From NCBI GenBank assembly GCA_006218035.1, contig VBWC01000001.1, positions 1 through 64,000 on the forward strand: a stretch of 64,000 nt of DNA, in the 5' to 3' direction. This DNA comes from Gammaproteobacteria bacterium. Its GTDB lineage: Bacteria > Pseudomonadota > Gammaproteobacteria > VBWC01. Below are positions 1-64,000 of this stretch, one piece after another. The translations under genes and the position numbers were made by a program. Every line of letters starts with the position of its first letter. Positions within the stretch are counted from its first letter, which is position 1. The notes under the pieces were generated by a model. That model had not been told where the DNA came from, did not search any database, and saw nothing but the letters and a program-made list of their open reading frames with translations.

Positions 1-58
1 ACCGTCGTGGTGGCTACAGGAACTGGAAATCCCGAGATGATTCGGGGGGAAACCTCAG

Positions 59-115
59 GTTCTGACCCCTTTAACTGGTATCAATGGCTTAGGCTGGTCT
101 GAGCCCTTTAATGCG
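59..115. repeat. RAYT-linked short repeats, left flank (two copies)
   Basis: Two copies of a short motif around CTGACCCCTTTAA (59-75) and CTGAGCCCTTTAA (98-115) lie just beyond the 3' end of the metal ATPase gene. The same motif recurs around 3410-3470, 4205-4275 and 4388-4401. It is close to an imperfect palindrome (AAAGGG, six central bases, CCCTTT). This matches the REP-type repeats that accompany RAYT transposases, and a RAYT gene lies between the clusters. Confidence 0.6.
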
Positions 116-142
116 TTAATGCCTTTTCGCGGCGGGAAAACC

Positions 143-2845
143 TTAACTTGCGAATATCAGTTCTTTATCAGCACTTTCGACGGACTTCTTTTCGCGATCC
201 GGCATGTGATCGATGACGATAGCGGTTCGCTTCTTGTCCAGGGGATCAACCCCATACTCCTTAGGATCGAACCTGATCAGGCGCGACGAATTGACCAGCA
301 CGGCCATGGTCGAGGCATTGTGCAAGACGATAGCAAGAAAGGGATTGATCATGCCCATGGCCCCGATCACCAGACCGCCGGCGTTAATTCCAAGCGCCAT
401 GCCGTAGTTCTGGCGAATGACGTTGATAGTCTTTTGACTTATCTGCCTGGTCGTATCGAGACGTCTGAAATCTTCACTGGCCAAGGCGATATCCGCTGAT
501 TCGATGGCCACCGCGGAACATTTCGTTCCGAGCGCTATACCCACGTCAGCAACAGCCAAGGCTGGCGCATCATTGACGCCATCACCGACCATGATCACTC
601 GGTGGCCCTGCCGCTGCAGCTCGCGGATCAAGTTGTACTTATCGTCTGGCATTAATTGCGCCCGCCACTCGCTGATTCCCGCTTTTTCGGCAACGATTTC
701 TGCCGTTGCCGGATGGTCGCCGGTCAACATCACTATCCGCTCCACGCCCTGTTCGCGCATCTTGCGCAGGGTTTCGGCTACATTGGCCCGCAGATTGTCC
801 TGAACGGCGATGACCCCGACCACTTCACCTTCCTCGGCTATATACATGGCAGTATCGCCCGACTTCACGGCAGCGGCATAATCGTTGGCAGCCTTTTCCG
901 GAATCACGACGTCGTTGGCTTCCATGAGCCGGTCACTGCCGACCAGAACCTTACGCCCGGAAATGTCCGCACTCATGCCCAGGCCCGTGCGGATTTCAAA
1001 AGCATCGGGTTGTGCAATATCGACCCCTTCATTGTGCGCGTGCGCAACGACCGCGTTGCCAAGCGGATGATTGGAATGAAGTTCAGCACTGGCTGCGATG
1101 GACAGGACCTTGTTCTTATCGATACCCGGTTTGTAGGTTTTCAACCCGGTCACCATGGGAAGTCCTACGGTAAGCGTACCGGTCTTATCAAGCACGAGGA
1201 CGTCCGATTGGGCCGCCGTTTCAAGATAGCTTCCGCCCCTGACCAATATCCCCCGCCTGGCGCTATTTCCGATGGCTGCACTCACCGCGGTGGGAGTGGC
1301 AAGCCCAACCGCGCACGGACAGGCGATCAAAAGCATAGTGAGGGCCCGCGAGGGGTCCAGCGTCACAGCGAAGACAGCACCCGAAATAGCGAATGAAAAA
1401 GGCACAAACTTTTTCGAGAACCGCTCGCCCGCCGTTTGAATGGCGGGGCGCAACTCCTTAGATTCATTGACCCGCTCGACGATCCGACCGACTACCGTAT
1501 CATTGCCGATCTCCTCCACCCTGACCTTGATATTGCCGGTCAAAAGTACCGTACCCGCATAAACCTTGTCTCCCGCAGTTTTGATAACCGGCCGCTCTTC
1601 ACCCGTGATGGGTGCTTCGTTGACAGCACCGGTTCCCTGGATGAGGGTACCGTCGACCAGAATTCGGGTTCCCTGATAGACCACAAGAACATCGTTGATC
1701 TTCACGTCGGCCAGGGTCTGCTTGAGAATCAACTCGACCCCTTGTTCCGTTCGTTTGACCAGCCAAACCTGTTCATGTTTGTCGATCTCCAGCAGATCTT
1801 TAATCGCCTTATCCGTCTTTTTCAGGGTCACAGCCTGAAAATATTCCCCGATGTTGAGCAGGAACAGGATGGAAAGTGCGGTGACCCCGTTCCCCAATAA
1901 CAAACTGGCGACGGTCGCGGTTCCGACCAAGGTATCCGTATTGACTTGGCGATGGGTAACGGACTTCCACAAGCCTTTGAGGTATCCCGAGCCCGTGTAG
2001 ACCGTCGCAGCGCCTGCGATCACAAAGACCGCCGGTGAAGCCAGGAGCGCAGGAAATAAAAGTTTTTGCGCGCCGATTCCAGCCAATACCACGCCACCCG
2101 CCACAGACTTTTCCCTGTATTTTTTGATAGCGTCGCCATCATGGGAATGATCATGCCCACAGGGAGCCACATCGCCCTGATGAGGGTGGTGGTGATCACC
2201 ATGGTCAGGGCCGCATGCACTATGACTACGGCTGTTATGTTTATTGCCTTCAGAAAAAACAAAATCAGCGACGACTTTCTTGCCAGCCTTGAATTCTTTC
2301 TTGAACGCCTTTTTGAACGTTCTGCCGTTGAAATCAGCAAGTGTGCCGCCTGACGCCAAATGCTGGCTAACTACCCGACCGATAGCGAAGGTGGTCGCTC
2401 CCCCAAGGGCGGCAACACCGGCCGTTGACGGAATCGTTCCGACACCAGGAATGAATTTGAGCGCGCTCGTCGCGGCAAGCGCCATGGAGGTAGAAAGTGA
2501 ACCACCCGCCAACGAAAGGATCGCCGACTTGCCCAGCGATTTATTGAAGGGAACCCCATGAAGGCTGGCCAGGCTGTGCAACATCTTGAACTGCACACCG
2601 GTGATGGCCGCCACATCACCGAAAGGTATGGGTACCAAACTGGCCCCCAGGGAGGCTACCGTATAGGCGGTGATAACGGCAGCGTCGTGATGATTATCCC
2701 CCGACACGACGGGACGCGGCGTTTTATGCGCGGCATGATGACCATCGCAACCATGATCATGATGGGCGTGGGCGTGCTGGTTGCCGGCACCATGATCATG
2801 AGCAACCGCACCATTATCGTGGTAACTGTGACCATCAACTTCCAT
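143..2845 (-). CDS. P1B-type heavy-metal translocating ATPase with DUF697-like and His-rich N-terminus
   Basis: This 900-residue ATP-driven metal pump should sit in the inner membrane. Core motifs are all present: TGE of the actuator (about 414-416), the intramembrane CPC metal site (509-511), the phosphorylated Asp in DKTGT (553-557), the HP signature (593-594) and GDGVNDAP (755-762). The last membrane segments contain HNAS and NSSRL. The N-terminus is unusual. Instead of a CxxC metal-binding domain it has a His/Asp-rich stretch (about 5-55), a hydrophobic glycine-rich domain resembling DUF697 (about 57-170), then a second His/Cys-rich stretch (about 203-237) before the first transport helix. 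The CPC motif is shared by Cu, Ag, Zn and Cd pumps; the His clusters hint at Zn, Ni, Co or Cu, but the metal is not decided. No regulator gene is adjacent. RAYT repeats lie on both sides, so it may be acquired. Confidence 0.9.
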   Translation of the reverse strand: MEVDGHSYHDNGAVAHDHGAGNQHAHAHHDHGCDGHHAAHKTPRPVVSGDNHHDAAVITAYTVASLGASLVPIPFGDVAAITGVQFKMLHSLASLHGVPFNKSLGKSAILSLAGGSLSTSMALAATSALKFIPGVGTIPSTAGVAALGGATTFAIGRVVSQHLASGGTLADFNGRTFKKAFKKEFKAGKKVVADFVFSEGNKHNSRSHSACGPDHGDHHHPHQGDVAPCGHDHSHDGDAIKKYREKSVAGGVVLAGIGAQKLLFPALLASPAVFVIAGAATVYTGSGYLKGLWKSVTHRQVNTDTLVGTATVASLLLGNGVTALSILFLLNIGEYFQAVTLKKTDKAIKDLLEIDKHEQVWLVKRTEQGVELILKQTLADVKINDVLVVYQGTRILVDGTLIQGTGAVNEAPITGEERPVIKTAGDKVYAGTVLLTGNIKVRVEEIGNDTVVGRIVERVNESKELRPAIQTAGERFSKKFVPFSFAISGAVFAVTLDPSRALTMLLIACPCAVGLATPTAVSAAIGNSARRGILVRGGSYLETAAQSDVLVLDKTGTLTVGLPMVTGLKTYKPGIDKNKVLSIAASAELHSNHPLGNAVVAHAHNEGVDIAQPDAFEIRTGLGMSADISGRKVLVGSDRLMEANDVVIPEKAANDYAAAVKSGDTAMYIAEEGEVVGVIAVQDNLRANVAETLRKMREQGVERIVMLTGDHPATAEIVAEKAGISEWRAQLMPDDKYNLIRELQRQGHRVIMVGDGVNDAPALAVADVGIALGTKCSAVAIESADIALASEDFRRLDTTRQISQKTINVIRQNYGMALGINAGGLVIGAMGMINPFLAIVLHNASTMAVLVNSSRLIRFDPKEYGVDPLDKKRTAIVIDHMPDREKKSVESADKELIFAS

Positions 2846-2948
2846 GTCTCAAGACAGCCCCCCGACCTAGAAAGCTAATTCCCGACCAAGGCGTTCATTC
2901 TTATCCAGCCGCAGCGCCCCGTTCACTCCAAATCCTTGTCATTATCGT

Positions 2949-3411
2949 TCAAAAATGTTTCATTTGTACAGGGGAGGCGACCGGAAAGTGATCGCTTGCA
3001 TGCTGTAAGTCGCCGAGGCGTTTGATGCCGAGCAACTCCATCAGTTTGGCGTGATCGGTGATGGCGTACCGTTGCGGTGGCTGAATCAGTTCGGAATAGC
3101 TACTAACCGGCCATTCACGCGGATGAGCGACCGCCCCGGCCCTAACCATGTTGCGGTCCATGTAGAGGAGACAGCGTGCCAGGTGCTCATCGGCCTGTAC
3201 GGCGGTGGCGTGGTATCGGTCTTCCCAGAAGGCACCTTTTCGGCTCTTGCGCTGGTTGTAGGCTTGCGCCGTTCGGCCCGCAATCAGTTGCATATTTTTC
3301 GCGATGACGTCGTCGCCCGTATCCAGCACCAGCAGGTGGATGTGATTGGAGGTAACGATGTAGTTGAGTACGCACAGGCCGTAGCGCTTCTTCGCTTCGG
3401 GTTTAAGGGGT
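2949..3411 (-). pseudogene. 5'-truncated REP-associated (RAYT/Y1) transposase
   Basis: The reading frame matches the C-terminal two thirds of RAYT transposases. It keeps the HUH metal-binding stretch (SNHIHLL, encoded near 3340-3360), a FWEDRYHA segment and a MDRNMVRAG segment equivalent to MRYIELNPVRAK of the intact neighbour. Upstream the frame runs to about 3403, then meets a stop codon inside the TTAAGGGGTCA repeats. The usual first 40 or so residues (MPRKPR-type start) are missing, so the repeat cluster has replaced the 5' end. It probably has no start codon of its own; a GTG at 3329 would drop the HUH motif. Probably inactive. Confidence 0.7.
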
Positions 3412-3472
3412 CACGGGTTTAAGGGGTCAGCAGTTTTTTAAGGGGTCAAGTTTTTTAAGGGGTCAGAGCCCT
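3411..3472. repeat. RAYT-linked repeat cluster (four partial copies)
   Basis: Four tandem copies of TTTAAGGGGTCA occur with different spacers, and the last continues into GAGCCCTTTT. The rightmost copy overlaps the 3' end of the intact transposase gene, supplying its last codons and stop. The leftmost abuts the broken transposase copy. This is a recombination-prone junction between two RAYT genes. Confidence 0.65.
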
Positions 3473-4153
3473 TTTCGAAGGCCGACCGCGCCTTGCCTGA
3501 CCAATTTTAGTCTTGAGCCTCGCTTCAACCTTCTCCTTGAAGTACTCATTACCCAAGGGCGTACCGGTCTGCCAGGCCGCCCGGATTTGCTTGATGTCAT
3601 CGGTATCAACGTGGGCCTTGAACAGCGCGCGGTACGCTTCCTTGCGCTGATTCGCCGACTTGGCCAGCGCCAGATATACCTTGTGCGGCGTCAGCATTGG
3701 ATCGTCCCGCCCCTCCGCATTGGATCGGTAACTCGACCAGCGGTATTCGCGCGGATGATTCACCATCTTGGCCCGCACCGGATTCAGCTCGATGTAACGC
3801 ATGCAGGTAAGCAGATAATCGTCTTCCTGCACCAGACTGGCCTTGTATCGCCCTTCCCACAGCGTCCCGCTGCTTCCGTACTGAAAGTGGATATACGGCA
3901 CATATCGCCGGCCGACGTACTGCATCATGCGGATGATACCCTCTCTATCGCTCGGTGTTGCGAGCACGTGTACATGGTTAGTCATCAACACGTACGCATG
4001 AATCGCGCAACGGTATCGCTCCGCCGCTTCGCGCAGCCAGCCGAGATACGCTTGATAATCCGCGTTCTCATAAAATACAGGTTCGCGGCTGTGGCCGCGC
4101 TGAACGGCGTGCACTGGCAGATCGGGAAGGTAAAATCGCGGCTTTCGTGGCAT
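3455..4153 (-). CDS. REP-associated tyrosine transposase (RAYT, Y1/HUH superfamily)
   Basis: The 232-residue protein begins MPRKPRFYLP, a standard RAYT N-terminus. It has the HUH motif in TNHVHVLATP (about residues 59-68), then a tyrosine-rich helix (MQYVGRRYVPYIHFQYG, about 78-94) expected to hold the catalytic Tyr. Further motifs are GTLWEGRYKAS, YIELNPVRAKMV and WSSYRSNA. RAYTs are single-copy relatives of IS200/IS605 transposases that act on REP palindromes. Here the short AAAGGG/CCCTTT repeats on both sides (3411-3472, 4205-4275) are the likely substrates. The final codons R-A-L-T-P-stop are read from the repeat itself. Length and motifs suggest an intact gene. Confidence 0.88.
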   Translation of the reverse strand: MPRKPRFYLPDLPVHAVQRGHSREPVFYENADYQAYLGWLREAAERYRCAIHAYVLMTNHVHVLATPSDREGIIRMMQYVGRRYVPYIHFQYGSSGTLWEGRYKASLVQEDDYLLTCMRYIELNPVRAKMVNHPREYRWSSYRSNAEGRDDPMLTPHKVYLALAKSANQRKEAYRALFKAHVDTDDIKQIRAAWQTGTPLGNEYFKEKVEARLKTKIGQARRGRPSKRALTP

Positions 4154-4204
4154 GGCAACGGACTTCTTATCGAAGGGGCTCCACTATACTTTGGCTCAAC
4201 CAGA

Positions 4205-4275
4205 ATTTAAAGGGCTCTGACCCCTTTAACCAGAATTTAAAGGGCTCTGACCCCTTTAATCAGACCCCTTTAATC
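4205..4275. repeat. RAYT-linked repeats upstream of the transposase
   Basis: Two full tandem copies (AACCAGAATTTAAAGGGCTC then TGACCCCTTT) are followed by a shorter CAGACCCCTTTAATCAG copy, about 50 bases upstream of the transposase start. Another copy lies at 4386-4401 over the HEPN stop codon. The placement on both sides of the RAYT gene is typical of REP/RAYT units. Confidence 0.65.
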
Positions 4276-4397
4276 AGTCAGTGCATGTTTCACTGGCTGT
4301 CTCCGGAAAGACTCGAGATCGACCACCACTTCGAGGCGATGGCCTGTGTTGCTTAATCATGTGTCCGGGAAATCGGGGGTGGCTCACTCTGACCCCT

Positions 4398-5069
4398 TTA
4401 ATGCTCAGTTTCTCTAAGATAACTATGGTCTCTCGCGTGCGTCTCGAAACTACTTATCACGTGCCCACAAAGAGCACTTATAAAATTGTGGCGCTTCTCC
4501 AAGTCTCCGTAAGTATATCTCTTACCGACGTCAGCAGCGGTAACACGTCCATGAGCTATCGCATTGCGATGCTCCTTAATTTCCTTCAAATACCACTCAT
4601 TCTCTTCAGCTGGTATTGGTTCTCCAGGAAGATGCATAAATGTCCACACATCTTCCAATTGCTTTTTCCCAATATTTATACCATCAGATGGAAATACGGT
4701 ATTATCTATTTGCACTGGCTCTTCAGAAAATAATCTTTCAATTAATCCTCCCTTTTTCTCCCAAACCTTCTTCTTTCCACACCCTATGACCGAATTGAAT
4801 TCTGGATCGAGTAGTATGCACAGAAGGTTGTTCTTAAATTTCATCGGGAAAAAACCATCCCTTTCGATTAGCGAAAGGAATTTAGAACACGAGTTGACTA
4901 TTGAATACTCTAGTGATGCATAAATAGAAATAAAGAACATGCCCTTCTGTGTTTTCAGTAATTCATTTACGGCGTTATCAGACTCCTCGTCTAACAGCCT
5001 TATTTGTCCGAGCAATAGCGTGCTTTGTTTAATACGCTCTGTTGATTCCGACGAGATATCGCTGAACAT
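4398..5069 (-). CDS. HEPN-domain protein (MAE_28990/MAE_18760-like), probable RNase of a two-gene system
   Basis: This 223-residue, mostly helical protein lacks a signal peptide. Its main mark is KEIKEHRNAIAHG with Arg168, Asn169 and His173, the Rx4-6H motif that forms the RNase site of HEPN nucleases. The N-terminal helix (ISIYASLEYSIVNS) fits the first HEPN helix. The overall look resembles MAE_28990/MAE_18760-type HEPN proteins, which often pair with DUF262 proteins. The start ATG overlaps the stop of the upstream DUF262 gene (TAATG), so the two are translationally coupled and probably act together as a toxin-like nuclease with its regulator or sensor. The gene is clearly AT-richer than the chromosome around it, a sign of transfer. 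The TAA stop lies inside a RAYT-linked repeat, so the original 3' end may have been altered. Confidence 0.72.
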   Translation of the reverse strand: MFSDISSESTERIKQSTLLLGQIRLLDEESDNAVNELLKTQKGMFFISIYASLEYSIVNSCSKFLSLIERDGFFPMKFKNNLLCILLDPEFNSVIGCGKKKVWEKKGGLIERLFSEEPVQIDNTVFPSDGINIGKKQLEDVWTFMHLPGEPIPAEENEWYLKEIKEHRNAIAHGRVTAADVGKRYTYGDLEKRHNFISALCGHVISSFETHARDHSYLRETEH

Positions 5070-6103
5070 TATTGCGAGAACCTCTCCGAACAGTAGTCAA
5101 TCCTCTCTTTAAGTCGTTTTCTAGAATTTGTGGCGCCTGATGTCAGTTTCTTTAATTCTTCATCGTTTATCCATTTTTCAGCATTTTTTCCAATAATGGT
5201 GCCTCCCTTTGCGATGATGTCTGCGGCACCTATAGCTACAGCTTCATATAAGTTGATTGGCGTCACATTTCGATTTCCCCTCCTGATGCCGTTAGGGAGT
5301 TCTTGTTTAAGCTCATTGAAAGTTCTCTCGAAAAGATCACGGCTGGACGCATAGTCAAATTCTAATGACGCTTTTTGCATGTAATCATTCAGAAAACCGA
5401 CAACACTGTGCACGAAATTATCTCTATCATAAAAATATGCAAAAAACTTAAGTACGAGTTCCTCCCGTGTCCCATCTGATTCATTTGACCTTGGTAGATT
5501 TATTGCTGAGGCAAAATCACCATTTTTAGATAATTTAGATATGAAATCATTAAATTCCCCCCTATACACACAGGCTCGTATTTCTTGATCGGTTAATTTC
5601 ACCCCTCCAGTATTTAATCGTTCAAATAAATCAAATCGAACCTTTAAGTCGCTTTTGTCGCTAAGAGTTGTGATCTTCAGCGGCCTAAGCGTGAATTTAA
5701 GTCTTAAACTCTGCGGTATGTCATCAAATGTTTTTCCGTTGAACTCGGACAAAATATCTAGCCCTTTTAGCTTTAAGTTTTCTTTTATGCCAAATTTGCT
5801 CAGCTGTTCTGCGTCAGCAATATAATGAATTAAACTGCTTAACCTCTGAACGCCATCGATTAACTCCCATGTTCCATCTCGATTGGCTGCCATAAAAAGA
5901 CTCGGAATAGGTATTCCGAGAAAAACCGACTCAATGAACTTCGACTGGTTCTTTTCTGGCCACCGGAATTGCCGCTGATATTCTGGAGCAATGTCTATGA
6001 TGCCTTCATGAGACATTGAAACAATTTCTTTCACCGAAATATCAAAACTATCAAAATCTACTTTGCGCCTTTCTTTTTCTAATTGTTCCAATAAGTTCTT
6101 CAT
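5069..6103 (-). CDS. DUF262 (GmrSD/ParB-like) protein coupled to a HEPN gene
   Basis: This 344-residue protein has the DUF262 signature: YQRQFRW (about 42-48), DGVQRL (83-88) and a RLNTGG stretch (161-166). The family is related to ParB-type nucleotide-hydrolysing domains and is found in the GmrS half of GmrSD, in BrxU-like restriction enzymes and in other phage-defence proteins. A GmrD-like DUF1524 HNH domain is not present; the C-terminus ends in a short basic helix. The partner may instead be the HEPN protein whose ATG overlaps this stop codon. I chose ATG at 6103 because AGGAG lies 11 bases upstream; a TTG at 6124 is possible. The gene is AT-rich with many AAA/TTT codons, unlike the flanking core genes. 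It lies directly downstream of an integron attC site, so it could be read as the next cassette of an array. Confidence 0.8.
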   Translation of the reverse strand: MKNLLEQLEKERRKVDFDSFDISVKEIVSMSHEGIIDIAPEYQRQFRWPEKNQSKFIESVFLGIPIPSLFMAANRDGTWELIDGVQRLSSLIHYIADAEQLSKFGIKENLKLKGLDILSEFNGKTFDDIPQSLRLKFTLRPLKITTLSDKSDLKVRFDLFERLNTGGVKLTDQEIRACVYRGEFNDFISKLSKNGDFASAINLPRSNESDGTREELVLKFFAYFYDRDNFVHSVVGFLNDYMQKASLEFDYASSRDLFERTFNELKQELPNGIRRGNRNVTPINLYEAVAIGAADIIAKGGTIIGKNAEKWINDEELKKLTSGATNSRKRLKERIDYCSERFSQ

Positions 6104-6158
6104 GAAATAGCTTTCTCCTGACAATCTTGTGACACCAATCCTATGAGCATTCTTGTAC

Positions 6159-6216
6159 TGCTAACGTTCCGGTTCACGCGCCGGCGAAGCCGGTCGCGTG
6201 GAACCGGTTGTTAGAC
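6159..6216 (-). other. Integron attC recombination site
   Basis: On the minus strand this 58-base element starts with GTCTAAC (fits RYYYAAC; 6210-6216), ends with GTTAGCA (partial fit to GTTRRRY; 6159-6165), and between them folds into a long imperfect hairpin (CCGGTTCCACGCG, CCGGC, a TTC loop, then the complements). The TAA stop of the TIR gene lies within the GTCTAAC box, typical of cassette genes. The box is the exact complement of the GTTAGAC at the cassette's 5' end, the hallmark of a cassette that once circularised. Recognised by structure, not by database match. Confidence 0.85.
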
Positions 6217-7105
6217 CCCGGTTTTTGCCCACTTCTTCACCAACGCAGTAACACGATCAGGCACACCCCATGAGCCAGAGACCTGTGAGTTACTCTTGGC
6301 GGCTGATCGAATTCGCGCAGAAAAGGAAGGCTCCCACATCTCCAAGTCTTCCAGATAGCCCATGCGTGCTTTTGCCTCGGCAAAACTACCACTCTGTTCG
6401 AAGAGTCCAACCAATACCTCACTCATGCGACGCTGCGATTGTTTGTTTTTTCGATACGCTTCAAACAACTCACGTGCGAGTGCAGCGGCGGTCTTCCCGT
6501 TGCCATTAAAGGCTTGAAAGCGCCCAATGAAGCCATAGGGGTCTTGCCCAAATCGTACCGCAAATGCCGGAACACCGCGTCCCATCGCAAATCCGATTTC
6601 TTGGTCCGTCCAATTACTGGCGTGAAAATTCTGATGCAGCAATGCAACTAAGGCATCGCAAGTAGCAAGGGCCGTTTCGATCTGAGTTTGCCACGCCTGT
6701 GTCGGTTCGATGTCGTTATGCGCAATGAAGCACGAAATTCCGTAAGCAAGCAGCGCTTCCTGTAGCTCGGCCGCGAAATTACGTTGGGTCGCAAGATGCG
6801 AAACGAAGAGCCGAAGCATTCCTTTACGCCAAAACGGAGGGTCAACCCGCGGAGCTGGTATTTCTTCGAACTGAAATCCGACATGTTGTGCGAGATCAAT
6901 TAACGACTGATCTGGAGCCTCGTCCACCATATGAAGTACGTAGGCATCTTTTGACCCTCGCCACTCGTCAGACCATGGCAAGGAAAACTGTTTTAACGTT
7001 ACGTCAATAAGCGGCCAATCTTCGGTGCCAAGCCGAGCCGCAATCTCCTTCATTAGCAAGACTCGTTGTGATGGCGACAGTGGCATAGTTGATCCGGGGG
7101 TCTAA
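6165..7105 (-). mobile_element. Integron-type gene cassette carrying the TIR gene
   Basis: The 941-base unit runs from TTAGAC (right after the G of the core at 7106) through the TIR gene to the end of the attC hairpin. It contains one gene, with the ATG only 20 bases after the core and the stop inside the attC. This is the standard compact cassette layout. No integron integrase gene is visible in the window, so the array may be an orphan (CALIN-like) or the integrase may be elsewhere. Confidence 0.75.
6211..7086 (-). CDS. TIR-domain protein in an integron cassette, probable NAD-degrading defence effector
   Basis: This 291-residue soluble protein has a TIR domain at about 90-190: RLFVSHLAT (first strand), GISCFIAHNDIEP (second strand and BB-loop region), CDALVALLHQNF, then WTDQEIGFAMGRG, where Glu163 fits the catalytic glutamate of TIR NADases, and a final VPAFAVRFG strand. 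The N-terminal 70-80 residues (SQRVLLMKEIAARLG and following) form a small helical domain that I do not recognise with certainty; it may be an effector-associated or AbiJ-type N-terminal domain. The C-terminus (about 205-291) is helical. Bacterial TIR proteins of this kind deplete NAD or make signalling nucleotides in phage defence. The gene is packed between integron core and attC sites, so it is a mobile cassette. It faces the same way as the DUF262-HEPN pair. Confidence 0.85.
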   Translation of the reverse strand: MPLSPSQRVLLMKEIAARLGTEDWPLIDVTLKQFSLPWSDEWRGSKDAYVLHMVDEAPDQSLIDLAQHVGFQFEEIPAPRVDPPFWRKGMLRLFVSHLATQRNFAAELQEALLAYGISCFIAHNDIEPTQAWQTQIETALATCDALVALLHQNFHASNWTDQEIGFAMGRGVPAFAVRFGQDPYGFIGRFQAFNGNGKTAAALARELFEAYRKNKQSQRRMSEVLVGLFEQSGSFAEAKARMGYLEDLEMWEPSFSARIRSAAKSNSQVSGSWGVPDRVTALVKKWAKTGV

Positions 7106-7381
7106 CATCTGAGTAGACCCCAAATAGGAGTGTTATAACACCCCACTTCGGGGTATTTCACGCAGCGCTCACATTACCGAATCTGTTTAAAGTCTAGCCA
7201 GACCGTGCGACGGGGCGCAACGATTTACAAATTGTCTCAACGAGTTCTGGACGCGGCATGGGTGCGGCGCTCCGGTTTTCGGAATAATTTTGTTGATTGC
7301 TGCCGCGGGGAAATACACCAAATTACTCCCTATCACGCAACCGAGCGGCATCGTCAACAATAGACTTGTCTTTTTCTGACC
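7087..7381. other. Intergenic region with cassette junction and hairpins
   Basis: No gene seen. The stretch holds the cassette core GTTAGAC (minus strand, 7100-7106) inside an 8-bp inverted repeat (GGGGTCTA/TAGACCCC, 7097-7121), a perfect GTGTTATAACAC palindrome (7130-7141) and a CCCC-acttc-GGGG hairpin (7141-7153). The first could be the recombination site at the edge of the array. The others may be transcription terminators or operator-like sites, but no poly-T tract is clear. The rest to 7381 shows nothing recognisable. Confidence 0.45.
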
Positions 7382-8767
7382 TTACCCCGCCCCAAACCAC
7401 CCCAAACTCTCATGCAGCCTCACCACCTCGCCAATGATGACAAGCGTCGGGCCGTGGAATTCGTTCGCAGCGGCGCGTTGCGGAAGCTCTTTTACCGTGC
7501 TGACGATGACGCGTTGTTGCGGGGTCGTGCCCTGTTCAATCAGTGCGGCGGGCATCGCGGGTGACATGCCGTGTTGGATCAATCCGGCGCAGATGTCGGC
7601 CAGGCCGAGCAGGCCCATGTAGATGACGACGGTTTGTTGTGGCTGGACGAGTTCGGTCCAGTTCAAATGTACGGTGTCGTCTTTGCGGTGACCGGTGACG
7701 AATACGACGGACTGCGCGTAGTCACGGTGCGTCAGCGGGATACCGGCATAGCTCGCGCAACCGGAGGCGGCAGTGATGCCGGGCACGACCTGGAACGGAA
7801 TGCCTTCGTCGGCGAGTGTCGCGATCTCTTCGCCGCCGCGGCCGAAGATGAACGGGTCGCCGCCCTTTAAACGCAGCACGCGCTTGCCCTGTTTTGCGAG
7901 CCGCACCAGCGTTTCGTTGATCTCTTGCTGGCGCACGCTGTGATATGCGGCCTTCTTGCCGACGTACAGACGCTCTGCCTCGCGGCGTACCAGATCGAGT
8001 ATCTCCGGTGCGACCAGCCGGTCATAGAGCACGACATCGCACTGCTGCATCAGCCGGAGAGCGCGAAACGTCAGCAGATCGGGATCACCCGGTCCGGCGC
8101 CGACCAGATAGACCTCACCCAGCGCGGTATCGCGTTCCGATGCGGCCAGTGATTTTTCGAGCGCCGCCTCGGCCTGTTCATGGCGGCCGGCAAACACCAT
8201 CTCGGCGATAGGCCCTTGCAACACACGCTCCCAGAATTGGCGGCGCTCCTGCGGACGCTGGAAGCGCTGTTTGACCTGCGCGCGATAGCGGCCGACGAGT
8301 TCGGCGAGTTTACCGTAGGCTGTCGGGATCAACGTTTCCAGACGTGCACGCAATAGCCGCGCCAGCACCGGCGAGGCTCCGCCGGTGGATACCGCGATGA
8401 TCACGGGGCTGCGGTCGATCATCGACGGCAGGATGAAACTGCACAGGTCGGGGTTGTCGACGACGTTGACCGGAATGTTTCGTTTACGGCAGGCCGCGGC
8501 GATTTTTTCGTTGAGCGCGCGGTCGTCGGTCGCGGCGATGACCAGCCGCATGCCGTCAAGGTCGTCGTCGGAGTACGGTTTGTTACGATGCTGCGCGTCA
8601 TCCTGCTCGACCAGCGCGCGGCACTGCGGGCCGAGGCCGGGCGCAATAATCGTCACGCGTCCGCCGGCGCGCAATATCAGCGCGGCCTTGCGCGCGGCAA
8701 CGTCACCGCCGCCGATCAGTAAACACGGCTGCTCGCGGATTCTGAGAAATATTGGAAAAAATTCCAT
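7382..8767 (-). CDS. cysG: Siroheme synthase CysG (multifunctional)
   Basis: This 461-residue enzyme makes siroheme from uroporphyrinogen III for sulfite and nitrite reductases. The N-terminal part (about 1-200) is precorrin-2 dehydrogenase and sirohydrochlorin ferrochelatase with the NAD-binding LIGGGDVAARK and the AVSTGGASPVLARLLR segment, whose serine is the known phosphorylation site in Salmonella. The C-terminal part is the SAM-dependent uroporphyrinogen methyltransferase: VYLVGAGPGDPDLLT, LYDRLV, RLKGGDPFIFGRGGEE, VVPGITAASG and LTHRDYAQS. Length and domain order match E. coli CysG. I start at the ATG at 8767 (MEFFPIF), which aligns with the usual MD-LPIF start; a GTG at 8791 would add eight residues. 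It borders the accessory island. Confidence 0.96.
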   Translation of the reverse strand: MEFFPIFLRIREQPCLLIGGGDVAARKAALILRAGGRVTIIAPGLGPQCRALVEQDDAQHRNKPYSDDDLDGMRLVIAATDDRALNEKIAAACRKRNIPVNVVDNPDLCSFILPSMIDRSPVIIAVSTGGASPVLARLLRARLETLIPTAYGKLAELVGRYRAQVKQRFQRPQERRQFWERVLQGPIAEMVFAGRHEQAEAALEKSLAASERDTALGEVYLVGAGPGDPDLLTFRALRLMQQCDVVLYDRLVAPEILDLVRREAERLYVGKKAAYHSVRQQEINETLVRLAKQGKRVLRLKGGDPFIFGRGGEEIATLADEGIPFQVVPGITAASGCASYAGIPLTHRDYAQSVVFVTGHRKDDTVHLNWTELVQPQQTVVIYMGLLGLADICAGLIQHGMSPAMPAALIEQGTTPQQRVIVSTVKELPQRAAANEFHGPTLVIIGEVVRLHESLGWFGAG

Positions 8768-8809
8768 AGCCGCAATACCCTTCGGGCACACCAGCCCGCC
8801 GTGGGAAAG

Positions 8810-10783
8810 TCAGATCACGCGCTCGTTGCCGCCGTCCACCGGTAACTGGGCGCCGGTGGTCCTGGCGAACAGCGGGCCGCACATCTCGGCGGCGAGTTCG
8901 GCGACGTCCTGGCTGGTGACCTGGACCTTGAGCACGTTTCTGGTCTTGTACTCGTCGACGGTCAGGCCATAGGACTGCGCACGTGTCTCCAGTACCTCGC
9001 TGGTCCAGATGCCGGTATCGAACACGGCGTTCGGATGGAGCGTGTTGATACGGATGTTATCGCGACCCCACTCCAGCGCCGCGACGCGCGCGAGCTGGTT
9101 CAGCGCGGCCTTCGAGGCCGAGTACGCCGCGGCGCCGGGGCCGGGTGCGGGCACGTTCTTCGAGCCGATCACCACGACGCGACCGCCGTTTTGCGCCAGC
9201 TTCAACAGCGGATGACCGAGCCGCATCAGCGCCAGACTGGCGTCGACGTTGACGTTCATGACGCGCCACCATTCCTCGTAGTGCAGATCGGCGATGTTGC
9301 AACTGGGCGGAAACACGCCGGCGTTCAGCACCAGCATATCCAGCCCGCCGAAGCGCAGCACCGCCTGCTCCAGCGCGCGCTGCACCGACGCTTCGTCGGT
9401 CACGTCACAGATCAGCCCGCAATAATCGGGGCGATCAAGCAAGGTCGCGACCGCATCGTTGATGTCGAGGCCGACGACCGCCGCGCCGCGCGCGAGAAAG
9501 CTGTCGACACAGGCACGGCCGATGCCGCTGGCGGCGCCGGAGATCAGCACCACCTCGCCGGTAAATGCCGGCGGTTTGCCGCTCTTTCGCAGCTTGGCCT
9601 GTTCGAGATCCCAGTACTCGACGTCGAAGATATCCTTCTCCGGCAACGCGCGGTAACCGCCGAGCGCGGTCGCGCGCAGGATGATGTCGATGGTGTGGTC
9701 ATAGATGTCGCGCACGATCGCCGCGTCCTTCGCGGTGCGGCCGACCGTCAGCATGCCGAGCGCCGGGTCCAGCACGACACGCGGCGCGGCATCGAGCATG
9801 GTTTTGCCGACACCGGACAGCTTGTCGTTCACGTCAAAGTATTTTTTATACTGCTCGGCGTAGCCGGGGACATCGAGCCCGAGCATCGGCACGCGCTTGG
9901 TACGTATCACATGGTCCGGCGTCGCCGGCCCCTGTTGCGACAGGCGCGCAATGTCCGGGTGGCGCGCGAACGCGCGGCTCTTGGTGTCTCGCTGCGTCGA
10001 CAGAATCACCGGGCCACCGGCGAACTGCGAGATACCGGCGCGCAGCCGGACGATGTCTTGCAAATGCACCGGCACATCCGTGGGCGGCTCGGCCTGCACC
10101 ACGTCCCAGGCCTGCGCGTGTTTCAAATAATATTCGGCGCGGCCGACCAGTTCGATCATGCGCTCGTAGGACTCGCGCGCGGTCGCACCGAACGAGAAGA
10201 TGCCGTGGCTCAGCAACACCATGCCGACCATCCTGTCGGTCAGATAGCGCTCGATGAGATCGGCGCACATGCGCGCGAGGTCGAACCCGGGCATCACGTA
10301 TGGCACGATCAGCACGCTGTCGCCGTAGATTTCCCGGATACGCTGCTCGCCATTGGCCGTATTGGTTACCGCGATCACCGCATCCGAATGGGTATGGTCA
10401 ACGTACTTGAACGGCAGCACCGCATGCAGGATCGCCTCGACCGACGGCGTCGGCGCGGCCGCATTCGTCATGTGCGTCTTCAGTTCGTTGACCATCTCGG
10501 GGTCGGACAGCTCCTTGAGCTTCGCGAGTTTTACCAGATGATCGAGCCGCACCGGCGCGAAACCCGCTGCCTCGATGAACTCCAGATCCCAGCCGCTGCC
10601 CTTGACGTAGAGCAGCGCTTCTTCAATGCCCAGGATATTTTTTTCGGTGATCTTGACCGAGGTGTTGCCGCCGCCGTGCATCACCAGCGTCGTGTCACGC
10701 CCGAGCAGTCGCGACGTGTAGACACGCTGTTGCAGATCGCCTTGAAATCCGGCAGCCTCGATTTCGTTCCAGAGATTTTGCAT
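8810..10783 (-). CDS. Bifunctional class II aldolase / short-chain dehydrogenase
   Basis: This 657-residue fusion has two enzymes. The N-terminal class II aldolase/adducin domain (about 1-390) shows HGGGNTSVK, a zinc-type HTHSDAVIA pair and a second histidine in LLSHGIF. The C-terminal short-chain dehydrogenase (about 405-657) shows the Rossmann VLISGAASGIGRA, a NAG motif (LVLNAGVF) and catalytic YSASK. Such fusions resemble YuxG/RhaD-type proteins linked to rhamnulose-1-phosphate or related sugar-phosphate breakdown, coupling aldol cleavage with lactaldehyde oxidation or reduction. No sugar operon is nearby, so the substrate is unknown. Start chosen at ATG 10783 (MQNLWNEIE); a longer frame to 10876 would run into repeat DNA. 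Confidence 0.85.
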   Translation of the reverse strand: MQNLWNEIEAAGFQGDLQQRVYTSRLLGRDTTLVMHGGGNTSVKITEKNILGIEEALLYVKGSGWDLEFIEAAGFAPVRLDHLVKLAKLKELSDPEMVNELKTHMTNAAAPTPSVEAILHAVLPFKYVDHTHSDAVIAVTNTANGEQRIREIYGDSVLIVPYVMPGFDLARMCADLIERYLTDRMVGMVLLSHGIFSFGATARESYERMIELVGRAEYYLKHAQAWDVVQAEPPTDVPVHLQDIVRLRAGISQFAGGPVILSTQRDTKSRAFARHPDIARLSQQGPATPDHVIRTKRVPMLGLDVPGYAEQYKKYFDVNDKLSGVGKTMLDAAPRVVLDPALGMLTVGRTAKDAAIVRDIYDHTIDIILRATALGGYRALPEKDIFDVEYWDLEQAKLRKSGKPPAFTGEVVLISGAASGIGRACVDSFLARGAAVVGLDINDAVATLLDRPDYCGLICDVTDEASVQRALEQAVLRFGGLDMLVLNAGVFPPSCNIADLHYEEWWRVMNVNVDASLALMRLGHPLLKLAQNGGRVVVIGSKNVPAPGPGAAAYSASKAALNQLARVAALEWGRDNIRINTLHPNAVFDTGIWTSEVLETRAQSYGLTVDEYKTRNVLKVQVTSQDVAELAAEMCGPLFARTTGAQLPVDGGNERVI

Positions 10784-10819
10784 GGTTAGGTCGTTTTTAT
10801 GTCGTATGCCCAATTTTTT

Positions 10820-10941
10820 GTAGGGTGGGTTAGGCGCCTTGCGCCGTAACCCACCAGCCGTTGCGCAGCAACACAATACGGGTTGGTAATGTGCCTGGGG
10901 GCGATTGGCGGGTTACGGCCTGCGGCCTAACCCGCCCTGCA
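10820..10941. repeat. Intergenic inverted repeat (GTAGGGTGGGTTA type)
   Basis: Two short palindromes (GGTGGGTTAGGCGC-CTT-GCGCCGTAACCCACC and GGCGGGTTACGGC-CTGC-GGCCTAACCCGCC) bracket about 50 bases. The outer ends are inverted relative to each other (GTAGGGTGGG and CCCGCCCTGC). This layout looks like a small non-autonomous element (MITE-like). It lies between the aldolase fusion gene and the dispersed repeat before serS. Confidence 0.5.
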
Positions 10942-10958
10942 ATTCTTCATTACCTCTT

Positions 10959-11042
10959 CGTCATTCCTGCGAAAGCAGGAATCCAGTCGCGCTAACAACC
11001 ACTGGATTCCGGGTCTACGCTGCGCTTCGCCCGGAATGACGC
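10959..11042. repeat. Dispersed repeat, copy 1 (CGTCATTCC ... GGAATGACG)
   Basis: The unit opens with CGTCATTCCTGCGAAAGCAG, continues to GGAATCCAG, and ends CCCGGAATGACG after a CTGGATTCCGGG block. Related units occur at 12404-12477, 13442-13605, 20263-20345 and 20351-20573. The ends are inverted copies, so the whole folds back. Typical of short interspersed palindromic elements. Confidence 0.6.
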
Positions 11043-11050
11043 CTATTTAA

Positions 11051-12391
<1,341 letters not shown>

Positions 12392-12403
12392 TCAATCACG
12401 TTG

Positions 12404-12477
12404 TCGTCATTCCCGCGCAAGCGGGAATCCAGTACCGTAGGATTCCGGGTCGTCGCTACGCTCTGCCCGGAATGACA
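12404..12477. repeat. Dispersed repeat, copy 2
   Basis: A short copy of the CGTCATTCC...GGAATGACA element, with CGCGCAAGCGGGAATCCAG at one end and CTCTGCCCGGAATGACA at the other. It lies in the gap between serS and the DUF190 gene. Confidence 0.6.
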
Positions 12478-12497
12478 ACCTGTTGTTCACTTGATCC

Positions 12498-12806
12498 CTA
12501 TTCCGCCACCAGTCTTGCCGGCCAACTGACGATATGCCCCGGCTCGATGGTCGTGCTGAGATGCTCGATGATCGCTTGCACCTTGTCCGGCTCATCGAAG
12601 AATTCGACGATCACCGGCATATCCAGTCCGGTATCAAACAGGGCCGACGAATGCATCTTGCCGGACTTGCCGAAGCCCGAAATACCGCGAAACACGGTCA
12701 CGCCCCGGACTTTCTCCCAGTCGTGCAGCCGTTTGACCAGCGGATCGAGCTGCCCTTTTGCCTCGGTCAGGTAGATGCGCACCATGGTGACATCGATCTC
12801 GTTCAT
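12498..12806 (-). CDS. DUF190 protein, partner of the fluoride channel
   Basis: This 102-residue small cytosolic protein has the DUF190 pattern: MVRIYLTEAK at the start, LHDWEKVRGVTVFRGISGFG (GGxxGFG-like loop) and LPV-type MPVIVEFFDEPDKV. The family resembles PII-like proteins and is often encoded next to CrcB. Its ATG overlaps the crcB stop as ATGA, so the two are translationally coupled. The likely role is modulation of fluoride export, but this is inference from context. Confidence 0.88.
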   Translation of the reverse strand: MNEIDVTMVRIYLTEAKGQLDPLVKRLHDWEKVRGVTVFRGISGFGKSGKMHSSALFDTGLDMPVIVEFFDEPDKVQAIIEHLSTTIEPGHIVSWPARLVAE

Positions 12807-13177
12807 ATCTGTCTCCCGGCCAGCATTCCGGCCCACGCCGCGCCCAGGCACAGCAGGACACTGCCAGCGATATTCAACATTGCCTTCACCAGCGCGCCCT
12901 GCTCGACGAGGTTCAGCGTCTCGACGGAAAACGTCGAGAACGTCGTAAACGCGCCGAGCAGGCCGATCAGCAACAGCGCCCGCCACTCGGGCCCGAGACT
13001 CGAGCGCTCGAACAGCCAGACATACAAAAATCCCGCCGCCAGCGAACCCAGCACATTGACCACCAGCGTGCCCCACGGGAAGCCACGCCCGAGCAACGCG
13101 TATATGCCACTGGACATCCAGTAGCGCAACAGCGCTCCGGCAGCGCCTCCGGCGGCGATCATCAGTACCTGGTTCAC
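12803..13177 (-). CDS. crcB: Fluoride ion channel CrcB (Fluc)
   Basis: This 124-residue protein has four membrane helices. It carries GGAAGALLRYWM, the GTLVVNVLGS motif with the conserved Asn, and GLLGAFTTFSTFSVE with the phenylalanine track and sodium-site Thr/Ser. Fluc dimers export fluoride across the inner membrane. The start codon is GTG at 13177. I looked for a fluoride riboswitch in the leader and saw none. It forms a two-gene unit with the DUF190 gene (ATGA overlap). Confidence 0.93.
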   Translation of the reverse strand: MNQVLMIAAGGAAGALLRYWMSSGIYALLGRGFPWGTLVVNVLGSLAAGFLYVWLFERSSLGPEWRALLLIGLLGAFTTFSTFSVETLNLVEQGALVKAMLNIAGSVLLCLGAAWAGMLAGRQI

Positions 13178-13219
13178 GTACGGCTCCCGCGTTGCATCCT
13201 AAGCAAGTCCTGATTATGT

Positions 13220-13330
13220 GTCATTTCGACCGCAGGGAGAAATCCCGTTTTGAACCCCTCTGATGCCTGCTCGAGAGAGATCCCTCACTGTGTGCGGGAC
13301 AGGGATTTCTCGCTACGCTCGAAATGACAG
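13220..13330. repeat. Intergenic repeat (GTCATTTCGA ... TCGAAATGACA)
   Basis: The unit starts GTCATTTCGACCGCAGGGAG and ends GATTTCTCGCTACGCTCGAA followed by ATGACA, so the termini are inverted. The inside holds AGAGATCCCTC and CAGGGATTTCTCG. It is a different family from the CGTCATTCC repeats. It occupies much of the 440-base gap upstream of crcB. Confidence 0.5.
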
Positions 13331-13441
13331 GCTGCCACGCAGGATGCGGTAAACGCAGTGCACCGCATCAATCGCGAGCGACGCGTTCGTGCCTCATCGC
13401 ATCCTGCGATATCTGCCGGATATTGCGGAGCTCCCGCTATT

Positions 13442-13605
13442 CCGTCATTCCGGGCCGCGTATAGCGCGGACCCGGAATCCAGTACATCAGGTTACTTCAC
13501 CACTGGATTCCTCGGCGGCCATTCCCGACGCCGCTCCCGGTCCTTGCTCCCGGCAGGACTTTACCTCGCCCGTCCATGGGCTCGCGCCTGCGCGGGAATG
13601 ACAAG
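13442..13605. repeat. Dispersed repeat, long copy 3 with internal module
   Basis: The unit begins CGTCATTCCGGGCCGCG and ends GCGCGGGAATGACA. It contains an inner segment of about 50 bases (CGGTCCTTGCTCCCGGCAGG onward to CCGTCCATGGGCTCG, about 13538-13587) that reappears in inverted orientation inside the copy at 20351-20573. The module is therefore shared between two distant intergenic copies. Confidence 0.6.
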
Positions 13606-13616
13606 CCGGAAATGAA

Positions 13617-14969
13617 TCAATCTCCCGTTTTCTTCTGCCGATCCAACTGACGCAGCTGCGCGAGTTTCTCGGCTATCTTGATCTCCAGCCCGCGCGGTAC
13701 CGGATGGTAATAGCGGTTGACCGGCATATCGTCCGGAAAATAGCGCTCGCCGGCCGCGTAGCCCGCCGCTTCATTGTGCGCGTAGCGATAGCCCTTGCCG
13801 TAGTCCAGTTCTTTCATCAGCCTGGTCGGCGCATTGCGCAGATGCAGCGGCACGTCGAGCGACCCGTATTTCTGCACGTCCGCCTTCGCCGCGCCGAACG
13901 CGGTGTAAACCGCGTTGCTCTTCGCCGCGCAGGCCATGTAGACCACCGCCTGCGCGATGGCCAATTCGCCTTCCGGACTGCCGAGCCGTTCCTGTACGTC
14001 CCATGCGCTCAAGGCCAGTTCGAGTGCGCGCGGGTCGGCATTGCCGATGTCCTCGCTCGCCATGCGCACCACGCGCCGCGCGATATACAGCGGATCGCAG
14101 CCGCCGTCGATCATGCGCGCGTACCAGTACAGTGACGCATCCGGATCGGAACCGCGCACGGCCTTGTGCAACGCCGAGATCTGGTCGTAGAACATCTCGC
14201 CGCGCTTGTCGAAGCGACGCACGCCGCCGGTCAGGATGTCATTGACCAGTGCCTCGCCGATGACTTCGCGGCCGTGGCCCGGTTCGGCGAGGTCCGCCGC
14301 GATCTCGAGAAAATTCAGCGCGCGGCGGGCATCGCCGTCGGCGGCCTCGGCGAGCCGGTCGCGTAAGTCATCGGCAATCTCCAGCGGCCGGTCGCCCAGG
14401 CCGTGCGTCTTGTCGGTCAGCGCACGGTCGATCACCGCGCGTATGTCCGTGGCTTCAAGGCGTTTCAATACATAGACACGCGCGCGGGACAGCAACGCAC
14501 TGTTGAGTTCAAACGACGGATTCTCGGTGGTCGCGCCGATGAGCACGAAGGTGCCGTCCTCGACGAACGGCAGAAACGCGTCCTGTTGCGCCTTGTTAAA
14601 CCGATGCACCTCGTCGACGAACAACACCGTGCCCTGACCCTTGTCCTGCAACACCTGACGCGCGCTGTCGACTGCGGCGCGCACGTCCTTGACGCCGGCC
14701 AGTACCGCGGAGATGCTGATGAACTGGGCATTGGCGCGGCTGGCCAGCATGCGCGCCAGCGTTGTCTTGCCGGTGCCTGGCGGGCCCCAGAAGATCATCG
14801 AATGCAACCGGTCGGACTGGATCGCCAGCCGCAGCGGCTTGCCCGGACCGAGCAGATGCGTCTGGCCGGCAAAGTCCTCGAGGCGTTGCGGCCGCATACG
14901 GTCGGCGAGCGGCTGCGTTGCGGCCGCCGCCCGGGCGATGTTGTCGCGTTTGGCCGCCGTGTTACTCAC
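13617..14969 (-). CDS. rarA: Replication-associated recombination protein RarA (MgsA)
   Basis: This 450-residue AAA+ ATPase related to the DNA clamp loader acts at stalled replication forks. Visible motifs are [21 protein letters not shown], Walker [16 protein letters not shown], Walker [17 protein letters not shown], sensor 1 [10 protein letters not shown], and the C-terminal [25 protein letters not shown] and YPDDM-like [14 protein letters not shown] start at GTG 14969, which overlaps the lolA stop by eight bases; a TTG at 14981 is also open. It follows lolA and ftsK on the same strand, the common gammaproteobacterial ftsK-lolA-rarA order. Confidence 0.95.
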
Positions 14970-15609
14970 CGACCACGTCAACGCCCGGCGGCGGCACGAA
15001 CTTCAGCCGGGATGGATTGATGGCGGGATTGCGCCTCACATTCAGGAAGCGGATACGCGTTTCCTGGCCAAAGGCGTCGGTCAGTTCCATCGCGCGCAGG
15101 TGGTCGCGATCGAAGCCGAGCCTGATTGCCTCGACGGTGCTGTCTTTGGCGATCGGCTCCAGTTTGAACCAGGTCAGCCCGTCCGCGTCCTCGAGCTGAA
15201 AGATGTCGAACGATTCGTTGAGCGGTTGCGTGCTGCTCAGCAACTGTGCGGGCATGTCGCCCAGCGCCTGTTTCGCCTGCTTGACGATCACCTGTTCGAG
15301 GTCCGGATCGTAGATCCAGATCTTGTCGCCGTCGGCCAGTATCAGTTGCTTGTACGGATCGAGATAGTCCCAGCGAAACTTTCCCGGTCGCGACAGCAGA
15401 AACATGCCGCTGGCCTGACGCCGTTCGCCGGTCTGCGCGTCGATCTGTTCCTGTTCGAAGTTGGCCTCGATCGTCACCAGATCGGCAAAGTAACGCTCGA
15501 GCCGCGGCGGCATCGCGGTATCGGCGGCCAGTACAGCGGCGCATGGTATCAGCAGCAATAACAGGCACGCGCTGACGCGGCCGCGCGTGGATCGGATGGA
15601 TGTGTTCAT
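14962..15609 (-). CDS. lolA: Outer-membrane lipoprotein carrier protein LolA
   Basis: This 215-residue periplasmic chaperone takes lipoproteins from LolCDE to LolB. A signal peptide covers about residues 1-29 (basic start, then [18 protein letters not shown]). The mature part has the family pattern: [32 protein letters not shown] split over two strands, then [18 protein letters not shown] and FRLGF-like [21 protein letters not shown]. It starts only five bases after ftsK and overlaps rarA, so the three genes are one operon. Confidence 0.93.
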
Positions 15610-15614
15610 GAGCC

Positions 15615-17927
15615 TCAGCCTTCAGGTGGTGGGGGCGCCAAAACGTCGCGCGAGCCGTTTGATTCGAGCGGTCCGACCACGCCGGCCGCTTCCATCGCCT
15701 CAATCATGCGCGCCGCACGATTATAGCCAACCTTCAGGCGCCGTTGCAGGCCCGAGATCGACGCGCGGCGGCTTTCGGTGACGATGCGCAGCGCCTGGTC
15801 GTAAAGATCATCCTGCTCGGAATCCCCAAACACATCACCGTTGCCGGAGGCGTCGCCACCGTTTTCGGATTCGTGCAGGATCGATTCCAGATATTCCGGC
15901 GCGCCGGTCTTCTTCAATTCGGCGACGACCTTGTGCACCTCATGGTCGGCGACGAATGCCCCGTGTACGCGCACCGGCACGGCGGTGCCCGGCGGCAGAT
16001 AGAGCATGTCGCCATTGCCGAGCAGCTGCTCGGCGCCCATCTGGTCGATGATGGTGCGCGAATCGATCTTCGATGACACCTGGAACGCAATGCGGGTTGG
16101 AATATTGGCCTTGATCAGGCCGGTAATCACGTCGACCGACGGCCGCTGCGTGGCGAGTATCAGATGAATGCCCGACGCGCGCGCCTTCTGCGCCAGCCGC
16201 GCGATCAACTGCTCGACCTTCTTGCCGACCACCATCATCATGTCGGCGAACTCGTCGATGATGACGACGATATACGGCAGCGGCTGCAGGGTCGGCGGCT
16301 CCTGGCCCTCAAAAATTGTCTTGGCCAGCGGATCGGGCAGCGGCTTGCCTTTCTCCATCGCGTCGGCGACCTTGCGGTTATAGCCACCGATGTTGCGCAC
16401 GCCGAGCGAGGCCATCAGCTTGTAGCGCTTCTCCATCTCGGCGACACACCAGCGCAGCGCGCTGGCCGCCTGCTTCATGTCGGTGACGACCGGCGTCAGC
16501 AGATGCGGCACGCCTTCATAGATGGACAGCTCCAGCATCTTCGGATCGATCATAATCAGGCGCACATCGTTCGGCGTCGCGTTGTACAACAGGCTCAGTA
16601 TCATCGCGTTGATGCCGACCGACTTGCCGGAACCCGTCGTGCCGGCGACCAGCAGGTGCGGCATGCGCGCCAGATCGACCACCACCGGACGGCCGTCGAT
16701 CTCCTTGCCGAGCGCCAGCGCCAGTGGCGAGGCGGCCTCGTCGTACTCGCGCGACTTCAGGATCTCGCTGAGCCGCACGGTCTCACGGTGTTCGTTGGGA
16801 ATCTCCAGACCGATCGTCGACTTGCCCGGGATGACCTCGACGACGCGCACGCTGATCACTGACAGTGCGCGCGCCAGATCCTTGGAGAGATTGGTGATCT
16901 GGCTGACCTTGACGCCCGGCGCCGGCCGCAGCTCGAAACGGGTGATGACGGGGCCCGGATGGACGGACTCGACCTCGACCTCGACATCGAAATCGCGCAG
17001 CTTGATTTCGACCAGACGCGACATCGCCTCCAGCGCCGCGTCCGACATCTGCCGGCCGGACGGCTCGGCGTCGTCGAGCAGCGCCAGTGACGGCAGCTCG
17101 CTGTTCGCCGACGGATTGAACATCGGCACCTGCCGGTCCTTTTCCGCCCGTTCGCTGATTTCGATCTTCTGGATGACCGGCTCGATGCGCGGCGTCGGCC
17201 GGTTGATAACGCGGGTCTTCTCGACCGGCACAGGTGCCGGTGCCGGACGCGCGGCCCTGGCGCGGCGACGCTCCTGCCAGGTTTCCCATAGCCGCATCGT
17301 GAACTGCTGCGCCGCCGCCAGGACAATCAACGTGTAGCGCCCGGTGGCGTCCGTCACCTTGATCCACGACAGGCCGGTAAACAGTGTCACACCGGAAAGA
17401 AACAGCGCGAGCAACAGCAGCGTCGCACCGACAAAACTGAACAGGTGGACCAGGCCCTTGCCGACGGAATCACCCAGTATGCCGCCGGAGTTCAGCGGTA
17501 ACGACGAGGCCGGATCGGCAAAATGCAACGCGGCCAGCGCCGCGCCGCCGACCACGGTCAGCACGAAACCGGCGCCGCGCAGCGCGAACAAGCGGCTGTC
17601 GGCCGGCGCTCCGCTATTGCCGCCGCGGTACAACAGCCAGCCGGCGTAACCGGCCATCACCGGAAACAGGTAGGCGAAATATCCGAACAGGTACAGAAAC
17701 ACGTCGGCAAACCACGCGCCCACCACGCCGCCGCCATTGGCGATATCGCCACCGGTGCCGCTGTGCGACCAGCCGGGATCGGCGGGGTGGTAGGTAAACA
17801 GCGCGACGAGCAGATAGATCGCGATGGCGCCGAACACCAGCAACGCGCCTTCGCGCAGGCCGTGGCTGCCCAGAGGCTGGGCCCCGCCTTTTTTTAATAC
17901 CATCCGTGCCAAGACTTTACCCTTCAC
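15615..17927 (-). CDS. ftsK: DNA translocase FtsK
   Basis: This 770-residue protein couples chromosome segregation with division. The N-terminal region (about 20-200) has four to five membrane helices. A short basic/proline-rich linker follows. The motor domain has Walker [20 protein letters not shown], Walker [14 protein letters not shown] and the [21 protein letters not shown] segment. The C-terminal winged-helix gamma domain ([40 protein letters not shown]) binds KOPS. The linker is much shorter than in E. coli FtsK (1329 residues), as in many bacteria. Start is GTG 17927 with AAGGAG ten bases before; an ATG at 17903 lacks a ribosome site. Confidence 0.96.
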
Positions 17928-17968
17928 GCAAAGAAGACTCCTTACTCACCGAATACTAAAAGAAATCT

Positions 17969-19036
17969 CTACTTAAGCAAAGTCTTAATATGGGGATTCA
18001 CCACCTCGCCGTGACTGAGATTGATGCCGGCATACAAGGCCGGATGCTCCCACCATTTATCCTGCGTCAGCTTGAATACATACGGCAACAGCGCCGCGGA
18101 CAAGGCCTGCGACGCACTGCGCGGGACGGCGCCGGGCATATTGGTGACCGCGCAATGCACGACGCCCTCCCAGACAAATGTCGGCTTCGAGTAGTCCGTC
18201 GGGCGCGTGGTCTCGATGCAGCCACCCTGATCGACAGAGACATCGACAATGACACTGCCGTTGCCCATCTTCCTGACGGTGTCCGCCGACACCAGATGCG
18301 GCGCGCGCTCGCCGGTGACCAGTACCGCGCCTATCAACAAATCTGCGTTCACCACCGCCTCTTCCAGCGTGGCCGCAAATGGATGCAGCCCGGTGACGTT
18401 GTTGCCCAGCGCACGCACCTGCTCCAGTCTTTCCCGGCGCAGATCGAACACGGTAACCTGCGCGCCGAGCGCCGCGGCGACGAGCGCCGCGCTGTGACCC
18501 ACCACCCCGGCGCCGAGAATCACGACGCTGCCGCGTTCCGCCGCCGGCAGACCGCCGAGCAGGATGCCCTTGCCGCCATTCGGGTGATATAGCAGGTTCA
18601 TGCCGATCTGCGTCGCCAGCCGCCCGGCGATATCGCTCATCGGCGCGAGCAGCGGCAATCGCCCGCCGGACTCCTCCACCGTTTCAAACGCCACCGCGGT
18701 GAGACCGATGTCGCGCAGTGCGATGAGCAGATGGGGATTGGCGGCGAGATGCAGATAGCAGAACAACAGATGCTCGGGACGTAGCAGCGCGAGCTCGCTC
18801 TCCAGCGGCTCCTTGACCTTGACGATCAATTCGGCATCGCCATACACGGCTGCCGCATCCGGCAGGATGTCGGCGCCGACGGCGCGATAGTCGTCGTCAC
18901 GGTAACCGCTGAGGATACCGGCACCGGTTTCCAGCAGCACGGTGTGCCCGCGTACGACGAGATCCGCCACCGCCGCCGGTATCAGTCCGACACGGCCTTC
19001 CAGCACCTTGATTTCACGCGGCACTCCAATTCGCAT
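17969..19036 (-). CDS. ald: Alanine dehydrogenase
   Basis: This 355-residue NAD-dependent enzyme interconverts L-alanine and pyruvate plus ammonia. It shows MRIGVPREIKVLEGRVGLIP (substrate region), ETGAGILSGYRDDDY, VKVKEPLESELALLR, the NAD-binding VVILGAGVVGHSAALVAAALGAQVTVFD, and VDQGGCIETTRPT with the catalytic-region Asp/Gln. Start is ATG 19036 with GGGGAG five bases upstream, better than the GTG at 19042. It is transcribed toward ftsK but is separated by a 41-base gap. Divergent from trxB. Confidence 0.95.
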   Translation of the reverse strand: MRIGVPREIKVLEGRVGLIPAAVADLVVRGHTVLLETGAGILSGYRDDDYRAVGADILPDAAAVYGDAELIVKVKEPLESELALLRPEHLLFCYLHLAANPHLLIALRDIGLTAVAFETVEESGGRLPLLAPMSDIAGRLATQIGMNLLYHPNGGKGILLGGLPAAERGSVVILGAGVVGHSAALVAAALGAQVTVFDLRRERLEQVRALGNNVTGLHPFAATLEEAVVNADLLIGAVLVTGERAPHLVSADTVRKMGNGSVIVDVSVDQGGCIETTRPTDYSKPTFVWEGVVHCAVTNMPGAVPRSASQALSAALLPYVFKLTQDKWWEHPALYAGINLSHGEVVNPHIKTLLK

Positions 19037-19118
19037 TTGCACTCCCCATTCTTTACTAGAGCGAGGGCATCACGTACCATGCCCCGGCCGTTTTGCATTC
19101 CGTTTAGCGCGGGTCTGA

Positions 19119-20237
<1,119 letters not shown>

Positions 20238-20262
20238 GAAAGCTCGGGCTAACGCTTCTTCG

Positions 20263-20345
20263 TTGTCATTTCCGCACAACCGCGAAGACAGCGGCTTCGA
20301 TAGGGACTGGATTCCGGCTCGGCGCTACGCGCCGTCCGGAATGAC
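20263..20345. repeat. Dispersed repeat, copy 4
   Basis: Opens with TTGTCATTTCCGCACAACCG and closes CGCGCCGTCCGGAATGACA, with an ACTGGATTCCGGCTCGGCG block. Same element family as the units near serS and crcB. It follows trxB by about 25 bases, so it may also serve as an end-of-transcript structure. Confidence 0.6.
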
Positions 20346-20350
20346 AATCT

Positions 20351-20573
20351 GTGTCATTCCTGCGAAAGCACGACTGCATGGAGGCGGGAGGTACGAGCCC
20401 ATGGACGGGCGAGGTAGAGTCCTGCCGGGAGCAGGGACCGAGGATCGCGCCTGGAACAGCGACCGAGGAATCCGGCCCGTCCGGTTACGAAAGGCTCATA
20501 CAGGCGGGAAGGCAGCGGCTTCGGCAGGGATCGGATTCCGGCTCGGCGCTCGCGCGCCGTCCGGAATGACGGG
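20351..20573. repeat. Dispersed repeat, long copy 5 with inverted internal module
   Basis: The unit runs from TGTCATTCCTGCGAAAGCAC to CGCGCCGTCCGGAATGACGG. Its middle (about 20394-20447) is the reverse complement of the inner module in the copy at 13442-13605 (CGAGCCCATGGACGGGCGAG and on to GCAGGGACCG). With copy 4 it fills nearly all of the gap between trxB and the PilZ gene. Confidence 0.6.
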
Positions 20574-20663
20574 TCCATCAGACGCGTTACCCGGCCCCCG
20601 CGTGCCCATGCGCTGCGCTGTGCTAGACTGGCTGTCAACGTGCACTGACAGCGAGGAAGCACC

Positions 20664-20963
20664 ATGTCGGCACCCCCCGACAAGCGGGGTCTTCCGAGAA
20701 TACCGGTCGACAGCGCGGTCGTTTACAGACAGTCCGGTTCGGGCGGGATATATCATGGCCGCGCCCGCAATCTCAGCGGCAGCGGCATTCTTTTCACTAC
20801 CCCTCACCGCCCCGTTCTCGGCTGTCGGTTGAATCTGCACATGCGCTCCAGTCCCGGTCGCATTCCATCACTCAAGGCAATTGTCGAGGTGGTGCGCATT
20901 ACCCCGGCTACCGGTCGCGGCCAATTCCAGGTCGCCGGAAAAATCCGCGAGGTACCCGCCTAG
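20664..20963 (+). CDS. PilZ-domain protein
   Basis: This 99-residue single-domain protein has a PilZ fold signature. The arginine-rich N-terminus KRGLPRIPVDSAVVYR supplies the RxxxR-type phosphate-binding residues, and NLSGSGILF matches the (D/N)xSxxG motif. PilZ domains bind cyclic di-GMP. There is no membrane segment. It may act as a small c-di-GMP adaptor; the target is unknown. It is set apart from its neighbours by repeats upstream and about 80 bases downstream. Confidence 0.82.
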   Translation: MSAPPDKRGLPRIPVDSAVVYRQSGSGGIYHGRARNLSGSGILFTTPHRPVLGCRLNLHMRSSPGRIPSLKAIVEVVRITPATGRGQFQVAGKIREVPA

Positions 20964-21042
20964 CCAGCCCGCGTATCGGCCGCCCGGTCAGCCGGCACTG
21001 CCTGCTTTTCGCGCGCGCCGGGTTTCGCTCTACAATAGGCGC

Positions 21043-22239
21043 ATGCGCGTCGTTACGCATGAGCACATGGACAGTATTGCAGCGCCCGCCTGGAATGCCG
21101 TCGCCGGCACCACCAATCCGTTTCTGCGCCATGCGTTTTTTGCGGCGCTCGAGCATCAGCACTGCGTCGGCGCGGGAACGATGTGGCAACCGCATTACCT
21201 TGCGGCCTATGAAGGCGACGTGCTGGCCGGCGTGCTGCCAATGTTTATCAAGCACGATTCATTCGGCGAGTTTGTCTTCGACTGGTCGTGGGCGCAGGCC
21301 TACGAATCCTCGGGACGCCGCTACTATCCGAAGCTGGTGGTCGCCGTGCCGTTTACGCCCGTCACGGGCCGCCGCCTGCTGGTCAACGAAACGTCCGCGC
21401 AGCGCGACCACGTCGCATCGATGCTGGTCGATGCAGCGCGCGAACTGGCGAGCCGGGCCGGTCTGTCGTCGCTGCATTTCCTGTTCACCGACGCCGCTGA
21501 CTCCCGCCTGCTGTCGCACCGCGACGACCTGGTCGAACGCATCGGATATCAGTACCACTGGTACAACCCCGGTTACCGCGACTTCAACGATTTTCTGAAC
21601 GCGTTCACGTCAAAGAAGCGCAAGAACGTGCTGCGCGACCGGCGCCTGATCCGCGAGGCAGGCGTGGAGATCGACGTGCTGACCGGCGCGCAAATTACCG
21701 GGTCGCTGTGGAATACCTACTACGGATTCTATGCGTCGACCATGCGGCGCAAGGGAAACATCAATGCGTTGTCGGCGGAATTCTTTCATGAAATCGGTGA
21801 AAAGCTGCCGGAAAACATCATGCTGGTGATGGCCAGGCAAAACCGGGAGTACGTCGGCGGCGCTTTCTTCATGCACGATGCCGACAGCCTTTACGGCCGC
21901 TACTGGGGCTGCAATCGCGCGATTCCGGGACTGCATTTCGAAGTCTGCTATTATCGTCCCATCGAGTTTTGTATCGAACGGGGTCTGCAACGCTTTGAAG
22001 CCGGCGCGCAGGGTGAGCACAAGATCGATCGCGGATTCGTTCCGGTGGAAACCCGGTCGGCGCACTGGATCGCCGACCCCGCCGGCCGCGCGATGATCGA
22101 GGATTTTGTCGGTCACGAGCGCCGCGTTATCGCCAGTCATATTGAGCATGCGTCAGCACTGACGCCGTACAAGCGGGATCGATCGTCATGCGCATCAACC
22201 TCTATCGCCAGCGCCGGGCGCCGGAGCCTGGCGGGATGA
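21043..22239 (+). CDS. FemAB/GNAT-like peptidogalycan-type acyltransferase (PF04339 family)
   Basis: This 398-residue protein belongs to the family once called DUF482 or 'peptidogalycan biosysnthesis protein', with a double GNAT fold. Visible landmarks are NPFLRHAFFAALE, FVFDWSWAQAYE, RRYYPKLVVAVPFTPVTGRRLL, KRKNVLRDRRLI and YWGCNRAIPGLHFEVCYYRPIEFCIERG. The family's substrate is not known; relatives occur next to aat in many proteobacteria, as here. Its stop overlaps the aat start as ATGA. Start at ATG 21043, seven bases after a TACAAT hexamer, with no clear ribosome site; a leaderless transcript is possible. Confidence 0.88.
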   Translation: MRVVTHEHMDSIAAPAWNAVAGTTNPFLRHAFFAALEHQHCVGAGTMWQPHYLAAYEGDVLAGVLPMFIKHDSFGEFVFDWSWAQAYESSGRRYYPKLVVAVPFTPVTGRRLLVNETSAQRDHVASMLVDAARELASRAGLSSLHFLFTDAADSRLLSHRDDLVERIGYQYHWYNPGYRDFNDFLNAFTSKKRKNVLRDRRLIREAGVEIDVLTGAQITGSLWNTYYGFYASTMRRKGNINALSAEFFHEIGEKLPENIMLVMARQNREYVGGAFFMHDADSLYGRYWGCNRAIPGLHFEVCYYRPIEFCIERGLQRFEAGAQGEHKIDRGFVPVETRSAHWIADPAGRAMIEDFVGHERRVIASHIEHASALTPYKRDRSSCASTSIASAGRRSLAG

Positions 22240-22973
22240 ACGGGCCGGTGTGGATCAACCACTGTGACGAGCAATCCGGTTGCCTGTTTCCGGACGCCAC
22301 ACTGGCGCTGACGGAGCCGGACGGATTACTCGCCGTCGGCGGCAACCTGGAACCGGCATCGCTGATCAATGCGTACCGCAACGGCATTTTTCCATGGTTC
22401 AGCGCCGACCAGCCGATCCTGTGGTGGTCGCCGGATCAGCGTACCGTACTGTACCCGGACGAAATACGCATCGCGCGCAGCCTGCATAAAACGATCAAAT
22501 CGCAGCCCTACGAGATCCGGCTGGACACGGCGTTCGAAGACGTGATCCGTGCGTGCGCCGCACCGCGCCAGGATGGCGCCGGAACGTGGATTACCGACGA
22601 CATGATGCGCGCCTACATCCGGCTGCACGAGCTGGGCATCGCGCACAGCGCCGAGGCATGGCGCGACGGTCGACTGGTCGGCGGGCTGTACGGCGTGGCG
22701 CTCGGACGGGTTTTCTTCGGCGAATCGATGTTCTACCTCGCCCCCGACGCGTCAAAAATCGCGTTCGTCACGCTGGTTCAACAATTAGTCCGCTGGGGTT
22801 TCGCACTGGTTGATTGCCAGATCGCGTCGTCGCATCTGGCCCGGTTCGGTGCGCGCCCGATTCCACGCGTGCTGTTTCTTAACCATCTGCGAAAACTGTG
22901 CGCAACGCTGCGCTCGCCGGTGCGCTGGCGTATGGACGATTACCGGTCGTTACACGGGTTGAGCCCGGACTGA
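22236..22973 (+). CDS. aat: Leucyl/phenylalanyl-tRNA-protein transferase
   Basis: This 245-residue enzyme adds Leu or Phe to N-terminal Lys or Arg of proteins, marking them for ClpAPS. It has the signature FPDATLALTEPDGLLAVGG, NAYRNGIFPWF, WWSPDQRTVL, GTWITDDMMRAYIRLHELG, GGLYGVALGRVFFGESMF and LVDCQIASSHLARFGARPI. The ATG at 22236 overlaps the preceding stop (ATGA) and matches the family start; an earlier ATG at 22188 would add 16 unmatched residues. The downstream gene encodes another N-end transferase and clpA/clpS are close. Confidence 0.96.
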   Translation: MNGPVWINHCDEQSGCLFPDATLALTEPDGLLAVGGNLEPASLINAYRNGIFPWFSADQPILWWSPDQRTVLYPDEIRIARSLHKTIKSQPYEIRLDTAFEDVIRACAAPRQDGAGTWITDDMMRAYIRLHELGIAHSAEAWRDGRLVGGLYGVALGRVFFGESMFYLAPDASKIAFVTLVQQLVRWGFALVDCQIASSHLARFGARPIPRVLFLNHLRKLCATLRSPVRWRMDDYRSLHGLSPD

Positions 22974-22980
22974 CAGCGCT

Positions 22981-23724
22981 ATGCACTTTCAGCCACGCCC
23001 GCCGTTAGCCACCGATGCGCTGACATTCGTATCGACACCACCACATCGCTGCAGCTACCTGCCGGAACGGGAAGCACGCACCCTGGTCGCAGACCCCGAT
23101 CTGCTGATCGATACCCGGCATTACAGCTACCTGGCCGAACACGGCTTTCGGCGCAGCGGCCGGTACTTCTACCGCCCGAGCTGTGCCCGGTGCAGCGCCT
23201 GCGTCCCGGTGCGGGTATCCGTTGAGCGTTTCCTGCCCAACCGCAGCCAGCGCCGCATCTGGAAACGTAACCAGGACCTGACCGTGACCGCACGACCACC
23301 CGGTCTGGACGACGAACATTTTCTACTCTACAAGCGTTATCTCGCGGCGCGCCACGGCGATGGCGAGATGGCGGGACACACGGCGGCGGAATATCTCGCC
23401 TTCCTGGCGAACCCCGATATCGAGTCCGCCTTTGTGGAATTCCGCGACCGCGATCGGCTGGTGGCGGTCGCGACTACGGATTACCTCGAACAGGGCTTGT
23501 CGGCGATTTACACGTTCTTTGATCCGGACTGCAAGGACCGGGGTCTCGGCGTGTACACCGTGTTGTGGCAGCTGAGCGAGGCCCGCCGCCGTGACCTGCC
23601 GTGGCTGTTTCTGGGTTACTGGATCAGCGAATGCCGGAAGATGCGTTACAAAACGCTGTACCGGCCGCACCAGTTGTACCGCGACGGCCGGTGGGTCTGG
23701 GCAGATACCGCACAAACCGGCTGA
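22981..23724 (+). CDS. bpt: Arginyltransferase-type / Bpt leucyltransferase (N-end rule)
   Basis: This 247-residue aminoacyl-tRNA-protein transferase adds Leu to N-terminal Asp or Glu (Bpt type). Typical motifs are CSYLPEREARTLV, YSYLAEHGFRRSGRYFYRPSCARCSACVPVRV (Cys-rich N-terminal domain), RRIWKRNQDL and AIYTFFDPDCKDRGLGVYTVLWQ, then YRPHQLYRDGRWV near the end. It lies seven bases downstream of aat, so both N-degron enzymes are made together and the substrates can be delivered to ClpS-ClpA encoded nearby. Confidence 0.94.
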   Translation: MHFQPRPPLATDALTFVSTPPHRCSYLPEREARTLVADPDLLIDTRHYSYLAEHGFRRSGRYFYRPSCARCSACVPVRVSVERFLPNRSQRRIWKRNQDLTVTARPPGLDDEHFLLYKRYLAARHGDGEMAGHTAAEYLAFLANPDIESAFVEFRDRDRLVAVATTDYLEQGLSAIYTFFDPDCKDRGLGVYTVLWQLSEARRRDLPWLFLGYWISECRKMRYKTLYRPHQLYRDGRWVWADTAQTG

Positions 23725-23731
23725 ATCCGGT

Positions 23732-23737
23732 TATAAT
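23732..23737 (+). promoter_or_regulatory. Probable -10 box for infA
   Basis: A perfect TATAAT lies 66 bases upstream of the infA ATG, just after the bpt stop. No good -35 box is visible at the normal distance. An independent infA promoter is plausible. Confidence 0.4.
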
Positions 23738-23802
23738 GCCGGGCTATCAGCAGCGGCATCCGCCGCCGGCGGGGTTCCGCGACGTTCATACTAAAGGTTG
23801 TT

Positions 23803-24021
23803 ATGGCAAAAGAAGAAAATATTGAAATGGAAGGCACGGTTCTTGAAACGTTGCCGAACACGATGTTCCGGGTGCAGCTCGACAACGGACATACCGTGAC
23901 TGCACATATTTCTGGAAAAATGCGCAAGAACTATATTCGGATACTGACCGGCGACAAGGTCACCGTGCAAATGACCCCCTACGATCTGACCAAAGGACGC
24001 ATCACCTATCGTGCCCGCTAG
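23803..24021 (+). CDS. infA: Translation initiation factor IF-1
   Basis: The 72-residue S1/OB-fold protein starts [20 protein letters not shown] and contains [27 protein letters not shown], closely matching bacterial IF-1, which occupies the ribosomal A site during initiation. Length is exact for the family. It is convergent with clpA (18-base gap). Its position between the bpt/aat genes and clpA-clpS follows the typical gammaproteobacterial order. Confidence 0.98.
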
Positions 24022-24039
24022 TGTGCGGCAGTAGCGGCA

Positions 24040-26307
24040 CTAGCCTGCCGGCAGAGTCGCCTCTCTCCCCTCGAAATCGATCACCAGCGAACCACGCTGT
24101 TCGCCGATGCGAATGTTCCCGCCCTTGGCGAGCCTGCCAAACAGCAGCTCCTCGGCCAGCGGTTTCTTGATGTGCTCCTGTATCAAACGTGCCATCGGAC
24201 GCGCACCCATCTTCGGATCATAGCCTCGTTCGGCGAGCCAGCGGCGCGCCGCGTCATCGACATCCAGCGTGACATGCTGCTGCTCGAGCTGCGCCTCCAG
24301 CTCGACGATAAATTTGTCGACCACAAACGAGATCGTCTGCGCATCGAGCGGCTTGAACTGGATCGTCGCCGTCAGCCGGTTGCGGAATTCCGGACTGAAG
24401 ATGCGTTTGATGGCTTCCATGCCGTCACTGGAATGATCCTGCTGCGTAAAGCCGATTGACGCCCGGCTCATCTGATCGGCGCCGGCGTTGGTGGTCATCA
24501 CCAGTGCAACATTGCGAAAATCCGCCTTGCGTCCATTGTTGTCCGTTAGCGTACCGTGATCCATTACCTGTAATAACAGGTTAAACACGTCGGGATGCGC
24601 CTTCTCGATTTCGTCGAACAGAATCACCGAGTGCGGGTGTTTGGTCACCTCCTCTGTCAGCAGCCCTCCCTGATCGAAACCGACGTAACCGGGTGGCGCA
24701 CCAATTAATCGCGATACGGTATGACGCTCCATGTACTCCGACATGTCGAACCGGATCAGCTCGATACCCATGATTTTCGCCAGCTGACGCGTGAGTTCCG
24801 TTTTGCCCACGCCGGTCGGACCGGCGAACAGGAACGCGCCGATCGGTTTCTGGGATTCTCCCAGACCCGAACGCGCCATCTTGATCGCACTGGCCAGCGT
24901 ATTGATCGCCTCGTCCTGACCGAATACGACGAGCTTCAGGTCACGCTCCAGCGTGCGCAGCCGGTCCTTGTCCGAGGCCGACACGCTACGCGACGGGATC
25001 CGGGCGATGCGCGCCACAATCTCCTCGATGTCGCGGACACCGATGGTCTTCTTGCGCTTCGACACCGGCAAGAGTTGCTGGCTGGCGCCCGCTTCATCGA
25101 TAACGTCGATTGCCTTGTCCGGCAGGTTGCGATCCGTAATATAGCGGTCCGACAGCTCCGCGGCCGCGCGCAGCGATTCGTTTGAGTACTTGACGTGATG
25201 GTGCTCGGTGAACCGGTCCTTCAGGCCGCGCAGGATCTGCACGGTCTCCTCGACGGTCGGCTCGACAATATCGATCTTCTGGAAACGGCGCGCGAGCGCA
25301 CGATCCTTTTCGAAAATACCGCGATACTCCTGGTACGTGGTCGCACCGATGCATTTCATATCGCCGGACGTCAGCGCCGGCTTGATCATGTTGGACGCAT
25401 CCATCACGCCGCCGGAAGCCGCTCCCGCGCCGATCACGGTATGAATCTCGTCGATGAACAAAATTGCGCCGGGCTCGCTCTTCAACTGCCCCATCACGGC
25501 CTTGAAACGCTTTTCAAAGTCGCCGCGATACTTGGTACCGGCCAGCAGTGCGCCCATATCGAGCATGTAGATCGTGCTGTTCTTAAGTATCTCCGGCACG
25601 TCGCCTTCGACAATTTTCTTTGCGAGACCTTCGGCGATCGCCGTTTTGCCGACGCCGGCCTCACCGACCAGCAGCGGGTTGTTTTTGCGCCGCCGGCACA
25701 GCACCTGGGTCGCACGCGCCAGTTCTTCCTTGCGGCCAACCAGCGGATCTATCTTGCCCTGACGCGCCAGTTCATTCAGATTGGTCGCAAAACTGTCGAG
25801 CGGCTTTTTACCAGGCGCCTCACGCCCCGCTTCCTCGTCCGAGGGGGAAACGAGGCTTTCCGGTTCCTCGCCATGTACCTTGCTGATGCCATGGGCGATG
25901 TAGTTCACGATATCCAGCCGCGTGAGATCCTGCTTGTTCAGGAAGTAAACCGCCTGCGAGTCCTGTTCGCTGAATATCGCGACCAGCACATTACCGCCGG
26001 TCACTTCGTGCTTGCCGGATGACTGGACGTGGAACACCGCACGCTGCAATACCCGCTGGAACCCAAGCGTCGGCTGGGTCTCGGAGGCGCTATGTTCGGA
26101 TAACCGCGGCGTCGTTTCGTCAAGAAACTTTGCCAGATCGGACTTGAGAACCGGGATATCGACACCACAGGCGCGTAACACACCGGCGGCAATCGGGTTA
26201 TCGGTCAACGCGAGCAGCAAATGCTCGACGGTCATAAACTCATGATTCTTTTCGCGCGCTTCCCGGAAGGCTAAATTAAGCGTGAACTCGAGTTCCTTGC
26301 TAAGCAT
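24040..26307 (-). CDS. clpA: ATP-dependent Clp protease ATP-binding subunit ClpA
   Basis: This 755-residue AAA+ unfoldase works with ClpP and the ClpS adaptor. The N-domain starts [21 protein letters not shown]1 has Walker [18 protein letters not shown] and [15 protein letters not shown]2 has [50 protein letters not shown] and [15 protein letters not shown]. An IGF tripeptide sits in [10 protein letters not shown] for ClpP docking. Length matches E. coli ClpA. It follows clpS by 31 bases on the same strand, and the N-end transferase genes are just beyond infA. Confidence 0.97.
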
Positions 26308-26338
26308 GACAGTCGTCTCTCATTGACCTGGATCGGGA

Positions 26339-26671
26339 TCAGGCTTCCTCCATGACGCATTTCAGCGGATGGTTGTTATCGCGCGCGTACTGATTGGTCT
26401 GCTCGACCTTCGTCTCGGCGACGTCCTTGCTGTAAACGCCACAAACGCCCATGCCACGGGTGTGCACATGCAGCATCACCTGGGTGGACTTCTCACGGCT
26501 CAGGTGGAACAGGGTCTCCAGCACCTTGACCACAAAATCCATCGGTGTGTAGTCGTCGTTCAGCAGCAACACCTTGTACAACGGTGGCAGCTTAAGCTTC
26601 GGTGCCGCCTCCTTCAGGGCGACGCCGTCATCTTTACCGAATTGCGAAATGTGCTTGCGCTGGTCGCTCAT
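26339..26671 (-). CDS. clpS: ClpA adaptor protein ClpS
   Basis: This 110-residue adaptor presents N-degron substrates to ClpA. It has [20 protein letters not shown] (Leu-pocket residues and the conserved [10 protein letters not shown] stretch), [24 protein letters not shown] and [17 protein letters not shown]. The N-terminal tail of about 25 residues is flexible and charged, as in E. coli. It is first in the clpS-clpA unit. Confidence 0.96.
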
Positions 26672-26982
26672 AATGGAATTGATTCTACCCTATACCCGCC
26701 GGCCCTTCATAATATTAGCGGCAATGACGGCGACCCCCTTGAAAGAAGGCAATATTTGCGCCATATCGAACCAGGCAGCTAACGGTTCTTAAAGACCGGC
26801 ACCTACATGCACCCGCGACTGATATGTTGGTACAAAACAATTCCCATGTAAAACGCAGATACCGCCACGCTCACTAATCCATGAGCAATCCACGGATTAA
26901 TTTCCTGTTGACTCTCCAAATGAGAACGGTTAACAATTAGAGCCGGAAGGTTCCCGGACAACAACATTAGAAGAGTCGAGCT
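26672..26982. other. Intergenic region between clpS and the cold-shock gene
   Basis: The two flanking genes diverge, so this stretch should hold both promoters. I see AT-rich segments but no convincing -35/-10 pair, and no RNA gene. A 72-codon minus-strand frame at 26803-27021 has membrane-like stretches but overlaps the cold-shock gene start and is probably not coding. Confidence 0.3.
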
Positions 26983-27336
26983 ATGGATGCCCCAAATAAA
27001 GATATGGAAGTACAGCGTCACACAGACGGTGACGATACGGCGTTAAGCAATCGTGAGCGTGGCCCGGTCGTTCACGGTGTTGTCAAGTGGTTCAGCAATG
27101 CCAAAGGTTACGGCTTTGTCTGTACCGAGCACTGTAGCGGCGATATCTTTGCACACTTTTCCGCAATATCTGCGGAGGGCTACAAGACTCTGAAGAAAGG
27201 ACAGCAGGTACGCTTCGAACTGGTCACCGGACCCAAGGGAAGCTTTGCCAGCAATATCGAACCCATCGACAACAACGCCGTCACTGGCACCGCGCCTCAG
27301 ACGTCGCTTGCCGGCGCAACCGGTCGCGATAACTGA
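26983..27336 (+). CDS. Cold-shock domain protein, CspD-like
   Basis: This 117-residue protein has one cold-shock domain at about 30-97: HGVVKWFSNAKGYGFVC (RNP1 region), DIFAHFSAISAEGYKTLKKGQQVRFELV (RNP2 region). CspD inhibits replication and is induced in stationary phase; its gene is next to clpS in many Gammaproteobacteria, as here. Unlike E. coli CspD (74 residues) there is a hydrophilic N-terminal extension of about 28 residues and a C-terminal tail of about 20. An internal start that would give a standard-length protein is not obvious. Confidence 0.85.
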   Translation: MDAPNKDMEVQRHTDGDDTALSNRERGPVVHGVVKWFSNAKGYGFVCTEHCSGDIFAHFSAISAEGYKTLKKGQQVRFELVTGPKGSFASNIEPIDNNAVTGTAPQTSLAGATGRDN

Positions 27337-27342
27337 CGGATT

Positions 27343-27373
27343 GTTAATAATGGCCGTTACGGCCGTTATTAAC
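27343..27373. terminator. Hairpin after the cold-shock gene (bidirectional terminator)
   Basis: A near-perfect inverted repeat, GTTAATAATGGCCG facing CGGCCGTTATTAAC, lies seven bases after the cold-shock gene stop, in a convergent gap with icd. AT-rich outer arms give A/T tracts on both strands, as in bidirectional terminators. Confidence 0.55.
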
Positions 27374-27402
27374 CAGCGCGGCCACCGGTATCTCCGCAGT
27401 CC

Positions 27403-27441
27403 GCCATTGTTCAAGCGCTCTTCAGCCGCTCGAACAATGGC
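27403..27441. terminator. Second hairpin in the convergent gap before icd
   Basis: GCCATTGTTC and GAACAATGGC pair across about 19 bases. It sits about 30 bases past the icd stop in the direction of icd transcription. It lacks a clear poly-T tract, so termination or transcript stabilisation is only a suggestion. Confidence 0.4.
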
Positions 27442-27472
27442 GCTGCGTTCGCGCACACGGCCGTTTTTCTGC

Positions 27473-28729
27473 TTACATATGCGCAATGACCGCTGCGCCG
27501 AACTCCGAACAGCTAAGCAGCTTGGCGTCGCTCATCAGCCTTTCAAAGTCGTACGTGACGGTGCGCGCCGCGATCGCTCCTGAAATGCCTTGAATCACGA
27601 GATCGGCGGCCTCGATCCAGCCAAGATGCCGCAGCATCATTTCGCCAGAAAGAATCAACGATCCGGGATTAACCACGTCCTGCCCCGCGTACTTCGGCGC
27701 GGTACCGTGCGTCGCCTCGAACATTGCCACGGTGTCCGACAGGTTGGCGCCCGGCGCGATGCCGATGCCGCCCACCTGCGCGGCGAGCGCGTCGGAAATG
27801 TAATCGCCATTGAGATTGAGCGTCGCGATGACGCTGTATTCCTGCGGCCGCAGCAGAATCTGCTGGAGAAACGCATCGGCGATCACGTCCTTGATGACGA
27901 TTTCCTTGCCGGTCCTGGGATGCTTGAACATGCACCACGGGCCGCCGTCGATCTCCTTCGCGCCGAACTCCTTCTTCGCCAGTTCATAGCCCCAGTCCTT
28001 GAAGCTGCCCTCGGTGAACTTCATGATATTGCCCTTGTGCACCAGCGTCACCGAGTCGCGCTGATTGTCGATCGCATACTGAAAGGCCTTGCGCACCAGC
28101 CGGTAGGTACCTTCCTGGGACACCGGCTTGATACCGATTCCGGAAGTCTTGGGAAAGCGTATCTTGGTGACGCCCATTTCATTCTGCAGAAAGTCGATGA
28201 TTTTTTTCGCTTCCGGCGTGCCGGCCTTCCATTCAATGCCGGCATAGATATCCTCGGAATTTTCACGAAAGATCACCATGTCGGTTTTTTCCGGCGCCTT
28301 CAGCGGGCTGGGGACCCCGGGGAAATAGCGTATCGGCCGCAGGCAGAGATACAGATCGAGTTGTTGGCGCAGCGCGACGTTCAGCGAACGGATACCGCCG
28401 CCAACCGGCGTAGTCAACGGCCCCTTAATGGATACGACATAATCGCGTACTGCAGTCAGGGTTTCATCCGGCAACCAGGTGTCCTTTGCGTATACCTGCG
28501 TCGCCTTTTCACCAGCGTAGACCTCCATCCATGCGATGGATTTTTTACCGCCGTAGGCCTTGCGGACCGCGGCATCGATAACCTTGCGCATCACCGGCGT
28601 GATGTCCACGCCGATGCCGTCACCTTCGATAAACGGGATGATCGGCCGCGCTGGCACATCCAGCGAGCCGTTCTTGTTGACGCGGATCTGTTCCCCATCT
28701 TTGGGAACCGTGACTTTATCAAACGACAT
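27473..28729 (-). CDS. icd: Isocitrate dehydrogenase, NADP-dependent
   Basis: This 418-residue TCA-cycle enzyme converts isocitrate to 2-oxoglutarate. It shows [36 protein letters not shown] with the regulatory serine phosphorylated by AceK in E. coli, [29 protein letters not shown], and [25 protein letters not shown]. The NADP-discriminating C-terminal stretch [17 protein letters not shown] is also typical. Start ATG 28729 has GGGGAG six bases before. Length equals E. coli Icd within two residues. Confidence 0.97.
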
Positions 28730-28902
28730 ATAATCTCCCCGTATACGGTCGGCACAAGAATAAACGATCCATATTAGCAGCTGCCCGAAGCCTCGGCGAA
28801 CTTCATCCTGCATATTGGCGCGATATACAATGACAGATAATCGTCATCCTGTACCAGCGTGCAGTCGCGGGGCGGGCCTAATCCGGCGCAATTCGGGGAA
28901 CC

Positions 28903-29442
28903 ATGTCTACTGTCATCCTGTTTAACAAACCGTACGGTGTCCTCACCCAGTTTACCGACAGCGAACACCGCCCGACGCTGGCCGACTACATTCCGGAGCA
29001 AGGTGTGTATGCGGCAGGGCGCCTCGACCGGGACAGCGAAGGCCTGGTGGTACTGACCGGCGACGGCGCGCTGCAGGCGCGCATTTCGAATCCGCAACAC
29101 AAACTGGCGAAGACCTACTGGGTTCAGGTCGAAGGCGAACCGACGGATGCCGCGCTTGATACGTTGCGGCGCGGGGTCCGACTGAAAGACGGGATGACAC
29201 TGCCCGCCGTTGCCGGCAAAATCGCGGCGCCGACCGTCTGGGACCGCGATCCGCCGATACGTTATCGCGCCGCTATCGCGACCGCGTGGCTTGAACTTAC
29301 CATCACCGAGGGCCGCAACCGACAGGTGCGACGCATGACGGCCGCCACCGGCTATCCAACACTGCGCCTCATTCGGTGCGCAGTCGGACCGTGGCGCATC
29401 GACGGGCTGGCGCCGGGCGCATGGCGTCGCCTGGAGGTTTAG
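28903..29442 (+). CDS. rluE: 23S rRNA pseudouridine synthase RluE
   Basis: This 179-residue RsuA-family enzyme makes pseudouridine 2457 in 23S rRNA. It has the catalytic Asp in [17 protein letters not shown], the start [26 protein letters not shown] and the closing [23 protein letters not shown]. No S4 domain is present, as in RluE. Its position divergent from icd is conserved with E. coli. Confidence 0.93.
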
Positions 29443-29537
29443 CGCCAGGCTGCGCGCGTCGGCAGAACACTCGCCCGCCCATCGATAGCGCCACCGCCAG
29501 CGGGCGGAAACCCCGCCCGCCATGTTAATATTCGCGG

Positions 29538-29981
29538 ATGATCTGGAGACCCAACGTCACTGTCGCGGTCGTGGCCGAACGTGACGGCAAATTTCTGATG
29601 GTGGAAGAGAATGTCAGCGGCCGGCTGGTGTTGAACCAACCGGCCGGCCATCTCGACGAGGGTGAAGGCCTGCAACATGCCGCTGCGCGCGAAGCCCTCG
29701 AGGAGACGGCATGGCATGTCGTGCCGGAGTCACTGGTCGGCATATATCGCTGGCAGATGCCGGAAAGCGCTACTACGTATTTACGCGCCTGTTTTGCGGC
29801 CCGCTGCGTGGATTTCGACCGGACGCGCGAACTCGATACGGGTATCGAACGCGCGATCTGGCTGTCATATGACGAACTAGTGAGGCGCACCGGACAGATG
29901 CGCAGCCCAATGGTGATGCGCTGCGTCGACGACTACCGCGCCGGGCATCGTTTCCCGCTCACCCTGCTGTGTGACCTCTAG
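29538..29981 (+). CDS. nudJ: Nudix hydrolase NudJ
   Basis: This 147-residue phosphatase acts on thiamine and nucleoside pyrophosphates. The Nudix box is GHLDEGEGLQHAAAREALEETAW with the catalytic EE pair. The start WRPNVTVAVVAERDGKFLMVEE and the MRSPMVMRCVDDYRAGHRFPL tail fit NudJ. It is just upstream of mnmA (stop TAG ends five bases before the mnmA ATG). The ATG lies six bases after a TAATAT hexamer and has no ribosome site that I can see. Confidence 0.92.
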   Translation: MIWRPNVTVAVVAERDGKFLMVEENVSGRLVLNQPAGHLDEGEGLQHAAAREALEETAWHVVPESLVGIYRWQMPESATTYLRACFAARCVDFDRTRELDTGIERAIWLSYDELVRRTGQMRSPMVMRCVDDYRAGHRFPLTLLCDL

Positions 29982-29985
29982 CACC

Positions 29986-31149
29986 ATGCTTGCACGCCAT
30001 GTGAATCTTACGTCAGTACCGGACGCCGTGCGCGACAAAGCCGATCCCGGCATGCGCGTTGTTGTCGGCGTATCCGGCGGCGTCGATTCGTCCGTCGCGG
30101 CAATGCTGCTGGCGCACGCGGGGTATGAGGTTAGCGGGCTGTTCATGAAGAACTGGGATGAGAATGGCGCGGGCCTCCCGGAAAACAGTCCATGTACCGC
30201 GGCAGAGGACATGAAGGATGCGCTACACGTTTGTGAGCGGCTCGGGGTCGCACTGGACGGCGAGGATTTCTCCGGGGCGTATCGTGACCGTGTGTTCGGT
30301 TATTTCCTGGCAGAACACACCCGCGGGCGTACGCCGAATCCGGATATCCTCTGCAACAAGGAAATCAAGTTCAAGGTGTTTCTCGAGCATGCGTTGACCC
30401 GTGGCGCGGACCGGATTGCCACTGGCCATTATGCGCGAACAGACTGCGTCGACGGCCGCTATCGCCTGCTGAAGGCGCGGGATTTGAACAAGGACCAGAG
30501 CTATTTTCTGTATACGCTGGGACAGCGCGAACTCGCTGCGACGATATTCCCGCTCGGCGAGCTGACCAAAACCGAGGTGCGGCGCCTCGCGCGGGAAGCC
30601 GGGCTGGAAAATCACGCCAAGCGCGACAGCACCGGCATCTGCTTTATCGGCGAACGGGATTTCGCCGGCTTCCTGCGTCACTATTTTCCTGCCCTGCCCG
30701 GTGAGATGCGCACGCCGGAAGGCGAATACATCGGCACCCACCAGGGCCTGATGTTCCATACCATCGGCCAGCGTCAGGGCCTCGGACTCGGCGGCAGCCG
30801 CGGCCGCAGCGGCGAGCCGTGGTTCGTGGTCGGCAAGAATCTCAAGCAGAACGTACTGATTGTCGCGCAGGGGCATGAGCATCCGCTGCTCTACAGCACC
30901 TCGCTGACGGCGACGCACCTGCACTGGGTGGCGCGGCAGGCGCCTGCAAGCCCGGTGCGTTGCGGCGCGAAAATACGTTATCGACAGGCCGATCAGAGCG
31001 GCGAGGTCACCCTGACAGGGCTGGATCAGTGCCGGGTTGTTTTTGATGCCCCGCAGCGCGCGGTAACACCCGGCCAGTCGATCGTGTTCTACCAGGGGGA
31101 TGAATGCCTCGGCGGCGGCATCATCGATGAACCCACCAATCATGTCTAA
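29986..31149 (+). CDS. mnmA: tRNA-specific 2-thiouridylase MnmA
   Basis: This 387-residue enzyme thiolates U34 of tRNA for Lys, Glu and Gln. It has the PP-loop VVVGVSGGVDSSVAAMLL, FMKNWDENG, catalytic Cys in SPCTAAEDMKDA and a second Cys in DSTGICFIGERDF, then TPNPDILCNKEIKF and KDQSYFLYTL. An N-terminal tail of about 20 residues precedes the PP-loop. ATG at 29986 is preferred to GTG at 29971, which overlaps nudJ. Operon order nudJ-mnmA-hflD-purB is as in E. coli. Confidence 0.96.
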   Translation: MLARHVNLTSVPDAVRDKADPGMRVVVGVSGGVDSSVAAMLLAHAGYEVSGLFMKNWDENGAGLPENSPCTAAEDMKDALHVCERLGVALDGEDFSGAYRDRVFGYFLAEHTRGRTPNPDILCNKEIKFKVFLEHALTRGADRIATGHYARTDCVDGRYRLLKARDLNKDQSYFLYTLGQRELAATIFPLGELTKTEVRRLAREAGLENHAKRDSTGICFIGERDFAGFLRHYFPALPGEMRTPEGEYIGTHQGLMFHTIGQRQGLGLGGSRGRSGEPWFVVGKNLKQNVLIVAQGHEHPLLYSTSLTATHLHWVARQAPASPVRCGAKIRYRQADQSGEVTLTGLDQCRVVFDAPQRAVTPGQSIVFYQGDECLGGGIIDEPTNHV

Positions 31150-31217
31150 CGTTATCGACTGTACTTCCGGCGGCGTTGCCATGTCAGCGCCGAAATGCCA
31201 CCCGTTTCCGGACCACC

Positions 31218-33310
<2,093 letters not shown>

Positions 33311-33364
33311 GACCTGGGGTATGGATAATGGGTACTCAGGCAATCAGCGGGCACGGCTCCTTCC

Positions 33365-33451
33365 TTCAAGCCTCCCCAAAACGTGTCATGCAGGTTGCCT
33401 TAATTTACCCCGAACTGTACATCTCCCCTCCGTGCAGTTCGGGTTTTTTTT
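33365..33451 (+). ncRNA. Candidate C-rich small RNA, element 1
   Basis: The element contains CTTCAAGCCTCCCCA, then CGTGTC and AATTTACC, and ends in a strong hairpin (CCCGAACTGTAC at 33409-33420 pairing with GTGCAGTTCGGG at 33432-33443) and eight T. The hairpin loop is ATCTCCCCTCC. Both single-stranded stretches contain CCUCC-type sequence complementary to Shine-Dalgarno sites. Element 3 is clearly homologous. The 5' end is uncertain; a possible -10 (TATGGA/TAATGG) is near 33320-33330. Confidence 0.5.
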
Positions 33452-33525
33452 GGGCTTGCTAGCGACGTCACCGTAATGTCAGTGTCAATCAGCATAATAG
33501 AAACTGCTGGTAGCAAACGGTGGTG

Positions 33526-33622
33526 CCGTGACCCCCTCCTCCAAAAGCCGCACCGGCGCTCCACCGCCACTACCCCGCCGGGCAACCCGAGCTATGCCGC
33601 CCCCGCATAGCTCGGGTATTTT
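33526..33622 (+). ncRNA. Candidate C-rich small RNA, element 2 (divergent)
   Basis: The unit contains CCGTGACCCCCTCCTCCAAA and ends in a 12-bp perfect stem (CCCGAGCTATGC / GCATAGCTCGGG, 33586-33616) with a CGCCCCC loop and a TATTTT tail. The stem sequence differs from elements 1 and 3 but the design (unpaired CCUCC run, C-rich loop, strong terminator) is the same. A TAATAG about 30 bases upstream could be a -10 box. Confidence 0.4.
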
Positions 33623-33725
33623 CCCGACCCGCATCGGAAACTGTGACGCTGTTCACGAATATTTAGCTGCCCCGTGCCAATATTATTACCAGATAGTGAA
33701 GCACCGACACGTAGGTACTATCCTA

Positions 33726-33810
33726 CCTTCATGCCTCCCCACCGTGTCGTTATCACTATCGAAATTCGCCCCGAACTGTGTCCCCTCCCATACAGTTCGG
33801 GGTTTTTTTT
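33726..33810 (+). ncRNA. Candidate C-rich small RNA, element 3
   Basis: The unit has CTTCATGCCTCCCCA, CGTGTCG, AAATTCG and a terminator hairpin with an 11-bp stem (CCCCGAACTGT / ACAGTTCGGGG) and loop GTCCCCTCCCAT, then eight T. It aligns along nearly its whole length with element 1. A TACTAT at 33716-33721 sits right before it and could be the -10 box. This looks like tandem duplication of one RNA gene. Confidence 0.5.
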
Positions 33811-33896
33811 GGTTGTGCTGACGGTCGCGACAGTCCAATATAAACGCGCAGCCGATGGCACCTCCGCAATCTCGAACAGATGCGCACGTATCGATC

Positions 33897-34409
33897 ATGG
33901 CACCGATTGAAAACCTGATCCTCGGTGAGTCCACCGGAAACATTGACATCGCCACGAGCGACGAGAGTCGTCTGGCGGCCGTTTCACTGGCGTCTCAGGC
34001 GCAACGAACCTTGCACCTGTTCAGCGGCGATCTCGACGCCCCGATTTATGACACTGTGCCTTTTGTCGATGCGGTCACCTCCCTGGCGACGCGCAGCCGA
34101 TACTCGTTCGTCCATATCCTGTTACAGGATGCCCAAAAAATCGCCAGACAGGGTCATCGACTTCTGGAACTGTGTTACCGCCTCGACAGCAAGGTCAAGC
34201 TGCGTAAACCGGCTTATGAGCATAAGGATTTTAACGAGTCGTTTCTCGTCGCTGACGAGACCGGGGTGTTACATCGTCGCGTCGCCGATCGTTATACCGG
34301 CATCGTCGATTTTAACGCCCGCCGCCAAGCCCGGGAGCTGGTCAGTTTCTTTAACGAAGTGTGGGGGCGCAGCGAACCACACGCTGAACTGCGCCGCCTG
34401 CATCTCTGA
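33897..34409 (+). CDS. DUF7931 (phospholipase D-like fold) protein
   Basis: This 170-residue protein has features of a small domain family found in Gammaproteobacteria: AAVSLASQAQRTLHLFSGDLDAPIYD at the start, SFVHILLQDAQKIARQGHRLLELC in the middle, then DFNESFLVADETGVLHRRVADRYTGIVDFNARRQARELVSFFNEVWGRSEPHAELRRL. The look resembles a PLD-type half domain without a complete HKD motif. Function unknown. It starts at ATG 33897 or possibly ATG 33855, 12 bases after a TATAAA hexamer. The next gene begins five bases after the stop. Confidence 0.7.
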   Translation: MAPIENLILGESTGNIDIATSDESRLAAVSLASQAQRTLHLFSGDLDAPIYDTVPFVDAVTSLATRSRYSFVHILLQDAQKIARQGHRLLELCYRLDSKVKLRKPAYEHKDFNESFLVADETGVLHRRVADRYTGIVDFNARRQARELVSFFNEVWGRSEPHAELRRLHL

Positions 34410-34414
34410 AATCC

Positions 34415-35281
34415 ATGGCGGCATTGCTCCGACGTTTACACGCAGCGTTGTGGATCGCATTCTTCACTGTCCTCGCGACGGCCGGATTCGCGGCGGAAAG
34501 CGCTACCGAGATTCTCGAACTGAAAAATCGGCCGGCAAGCGAGATCATCCCGATGATCAAGCCATTTCTTGCCAACGAGGACGCGATATCAGGCACGGGG
34601 TTTCGACTCATAATACGTACGACACCCGCCAACATGAAGGAAATCCGCAAGATCGTTGCCTCCATCGACCAGGCGCCGCGGCGTTTAGTGATTAGTGTAC
34701 GGCAAAGCGATGTGCGTGACGCCGAACATCAGGCCGGCAGCGTCAGCGGCTCGATTTCGACAGGCGGTGACACGGACGCCACGATCGGCGGCGGGGAAGA
34801 TGCCCGCCCGGGTAACGGACGAGGCGTCACCGTCCGCGTCACGCGAACACGCTCCCAGGCCGATGAAGCAGGCACGCAGCAGATACAGGTTCTCGAGGGC
34901 CACAGCGCTTCGATACGCGTCGGACAGTCTGTTCCGGTGGTGACCCGGGCCGGCAACCTTGAGGGAAAGGTCGCCGGCAAGCATGCCGAGTTCACGTACC
35001 GGGACGTTACCGCCGGATTTGATGTGCTGCCACGCACCAATGGCAATCAGGTGACGCTGGAAATCCGGCCACACCGAGCCAGCATGGATTCCGGCACGTC
35101 CGGCGCGGTCACGGTGCGGCAGATGCATACCACCATTTCGGGCAGGCTCGGGGAATGGCTGGAAGTTGGCGGTATCTCCCAGACCGAGGCGCACGACACG
35201 CAGGGTTACGTATTCTCGACCAAGCGATCGGATGCAATGCAGGGCGTCACGCTGATCAAGGTTGACGAGTTACCGGAATAA
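34415..35281 (+). CDS. Secretin-like periplasmic or outer-membrane protein (short secretin N-domain)
   Basis: This 288-residue exported protein has a signal peptide at about 1-26 (basic RRLHAALW then a hydrophobic run to AGFAAES). Residues 30-95 (ATEILELKNRPASEIIPMIKPFL ... IRTTPANMKEIRKIVASID) match the short secretin N1-type domain used in type II/IV secretion pores. A Ser/Gly-rich region follows (110-130). The C-terminal part contains ASIRVGQSVPVVTR, FDVLPRTNGNQVTLEIRP and GEWLEVGGISQ, all typical of the secretin core beta-region. It is far shorter than a true secretin (usually 500 or more) and has no secretion genes nearby. It could be a stand-alone relative with unknown role; coupled to the DUF7931 gene. 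Confidence 0.7.
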   Translation: MAALLRRLHAALWIAFFTVLATAGFAAESATEILELKNRPASEIIPMIKPFLANEDAISGTGFRLIIRTTPANMKEIRKIVASIDQAPRRLVISVRQSDVRDAEHQAGSVSGSISTGGDTDATIGGGEDARPGNGRGVTVRVTRTRSQADEAGTQQIQVLEGHSASIRVGQSVPVVTRAGNLEGKVAGKHAEFTYRDVTAGFDVLPRTNGNQVTLEIRPHRASMDSGTSGAVTVRQMHTTISGRLGEWLEVGGISQTEAHDTQGYVFSTKRSDAMQGVTLIKVDELPE

Positions 35282-35453
35282 ACACCCTTTTCGCACCATG
35301 GGCAGGGCCCTGCGGCCGGATTTACCACGCCACCGATGGTGATCGGCACGAGGCAATCGATCAAACAACGGCTCACGGAAATCTTGCGCATTTTTTAGAT
35401 ATTTTAAAGACACGCTGGGCGCTTTTTTGTAAGATGCCAAGTCACTTCGAAAA

Positions 35454-35684
35454 ATGAATTCATCCAACATGAAGAAAGTTGTTCTTACGGTGGCGACCGC
35501 TGTGCTTTCCGTGGTCACGGTCTACTGTTTTTTTCAATTCATCAAGTCGGCCGGCACCACCAGCTATCCGGGTATCACCGACAGCGCACTCCATGACCTC
35601 AACGTCTACGCCTACACAAATCTCGGGGTATCGATGGCATCGCTGGTAACGGTGTTGATACTCGTGATTCGTAACCGCGATTAG
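35454..35684 (+). CDS. Small membrane protein of unknown function
   Basis: This 76-residue protein has two predicted membrane helices (VVLTVATAVLSVVTVYCFFQFI near 9-30 and YTNLGVSMASLVTVLILVI near 54-72), with a short loop rich in Ser/Thr/Asp between them. I do not recognise the family. A second ATG at 35469 (MKKVVL) may be the true start. It is followed closely by the damaged cyclotransferase-like gene. Confidence 0.55.
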   Translation: MNSSNMKKVVLTVATAVLSVVTVYCFFQFIKSAGTTSYPGITDSALHDLNVYAYTNLGVSMASLVTVLILVIRNRD

Positions 35685-35699
35685 CATTGGCCGGAAATA

Positions 35700-36000
35700 A
35701 TGGTCGCTGACCGCGTTTTCTGCGACGGCACCCTGCAATCGACAGACGTGATGCGCGCCATCGTTGGCCGTACGCGCGGCTACGCAGGCGACCCTGGCGG
35801 GATACGCCTGTTTTTGCATCGCCGGCGAGCATTTTCCGGGCATCATCCCGGCGCCGGCACAGTCGTGATATACAACGGCATGACAACGCGCCATCTGGTA
35901 CGTCTGGATCAATACGAGGGAACGTTATACCAACGTAAGCGGGTCACCGTGACCGCCACGGGCGCAACGGCCGTGGCCGCCTGGACGTATTTTGTGAAGC
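35700..36000 (+). pseudogene. Gamma-glutamylcyclotransferase-like (AIG2-type) gene with two frameshifts
   Basis: The frame starting at 35700 reads MVADRVFCDGTLQSTDVMRAIVGR, as expected for an AIG2/GGCT-like fold. It then loses homology. From about 35763 to 35860 another frame reads TLAGYACFCIAGEHFPGIIPAPAQS, which is the expected next segment. From about 35866 the first frame is correct again with VVIYNGM, LVRLDQYEGTLYQRKRV and AAWTYFVKP. Two compensating shifts are therefore needed to restore the protein. Either the gene is dead or the assembly has two errors. The frame runs on to 36089 without more homology. Confidence 0.6.
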
Positions 36001-36125
36001 CGCGCTTCCGCCGAAACGTTTCGAGGGAGAACTGGGATCTGAAAACGTGTGAAAGGCGCCGTCTCGAGATGTATCCCATACCCCAGTAGCAGCGGCGATG
36101 TACCGCCGGTCAGCGACGACAACGG

Positions 36126-37937
36126 CTATCGTCCGCGGAGAAACAACCTGTCCAGCTCACGCATGTCGACCTGCACCCAGGTCGGTCGGCCGTGGTTGCA
36201 CTGACCGCTACGTTCGGTGTGTTCCATAGCTCGCAACAGTGCATTCATTTCGTCTAACGTCATGCGACGGTTCGCGCGGATGGATCCGTGACAAGCGGCG
36301 GCGGCCAGTATGTCGCAGGTAAGATCCTCGACGCGCGTTGTCCGGTCGTGCTCGGCAAGGTCGGCCAGGATATCGCGCGCCAACGCCGCTATGTCACCGC
36401 CGGCAAGCATGGCGGGAACACCGCGCACCGCGACGGTATCCGCCCCGAGGCATTCGATCTCGAAACCACCGCGCGCGAGCATTTCGCGATGCACGGTTAC
36501 CGCGACTGCGTCTTGCTTGCTGACATGGACCGTGACGGGTAGCAACAACGGTTGAACAGTCACCTGACCGCTGTCGAATGACGACTTGAGCCGCTCGTAG
36601 GTCACGCGCTCGTGCGCAGCGTGTATGTCGACGAGTACCAGACCGGCGCTGTTCTGCGCAAGGATATACACGCCGTGCAGCTGCGCGAGCGCAACCCCGA
36701 GCGGCATGCTCTCGGCGGACACTGCCGCGTCCGGCATAGCGGCGCCCGGTACGCCCTGCAACGCGCGGTAAGCGGATACCTGCTCCGCGACATTCAATGC
36801 GATCGTGCCCTGCCGCGGTACAGAACCGGTATGGCTGCGGCCAACAACCACCGTTGCCGGTGCAGGACTATCGTACGATGGCCGCGCCGTTGCCGGCGGA
36901 GGTACCGCACCTTGGCCCGTCCCCGCCACGCCACCCGGCCGCAGTTCAGCGAGCGCATCGCGGATGGTGCGATACAGAAAGTCGTGCGCCAACCGGCTCT
37001 CGCGGAAACGCACCTCGTGCTTGGTCGGGTGGACGTTGACGTCGATCATTTCCGGCGCAATACCGAGATACAACACGTAGGCGGGATGGCGGTCCTGATA
37101 CAGGACGTCGCGATACGCCTGACGGATCGCGTGGGTCACCAGCTTGTCGCGGACAAACCGCCCGTTGACATAGAAATACTGCATGTCGGCCTGGGAGCGC
37201 GAAAACGTCGGTAGCGTGATCCAGCCGGACAAGGCCAGCCCCGCGCCTTCCGCCTTGATGCCGACTGCGTTTTCGAGAAACGAGTTACCCAGCACGGCGG
37301 CAAGGCGGCGCTCCTGCTCCTCACGCTGCAATGCCGGCCGCAGCATCTGAACATCGCGCTGGTTGTGGCGCAGGTGAAAGCCTACGTCGAGACGCCCCAG
37401 CGCGATCCGGTTGAACATGTTCTCAAGGTGGCTGAATTCGGTCTTTGCCGTGCGCAGGAACTTGCGACGCGCCGGCGTGTTGAAAAACAGGTCGCGCACT
37501 TCGATAGTCGTGCCGCGCGGATGGGCGGCCGGCTGTAATTCCCAGGATGCCGGTGTACCGTCAGCCCGGATGCTCCAGCCGGTATCGCCGCCCTCCACTC
37601 GCGAGATCGACGTCAGGCGCGAAACCGAGGCGATGCTCGGCAGCGCCTCGCCGCGAAAGCCGAGGCTGACGACCTTCTCAAGGTCGGCAAAACTGGTGAT
37701 CTTGCTGGTGGCGTGACGACTCAGCGCCAGCGACAGGTCATCGCGGTGGATACCCTCCCCATCGTCACGCACGCGAATCAGACGCGCGCCGCCGTCCTCG
37801 ATGTCGATATCGATCTGCCGGGCGTTGGCATCGATGCTGTTCTCCAGCAGCTCTTTAAGCACGGACGCCGGGCGCTCGACCACCTCGCCGGCGGCGATCT
37901 GATTGGCAAGCTCTGTCGATAAACGATGAATGCGCAT
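36126..37937 (-). CDS. mutL: DNA mismatch repair protein MutL
   Basis: This 603-residue GHKL ATPase links MutS recognition to strand incision. N-terminal motifs are RIHRLSTELANQIAAGEVVERPASVLKELLENSIDA, RVRDDGEGI and GFRGEALPSIASVS. The C-terminal domain contains DIHAAHERVTYE, fitting the endonuclease motif DQHA(x)2E(x)4E, followed by ACHGSIRAN and CNHGRPTWV near the end. This suggests a nicking MutL, unlike E. coli MutL. Start at ATG 37937. It precedes amiC as in many Gammaproteobacteria (order tsaE-amiC-mutL). Confidence 0.96.
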   Translation of the reverse strand: MRIHRLSTELANQIAAGEVVERPASVLKELLENSIDANARQIDIDIEDGGARLIRVRDDGEGIHRDDLSLALSRHATSKITSFADLEKVVSLGFRGEALPSIASVSRLTSISRVEGGDTGWSIRADGTPASWELQPAAHPRGTTIEVRDLFFNTPARRKFLRTAKTEFSHLENMFNRIALGRLDVGFHLRHNQRDVQMLRPALQREEQERRLAAVLGNSFLENAVGIKAEGAGLALSGWITLPTFSRSQADMQYFYVNGRFVRDKLVTHAIRQAYRDVLYQDRHPAYVLYLGIAPEMIDVNVHPTKHEVRFRESRLAHDFLYRTIRDALAELRPGGVAGTGQGAVPPPATARPSYDSPAPATVVVGRSHTGSVPRQGTIALNVAEQVSAYRALQGVPGAAMPDAAVSAESMPLGVALAQLHGVYILAQNSAGLVLVDIHAAHERVTYERLKSSFDSGQVTVQPLLLPVTVHVSKQDAVAVTVHREMLARGGFEIECLGADTVAVRGVPAMLAGGDIAALARDILADLAEHDRTTRVEDLTCDILAAAACHGSIRANRRMTLDEMNALLRAMEHTERSGQCNHGRPTWVQVDMRELDRLFLRGR

Positions 37938-38016
37938 GGCTGGTACCGAGGCGCAGTATACCAGTAGAGCGCGATCGTTCTGCCGCCGCGCCTCATCCGG
38001 AAATTCGCCCAAAGAA

Positions 38017-39339
38017 TCAGCTGTCGGAGGGTATCAACAGACGCTGCCCGACCCGTACCTGGTCGGAAGTGAGGTTATTCGCCAGGCGTAACTGGTCGAC
38101 ACTGACACGATAACGCTGCGCGATCGCCGCGAGGCTCTCGCCCTGCGCGATGATATGTTGACGGGTGCTCGCAAGCAGCGTGCCTGGAGGCGGATATTTG
38201 TTGAAATAGGAGCGCACGCCCCGATGTATTGCCTGCGCCATTTTGCGCTGGTAATCCTTGTCTTTCAGTCTGCGTTCTTCACTCGGATTGGATATGAACG
38301 CAGTCTCAACGAGAATCGACGGCACATCCGGCGACTTGAGCACGACAAACCCGGCGCGTTCGACCTGCGGCTTGTGCAGCTTCACGACCGATCTCATCGC
38401 GCGCAACACTTCGTTGGCGGCGGTATAGCTCGCCTCGATCGTCGCCACCTGGGACAGGTCTACCAGTACGGACGCAAGCAGATCATCCTTGTCTTCCAGA
38501 CTGACACCACCAAGCAAGTCAGCCGCATTTTCCTTGGCCGCCAGCATGCGCGCCGCCTCACTGGTCGCGCCGCGCTCCGACAGAATGAAGACTGACGCGC
38601 CATCCACCCGCACGTCCTTGAACGCGTCGGCGTGAATGGAGACCATCAGATCCGCCTTGTTGCCGCGCGCCTTGTCGGTGCGTTTTCTCAGGCTGCTGTA
38701 ATAATCACCGTCGCGTATCATCACGGGCCGCATGCCGCGCTCCGCGCGGATCAACTGTTCAAGCTCGCGCGCAATCGCGAGAACAACGTCTTTTTCCGCC
38801 GTCCCGTGCCGGCCGATCGCGCCGGGATCGTCGCCACCGTGGCCCGCATCGATAGCGATCACCACTTCGCGCAAACTGTTTGCCGGCGCGGTTTTGACCG
38901 TTGTCGCCGGGGGCGTGGCGGCGGCGGTTTTTGCGGACCCTGCACCCTGCGGCAGCAAATCGACCACGAGTCGATGTCCGTATGTCTGGTTAGGCGGAAG
39001 CAGGAAGGTCTTCGGGCGGGTTTTGTCAGTCACGTCCAGCACGATACGCAGATTATTGCCGTTGCGCGTCGCGCTGCGTATGTGCTTCAGCATGCTGTCG
39101 CCCGGGGAGGCACCCTGATCCAGCGGCTTGATCAAGCGCGCGGCGTCGATATCGATGACGACACGATCAGGATTGGCGAGCGAAAACAGGCGGTACTCCG
39201 CCGGCGAGCTGATATCGAATACGACACGCGTGTGATCGGGCGCCGGCCATACCCGGACGCCGTTGATCTGTGTGTCGCCCGCCCAGCCGACAAACGGGAA
39301 CCATAATCCAACCAACAAGGCTGTTAGTCGTCTTCTCAT
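38017..39339 (-). CDS. amiC: N-acetylmuramoyl-L-alanine amidase (AmiC type) with AMIN and LysM domains
   Basis: This 440-residue periplasmic enzyme cuts the peptide from muramic acid in septal peptidoglycan. A signal peptide covers about 1-20 (MRRRLTALLVGLWFPFVGWA). An AMIN domain follows (INGVRVWPAPDHTRVVFDIS, 25-125). The zinc amidase_3 domain shows VIAIDAGHGGDDPGAIG (zinc His), SIHADAF and VLVETAFISNPSEE with the catalytic Glu. A C-terminal LysM (IAQGESLAAIAQRYRVSVDQLRLAN) binds peptidoglycan. Located between tsaE and mutL. Confidence 0.95.
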   Translation of the reverse strand: MRRRLTALLVGLWFPFVGWAGDTQINGVRVWPAPDHTRVVFDISSPAEYRLFSLANPDRVVIDIDAARLIKPLDQGASPGDSMLKHIRSATRNGNNLRIVLDVTDKTRPKTFLLPPNQTYGHRLVVDLLPQGAGSAKTAAATPPATTVKTAPANSLREVVIAIDAGHGGDDPGAIGRHGTAEKDVVLAIARELEQLIRAERGMRPVMIRDGDYYSSLRKRTDKARGNKADLMVSIHADAFKDVRVDGASVFILSERGATSEAARMLAAKENAADLLGGVSLEDKDDLLASVLVDLSQVATIEASYTAANEVLRAMRSVVKLHKPQVERAGFVVLKSPDVPSILVETAFISNPSEERRLKDKDYQRKMAQAIHRGVRSYFNKYPPPGTLLASTRQHIIAQGESLAAIAQRYRVSVDQLRLANNLTSDQVRVGQRLLIPSDS

Positions 39340-39560
39340 GCGCGCGCCCTGTTACCTCTATCCCTGGGTAGGCTATGAAAGCCCGATTCCAGCGGAGTGT
39401 CAAGAAATTCTTCCATTAATCTAACAAGATATCCTGCTTACTTGCGATATTAAGTCACGTAATGGCCATAACTCGCGGTATTTTTGCGGACGAACTCGCC
39501 AAATCACCAAAAAATCGCCACAAGCAACTGTAATGCAAACATAATGCCGGGTGCGGCGAT

Positions 39561-40013
39561 CTAGCGCAGATTCTCCAGTATCCGCACACCCGACGGCGTT
39601 TGTCCTGCCAGCTCCACGCTACGACCGCCGTTCGCGAGCCGGAGGGTGATCGACAGGTCCGCGTCAGGCAGCCGCCCGGCGCCGCGCTCCGGCCACTCGA
39701 TCAGGCAGATCGCGTCGCCGCCGAAGTAGTCACGCACACCGAGATACTCGAGCTCTTCGGGGTCCGCCAGCCGGTAGAGATCGAAGTGAAAGATCTGCCG
39801 CCCATTAATCTCATAAGGCTCCACCAGCGTGAACGTCGGGCTTCTGACCGAACCCGGATGGCCCATACCACGCAGAAAACCGCGTGCCAGCGTCGTCTTG
39901 CCCGCACCGAGCTCGCCACGCAGAAACACCGTGCAGCCGCCATCGGCGCACGCCTGCGCCAACCGCTGACCCAGCGCCATCATGTCCGCTTCGCTGGCTA
40001 TCGTCAGCTGCAT
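39561..40013 (-). CDS. tsaE: tRNA threonylcarbamoyladenosine ATPase subunit TsaE
   Basis: This 150-residue P-loop protein of the t6A37 tRNA modification complex has Walker A FLRGELGAGKTTLARGFLRG, the switch-like SPTFTLVEPYE and the HFDLYRLADPEELEYLG motif, followed by CLIEWPERG. It starts at ATG 40013, 11 bases after the nnr stop on the same strand. A long upstream extension of the frame would run through nnr and is not used. amiC lies 221 bases downstream; that gap has AT-rich sequence and no recognised site. Confidence 0.95.
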   Translation of the reverse strand: MQLTIASEADMMALGQRLAQACADGGCTVFLRGELGAGKTTLARGFLRGMGHPGSVRSPTFTLVEPYEINGRQIFHFDLYRLADPEELEYLGVRDYFGGDAICLIEWPERGAGRLPDADLSITLRLANGGRSVELAGQTPSGVRILENLR

Positions 40014-40024
40014 GGCAAGCACAC

Positions 40025-41515
40025 TCAGGCCGGACCGGGATTGACCAGCCGGCGCAGATGCGGCATCAAATCGCTGGCCAACACGCCGCGTTCGCCGTCG
40101 TGCCGCGCTGCTGCGTCGGCCGCACTGGCATGCAGCCAGACACCCGTTGACGCCGCGAGCGACAGCGCAAGCTGCTGGGCGACCAGCCCCGCGATCACGC
40201 CGGTCAGCACGTCGCCCATGCCACCGCTCGCCATGCCCGGATTGCCGGCATCGCACAGAATCAGCGGCCCATCGCCGCCGCCGATCAGCGTCCCGGCGCC
40301 TTTCAATACCACTATCCCGCCGTAACGCTGCTGTAACGCGCGCACGGCGGCAAAGCGATCCGCCTGGACCGTTGCGGTCGATATGGATAACAACCGCGCT
40401 GCCTCGCCCGGATGCGGCGTCAGCACCCAGTTGTCCCGCCTGACTGGCTCGGCGGCCAGTATATTGAGCGCATCGGCATCGACCACCAGCGGCAGACCGC
40501 TATCCAGCACTTGCGCAAACATCCGCCGCGACCACTCCGATTGCCCGAGGCCCGGGCCGATCGCAATCACTGTCGCGCGTGCGAACAAACGTCGCAGATC
40601 CGGCGCCGTGTCGACACCGTGACACATCAGTTCCGGTCGCGCCTGCGCGATCGCCGCAGTGTGTGCGGCGCGTGTCGCCAGCGTGACGAGTCCGGCGCCG
40701 ACGCGCGCCGCGGCCTCGCCTGCCATACGCACCGCCCCCGGCATGCCGTAATCCCCGCCGATAACCAGCACGTGCCCGAAATGCCCTTTATGCGCGTCCC
40801 GCGGCCGCGGCGGCAAAACTTGTGGTATCAGGCCGGCGTCGAAGCGGCGGGTAGTACATGTGATCCGCCGGTAAACATCGCGCGGCACCTGCAGGTCATC
40901 GAACACGATCTCGCCACAACACGCCGGGCCGGAGCCAGTGAACATGCCGCGTTTCAGGCCAATGAAGGTGACGGTCATCGCCGCACGCACGGCAGCCCCC
41001 CTAACGGCGCCGGTGTCGGCGCTCAGACCCGACGGAATATCGATAGCGACAACCGGGCGGCCGCTGCCGTTGATCGCCTCAATCGCGGCGCGCCATTCCC
41101 CGGTCACTTCCCGGGCTAGCCCGGTGCCGAACAGTGCATCGACAACGACGTCGGCCTGATCAAACGCGTCCGCCTCGAACGGCTGCGACGCCACACCGGC
41201 ACTGCCCAAAGCATGACAGGCAGCCAGCGCATCGCCCGCCAGCCGCGCCTTGTCGCCGATCTGGAGCACGTCGACCTGCCAGCCCGCCTCACGCGCCAGG
41301 CGCGCCATTACATAACCATCGCCGGCGTTGTTACCGATGCCGCAGACGATCGCCAACCGGCGCGCCTGCGGCCAGCGCCGGCGCAACGCGGTGAATACCG
41401 CGGCACCGGCGCGTGTCATCAGCGTCAGGCCCGGGATGGCGTGCTGCTCGATCGCGATGCGATCGAACACGCGCACGTCTTCGGCACGGTATAACAGATG
41501 CGGGAGTTCTGGCAT
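40025..41515 (-). CDS. nnr: Bifunctional NAD(P)H-hydrate repair enzyme Nnr (epimerase and dehydratase)
   Basis: This 496-residue protein repairs hydrated NAD(P)H. The N-terminal YjeF_N epimerase domain (1-215) has GIGNNAGDGYVMARLA and DALFGTGL, VDIPSGLSADTG. The C-terminal ADP-dependent dehydratase domain (ribokinase-like) shows GHFGHVLVIGGDYGMPGA, AIGPGLGQSEWSR, VVDADALN and GNPGMASGGMGDVLTGVIAG. The start at ATG 41515 matches the family (PHLLYRAEDVRVFDR). It is divergent from queG with only 19 bases between, so the promoters must overlap the genes. Confidence 0.95.
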   Translation of the reverse strand: MPELPHLLYRAEDVRVFDRIAIEQHAIPGLTLMTRAGAAVFTALRRRWPQARRLAIVCGIGNNAGDGYVMARLAREAGWQVDVLQIGDKARLAGDALAACHALGSAGVASQPFEADAFDQADVVVDALFGTGLAREVTGEWRAAIEAINGSGRPVVAIDIPSGLSADTGAVRGAAVRAAMTVTFIGLKRGMFTGSGPACCGEIVFDDLQVPRDVYRRITCTTRRFDAGLIPQVLPPRPRDAHKGHFGHVLVIGGDYGMPGAVRMAGEAAARVGAGLVTLATRAAHTAAIAQARPELMCHGVDTAPDLRRLFARATVIAIGPGLGQSEWSRRMFAQVLDSGLPLVVDADALNILAAEPVRRDNWVLTPHPGEAARLLSISTATVQADRFAAVRALQQRYGGIVVLKGAGTLIGGGDGPLILCDAGNPGMASGGMGDVLTGVIAGLVAQQLALSLAASTGVWLHASAADAAARHDGERGVLASDLMPHLRRLVNPGPA

Positions 41516-41534
41516 GGGGGCTATCATAACGGTT

Positions 41535-42635
41535 ATGCAGAACGCAAAGAACCCGGCGCCGGTGCGCGACGCCGGCGATATGCAGCAACTCGCTGCCGAC
41601 ATCAAACGTCACGGTGCAGCGCTTGGCTTCCAGCAGATCGGCATTGCCGATACCGAACTTGCCGTGCACGAGGCATGGCTCGCGAACTGGCTGGCCGCCG
41701 ACCGGCACGGCGATATGGCCTATATGCAGCGTCACGGCACGAAACGCAGCCGCCCGGGTGAGCTGATCCCCGGCACGCTACGCGTGATATCGGTGCGCAT
41801 GGACTATTACCCGGAACCGCCCGAGGCAGCGGAGCGGGTGCTGGACGACGATACGCGCGGGTTTGTATCGCGTTATGCGCTCGGCCGTGATTATCACAAG
41901 GTGCTGCGAGCGCGGTTACAGCGCCTGGCCGATAGTATCGTGGCCAGTGCCGGGGAGTTCGGCTATCGCGCGTTCGTCGACAGCGCGCCGGTGCTGGAAA
42001 AGGCGCTGGCCGAAAAGGCCGGGCTCGGCTGGATAGGCAAGCATACCAATCTGATCAACCGCAACCACGGCTCGTGGTTCTTCCTTGGCGAGCTGTATAC
42101 CGACCTGCCGCTGCCGGTCGACCGCCCGGTGGAAAACCACTGCGGCACCTGCCGCGCGTGCATCGATGTCTGTCCGACGCAGGCCATCGTCGCGCCGTAT
42201 GAACTGGATGCGCGGCGCTGTATCTCGTATCTCACGATTGAATTGCGCGGCAGTATTCCGCTGCCGCTGCGTCCGCTGATCGGCAACCGCATCTATGGCT
42301 GCGACGATTGTCAGCTGGTGTGCCCGTGGAACCGCTACGCCACCATGACGACCGAAACCGATTTCCTGCCGCGCCACGGCCTGGCTGCGCCGGCGCTGCT
42401 CGATCTGTTCGACTGGTCGGAGCCGGTGTTTCTCGAGCGCACCGCCGGCTCGGCGATACGACGCATCGGTTACGAATGCTGGCTGCGCAATATCGCCGTG
42501 GCGCTCGGCAACGGCGCGCCGGATGGCCGGGTCATCGCGGCGCTCCAGGCGCGGCTCGCCTTCCCGTCAGCGCTGGTGCGCGAGCACGTGGAATGGGCGC
42601 TGCAACGGCAGCAAGATGCTATGGCAAGCGGATAA
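41535..42635 (+). CDS. queG: Epoxyqueuosine reductase QueG
   Basis: This 366-residue cobalamin and Fe-S enzyme makes the last step of queuosine in tRNA. Two [4Fe-4S] clusters are visible: [16 protein letters not shown] and [14 protein letters not shown]. The cobalamin-binding part includes [12 protein letters not shown] and the [29 protein letters not shown] stretch with the catalytic Asp. Its 3' end overlaps the convergent orn gene by 17 bases. Start is ATG 41535, 19 bases from the nnr start. Confidence 0.96.
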
Positions 42636-43200
42636 AGTGCTCGCGGTAGTATTGCAGCTCGCGGATCGAATCGCGGATATCGTCCAGCGCCAGGTGCGTC
42701 GATTTTTTCTCGACCCCCGCCGCCACCGCCGGCGCCCAGCGCATGGCCAGCTCCTTGACCGTGCTGACATCGAGATTGCGGTAATGAAAAAAGCGCTCCA
42801 GATCCGGCATCAAACGATACAAAAACCGGCGGTCCTGACAGATACTGTTGCCGCACATCGGCGATTTGCCGGCCGGAACATGCTGCTCCAGAAATTCTGT
42901 TGTCTGACGTTCCGCTTCGGCGGCCGTGACCGTGCTCTGCCTGACACGTGCGATCAAACCGGAATTACCATGCTGGTTCCGGTTCCAGTCGTCCATTGCT
43001 TCCAGCACGGCGGCGGGCTGATGTACCGCCAGCACCGGTCCTTCGGCGACGGTATTGAGCGCACCGTCGGTCACGATGGTCGCGATCTCGATAATCTGGT
43101 CCCGGGCGGTATCGAGACCGGTCATCTCCAGATCGATCCAGATCAGATTGTCGGCTTGTGGCGGCACGTTGTTTTCCCGGATAGTTGACTTGTCATGCAT
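42619..43200 (-). CDS. orn: Oligoribonuclease
   Basis: This 193-residue DEDDh exonuclease degrades 2-5 nucleotide RNAs and pGpG. It has the ExoI motif [40 protein letters not shown] and [12 protein letters not shown] (ExoII) and [21 protein letters not shown] (ExoIII). Start at ATG 43200. Family length is about 180. It ends within queG (convergent, 17-base overlap) and is divergent from the M48 protease with 46 bases between. Confidence 0.96.
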
Positions 43201-43246
43201 TCTACCAGACGCTAGCCTGCGATTGCGTTGACACGGAGATTCGGGT

Positions 43247-44488
43247 TTGAATGGGTTCACGATGATTTTTCTTGCGGCGCTCGGGCTGGCAACCGCGCTG
43301 CAGTACTGGCTGACCGGGCGTCATCAGGCACACGTCATGCGACACCGCGACCGGGTGCCCGACGCATTCGCCGGCAAGATCTCCCTCGCCGCCCATCAGA
43401 AAGCCGCCGACTACACGGTCGCACGCGGCCACCTCGACAACGTCGATCTGGTGATCGGCGGCGTCGTTCTGCTCGGCTGGACCCTGGGTGGCGGTCTGCA
43501 ATGGCTGGACACGGCGCTGCGGGAAACCGGTCTCGGGCCGGTCGGCACCGGCACCGCCGTGCTGGTCGGCGCGTTTGTCGTTATGGCGATGCTGGATCTG
43601 CCGCTCGGCATCTATCGCACCTTCGTCGTCGAGCAGCGCTTCGGCTTTAACCGTATGACCGTGCCGCTGTTCGTCAGCGACACCATCAAGAAAGCGGCCC
43701 TGCTGGTAGCCTTCGGCGCGCCGCTCGCCGCCGTTATCGTCTGGTTGATGACGACCTGGCAAGACCTCTGGTGGTTCTGCACGTGGCTGGTGTGGACCGG
43801 TTTCATGATCTTCATGATCTGGCTATACCCGGCCGCGATCGCACCGCTGTTCAACCGATTCACGCCACTGGAGAACGACGCGCTGCAACAGCGCATACAA
43901 AATCTGCTGGAGCGTACCGGCTTTCGCAGCCGCGGCATTTTCGTCATGGACGGCTCGCGCCGCTCCGGCCACGGCAACGCCTATTTCACCGGGTTCGGCG
44001 CCAACAAACGCATCGTCTTTTTCGACACGCTGGCGAATCAGCTGGAACCGGGCGAACTGGAAGCGGTACTCGCCCACGAACTCGGCCACTTCCGCCATGG
44101 CCACGTGCGCAAGCGCCTGCTGGTGACAGCGGCAACCAGTTTCGCCGGCCTGGCACTGCTCGGCTGGCTGGCGCAGCAACAGTGGTTTTATGCCGGGCTC
44201 GGCATCCAGACGCCGTCACCGCATATCGCGTTGCTGTTATTTATTCTGGTGGTCCCGGTCTTCAGCGTGTTCCTGCAGCCGTTGGCGGCGTGGTGGTCCC
44301 GGTCACACGAATACGAGGCCGACAATTTCGCTGCCCGACAGGCCAGCGCTGCGGATCTGATCGGGGCGCTGATAAAACTCTATACCGAGAACGCTGCGAC
44401 AGTCACGCCGGACCCGATGTATTCCGCGTTCCATGATTCCCATCCCTCGGCGGCGTTGCGCATCGCTAATCTGGCCGCACACGCCTGA
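43247..44488 (+). CDS. M48 family membrane metalloprotease (Ste24-like)
   Basis: This 413-residue protein has several membrane helices and the zinc motif [11 protein letters not shown] (HExxH near residue 278) with EYEAD downstream as third zinc ligand. The start TTG 43247 gives [13 protein letters not shown], matching the family's N-F-T-IFL start, and GGAG lies nine bases upstream; an ATG at 43262 would lose this. The family acts like CAAX prenyl protease 1 (Ste24) or HtpX in membrane quality control. The substrate is not known here. rsgA follows by 18 bases. Confidence 0.93.
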
Positions 44489-44506
44489 CGCGATTCGCCG
44501 GACATC

Positions 44507-45508
44507 ATGCCGAAAAAACACCGCGCGTCCATTGAACTGCCGTCGGTAAAGCGAAAAACCCGAAGCGACAAGACGGGAGTCGTCGTCGCGGACTCCGGGC
44601 CGGGCGCTGCGGAACCGGGGCCGCCGCAACCAGGCCTGGTGGTTGCCAACCACGGCCTGCATGTCGCCCTCCAGGATGACAGCCGGGCGTTGTGGCATTG
44701 CACGCGACGGCGTAGTGTCACAACGGTGGTCGCCGGCGACCAGGTGATCTGGCAGGCGTTGCCGGACGGCACGGGCGTTATCATCGAGTGCCTGCCGCGC
44801 ACGTCGTTGTTAGCGCGCCCTGATCGCACCGGCGCCGCGAAACCGATTGCGGCGAATATCGACCGGATGATTATTGTCGCCGCTGTCATACCGCCTTTCA
44901 ACGAACGACTGATTGATCGTTACATCGTTGGCGCGGAGATCAGCGGTATTCAGCCGCTGATTGTCGTTAACAAGATTGATCTGCTCGATCACCGCCAGCG
45001 CGATGAAATCGCGGGCCGATTGTCGCTTTATCGCGAGATAGGCTACGAAGTGCTGTTTACCAGCACTATCGATGGCGCGCATCTACAGGAATTTGCGAAC
45101 CGCGTGAGCGGGAAAACCAGTGTGCTGGTCGGCAAATCCGGCGCCGGCAAATCATCGTTGATCAACACGCTGCTGCCGGACCTCGATATCCGCATCGCGG
45201 CGTTATCGGAAGCCACCAGTCTCGGCCGGCACACCACGACAGCGACCATGCTCTATGAACTGCCTGGCGGCGGGAACATCATCGATTCACCTGGAATACG
45301 CGATTTCAGCATAGGCAATATCGGGCCGGCGCTTGTTGAACGAGGCTTTATCGAGTTTCGCTCGCTGCACGGCAGATGCAAGTTCAATGACTGCCTGCAT
45401 CGCGCCGAACACCACTGCGCGGTAAAGGACGCGGTCGAGTCGGGCGCCATCCACCGGTCCCGTTACCTGAGCTATCTTGAATTGCTAAACGAGCTGGCAC
45501 CAGCGTGA
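44507..45508 (+). CDS. rsgA: Small ribosomal subunit biogenesis GTPase RsgA
   Basis: This 333-residue circularly permuted GTPase matures the 30S subunit. An OB-fold is at about 40-100. The GTPase motifs come in permuted order: NKIDLLD (G4), TSTIDG (G5 region), GKSGAGKSSLINTLL (G1), and DSPGIRDF (G3). The zinc domain is HGRCKFNDCLHRAEHHCAVKDAV. It sits just after the M48 gene; in E. coli orn and rsgA are also neighbours. Confidence 0.95.
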   Translation: MPKKHRASIELPSVKRKTRSDKTGVVVADSGPGAAEPGPPQPGLVVANHGLHVALQDDSRALWHCTRRRSVTTVVAGDQVIWQALPDGTGVIIECLPRTSLLARPDRTGAAKPIAANIDRMIIVAAVIPPFNERLIDRYIVGAEISGIQPLIVVNKIDLLDHRQRDEIAGRLSLYREIGYEVLFTSTIDGAHLQEFANRVSGKTSVLVGKSGAGKSSLINTLLPDLDIRIAALSEATSLGRHTTTATMLYELPGGGNIIDSPGIRDFSIGNIGPALVERGFIEFRSLHGRCKFNDCLHRAEHHCAVKDAVESGAIHRSRYLSYLELLNELAPA

Positions 45509-45543
45509 CCCGATGTCGCAGGTTATCCGGGTTCCGCGGCAGG

Positions 45544-45756
45544 CTACGCTGCCGCATCGTCGTCCGCAACGAGAATGCGGTACGGCGCTTCCTCGCCGCG
45601 CCGTGTCAGGCCATCGAGTCGATCCACCAATGACGGAATGTCCGCCGGTTTGACGATATAGGCATCCCCGCCGGCCCGGATGGCCCCAAGGCGCGCCGCA
45701 AAGTCATCCCGTGCCGACATAAATACAACCAGCACATTGCCGGCCCGGCGCTATTC
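45544..45756 (-). pseudogene. Fragment of a response regulator (REC domains)
   Basis: About 65 codons read VLVVFMSARDDFAARLGAIRAGGDAYIVKPADIPSLVDRLDGL, then RGEEAPYRILVADDDAAA. The first part is the C-terminal half of a REC domain (with the conserved Lys in VKP). The second is the start of another REC domain (acidic DDD). Two-REC regulators of this kind often end in GGDEF or histidine-kinase domains. Both ends are cut: a TAG stops the frame at 45753 upstream, and the next REC stops after a few residues. It is a decayed remnant. Confidence 0.65.
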
Positions 45757-46023
45757 CATGGCTTGAGTTCAACGCCGAGCTTGTTCGCAAGAGAATTCCA
45801 CGAAAGAATAAATGCCGGGGTAACGCCGTTCAAGGTCAGGTGCGATGCTTTGTTATGCCGCGGCATCCAGCCCATACTTCTGTTAACCCGACAGTGAGGT
45901 TAACGTGCTTTGTTCCCGGCGAATTATTAACCAATGCAAAATCTGGCGGGAGTGCGCTTGAGAGGGTCGCTATCTTTCTGCGGAAGTCAGACCCGCCCGT
46001 ACAACAACACCGGCGCGGATATT
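45757..46023. other. Non-coding stretch after the regulator fragment
   Basis: No gene is recognised. The sequence has a minus-strand open stretch (to 45875) unlike any family that I know, and a TTAACCC/GGTTAAC inverted repeat near 45885-45905. It has the appearance of deleted or inserted DNA at the break of the old regulator gene. Confidence 0.3.
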
Positions 46024-46431
46024 TTAGACAGGCGGAGGCGTCGCTGGCTCGATCAACAGCGCGGCGGAAAGTATCACCAGACCCCGGACGATCAGAATAC
46101 CGATCCCCTGGGCCCGGTGGTCCGGGCGTATCGCCTCATCACCGCGCAGCAACCTGCGTCCCGCCGGAATCTGCAGCAGGTAAAGTGCGTACAGCGCCAG
46201 CACGAGAATCACGTGCATCCAGATCATGAACGAGAAGATTTCCTCCTGCTTGATCAGGCGAAGATACCAGTCGCGCGTGAAAACGAGATACACCGGGATC
46301 AGCATGTCAATCAGCATGATTGTCGCCATCACCGTGACATGGAAGACACGCCAATGCGACAGGCGGAACGCAACCAGCATCACCAGATAGGTGGCGGCCA
46401 CGAAAATAAACGCTCCGGATATCATGCTCAT
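46024..46431 (-). CDS. Small four-helix membrane protein (possibly DUF420-like)
   Basis: This 135-residue protein has four hydrophobic segments (about 2-22, 33-51, 66-86 and 108-128). The pattern RLSHWRVFHVTVMATIMLIDMLIPVYLVFTRDW followed by FSFMIWMHVILVLALYALYLLQIPAGRR resembles DUF420-type cytochrome-associated membrane proteins, but the match is weak. Its ATG overlaps the stop of the sugar dehydrogenase gene (ATGA), so the two are coupled. It could be a quinone or haem-linked partner of the PQQ enzyme; this is only a suggestion. Confidence 0.6.
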   Translation of the reverse strand: MSMISGAFIFVAATYLVMLVAFRLSHWRVFHVTVMATIMLIDMLIPVYLVFTRDWYLRLIKQEEIFSFMIWMHVILVLALYALYLLQIPAGRRLLRGDEAIRPDHRAQGIGILIVRGLVILSAALLIEPATPPPV

Positions 46432-47666
46432 TTCCCGTCCTCTACCGGTGACTTCCCCGACACGATTTTCATGATGCGGCCGGCCTGATGCGAAACAACG
46501 TAAAGCTCGCCGTCTTCGTCCTCACCGAAACTGCTGATGTTTTCGTCCGAGATCAGCAGTTCCCTGTGGGTCACGACACTGTCGTCCTTGACGCGGAGCG
46601 CCCAAATTCGCTTGGTGACGTAGTCGCCGAACAGATAGGCGCCGCATAACCCGGGGATCGCGTTGCCACGGTAGACAAAACCACCGGTGACGGAGAATCC
46701 CTCGGGATGGCGGTAGGTAAATAAAGGTGTTTCCAGCCCCGCCGTGTCGCACGTATCGGCAAAACCCGGCGTGCAAACATCGCCTTCCATTATCCGCCAG
46801 CCATAGTTGCGCCCCTTGCGCACAATATCGATTTCCTCGACCGTGTCCTGGCCGACATCGGCCGCATAAAGCAACCCGGTTTGCCGGTCGAACGAGAATC
46901 GCCACGGGTTGCGCAGACCGTACGCCCATACCTCGCCGCGCGCATCCGCGACGTTGACGAACGGATTGTCCGGCGGAATCGCGTAACGGTGCGGCGGCTG
47001 CTCACGATCGACGTCGATACGCAATATGGCGCCCAGCAAGGTCGCGCGATTCTGGCCGTGACCGAGCGGATCGTTGGCGGCACCGCCATCGCCCATACCG
47101 ATGTAGAGGTATCCGTCCGGGCCGAACGCGAGCTGACCGCCATTGTGATTAGCGAACGGCTGATCGATGGTGAGTACCACCGTTTCACTGGAGGCATCGG
47201 CCGTTACCGGCGCTGACCGTGTAAATCGCGACACCACGGTACGCAATGCCGTCCGGCCGCCGAAGGCCTTGCCGATCATCGCATCGAACAGGCTGGTGCG
47301 CGCCGTATAGTTAACGAAAAAGTAGCCGTTTTGATCATAACGCGGATGAAACGCCACGCTGAGCAGGCCCTGCTCGCCGCCACTCGCCACCTTGTCACGA
47401 ATGTCGAGAAACGGCACGGGTAACACCTTGCCGTTTTCGACAATGCGGATCACGCCGTCCTGTTCCACGACAAACAGGCGCGTACCACCGTCTGGCGCGC
47501 TGGTAATATGCACCGGCTGCGCAAAGCCCGCGGCAACCGCTTGCAGCGCAATGTCCGGCAAGGGCTGATCCGGCGGCGGTTCCGTGCAACCCCGCGCCTG
47601 GCCGGTCACAGGCGTCAGCCACCAGCATGTGAGCAGGATCGCGAAACCTGCCGCGCGCCGCGTCAC
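46428..47666 (-). CDS. PQQ-dependent soluble sugar dehydrogenase (GSDH family)
   Basis: This 412-residue exported protein has an N-terminal signal peptide (basic RRAAG, then FAILLTCWWLTPVTGQA). The six-bladed propeller family signs are clear: GFAQPVHITSAPDGGTRLFVVEQDG, GEQGLLSVAFHPRYDQNGYFFVNYT, YLYIGMGDGGAANDPLGHGQ, NPWRFSFDRQTGLLYAADVGQ and GFVYRGNAIPGLCGAYLFGDY. It oxidises aldose sugars with PQQ in the periplasm. Start at GTG 47666; the frame is open upstream through recR but a start there is implausible. It is followed by the coupled small membrane protein. Confidence 0.88.
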   Translation of the reverse strand: MTRRAAGFAILLTCWWLTPVTGQARGCTEPPPDQPLPDIALQAVAAGFAQPVHITSAPDGGTRLFVVEQDGVIRIVENGKVLPVPFLDIRDKVASGGEQGLLSVAFHPRYDQNGYFFVNYTARTSLFDAMIGKAFGGRTALRTVVSRFTRSAPVTADASSETVVLTIDQPFANHNGGQLAFGPDGYLYIGMGDGGAANDPLGHGQNRATLLGAILRIDVDREQPPHRYAIPPDNPFVNVADARGEVWAYGLRNPWRFSFDRQTGLLYAADVGQDTVEEIDIVRKGRNYGWRIMEGDVCTPGFADTCDTAGLETPLFTYRHPEGFSVTGGFVYRGNAIPGLCGAYLFGDYVTKRIWALRVKDDSVVTHRELLISDENISSFGEDEDGELYVVSHQAGRIMKIVSGKSPVEDGK

Positions 47667-47700
47667 GCCCGGCCGCTGGCGACTGTCGGCAGGACGTGAC

Positions 47701-48297
47701 TCATACTTCGCGACGACCGGAGAAGGCGTGGGCCAGCGTGCCGCCGTCGACGTACTCCAGTTCGCCGCCCAGCGGTACACCGTGGGCAATGCGCGTCACG
47801 CGGATACGGCGTTGATGCAGCATCTCGCTGATGTAATGCGCGGTGGCCTCCCCTTCGACGGTCGGGTTGGTCGCCAGAATGACCTCGCTGATCTCACCCG
47901 TATCGAGGCGCGCAGACAAGTGGTCCAGGCCGATGTCGTCCGGGCCTATGCCATCCAGCGGCGACAGATGCCCCATCAACACGAAATACAGGCCGCGGTA
48001 GGCGGTCGATTGCTCGATCGCCAGCACGTCGACAGGCATTTCAACGATACACAACGCGGTCCGGTCGCGGCGCTCGCTGGCACAGGTACGGCAGATGTTA
48101 TCTTCGCTCAAGGTACGGCACTGGCTGCAATGCCCGATCCGGTCCACCGCATTGACCAGCGCCTCGGCAAGGCGGCGCGCCCCGTTGCGATCCCGCTCCA
48201 GCAAATGAAAACTCATACGCTGCGCGGTCTTGGGCCCGACGCCGGGCAGGCAGCGCAAGGACTCAATCAGCCGTTCGAGCAGGGTGACGTTCGACAT
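47701..48297 (-). CDS. recR: Recombination protein RecR
   Basis: This 198-residue member of the RecFOR pathway has a helix-hairpin-helix ([17 protein letters not shown]), a C4 zinc motif ([16 protein letters not shown]) and a Toprim domain ([63 protein letters not shown]-like [17 protein letters not shown]). Start ATG 48297, eight bases after the ybaB stop. Gene order dnaX-ybaB-recR is conserved. Confidence 0.96.
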
Positions 48298-48304
48298 CGC
48301 GGCT

Positions 48305-48628
48305 TCAGAACGGCAACTTGAAATCGCCCGGCAGACCCATACCACTGGTCATCGCCGACATCTTTTCCTTGGTGGTCTTTTCTATCTGGCGCACCGCATC
48401 ATTGACCGCCGCCGCGACCAGATCCTCGAGCATCTCCTTGTCGTCGCCGAACAGGCTGTCATCGATCTTGACGCGCTTGACGTCATGGCGCCCGTTCATG
48501 ACAACACTGACGAGCCCGCCGCCGGCCTGACCGGTGACTTCCATATTGCCCAGCTCTTCCTGGGCCCGCTGCAGGTTTTCCTGCATCTTCTGCGCCTGCT
48601 TCATCAGATTACCAATGCCGCCTTTCAT
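48305..48628 (-). CDS. ybaB: Nucleoid-associated protein YbaB/EbfC
   Basis: The 107-residue protein starts [20 protein letters not shown] and contains [39 protein letters not shown], the normal YbaB pattern, with a C-terminal [15 protein letters not shown]. Dimers bind DNA. It lies between dnaX and recR in one transcription unit. Confidence 0.96.
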
Positions 48629-48830
48629 AGTGTCTCCTTGCCTCGATGTCAGGAACCGCGGACTGTTTCAGAGGCTCCGCATGGTGCCGGAAAGCTCCGC
48701 CCAGTTTACAACCACGCACGTGAAGGGCAACGGACGAAAAACAACAATGACTCCTTTCGTCCGCCGGTCTTGGCAACCGGAGGCGGGATGTGTCAGGACG
48801 CCCGCCATAACCCGCCCGGCAGCGAGCCGG

Positions 48831-50420
48831 TCATTCCACCGGATAGATCGAATCGGGGACGATTTTCGCGCCGAACACTTCACGCAACGCCTGCACATTG
48901 CTGTCGCCTTCGATCGCCTCGACGGCATGACGCTGGCGCTCGCGATCGTGCTGCGCCGCCAGCTGCACCGGCGTGTGGTTCTGCTGCTCGCCGATCTCGA
49001 CACGCAATGCAAGCGGCGTCTTGTAATACTGCTGCAAGGCCTGCTCCAGTCGCTTCTCAAATTTGTTGTTATGCAAGTGCACGTGCGACGCGCCAAGCAC
49101 CAGATGCAAGGCGTCATCGCGGCGTTCCTTCAGTACACAGTTTGCCGCCAGCTCGCGCACCAGACCATCGATACCCAGACGACCGACGATCCCCGCCCAT
49201 TCGTCCGACGCCGCCTCACGCACCACCGGTTTTTTCACCGCTGATGCGCCGGCCGGGCACCTCGCCGGCTTTTGCGCTACCGCCGGCGAGGTGCCTGCGC
49301 TACGCGCGGGCACTTCCTGTGCCGCCGCGTCGCCGCCGGCCGGACGGAACGCCAGCATGCGCAACAATACCATCTCGAATCCACTGCGCGCATCGGGCAC
49401 CATGGGCAGATCCCGGCGTCCGATCAGGCCAATCTGGTAATACAGTTGCACGTCCTCCGGCGATATCGCGGCGGCCAGCCGGACAATCTCTTCGCGATCA
49501 TCCCAGTCGTCGCCGGCGGCACCGGGCACGGCCTGCACTACCGCGATACGATGCAGCGCCGATACCAGTTCGGCGAGCGCATCGGAAAAATCCGGCGCCT
49601 GTTCCGCCAGCCGCGCTGCGCAGTCCAGCGTACCGGCGGCATCACCGGCCGCCAGGCGGTCGAGTAACGCGAACACGTGCGACCGGTCAATGGTGCCCAG
49701 CATGGTTCGGACGTCGGCCTCGCGCAACTCACCGCCACCATAGGCGATCGCCTGATCGAGCAGGCTGAGCGCGTCGCGCATACTGCCATCGGCGGCGCGT
49801 GCAATCAGCGCGACAGCCGCTGCATCAGAGGCAACCTTCTCTGCCTTAAGCACGTTCGTCACGTGACCGCGGATCAGTTCCTTCGGCAGTTGTTTCAGAT
49901 TGAATTGCAGGCAGCGCGACAGGATCGTGACCGGCAGCCGCTGCGGATCGGTCGTCGCCAGCAGGAATTTGACATGCGGCGGCGGCTCCTCCAGCGTTTT
50001 GAGCAGCGCATTAAAGCTGTGGTTGGACAGCATGTGTACTTCGTCAATGAGATAGATCTTGTAACGGCCGCGCGTCGGTGAGTACTGGACGTTCTCGAGC
50101 AACTCGCGGGTATCCTCGACCTTGGTGCGCGACGCGGCGTCGACCTCGATCAAATCGATAAAGCGACCCTCGTCGATCTCGCGGCAGGCAGAGCAGGCGC
50201 CGCACGGCGCCGAGGTGACGCCGGTTTCACAATTCAGCGCCTTCGCCAGAACGCGTGCGATGGTGGTTTTGCCGACGCCGCGCGTCCCGGTGAACAGAAA
50301 CGCGTGATGCAGCCGCTGATTATCGAGCGCGTTGACCAGCGCGCGCAGCACGTGCTCCTGGCCGACGAGCTCGGAAAATGTACGCGGGCGCCATTTACGC
50401 GCCAGAACTTGGTAAGTCAT
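48831..50420 (-). CDS. dnaX: DNA polymerase III subunit tau (and possibly gamma)
   Basis: This 529-residue clamp-loader ATPase starts MTYQVLARKWRPRTFSELVG. It has Walker A FLFTGTRGVGKTTIARVLA, zinc site with CGACSAC, DEVHMLSNHSFNALLKTLEEPP and sensor 1 FLLATTDPQRLPVTILSRC. Domain III ends near 370, then a Pro/Ala-rich linker with an A6 run, then a C-terminal tau domain (about 430-529) that binds the polymerase. A -1 shift at AAA AAA (49230-49235) would stop after four more codons and give a gamma-like protein of about 401 residues. Start ATG 50420; a TATAAT promoter is at 50490-50495. Confidence 0.95.
   Translation of the reverse strand: MTYQVLARKWRPRTFSELVGQEHVLRALVNALDNQRLHHAFLFTGTRGVGKTTIARVLAKALNCETGVTSAPCGACSACREIDEGRFIDLIEVDAASRTKVEDTRELLENVQYSPTRGRYKIYLIDEVHMLSNHSFNALLKTLEEPPPHVKFLLATTDPQRLPVTILSRCLQFNLKQLPKELIRGHVTNVLKAEKVASDAAAVALIARAADGSMRDALSLLDQAIAYGGGELREADVRTMLGTIDRSHVFALLDRLAAGDAAGTLDCAARLAEQAPDFSDALAELVSALHRIAVVQAVPGAAGDDWDDREEIVRLAAAISPEDVQLYYQIGLIGRRDLPMVPDARSGFEMVLLRMLAFRPAGGDAAAQEVPARSAGTSPAVAQKPARCPAGASAVKKPVVREAASDEWAGIVGRLGIDGLVRELAANCVLKERRDDALHLVLGASHVHLHNNKFEKRLEQALQQYYKTPLALRVEIGEQQNHTPVQLAAQHDRERQRHAVEAIEGDSNVQALREVFGAKIVPDSIYPVE
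49216..49235 (-). promoter_or_regulatory. Possible -1 frameshift site in dnaX
   Basis: The codons GTG AAA AAA CCG contain six A at 49230-49235. A -1 slip gives ACC GGT GGT GCG TGA, with stop at 49216-49218. The place, between domain III and the tau domain, matches the gamma-producing site in E. coli (A AAA AAG). No strong downstream hairpin and only a weak GAGGTG upstream are seen. Confidence 0.45.
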
Positions 50421-50489
50421 TCCGAGGTGAACCAATAATTGATCAGCGCCGGGAAATAACCCGATCCTTATCCATCGCAATGGCTGGGC

Positions 50490-50519
50490 ATTATAGCGTA
50501 ATTCTTCTGATCGAGTCAC
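50490..50519 (-). promoter_or_regulatory. Probable sigma-70-type promoter of dnaX
   Basis: On the minus strand GTGACT (50514-50519) and a perfect TATAAT (50490-50495) are separated by 18 bases. They lie about 70 bases upstream of the dnaX ATG. Confidence 0.55.
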
Positions 50520-50671
50520 TCGACCGGCGATGATTTATCGTGACCACCGGCACATTGGTAAATACCGGAAGATGGGTATCTATCACGACGAGACAGGCAC
50601 GCAAAGCAGGGAGGACTATTGATTGATTTACCGAAAAGCCGCTAGCCGGTATTCGGCAGATAGCCACAACA

Positions 50672-52738
50672 TCACTGCTTCAATTTGAACCAGGACGCAG
50701 TATCAAGTAAAACACGAGCCGAAGCCGACAGACTTTCCGCAGCTGTTTGTATCGCAGCACTGGAGGATTGGGTTTCGGTAGCCACACCGGCGATACTGCT
50801 TACACTCGACGAGAACTGCTCCGTCGCCACCGACTGTTCCTCGACTGCCGCGGCGATAGTCGCCATTTTTTGCGAGACGCGATCGGCGGCGCTTACAATC
50901 TCGTCCATGGATCCCGCGGCCTGCTCCGCGAGACGCACCGCTTCCGCCACGCTGTCCGTACCCGACTGTATATCGCGCAATGATTTCGAGGCGGTCTGCT
51001 GGATTTGATCAATCATTGGACCGATCTCTTTCGTTGATTCAGAGGTTTGCGTTGCGAGCTGCCGGACTTCGTCCGCGACCACCGCGAATCCGCGGCCATG
51101 TTCACCGGCGCGCGCGGCTTCGATAGCCGCGTTGAGCGCCAACAGATTGGTCTGATTCGCAATGCCATTGATAACCGTCACAATCTTTCCGATCGCCGTG
51201 CTATGTACATTCAATGTCTCGACGGTCCTGGACCAATCACCAACCATTTCGCCAACTCTAAGCGCAGCCGCGCGGCTGCGACCGACAACCTCCTTACCGT
51301 TAAGCGCGGTTTCTCTCGCCATCCGCGAATTCTCCGCAACGCCCGTGGCTTGACGTGCCATTTGCAGAGCAGCATCCGACAACTGCGAACTGGCAGTCGC
51401 CGCATTCTCCGCTGCTGCGGACTGAACGGATGCGCCACACGTAAGCTGATCGGTCGACGCATAAAGGTTTTCCGAGCTGCACGCGATCGTATTTGATTCG
51501 CCGATCAATCTTTCGGCAATCTCCTTCAGTGATACGATCATGTTGTTAACAGCGCGAGCCATGGCGCCGATCTCGTCGGTGCCTGTTTCTTGCAGCCGCA
51601 CCGTCAAATCGCCGTTTGCCACCTTTTCTATCAGCGATCTGGTGCGAACAATTGGCCGGGCGATGTTTGCCGCGATAACCATCGCGACAACTACAAAAAT
51701 TACCACGGCAACAATACCGATAATAATCATCCATTGGCGCATCAACGCCTTGGTTATCCGCCCTTCATCACCGACGACCTGTAATGTGCGCTCGAGATTA
51801 GCCGGCGATAAAGCAACGGTAAGCACCCCGATGGGCTGGCTGGAAACGGACATCAGCGGCGCCGAAATCGTGAAATAATCGGTGCCGTAAATTGTCAGGC
51901 GGCGCTCCACCACATCGCCGGCGGCGAACACCTGCTTTACGAGCGTGTCATCGAGCTGCAAACCGGACGCATGTGAAGCCGCTTTATCCGCGCTGATAAA
52001 TCCGCCGCTGACGATCGACTCCTTACCCATGAAGACGGCACTGGCCACACCCAACGCGTCGTGAAGCGTTTCCAACGGCCGGGCATAACCATTGAGAATC
52101 TTTCCAGAAACGACAAACCCGAGGGGATCGTCGAAATCGTCATATATTGTTCCCGCCGACGCGATACTCAGCCCACCGACACCGGCAACATCCTGGTCTT
52201 TCAAACCAAGCGCCACCATGAACCCCGGCGAATGAAACGAAATTCCCTCTACCAGAGTGGTATCCACTCCCGACCGATCCTTCAACCGTTCGCGGATTCG
52301 GGTAACCAGTGGCCAGGAATCCGCATAACCCTGCAGCGCCTTGACGTCTGTGCCGGCCGACGAAACCGCAAGCAGATCGCCGTACACGTCATATATAAAT
52401 GCAAAGTCGTTACGGTCGGAGGTTATCCGGGATGCCAGCAAATGTTGCAGTGCCGAGCGCTTGTTTCCGACAATACTGGTGTGAACGTCGCCGTCCTGGC
52501 GCACCGCCCCGACATTTCGCCGCGTGTTATCGCGGATATCATCCAACAACCGCTGAAACAGTTTCAGGTGCCCCTGTAACGCAAGGTAGGCATCACTCGA
52601 AATATGGTCGCTTAGCGCGGTAGTCTGTCTCGCGATGTTCTCGCTGCTTTTCCATGAGACGATCATCATCATCGCAACGATGATGATGATACCCATGCTG
52701 CAAAAGCTCGCGACCAGCCTGCCCCTGATACTCTTCAT
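50672..52738 (-). CDS. Methyl-accepting chemotaxis protein
   Basis: This 688-residue receptor has a first membrane helix (about 11-30), a large periplasmic domain (about 32-335; Cache-like), a second helix (about 338-362), a HAMP domain (363-415; [23 protein letters not shown]) and a long methylation and signalling coil. The conserved hairpin tip is [38 protein letters not shown]. The ligand is unknown. It lies 77 bases downstream of a PstS-like binding-protein gene on the same strand, and they may be co-transcribed; the receptor could respond to that protein or to its ligand. Confidence 0.93.
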
Positions 52739-52815
52739 GAGTGTCTTATGATCGCTTGCAATTCGAGCACGGCTTGCCGTCGCGCCACGAAAAATGCACG
52801 ACTACGCCGGGCAAG

Positions 52816-53619
52816 CTATGGCGCATGGACAGGGACAGCACCAGCGTCCCTTATCGTCTTGTGCACCGCGGACGATGTCGCAAAATCGATAAATTGCCTG
52901 ACAACGCTGCTGTTGTTCTCCGCTTTGTAAACAAAACCAAGCGTGGTGGCGCTGGGATAACCGGCGTCGGACGGTACCAGACCATCGATCTTGAGGATTT
53001 TGACATTCGCGTCTTTTGCGACGTCATTTGGCCCGAATCCGATGGTGCCTTCCTTACGCTCGACAATTTCGAACGTCTCCGGCGTGCTGTAGGTGGTCTT
53101 GGACTTATCCGTGAGGGTGATACCGCTGAACCCCGGAAATGTCTCCTGGAGTGCCGCAAGCGAACTGTCATCGTCTTCACGGCGAACAACACGAATCTTC
53201 TCGTCGCTACCACCGACATCCTTCCAGTTCGTGATCTTTCCGCTGTATATGTCAAGCACCTGCTTGCCAGTCAGGTTTGACACCGCAACGCCGGGATGCA
53301 CGAAAAAGGCTACTGGTACTTTCGCAAACGCCCGGTAGTCCAGACCATAATGTTTTTCCTTCTCCTTGATACCTCGCGCGACCCGGCCGAGCACATGCTC
53401 GCCGTTCCCGACCGCCTTGATTGCTCCGCCAGAGCCGATGCTCGATGGAACATTGATCGTGACGCCCGCTTGATGTCTGGAAAATTCGACGCCAATCGCG
53501 TTCAGCACAACAATGCCGTCTCCAGTCCCGACTATTGTCAGTTCCGCTGCCCATACCTGGCTTGATGCCTGGACGGCAATCGCCACGAGCGCACCTTTAA
53601 CAAACTGTTGCACCGACAT
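52816..53619 (-). CDS. PstS-like periplasmic phosphate-binding protein
   Basis: This 267-residue exported protein has a signal peptide (1-24, FVKGALVAIAVQASSQVWA) and the PstS-like fold: ELTIVGTGDG, SSIGSGGAIKAVGNGEHVLGRVARGIKEKE (phosphate-loop area), VPVAFFVHPGVAVSNLTGKQVLDIYSGKITNWKDVGG, RREDDDSSLAALQETFPGF and GTIGFGPNDVA. The STT-type ligand loop of classic PstS is only partly kept, so the exact ligand could be phosphate or another oxyanion. No pstCAB genes are nearby. A chemoreceptor gene follows, and an OprP/O-type porin is divergent. ATG at 53619 has GGGGAGAG upstream. Confidence 0.82.
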   Translation of the reverse strand: MSVQQFVKGALVAIAVQASSQVWAAELTIVGTGDGIVVLNAIGVEFSRHQAGVTINVPSSIGSGGAIKAVGNGEHVLGRVARGIKEKEKHYGLDYRAFAKVPVAFFVHPGVAVSNLTGKQVLDIYSGKITNWKDVGGSDEKIRVVRREDDDSSLAALQETFPGFSGITLTDKSKTTYSTPETFEIVERKEGTIGFGPNDVAKDANVKILKIDGLVPSDAGYPSATTLGFVYKAENNSSVVRQFIDFATSSAVHKTIRDAGAVPVHAP

Positions 53620-53837
53620 TTGATCTCTCCCCAGTCTGAATCGAGTAGAAAGTTTTATCTTTTGCCGGTTTTCGGCATCCACGCCTCGATACTTTAGAAC
53701 AAGAAGGACAGACTCCTTGAATGGCCAGCCGTTTACACGGGGACCCTAAACAAAATTACTCACTCGCCGCTAATCCCGGAGCGTACCGGCACCACTCGCA
53801 TAGGGAGCAAGAAAACAAGAACACGGGAGTACACAAA

Positions 53838-55007
53838 ATGGGTATTCGTAATCTCAAATGGGCATCGCTGGCAAGCGCCTTGCTGACGTTCGGCGTCGCG
53901 GCCGTCGCCAATGCGGAGGAAATCAACGTAAGTACCACGGGCGGCCTGAAGATCGAGACGCCCGACAAACAGTTCATGTTTTCGATCGGCGGATTGATAC
54001 AGGCCGACGCGGACTTTTACCTGGACGACAAGGCGGATCTTACCAGCGGAACCGAGTTCCGGCGGGCGCGTTTTTTCCTGAAAGGCCGCCTGTTCGGCGA
54101 CTGGGAATTCAAATTTGAGCCGGATCTCGCCGAGGACACGATAGAGATGCAAGATCTCTACCTGCGCTACACCGGGCTGGATAACGGAAATGTCACGATC
54201 GGCCACTTTCGCCAGCCCTTCAGTCTCGATGACATGACGAGCTCAAGGTACCTTACGTTCATGGAACGGGCATTGCCCAATGTCTTCGCGCCAGCCATTC
54301 GTATGGGCGTCGGTTACGATACCAGCGGAACAAACAGTTCCATCGCGTTCGGGCTGTTCGGTGAGCCGGCCGGCGCCGGGGATGGCGGCGACGAAGGCTT
54401 CGGCGTCGGCGGCCGCGTGACCTTCTCACCGACCCACGAAGATGCACGTGTTATCCACGTCGGCGCTTCGGCCGGCTGGAGGAAACCGGAAGACGATACC
54501 AACAAGACAATGCGATATCGTCAACGGCCGGAGTCCCACGTCACCAACACGCGTCTGGTGGACACCGGGACGATCAACGACGTCGATGACATCGCCATCC
54601 TTGGCATCGAGGCCGCCGGCGCCTGGGGACCACTTTCGCTCCAGGGCGAGATTATTTCGTCGTCCGTTTCCGCGTCGACAGATTCCACATTCAGCGGCGC
54701 CTATGTCTTCGCCAGCTATTTTCTGACCGGCGAATCACATCCTTACAGCGTCAGCAGCGGTACGTTCGAGCGCATAAAACCGAAAAGCAGTAAGGGGGCT
54801 TGGGAAATTGCCGTACGATACAGCACACTTGACTTGACCGACGAGGCGATCAGCGGCGGCGAGGAAAACAACATCACGCTGGGCGTCAACTATTACGTCA
54901 ACCCCAACGTCAAGTTCCAGGCAAATTACATCGCCGTTGACACCGATGCTATCGCCGGAGATGACGATCCGAGCATAGTACAGGCACGCGCCCAGATCGA
55001 TTTCTGA
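53838..55007 (+). CDS. OprP/OprO-type phosphate-selective porin
   Basis: This 389-residue outer-membrane protein has a signal peptide at about 1-26 (LASALLTFGVAAVANA). The mature part starts EINVSTTGGLKIETPDKQFMFSIGGLIQADADFYLD, then RRARFFLKGRLFGDWEFKFEPDLAEDTIEMQDLYLRYTG and ITLGVNYYVNPNVKFQANYI near the C-terminus, which ends in IDF (terminal Phe). This is the pattern of the phosphate-selective porin family (16-strand barrel). GGGAG lies eight bases before ATG 53838. It pairs with the divergent PstS-like gene, suggesting phosphate uptake. Confidence 0.92.
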   Translation: MGIRNLKWASLASALLTFGVAAVANAEEINVSTTGGLKIETPDKQFMFSIGGLIQADADFYLDDKADLTSGTEFRRARFFLKGRLFGDWEFKFEPDLAEDTIEMQDLYLRYTGLDNGNVTIGHFRQPFSLDDMTSSRYLTFMERALPNVFAPAIRMGVGYDTSGTNSSIAFGLFGEPAGAGDGGDEGFGVGGRVTFSPTHEDARVIHVGASAGWRKPEDDTNKTMRYRQRPESHVTNTRLVDTGTINDVDDIAILGIEAAGAWGPLSLQGEIISSSVSASTDSTFSGAYVFASYFLTGESHPYSVSSGTFERIKPKSSKGAWEIAVRYSTLDLTDEAISGGEENNITLGVNYYVNPNVKFQANYIAVDTDAIAGDDDPSIVQARAQIDF

Positions 55008-55072
55008 GCCGCACCGATCCACCTGCGCCAGCGACGTGATTGTCGCGTCGCTGGCCAGCGGCAAGAAAGGGC

Positions 55073-55184
55073 GGCGACCCGTACCCGCCACACCCCGGCA
55101 CACGAATCGACTGCTGCCGCTGCTCCCTTCCGGGCCTGACGGGGTTCACGATCTATCGTTGCGGAGGGACTTGCACGGGCCGCC
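55073..55184 (-). ncRNA. ffs: Signal recognition particle RNA (4.5S, bacterial small type)
   Basis: Read on the minus strand, the core CAGGCCCGGAAGGGAGCAGC is present, followed by GGCAG and GTGTGCCGGGGTGTGGCGGG, closely matching bacterial 4.5S RNA. The 5' end GGCGGCCCGT pairs with the 3' end ACGGGTCGCC. Length is about 112. A CCCTTTCTT tail may help terminate. Confidence 0.93.
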
Positions 55185-55769
55185 ATTAAACCGTCGGCGA
55201 AGCAGGAGTGTAGCGCAACTATCAGCGATAACTTGCTGTTCTACGCCTTTATTCCGGCACCTCTTCGCCTGAGAAAAAGCGCGCATCCGCAGTGCACATA
55301 AGATAGAGCCAATCAACGCGTTGTTCAAGCGATATTGGGCTCTCTTAGTATGGAATTTTCCGACCAGCGCGTTGACTGCCGTGATCGCCGGCAACGCATC
55401 GGCCGCCCCTGTATAGAATTCACTATCGAAGCAACTCGCGACTACGACCATAGATCATCAGATCATCATCGAACTGAAATCGACGCCACGCTACCGCCCG
55501 GCGCGTGCCTGCGTACTTAAGCTGCAACGACACACTGGCGATCAGTAACAGAAAGCCGGAATACCGGATAGGAAGATTATTCTCTGCGTCCACATCGACG
55601 AGTTGCCAACAGCCAGAGCCGCTCCTGAAAACGGTAGTGCGCTACGGTCAGCGCGGCATGAATGGCAAGCAGCATCACTGCCACAATCAGCAGCGCGCGC
55701 GTCAGAACATGGGAAGAGATGCTTACCCGGAGCGGTCCACCGTTGCAAGCCGCCTGACCAACGGAAAAC
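55185..55769. other. Non-coding stretch between the SRP RNA and a glycosyltransferase gene
   Basis: I see no supported gene here. It should contain the SRP RNA promoter on the minus strand. A minus-strand frame up to 55451 overlaps the SRP gene and has no family likeness. An IR-like GGCTCTCTTAG / ATAGAGCC pair lies near 55303-55345. Confidence 0.3.
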
Positions 55770-57023
55770 CTAGTGCGCGGGAGTCGGGCGAACGCGGCGG
55801 TCACAGTGAGAACGCCGGTCGGATGAGTTGCCGTACGCCATCGCAGTGGTGCCGCCGGGACCATCTGTCGCCACAGCCGCTGCTTGTGTATCTCCCCACC
55901 TGTCAAACGACGATATGCGATCACTACTACGCCTGCCCTGCGCTGTTTTACGTAGACAAATCGACCAGCGCAAAAAGCGCATCACTTTCCATGCGTGCAT
56001 CATGCCCAGAAAATACAGCGAAAACAGTAGCAGAAAGGTTATAAACAAGCACATCTCGGGCACCTGATAATACAGGCCCGCCAACCCTGCCGCCATTCCC
56101 GTCAGCGCCAGCGTCAACAGCACGGCCAACGACTCGTTGACCGAAAAACCGGCGCGCTGCAATACATGATGAAAATGCTCCCGATCCGCCGCAAACGGCG
56201 AGCGACCCTTGATAATCCGCCGCAACATAATACCCACCGTATCAAACAGCGGCAGCATCAAAAACCACAAGGCGGTTACCGGCGTCATAATGCGGTCTTC
56301 ACCCTGGCATGACGCGATAATAAACCAGGTGAGCGCGAAGCCGAGAAAGGTTGATCCAGAATCACCCAGAAACACCGTCGCCCGCCGGCGGCCCGGCACA
56401 CGATAATTAAACGCAAGAAACGCCAGCAAACCGGCAGCCAGCAACACCAATGCCGCGCCCTGCGCATCATGGTTGGCGATAAAGCTGACGATCGAAAGTC
56501 CGATCAGCGCTACCAGCGCATAACTGCCGGCCAGTCCGTCAACGCCGTCGGACATATTCACCGCGTTAATCACGCCGACCGTCGAAAACACCGTTAACGG
56601 AATAACAAACACACCCAGCGTAAACAAACTGCCATCCCAGGATAACGCGCCAAAATCATACAACATGATATGGCCACCCAGCACCATCACCAGCGATGCG
56701 GCAATCTGCGCACCAAAGCGCGCGCGGGCGGAGAGTTCTATAAAATCATCCACGACACCGACAACAATCAAAATCGCACTGGCAGCAAAAAAGTAATCGA
56801 GCAGCAACAACTGCGGGCTCAATAGCGCACAGCTCAAGCCAAAGCCAGAAAAAATAGCAAGCCCGCCGACCAGCGGAATATGCCCTGCATGATCTTTCCG
56901 TGCATCAGGCGCATCGACCAACCCGACACGCACAGCAATGGGCTTGAGGAACATCACCAGTACAGCGGTAATGCCAAAGGTAAGAAGGACGGAATTAATC
57001 AGTAAAAATGGGCTAGCTTCCAT
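55770..57023 (-). CDS. Undecaprenyl-phosphate glycosyl-1-phosphate transferase (WecA/GT4 polyprenyl family)
   Basis: This 417-residue polytopic membrane enzyme (about 11 helices) transfers a sugar-1-phosphate to undecaprenyl phosphate, the first step of polysaccharide repeat synthesis. It has DAPDARKDHAGHIPLVGGLAIF, the acidic GVVDDFIELSARARFGAQI, catalytic NAVNMSDGVDGLAG, VFLGDSGSTFLGF and ADREHFHHVLQRAGF (His-rich loop). The last 60 or so residues are hydrophilic and uncommon for the family. Start at ATG 57023. It opens the polysaccharide region. Confidence 0.9.
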   Translation of the reverse strand: MEASPFLLINSVLLTFGITAVLVMFLKPIAVRVGLVDAPDARKDHAGHIPLVGGLAIFSGFGLSCALLSPQLLLLDYFFAASAILIVVGVVDDFIELSARARFGAQIAASLVMVLGGHIMLYDFGALSWDGSLFTLGVFVIPLTVFSTVGVINAVNMSDGVDGLAGSYALVALIGLSIVSFIANHDAQGAALVLLAAGLLAFLAFNYRVPGRRRATVFLGDSGSTFLGFALTWFIIASCQGEDRIMTPVTALWFLMLPLFDTVGIMLRRIIKGRSPFAADREHFHHVLQRAGFSVNESLAVLLTLALTGMAAGLAGLYYQVPEMCLFITFLLLFSLYFLGMMHAWKVMRFLRWSICLRKTAQGRRSSDRISSFDRWGDTQAAAVATDGPGGTTAMAYGNSSDRRSHCDRRVRPTPAH

Positions 57024-57597
57024 GCTCGTTATGTGTTCTCCGCTCAGGTTATCAGGCGTGGGGGCTCCGACACCCACCCGTGCGGCATGCGCCAGGCTTG
57101 CCGCCGATATCCAACATATATCCCTTCTCGTCAGCCGCAGGAAACCACGGCCACTGCGATTTCCGACACTGATGAGCCAAGCAACGACCTTTCGTGCGCA
57201 AACCATGTGCCGGCCAGATACACGGAGCGGGATAATGGTCACGCGAACGCAGCCTGAAACACCTGCTCAGGCAAACACATCGGCAACCGGAGGCGTTACG
57301 ACTGAAAAATCCTCGTCTCCTGACGAGCAGATTAAATTATGATTCATTCCGACAGAATTAGCTACGCGGACTTTTTATTTACGTATCGCAAATACAACTT
57401 CTACCACGACCAGAACAAGCACAGTCAGCCGATCAACTATGCGCAATCAATTATCCTTTTTTTCCTACTCGCGTACTCTACAACGAAGACATTGTGAGCT
57501 CTGTCTGCTAGCACACATACCGGCAGTACAACCGACCTTAACCGTTGGACACCGTACCGCATCAAGTCACGAACGATCGAACACCAGGCACCCGCCA
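57024..57597. other. Non-coding or unresolved stretch in the polysaccharide region
   Basis: This 574-base stretch is AT-richer from 57320 on. It should hold the promoter of the WecA-like gene (minus strand). A plus-strand frame of 53 codons (57339-57500, starting M-I-H-S-D-R) is too weak to call. No repeat or RNA was recognised. Confidence 0.3.
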
Positions 57598-58185
57598 TCA
57601 CCCGGCAGCGAATACGCTACCCAGCCCATACACCATCCGGTAATGCACCATTTTCGCGCACTCCAACAACACGTAGCGCCGCGAAGACGTGTTCTTCCAC
57701 CACGCGTCTGCATCCCATGCCGGCAGCGGCGAGGCCACCATCACAACTACCGCCCCTAGCGGTGCAAGCGCCGTCTCAAAGGCCCATCTCGACCGGTGTA
57801 TATGCAGTGGATCGGTCACCACGATAATGCGTTTCCATCCGAACCGTCCGACCAACTCCCGCGTCTTCAACGCCTCGTCCCAGGTACTATGCGGTCCGAG
57901 TATGATCGTCCTGCTGTCATCCGGAACACCCAGCCGCGACAATACCGTCGCTGATGCGTTGTACGCGATCAGCGTTGGCGCATAACCGGCCAGATAAAGC
58001 TCCGCCCCGCGACCCAGACGCCGACTACTGGCACCGCCGCCAAGCACGATCACCGCATCGACTTTCACTGGCGTTTGCCCCGGTTCAGTCAGAACATTCC
58101 GTATCTCAAACGCCGTCGCCAGCACCGCCAACGTGCTGACCCCGACGAACGTGAAAATAACGGTGCGCCACTTACGTTGCATCAT
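57598..58185 (-). CDS. YdcF/ElyC family protein (DUF218)
   Basis: This 195-residue protein has one N-terminal membrane helix (VIFTFVGVSTLAVLATAF, about 9-26). The DUF218 domain shows VDAVIVLGGGASSRRLGRGAELYLAGYAPTLI, LGPHSTWDEALKTRELVGRFGWKRIIVVTDPLHIHRSRWAFE and the ASP-like VMVASPLPAWD. DUF218 proteins such as ElyC and SanA affect envelope integrity and undecaprenyl use. Located in the polysaccharide region, this is consistent with an envelope role; its exact role is unknown. Confidence 0.88.
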   Translation of the reverse strand: MMQRKWRTVIFTFVGVSTLAVLATAFEIRNVLTEPGQTPVKVDAVIVLGGGASSRRLGRGAELYLAGYAPTLIAYNASATVLSRLGVPDDSRTIILGPHSTWDEALKTRELVGRFGWKRIIVVTDPLHIHRSRWAFETALAPLGAVVVMVASPLPAWDADAWWKNTSSRRYVLLECAKMVHYRMVYGLGSVFAAG

Positions 58186-58418
58186 TTACCTGCTCTCGCC
58201 ACCCGATCCGTGTCCGGGTTTCGCTGCCCGAAAAATGGGCACTATAATCGTTTCCGCAGCGTCAGGCGTATTGGCGCCGCGCCGATCTCAGCCAAATAGA
58301 CCATGCGCCATATTGGCGTGGCAGCCAGAATTAAATTAACGCCTGGTCGTGGGTGACCAACACTGGCGAATGAACAAGCGCACACGCCTGTGCCATAAAT
58401 GCGCGCAGGCATTATTTC

Positions 58419-58706
58419 CTACGCTTCTTTAGCTACCTTCTCTAACAATTCCTGCCACTTTACCAACGCCACCGCCTTGTCAAACCGCCGCTCGAACATA
58501 CGCCGGGCCCGCTCCCCCATTGCCACACGGTCCGTCGCGTTATCAACCAGGTTTTTAATAGCGTGACACAGCCCGGCGCTGTTACCTATTGCTATCGCAA
58601 CACCATATTGCTCCTCACGGAGCACACCGGGCGCAACACGGGACATATACCCGCACCGGATCATCCCTGGCGGAACAGGCCGATTGGCAATGCCCGTGAT
58701 GGACAT
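58419..58706 (-). pseudogene. C-terminal fragment of a GT4-type glycosyltransferase
   Basis: The 95-codon frame ends GVAIAIGNSAGLCHAIKNLVDNATDRVAMGERARRMFERRFDKAVALVKWQELLEK. This is the C-terminal end of GT4 (GT-B) glycosyltransferases. The first part of the gene is missing. The break lies near 58710-58760, beside the IS30 remnant, so insertion or deletion there probably destroyed it. Confidence 0.6.
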
Positions 58707-58889
58707 TGCGTTACGCTGTAGGAGGTGACAACAAAGGAAAACCGGACATTTCTGCTTAGGGAACCTCTGATCAATTCACGCAAAATGTTATCCGCGATGA
58801 AAGAAGTCTACAACTAACGGGATTTTTGCAAATGTGATCGGTTTACTTCCGATCTTCTCCGCCGAATCGGCCATTTCGTGGCCTTTCGG

Positions 58890-58920
58890 CGTCCCGCAGG
58901 CGTAGTACGCCTGCGGGACG
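58890..58920. repeat. 31-base perfect palindrome in the IS30 remnant
   Basis: CGTCCCGCAGGCGTA, one central G, then TACGCCTGCGGGACG. The two 15-base arms are exact complements. It lies at the break between unrelated sequence and IS30 transposase homology. Confidence 0.7.
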
Positions 58921-59480
58921 AAGCGTTAAGCAGTGACGAGCGGCGCGGCCAGTTGCGCAACCGGGTTTCCATTGAGACACGTCCTGCTATCCTGGAGCGG
59001 CGTACCCGCCTGGGCGACTGGGAACTCGACACCGTCATCGGCCAAGGTCACAAACAGGCCTTAGTATCGCTGACCGAGCGGAAGTCGCGGCTGGCGCTGT
59101 TCGCCAAAGTCCCCAACAAGGGTGCCGAAGGTGTTAAACAGGCTGTTTTGAAACTGCTCGCACCGCTATCCGACCAAGTTCATACGCTGACCTCGGACAA
59201 CGGCAAAGAGTTTGCGCACCACGAAGCCATTGCCGAAGCACTTGATGCCGACTTCTACTTCGCGCATCCGTATGCATCTTGGGAGCGCGGCCTGAATGAA
59301 AACACCGACGGCCTTATCCGCCAGTATTTCCCCAAGGGCTGTGACTTCACCACCATAACGCAGAGAGATATTCAGAAGGCGATGGATAAACTCAACAACC
59401 GTCCCAGGAAATGTCTTGGCATGAAAACACCAAATCAGATATTTTTCGACATCAACCCGTCCGCTGCACTAGCGAGTTGA
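58921..59480 (+). pseudogene. IS30-family transposase, 3' part only
   Basis: About 186 codons match the C-terminal half of IS30 transposases: RRGQLRNRVSIETRPAILE, RLGDWELDTVIG (first Asp), LTSDNGKEFAHH (second Asp), and HPYASWERGLNENTDGLIRQYFPKG (final Glu), then NNRPRKCLGMKTPNQIF. The helix-turn-helix N-terminal half is absent, replaced by the palindrome at 58890-58920 and unrelated DNA. The frame is open from a GTG at 58878 but a functional transposase is not expected. It lies between a broken glycosyltransferase and new glycan genes. Confidence 0.8.
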
Positions 59481-59543
59481 GTCCGCCATGCGTAAAATAA
59501 CCACCTTCACTGGAAACGGAAAAAGGGAAAGAAAAAAGGGAAA

Positions 59544-60137
59544 ATGAGAGTTCATTTAGGGGCATTTGATCAGTCGGTTGAGGGTTGGGTGAATACCGAT
59601 ATTACCCCGCACCTGTGGATTGGCAAGGTACCAGGTCTGGCCTGGTTGATGTTCAAAGTCGGCAGGATGCCCAGGGAACGTTATGCGCAGCATAGAGAGG
59701 GGGTCTTTTCCAGATTGCAGTATCTTGATCTGACAAAGAAGTTGCCTTATGCAGACAATGCCATCGAGGCGATTTTTAGCTCTCATGTTTTTGAACATCT
59801 GTTTATGGATGAAGTTGAGAGGCTTGTTGACGAGTGTTTTAGAGTATTAAAGCCTGGTGGCGTCGTCAGGGTGGTCGTGCCGGATCTTGAAAAAATCATG
59901 AAGTTGTATGATGCGAACGATCCGAGAGAGTTTTTGGCATCCATTTATGAGGTGGCTACGCGTTCTGCGGTAAAAAATTCCCATCATTCCGGTTTTACAG
60001 GGGCATTTATTTCCAGGCTTTTTCAAGAAGCTGGATTTACCAAATGCTCAGTGCTCGAATATAAATCAGGGCAATGCCCCGATTTGAACAAGCTGGACAA
60101 TCGCCCGGATTCATTGTTTTTTGAGGCGATCAAGTGA
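59544..60137 (+). CDS. SAM-dependent methyltransferase (class I, Methyltransf_11 type)
   Basis: This 197-residue protein starts RVHLGAFDQSVEGWVNTDITP, a form of the motif I region seen in small polysaccharide methyltransferases. It then has LPYADNAIEAIFSSHVFEHLFMDEVERLVDECFRVLKPGGVVRVVVPDLEKI, the typical post-motif block. AT-richer than the core genes and probably transferred. The likely target is a sugar or lipid-linked glycan, but this is not shown by the sequence. Confidence 0.82.
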   Translation: MRVHLGAFDQSVEGWVNTDITPHLWIGKVPGLAWLMFKVGRMPRERYAQHREGVFSRLQYLDLTKKLPYADNAIEAIFSSHVFEHLFMDEVERLVDECFRVLKPGGVVRVVVPDLEKIMKLYDANDPREFLASIYEVATRSAVKNSHHSGFTGAFISRLFQEAGFTKCSVLEYKSGQCPDLNKLDNRPDSLFFEAIK

Positions 60138-60159
60138 CGAAGACAGCATATATCATTTA

Positions 60160-60350
60160 TCACTTTAGTCCGTAAGACTTGATCATGGCCATCACGCCGC
60201 GTTTGGTGGCGGTCAGCAGCGGCGCCAACCTCGTGCCGGGCATTGACCTCTGGCGCATGTTAGTGCTGGTCGACGTGTTCTGCCCCTGCACCATCGCGCG
60301 GCTGTTCCGATTTTCGTGCGTCGAAGACGCGAAGAGGATAACTATTAATG
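60160..60350 (-). other. Possible insertion-sequence remnant
   Basis: The minus strand reads an end-of-gene-like stretch finishing LLTATKRGVMAMIKSYGLK before a stop at 60160. Upstream of about 60330 the frame has no likeness. It looks like the tail of a mobile-element protein or of another foreign gene, but I could not assign a family. Low confidence. Confidence 0.25.
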
Positions 60351-61388
60351 CTTGACCCCATCGATTCCCCCACATCAGCAAAATCCCCATTCGATATATT
60401 CCTTCCCCTGATGGCGAAGGTTCAGGCGACAGGAACACCAGAGACATTCTCCTGGTCGGTAAGTGAGGCCTATCACACGGTAGAGTCGGATCTGTACGAT
60501 CAGGTACATGTCTCGATGTTCATTTCGCTGGACCGCATCTGGCAGCGGCTCGTCAGCTGCTTGCCGGCTGAACCAGCCAAACTTCGCGTGCTTGATGTCG
60601 GGGCAGGCACCGGCCTGGTAGGCCAGATGTTTGATCGTCTCGCGCCGTCGAGGGTGGAAACCCTGACGTGCGTGGAACCCAATCAGGCGATGATCGTGAA
60701 GGCAAGCCAGAAGGCCAAGTCATGGGCCTTTCCTGTCGAATTCGTAAACGGCGTGCTGGGTGCCGTACCGCCAGCGCCGACGTTTGATGTGATCACTATC
60801 AACAGCGTACTGCATCACATCGTCGAACTCGGGCCCTTTTTGCAAAGGCTGTCGGCTTATCTGAAACCAGGTGGCGTCTTTCTTGCCGCGCATGATCCTC
60901 GCGGAGATGCCTGGTCGGATCCGATTGCCATTCAGAGGAAGGAATCGCGTCGATTCTGGCGCTTCATTGATCCGCTGCTGGTCACCAATACCCTGCAGTC
61001 GAAATGCTCCCGGTGGCTGGGGCGGCAGCCAGCGAGCGTGTCGATGGAGGAAAAGGTGAATGCCATTCTCATCGGAGAAGGGGCGATCGGGAGCCCGATG
61101 GATATCAAATCCATCTACGCCGTTACCGACATCCATGTGCCCGGGCAGCCTGGTGCAATGGGCACGGGGCTCTCTACGACGTGGATGGCCAAGCACCTTG
61201 AGGGATTCTCGCTGGAAGACAGCTTCACCTACCAGTATTTCGGCTTTGACTGGGTCCACCTGGGCGTGATCCAGCGCCGGATGGAACACCGCTTGTGGAA
61301 TCGGGGCGATGCGCACGGTTTCCTCTTCGCCAGTGCCTGGCGGTTTCGAAGCGAGTCACTGCCAAATGGAGGCGGCCGACGTGACTGA
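60348..61388 (+). CDS. SAM-dependent methyltransferase, long type
   Basis: This 346-residue protein has the class I motif I LRVLDVGAGTGLVGQMFDRL, acidic TCVEPNQAMIV, and FDVITINSVLHHIVELGPFLQRLSAYLKPGGVFLAAHDPRGD. Its C-terminal 150 residues (from about 200) do not match the core fold and may be an added substrate domain. AAGAGG lies about ten bases before the ATG. The stop overlaps the next start as TGATG, so the methyltransferase and the GT32 gene are coupled. Substrate unknown, probably a surface glycan. Confidence 0.8.
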   Translation: MLDPIDSPTSAKSPFDIFLPLMAKVQATGTPETFSWSVSEAYHTVESDLYDQVHVSMFISLDRIWQRLVSCLPAEPAKLRVLDVGAGTGLVGQMFDRLAPSRVETLTCVEPNQAMIVKASQKAKSWAFPVEFVNGVLGAVPPAPTFDVITINSVLHHIVELGPFLQRLSAYLKPGGVFLAAHDPRGDAWSDPIAIQRKESRRFWRFIDPLLVTNTLQSKCSRWLGRQPASVSMEEKVNAILIGEGAIGSPMDIKSIYAVTDIHVPGQPGAMGTGLSTTWMAKHLEGFSLEDSFTYQYFGFDWVHLGVIQRRMEHRLWNRGDAHGFLFASAWRFRSESLPNGGGRRD

Positions 61389-62074
61389 TGCCCCCGCCGT
61401 TGTTCGGAAGGAAGGATGACGAAGTGATCAATCGTGTTTTTCACCAGATATGGATCAACAAGGCGCAGCCCGAACTACCGGAACAGTTCAAGCGCTATCG
61501 CGATACGTGGCTGGCACACCACCCCGACTGGGAGTACCGACTGTGGAACCTGGAGAATCTTGATTTTCGCCCGGAGTGTGAATCGCTGCTGTCCCAATGC
61601 CAACAACCTGCCCAAATGGCCGATCTCTTGCGCATAGAGATTCTTTTTCGGCATGGCGGGGTCTACGTCGATACCGATTTCGAGTGCCTGCGTAGCATTG
61701 ATGACCTCTTGCATGGGGTTTCGGGCTTTGCTTGTTCCGAAGACGGGCGTTACTTGGCAAGTGGCATTCTAGGTGCCACACAATCTGCCCCCTGGTTAAG
61801 GCGGATCATTGATCGATTCCCGGAGCAGCTAGGCATTCACCCGGTAAACATTGAAACCGGGCCAGTATTTCTCACGAGTACCCTACTTCGTTACGGGACC
61901 GACGCTGGTTTCATACTGTTTCCGACAAACTATTTCTATCCGTTTAACTACCATACGAAAAATCGGTCTGAAGTGGATTTGTCAAAAAGCTACGCGGTCC
62001 ATCATTATGCGGATTCCTGGAAAACGCCGCCGTCGCTGTGGCGTCGGATACTGCGTCGAATCCGCAGGCGATAA
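61388..62074 (+). CDS. GT32-family glycosyltransferase (OCH1/capsule type)
   Basis: This 228-residue enzyme shows the GT32 pattern: NRVFHQIWINKAQPELPEQF, WLAHHPDWEYRLWN, QMADLLRIEILFRHGGVYVDTDFECL with the DxD metal-binding motif, and GILGATQSAPWLRRII. It transfers sugars such as mannose or galactose from nucleotide sugars. It is translationally coupled to the methyltransferase before it (TGATG) and sits two bases before the flippase gene. Confidence 0.85.
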   Translation: MPPPLFGRKDDEVINRVFHQIWINKAQPELPEQFKRYRDTWLAHHPDWEYRLWNLENLDFRPECESLLSQCQQPAQMADLLRIEILFRHGGVYVDTDFECLRSIDDLLHGVSGFACSEDGRYLASGILGATQSAPWLRRIIDRFPEQLGIHPVNIETGPVFLTSTLLRYGTDAGFILFPTNYFYPFNYHTKNRSEVDLSKSYAVHHYADSWKTPPSLWRRILRRIRRR

Positions 62075-62076
62075 AT

Positions 62077-63525
62077 ATGTCGGTGAAACGAGAGCGCCTT
62101 CATCGTACGTTCGCCTATGCTTACTTGGCGACCGGCCTGGCACAGTGCGCCGAGATAGGTTTTAGCTACATCCTTTTCAAGTCATTTGAGCCTGCCCAGA
62201 TCGGTCTTTACGGGTGGGCTGCTGCGTTGATCGCCTTCTTCGGCGTCGCTGTCGATCTGGGGCTGGAATCGCTGATGGTTCGGCGTATCAGCGAGGGGGG
62301 CGTGAGGCTATGGGACGCCATCGGCGCCGCTTGCCTGGTGCGCTTGCCTGTGATCCTGGTTGGCGCGCTTTTGCTCGTTGTGCTGGCGCAGGGTGCCGTC
62401 ATCGGGGCGGAGGCCTCTTTGTTTCTGGCCGTGATGGGCAGCCAGGTTGTGTTCAACGTCTGGGACGGTGTCTGTCGCGCGTGGCTGCGTGCTCACGACC
62501 GCCAGACAGCGGCGAACGTGACTGCCTCATGTTTGTCCATCCTGCGCATGCTCCTGATCCTCGGGGTCAGCCGGATCCCCGGTACCACGCTTCTCGATGT
62601 GGTGGCAGGTCTGCTGCTGGTCCGACTCGTGACTTCCATCACCTTCTATCTTTGGGCCAGACAGACCGGACCGGCTGTTCAGTCCGGCACAGGGGGAGTA
62701 TTGAAACTGGCCGCAGTGCAAGTCAGGACAGGTGTGTCGCTAGGTCTGATTTCGCTTTTGACCGTAGTGCAGAACCGACTTGATTGGCTGCTGATTGACC
62801 GCTTCGTTTCGCTTGATGCCCTGGCTTCATATTCAATGGCGAACAAGCTCTATGAAATCTCGCAAGTGCTGGTTGGCGTTGCAATCACCACGCTGTACCC
62901 ATTGCTCTGTCGGACACAACACCCGGCCAGAGTAGTACATGAGCTGCTGCTCCGCCTGGTTGTGGCTTTCGGCATATTGCTTGGAATAGGCGGGCTGTTT
63001 ACCCTGCCAGACCTCCTGGATGCGATTTTTGACGGGAAGTTTGGTGACATCGGTGTTACCGTCCGATTGATGATGATAGCGGTCGGTTTCATGGCGCTGT
63101 CAGGTATTCTCTACAATCTGGCACTTGCGCGAGGAATGGAACGCAAGCTCCTGCTGGTGGCTGGACTGGTGACTGCTACGCAGGCGTTGAGTAACTACTG
63201 GCTTATTCAACAATTGGGCATCGTGGGCGCCGCGGCCGGGATGCTAGTGCTTGTCGTCGGCACGTCATCTGGCCTCACTATCCTTGTCGTTCAAGGAGGC
63301 CTGATGTCCGGGAAGACTATGTTCCGGATCTGGTCATTGATGCTCTGGTTTGCAGCTTTGGGGGCATGGGCCACCTTGCACGGCAGCGTTGAAATCTGGT
63401 TGGCTGCGCTATGTTTCCTTTTCACAGCCATTGCGTGTTGGCTCGTACTGTTTTCGCGAAGCGAGCGCCGCGAGTTGGTTGCCATCGCCAGGCGTATGCG
63501 GAATGTGCAAGGCCAGTCAGGTTAA
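62077..63525 (+). CDS. Oligosaccharide flippase (Wzx-like, MOP superfamily)
   Basis: This 482-residue protein has about 12-14 membrane helices. It has the polysaccharide-transporter features: AYLATGLAQCAEIGFSYILFKSF at the start, GLISLLTVVQNRLDWLLIDRFVSLDALASYSMANKLYEI in the middle and VTATQALSNYWLIQQLGIVGAAAGMLVL in the third quarter. It would move an undecaprenyl-linked glycan across the inner membrane. The start ATG 62077 follows the GT32 stop by two bases. It fits a polysaccharide unit with the WecA-like and GT32 genes. Confidence 0.85.
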   Translation: MSVKRERLHRTFAYAYLATGLAQCAEIGFSYILFKSFEPAQIGLYGWAAALIAFFGVAVDLGLESLMVRRISEGGVRLWDAIGAACLVRLPVILVGALLLVVLAQGAVIGAEASLFLAVMGSQVVFNVWDGVCRAWLRAHDRQTAANVTASCLSILRMLLILGVSRIPGTTLLDVVAGLLLVRLVTSITFYLWARQTGPAVQSGTGGVLKLAAVQVRTGVSLGLISLLTVVQNRLDWLLIDRFVSLDALASYSMANKLYEISQVLVGVAITTLYPLLCRTQHPARVVHELLLRLVVAFGILLGIGGLFTLPDLLDAIFDGKFGDIGVTVRLMMIAVGFMALSGILYNLALARGMERKLLLVAGLVTATQALSNYWLIQQLGIVGAAAGMLVLVVGTSSGLTILVVQGGLMSGKTMFRIWSLMLWFAALGAWATLHGSVEIWLAALCFLFTAIACWLVLFSRSERRELVAIARRMRNVQGQSG

Positions 63526-63549
63526 CCCATATTTATTTGGAAAAATTTT

Positions 63550-64000
63550 ATGCCCTCTTACAAAGAAATCGGGATTCGCGCAGCTGCCGGTTTACACGAG
63601 GATTGCGCTCACCTGATCGCGCAATACGTAAGGCCAGGAAACAGTGTGATTGAACTGGCCGCAGGCGCCGGGGCCTTTGCTGCTCGTCTGGCAGATTCGG
63701 GATATAAGGTCATGGCGAATGACCTTGATGACCGCAACTGGGCAGCCCCCCAGGTAAGGAAACTTGCGCTGGACCTGGATCATGATTTCAGCCTCATCTG
63801 CCCCAGTTGGACTTTGATGCAGTGATCGCCATGGAAGTCATTGAGCACTTTCTGAATCCTTCGAAATTCCTGAACGACTGCAAGGGACTGGTCAAGCGCG
63901 ATGGTGTGTTTCTACTGTCGACACCCAACGTGCTCGACATACAGTCCAGGACCACCTGGCTCCGGACCGGGGTGCTTTTCCATTTCAGTCCAGAGAGTTT
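63550..64000 (+). pseudogene. SAM-dependent methyltransferase with a frameshift, cut by the window end
   Basis: From ATG 63550 the frame reads EIGIRAAAGLHEDCAHLIAQ, then NSVIELAAGAGAFAARLADSGYKVMANDLD (motif I and acidic loop) and ALDLDHDFS, and stops at 63825. From about 63795 a shifted frame continues the same family: HLPQLDFDAVIAMEVIEHFLNPSKFLNDCKGLVKRDGVFLLSTPNV. A single-base change between about 63785 and 63800 would join them. It is either a broken gene or a sequence error. The 3' end is outside the window. Confidence 0.65.

Follow-up and report, generated by a model that had tools for sequence, protein, structure and literature searches.

Tandem two-hairpin RNAs with C-rich loops and CRP-type promoter sites downstream of purB in gammaproteobacteria

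The interval between purB and the DUF7931 gene

The window analysed here is a 64,000-nt stretch of a 3.0-Mb gammaproteobacterial genome (G000). Within it, purB is followed on the same strand by three units, and each unit combines a CRP/Vfr-type palindrome of its own with a −10 box and a predicted RNA of about 115 nt; the palindrome of the middle unit is degenerate and the other two are clear. The features are listed below, where z compares a fold with those of shuffled sequences, R1 is our first covariance model of the RNA, and R2 is the model rebuilt after realigning 31 matches, whose training set included all three window copies.

31907–33292, + strand: purB (adenylosuccinate lyase; Pfam PF00206 and PF08328), the conserved upstream neighbour of the RNA array
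33288–33303, + strand: CRP/Vfr-type palindrome TGTGAACTGGTTCACA of copy 1, a 10/10 match centred at −41.5 from the predicted start
33324–33329, + strand: −10 box GATAAT of copy 1, aligned with the [GC]ATAAT of other members at −12/−13
33337–33451, + strand: copy 1 RNA (z −5.66; R2 89.7 bits; covariation)
33338–33345/33393–33400, + strand: outer stem of the predicted 5′ hairpin of copy 1, with a C-rich apical loop at about 33357–33382
33409–33443, + strand: predicted terminator of copy 1, loop AUCUCCCCUCC, followed by a U-run
33457–33472, + strand: degenerate CRP-like site TGCTAGCGACGTCACC of copy 2, a 7/10 match (8/10 in the congener G001), the weakest of the three
33493–33498, + strand: −10 box CATAAT of copy 2, conserved in G001
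33506–33622, + strand: copy 2 RNA (z −3.92; R1 24.3 bits; R2 45.5 bits)
33532–33542, + strand: loop CCCCCUCCUCC of the hairpin in copy 2 RNA
33585–33617, + strand: terminator of copy 2 RNA, loop CGCCCCC
33642–33657, + strand: CRP/Vfr-type palindrome TGTGACGCTGTTCACG of copy 3, a 9/10 match centred at −41.5
33681–33686, + strand: −10 box TATTAT of copy 3 (TATCAT in G001)
33691–33811, + strand: copy 3 RNA (z −7.48; R2 74.1 bits)
33692–33699/33753–33760, + strand: outer stem of the predicted 5′ hairpin of copy 3, with an inner stem at about 33705–33711/33743–33749
33727–33743, + strand: predicted C-rich loop of copy 3, plus a small extra hairpin at 33711–33726
33768–33803, + strand: predicted terminator of copy 3, loop CCCCUCCC
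33897–34409, + strand: DUF7931 gene (Pfam match PF25559), the downstream neighbour of the array

Copy 1 starts 45 nt past the purB stop codon with no separate terminator between them, and its palindrome overlaps that stop codon and is identical in G001, the one congener genome used for comparison. On the 3′ side of the array, positions 33897–35281 hold the DUF7931 gene and then a short secretin-domain gene, with similar neighbours in several other carriers of the RNA; judged by eye from translations, DUF7931-like genes also lie downstream in G317, G036:C85, G101, G290 and G337. An R2 search of the window found no RNA copies beyond the three. A scan of the window against Rfam gave a single match that reaches its threshold, the bacterial small SRP RNA (RF00169, 64.3 bits) at 55079–55175 on the − strand.

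A preliminary description of this DNA had recognized two outer elements, at 33365–33451 and 33726–33810, that align over nearly their full length, and had placed CCUCC-type sequence in a single-stranded leader and in the terminator loop. The alignment is confirmed, and both folds are far more stable than those of shuffled sequences. The bounds, however, were too short: when the fold is extended upstream, the C-rich segment becomes the apical loop of a 5′ hairpin whose outer stem begins at the predicted transcription start, some 28–35 nt further upstream (about 33337 and 33691). The CCUCC-type runs are thus where they were described, in the 5′ region and the terminator loop, but the supposed leader is not single-stranded. 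The predicted transcripts are about 115–121 nt long in the three copies, which does not support the 85–100 nt first proposed. The outer stems pair AGGCAAUC with GGUUGCCU in copy 1 and GAUAGUGA with UCACUAUC in copy 3, and the inner stems pair GGCACG with CGUGUC and CGACACG with CGUGUCG, respectively. Each RNA ends in a U-run preceded by a terminator hairpin, which also has a C-rich loop. In copy 3, the C-rich loop also contains the small hairpin UAGGUACUAUCCUA (33711–33726), which copy 1 lacks and G001 retains. Copy 2 is built on the same plan as its neighbours, in line with the earlier view that the middle element shares their design: it also folds more stably than shuffles, and R1, trained without copy 2, recovers it in both congeners (24.3 and 21.8 bits).

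The array region is 92% identical overall between G000 and G001. Measured from their predicted 5′ ends, the outer elements differ at 6 of 235 positions, against 27 of 203 in the spacers (Fisher p = 1.8e-5), whereas the middle element, with 11 changes in 126, shows no significant slowing relative to the spacers (p = 0.22). Base pairing survives two of the changes: a U-G pair of the copy 1 outer stem becomes U-A, and in the copy 3 inner stem a C facing G becomes U. A protein-coding reading was rejected; indels in G001 break the short open reading frames across copy 1 and, as the preliminary description had it, there is no protein gene among the elements, none being conserved in 33293–33896 by open-reading-frame check and congener comparison.

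An RNA family conserved next to purB

Five unrelated genomes from other families of the class carry the same two-hairpin RNA downstream of purB, and a search with R1 brought up many others. Among the 31 realigned members, standard pairs occupy 91.2% of cells (35–40% with slid partners), both sides have changed in at least one sequence at 29 of 30 base pairs, and there are 233 double-changed cells against 65 in shuffles; these counts lean towards structure because the alignment (A4) was fitted to the model, but the margin is nonetheless large. All three window copies have the hairpins of the family: the 5′ hairpin, built of an outer and an inner stem, and the terminator. The composition of the loops is also distinctive: C makes up about 58% of the 5′ loops (with 4% G) and 55% of the terminator loops, against 28% of the stems. 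Given that the loops stay C-rich while the stems change freely, the loops are what selection keeps. The terminator loop may not be essential, because it is short or not C-rich in some members. In L159 and in the second copy of L068, GGAGGG-type terminator loops (GGAGGGA in L159) replace the C-runs; these could possibly complement the RNA's own C-rich 5′ loop or a partner copy.

Of 369 genomes sampled from the class, 54 have R2 matches. With family labels added, the copies linked to purB fall into at least 17 families (f1, f2, f16, f36, f42, f43, f55, f64, f75, f90, f101, f117, f128, f132, f144, f147 and f178). Strong matches lie nearly all about 40–520 nt past purB on the sense strand, and the window copies are likewise downstream of purB on the same strand. 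Tandem arrays hold three copies in G000 and G001 and two in G090, G075 and the Chromatiaceae locus L068. Of the copies in G036, one follows purB and another precedes a DUF7931-like gene, as if a tandem had been split in two. Three loci of a single genus (L158, L163 and L167, from G022, G169 and G276) have the RNA and a CRP-type site without purB adjacent, and their loops are almost pure C (CACCCCCCCCCACCC...).

We also searched with R2 a test set of 80 purB loci, gathered from public genomes by protein similarity. It gave 8 matches in 7 loci (two of them in L068), all on the sense strand and 58–366 nt after purB. All 7 loci have a CRP-type site at −41.5 to −44.5, and 6 of the 7 lie outside the R2 training set, the other (L082) being apparently the same contig as training genome G244. 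No such RNA was found after purB in the Pseudomonas, Marinobacter, Halomonas, Shewanella, Alteromonas and Thiodiazotropha loci examined, and the family is therefore widespread but patchy. Its carriers are mostly metagenome assemblies; a symbiont of Lamellibrachia tubeworms and an uncultured member of the Chromatiaceae are among them.

Below about 45 bits, R2 is not specific unless the purB and CRP context is present, and weak matches in the class (about 26–38 bits) without purB were mostly treated as false. Neither purB nor a CRP-type site was found among the inspected matches outside the class, which for that reason were treated as convergent or false. Two out-of-class genomes (L183 and L184) have a two-hairpin RNA with the C-rich loops CCCCUCCCCCU and CCCCUCCCCUCCC, again without purB or a CRP-type site; this is probably a separate C-rich sRNA.

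CRP-type promoter sites

The preliminary description did not include the CRP-type promoter of each outer element. In nearly all of the early examples, a TGTGA-N6-TCACA palindrome is placed where a class II CRP promoter would need it to initiate at the outer stem's first base. A CRP-type site matching at least 8 of 10 positions near −42 accompanies 38 of 41 purB-linked matches, whereas dinucleotide shuffles predict 0.34. By contrast, purB loci without the RNA have such sites at chance level (6 of 71, with 6.35 expected), and the site was accordingly rejected as a feature of purB itself. Alignment of 45 promoters revealed TGTGA-N6-TCACA, a [GC]ATAAT-like −10 box at −12/−13 in most and no clear −35 box. 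Because the upstream DNA is not part of the models, this promoter pattern is independent support for the family. In the window, the site is clear in copies 1 and 3, but copy 2 reaches only 7/10; copies G075a and G090b have no CRP site. Copies away from purB (G022, G169, G276, G036:C85 and G285) retain it.

A site centred at −41.5, a good −10 box and the lack of a clear −35 box are the arrangement of class II activation. FNR-type sites have the form TTGAT-N4-ATCAA, which the palindromes do not fit. The genome encodes a protein that matches the structures of Pseudomonas Vfr and E. coli CRP (E ~1e-94 and ~1e-87), with the recognition helix CSREMAGR. It therefore combines sites at −41.5 with a CRP orthologue, as in a class II CRP regulon. 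Two proteins with class III adenylate/guanylate cyclase domains and Hfq are encoded as well. CRP control of the RNA copies, and with it dependence of their promoters on cAMP, is what these sequence features predict.

Proposed function and relation to known RNAs

The earlier suggestion of a multicopy regulatory-RNA locus is strongly supported by the covariation, the purB-adjacent conservation across families and the CRP-type promoters. We hold with good confidence that the locus consists of three tandem paralogous genes for trans-acting sRNAs, belonging to a family located downstream of purB, with predicted class II activation by CRP and with C-rich loops that would be directed at Shine–Dalgarno-like sites. 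The structure, its conservation in the family, the purB synteny and the CRP/Vfr-type site at −41.5 with its −10 box can be read from the sequences themselves. In the proposed mechanism, cAMP–CRP/Vfr would switch on every copy by class II activation, and the cell's cAMP state would probably set the amount of RNA made. The resulting RNAs of about 115 nt would have their 5′ end closed in a stem, present a large C-rich apical loop and end with the Rho-independent terminator, whose loop is usually C-rich too. On the model of sX13, GsrN and the Neisseria siblings discussed below, the C-rich loops may act on ribosome-binding sites, serving as short seeds on G-rich (Shine–Dalgarno) segments of mRNAs, probably with help from Hfq. 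Such pairing would mostly block translation, and the array would convert the cAMP level into post-transcriptional repression of a set of genes.

A search for long complementarity to the 15-nt loop core found no conserved match at gene starts in G000 or G001. Apart from the sRNA genes themselves it returned scattered sites with two mismatches, of which none combined a convincing gene start with conservation in both genomes; one conserved site lies within a coding sequence resembling 2-oxoglutarate dehydrogenase E1. Any pairing must therefore use short seeds. Copy 2 counts against our reading of the locus: its CRP site is degenerate and it evolves nearly as fast as the spacers.

Several other explanations were weighed. 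Copy 1 could be mainly the purB terminator or a processed 3′ untranslated region, with the other copies as stray terminators and any sRNA a by-product, given that copy 1 follows the purB stop codon so closely with no other terminator between and that every unit includes a terminator. However, covariation is as good in the 5′ hairpin as in the terminator, the CRP-type promoter fits the RNA start in 38 of the 41 purB-linked matches, copies 2 and 3 are not preceded by a gene, and the CRP-type site persists in copies located elsewhere than at purB. Covariation in the 5′ hairpin, together with a promoter at a set distance from it, leads us to reject generic terminators. The preliminary description had named conservation solely as generic terminators as grounds for giving up its idea; the search of relatives for this did not refute the idea, and we regard the terminator explanation as very unlikely. 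The strongly C-rich, nearly G-free loops, the tandem copies, which suit a sponge, and the lack of a specific mRNA target in the long-complementarity search of G000 and G001 would also fit a CRP-controlled RNA that works without base pairing and targets a protein instead, perhaps by acting as decoy to an RNA-binding protein with a preference for C. We know of no established bacterial C-tract-binding protein in such a role, and CsrA-type sponges have GGA, not C-runs. Moreover, sX13 and GsrN, with similar loops, work by base pairing (PMC3771888, PMC5869019), and we consider a decoy unlikely.

Base pairing under class II activation also has to be set against the converse regulation, in which CRP or another CRP-family protein represses these promoters, as cAMP–CRP does at spf (Spot 42), a case cited in PMC3771888. 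The evidence here is one of binding geometry, which leaves room for a repressor; but the centre at −41.5, the good −10 box and the absence of a clear −35 box are arranged as for class II activation, and repression seems improbable. That the elements are simply known cuckoo, sX13 or ErsA RNAs, with which they have the C-rich-loop design in common, we judge extremely unlikely. Their weak, sub-threshold Rfam matches (to tfoR, anti-hemB and Pseudomon-1/ErsA) were put down to chance or similarity of design; no family in Rfam 15 reaches its curated threshold on the array elements, nor does any on the family's RNAs in the other carrier loci scanned, and gene context and promoter differ.

Among the closest known trans-acting sRNAs is sX13, whose C-rich apical loops act on G-rich mRNA motifs and which resembles the window RNAs in its length of about 115 nt, its C-rich apical loops and its conserved position after a housekeeping gene. 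It differs in having three C-rich stem–loops and an unstructured 5′ end, in lying downstream of polA, in being reported only from Xanthomonadaceae and in being Hfq-independent (PMC3771888), whereas the window RNAs have two hairpins, a stem-closed 5′ end, the purB locus, a CRP-type promoter and tandem copies. GsrN of Caulobacter similarly pairs an exposed C-rich 5′ loop with G-rich mRNA leaders, but it is alphaproteobacterial, is controlled by Sigma-EcfG and activates katG (PMC5869019). Pseudomon-1/ErsA (RF01719) has a C-rich terminator loop and is weakly matched by our model, but the ErsA locus so matched scores 121 bits with its own Rfam model and lies away from purB, and the window elements fall far below the RF01719 threshold.

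Tandem arrangement also has precedents. CcsR/cuckoo RNAs of alphaproteobacteria, likewise tandem, carry anti-Shine–Dalgarno motifs in two hairpin loops. They form one transcript with a DUF1127 gene, driven by an RpoH promoter, and RNase E processes them (PMC10253847), whereas each window copy has its own predicted promoter and the neighbours are purB and the DUF7931 gene, with no DUF1127 operon. In Neisseria, the adjacent siblings NgncR_162/163 (NmsRA/B) block ribosome-binding sites through loop and single-stranded segments and control metabolism; the available part of their description gives them three stem–loops and mentions neither a CRP promoter nor a link to purB (PMC9973317).

Regulation is similar in CyaR, a single-copy RNA whose locus and sequence are other than those of the purB-linked RNAs and to which the window elements have no Rfam match. 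This enterobacterial sRNA depends on cAMP–CRP and pairs with the Shine–Dalgarno region of its target (PMC11795201), both of which are predicted for the window RNAs. The window RNAs would thus work like the known C-rich-loop sRNAs and the CRP-controlled CyaR, yet they fit none of the tested families. No purB-linked sRNA was found in the open-access literature, and the two-hairpin C-rich-loop family after purB is apparently undescribed. Because gene position is fixed, structure conserved and the promoter shared, it should be easy to annotate and is directly testable. CRP-controlled sRNAs are well known in enterobacteria, while this family occurs in gammaproteobacteria that are themselves known mostly from metagenomes. 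On balance we favour the broader view that it is a widespread cAMP–CRP-dependent family, a counterpart of CyaR and Spot 42 in many non-enteric gammaproteobacteria, amplified in tandem in some lineages and linking cAMP to the translation of many genes through its C-rich loops. Such RNAs would tie the C-rich loop to another regulator than those of the cases described elsewhere, in support of a repeated origin of the design.
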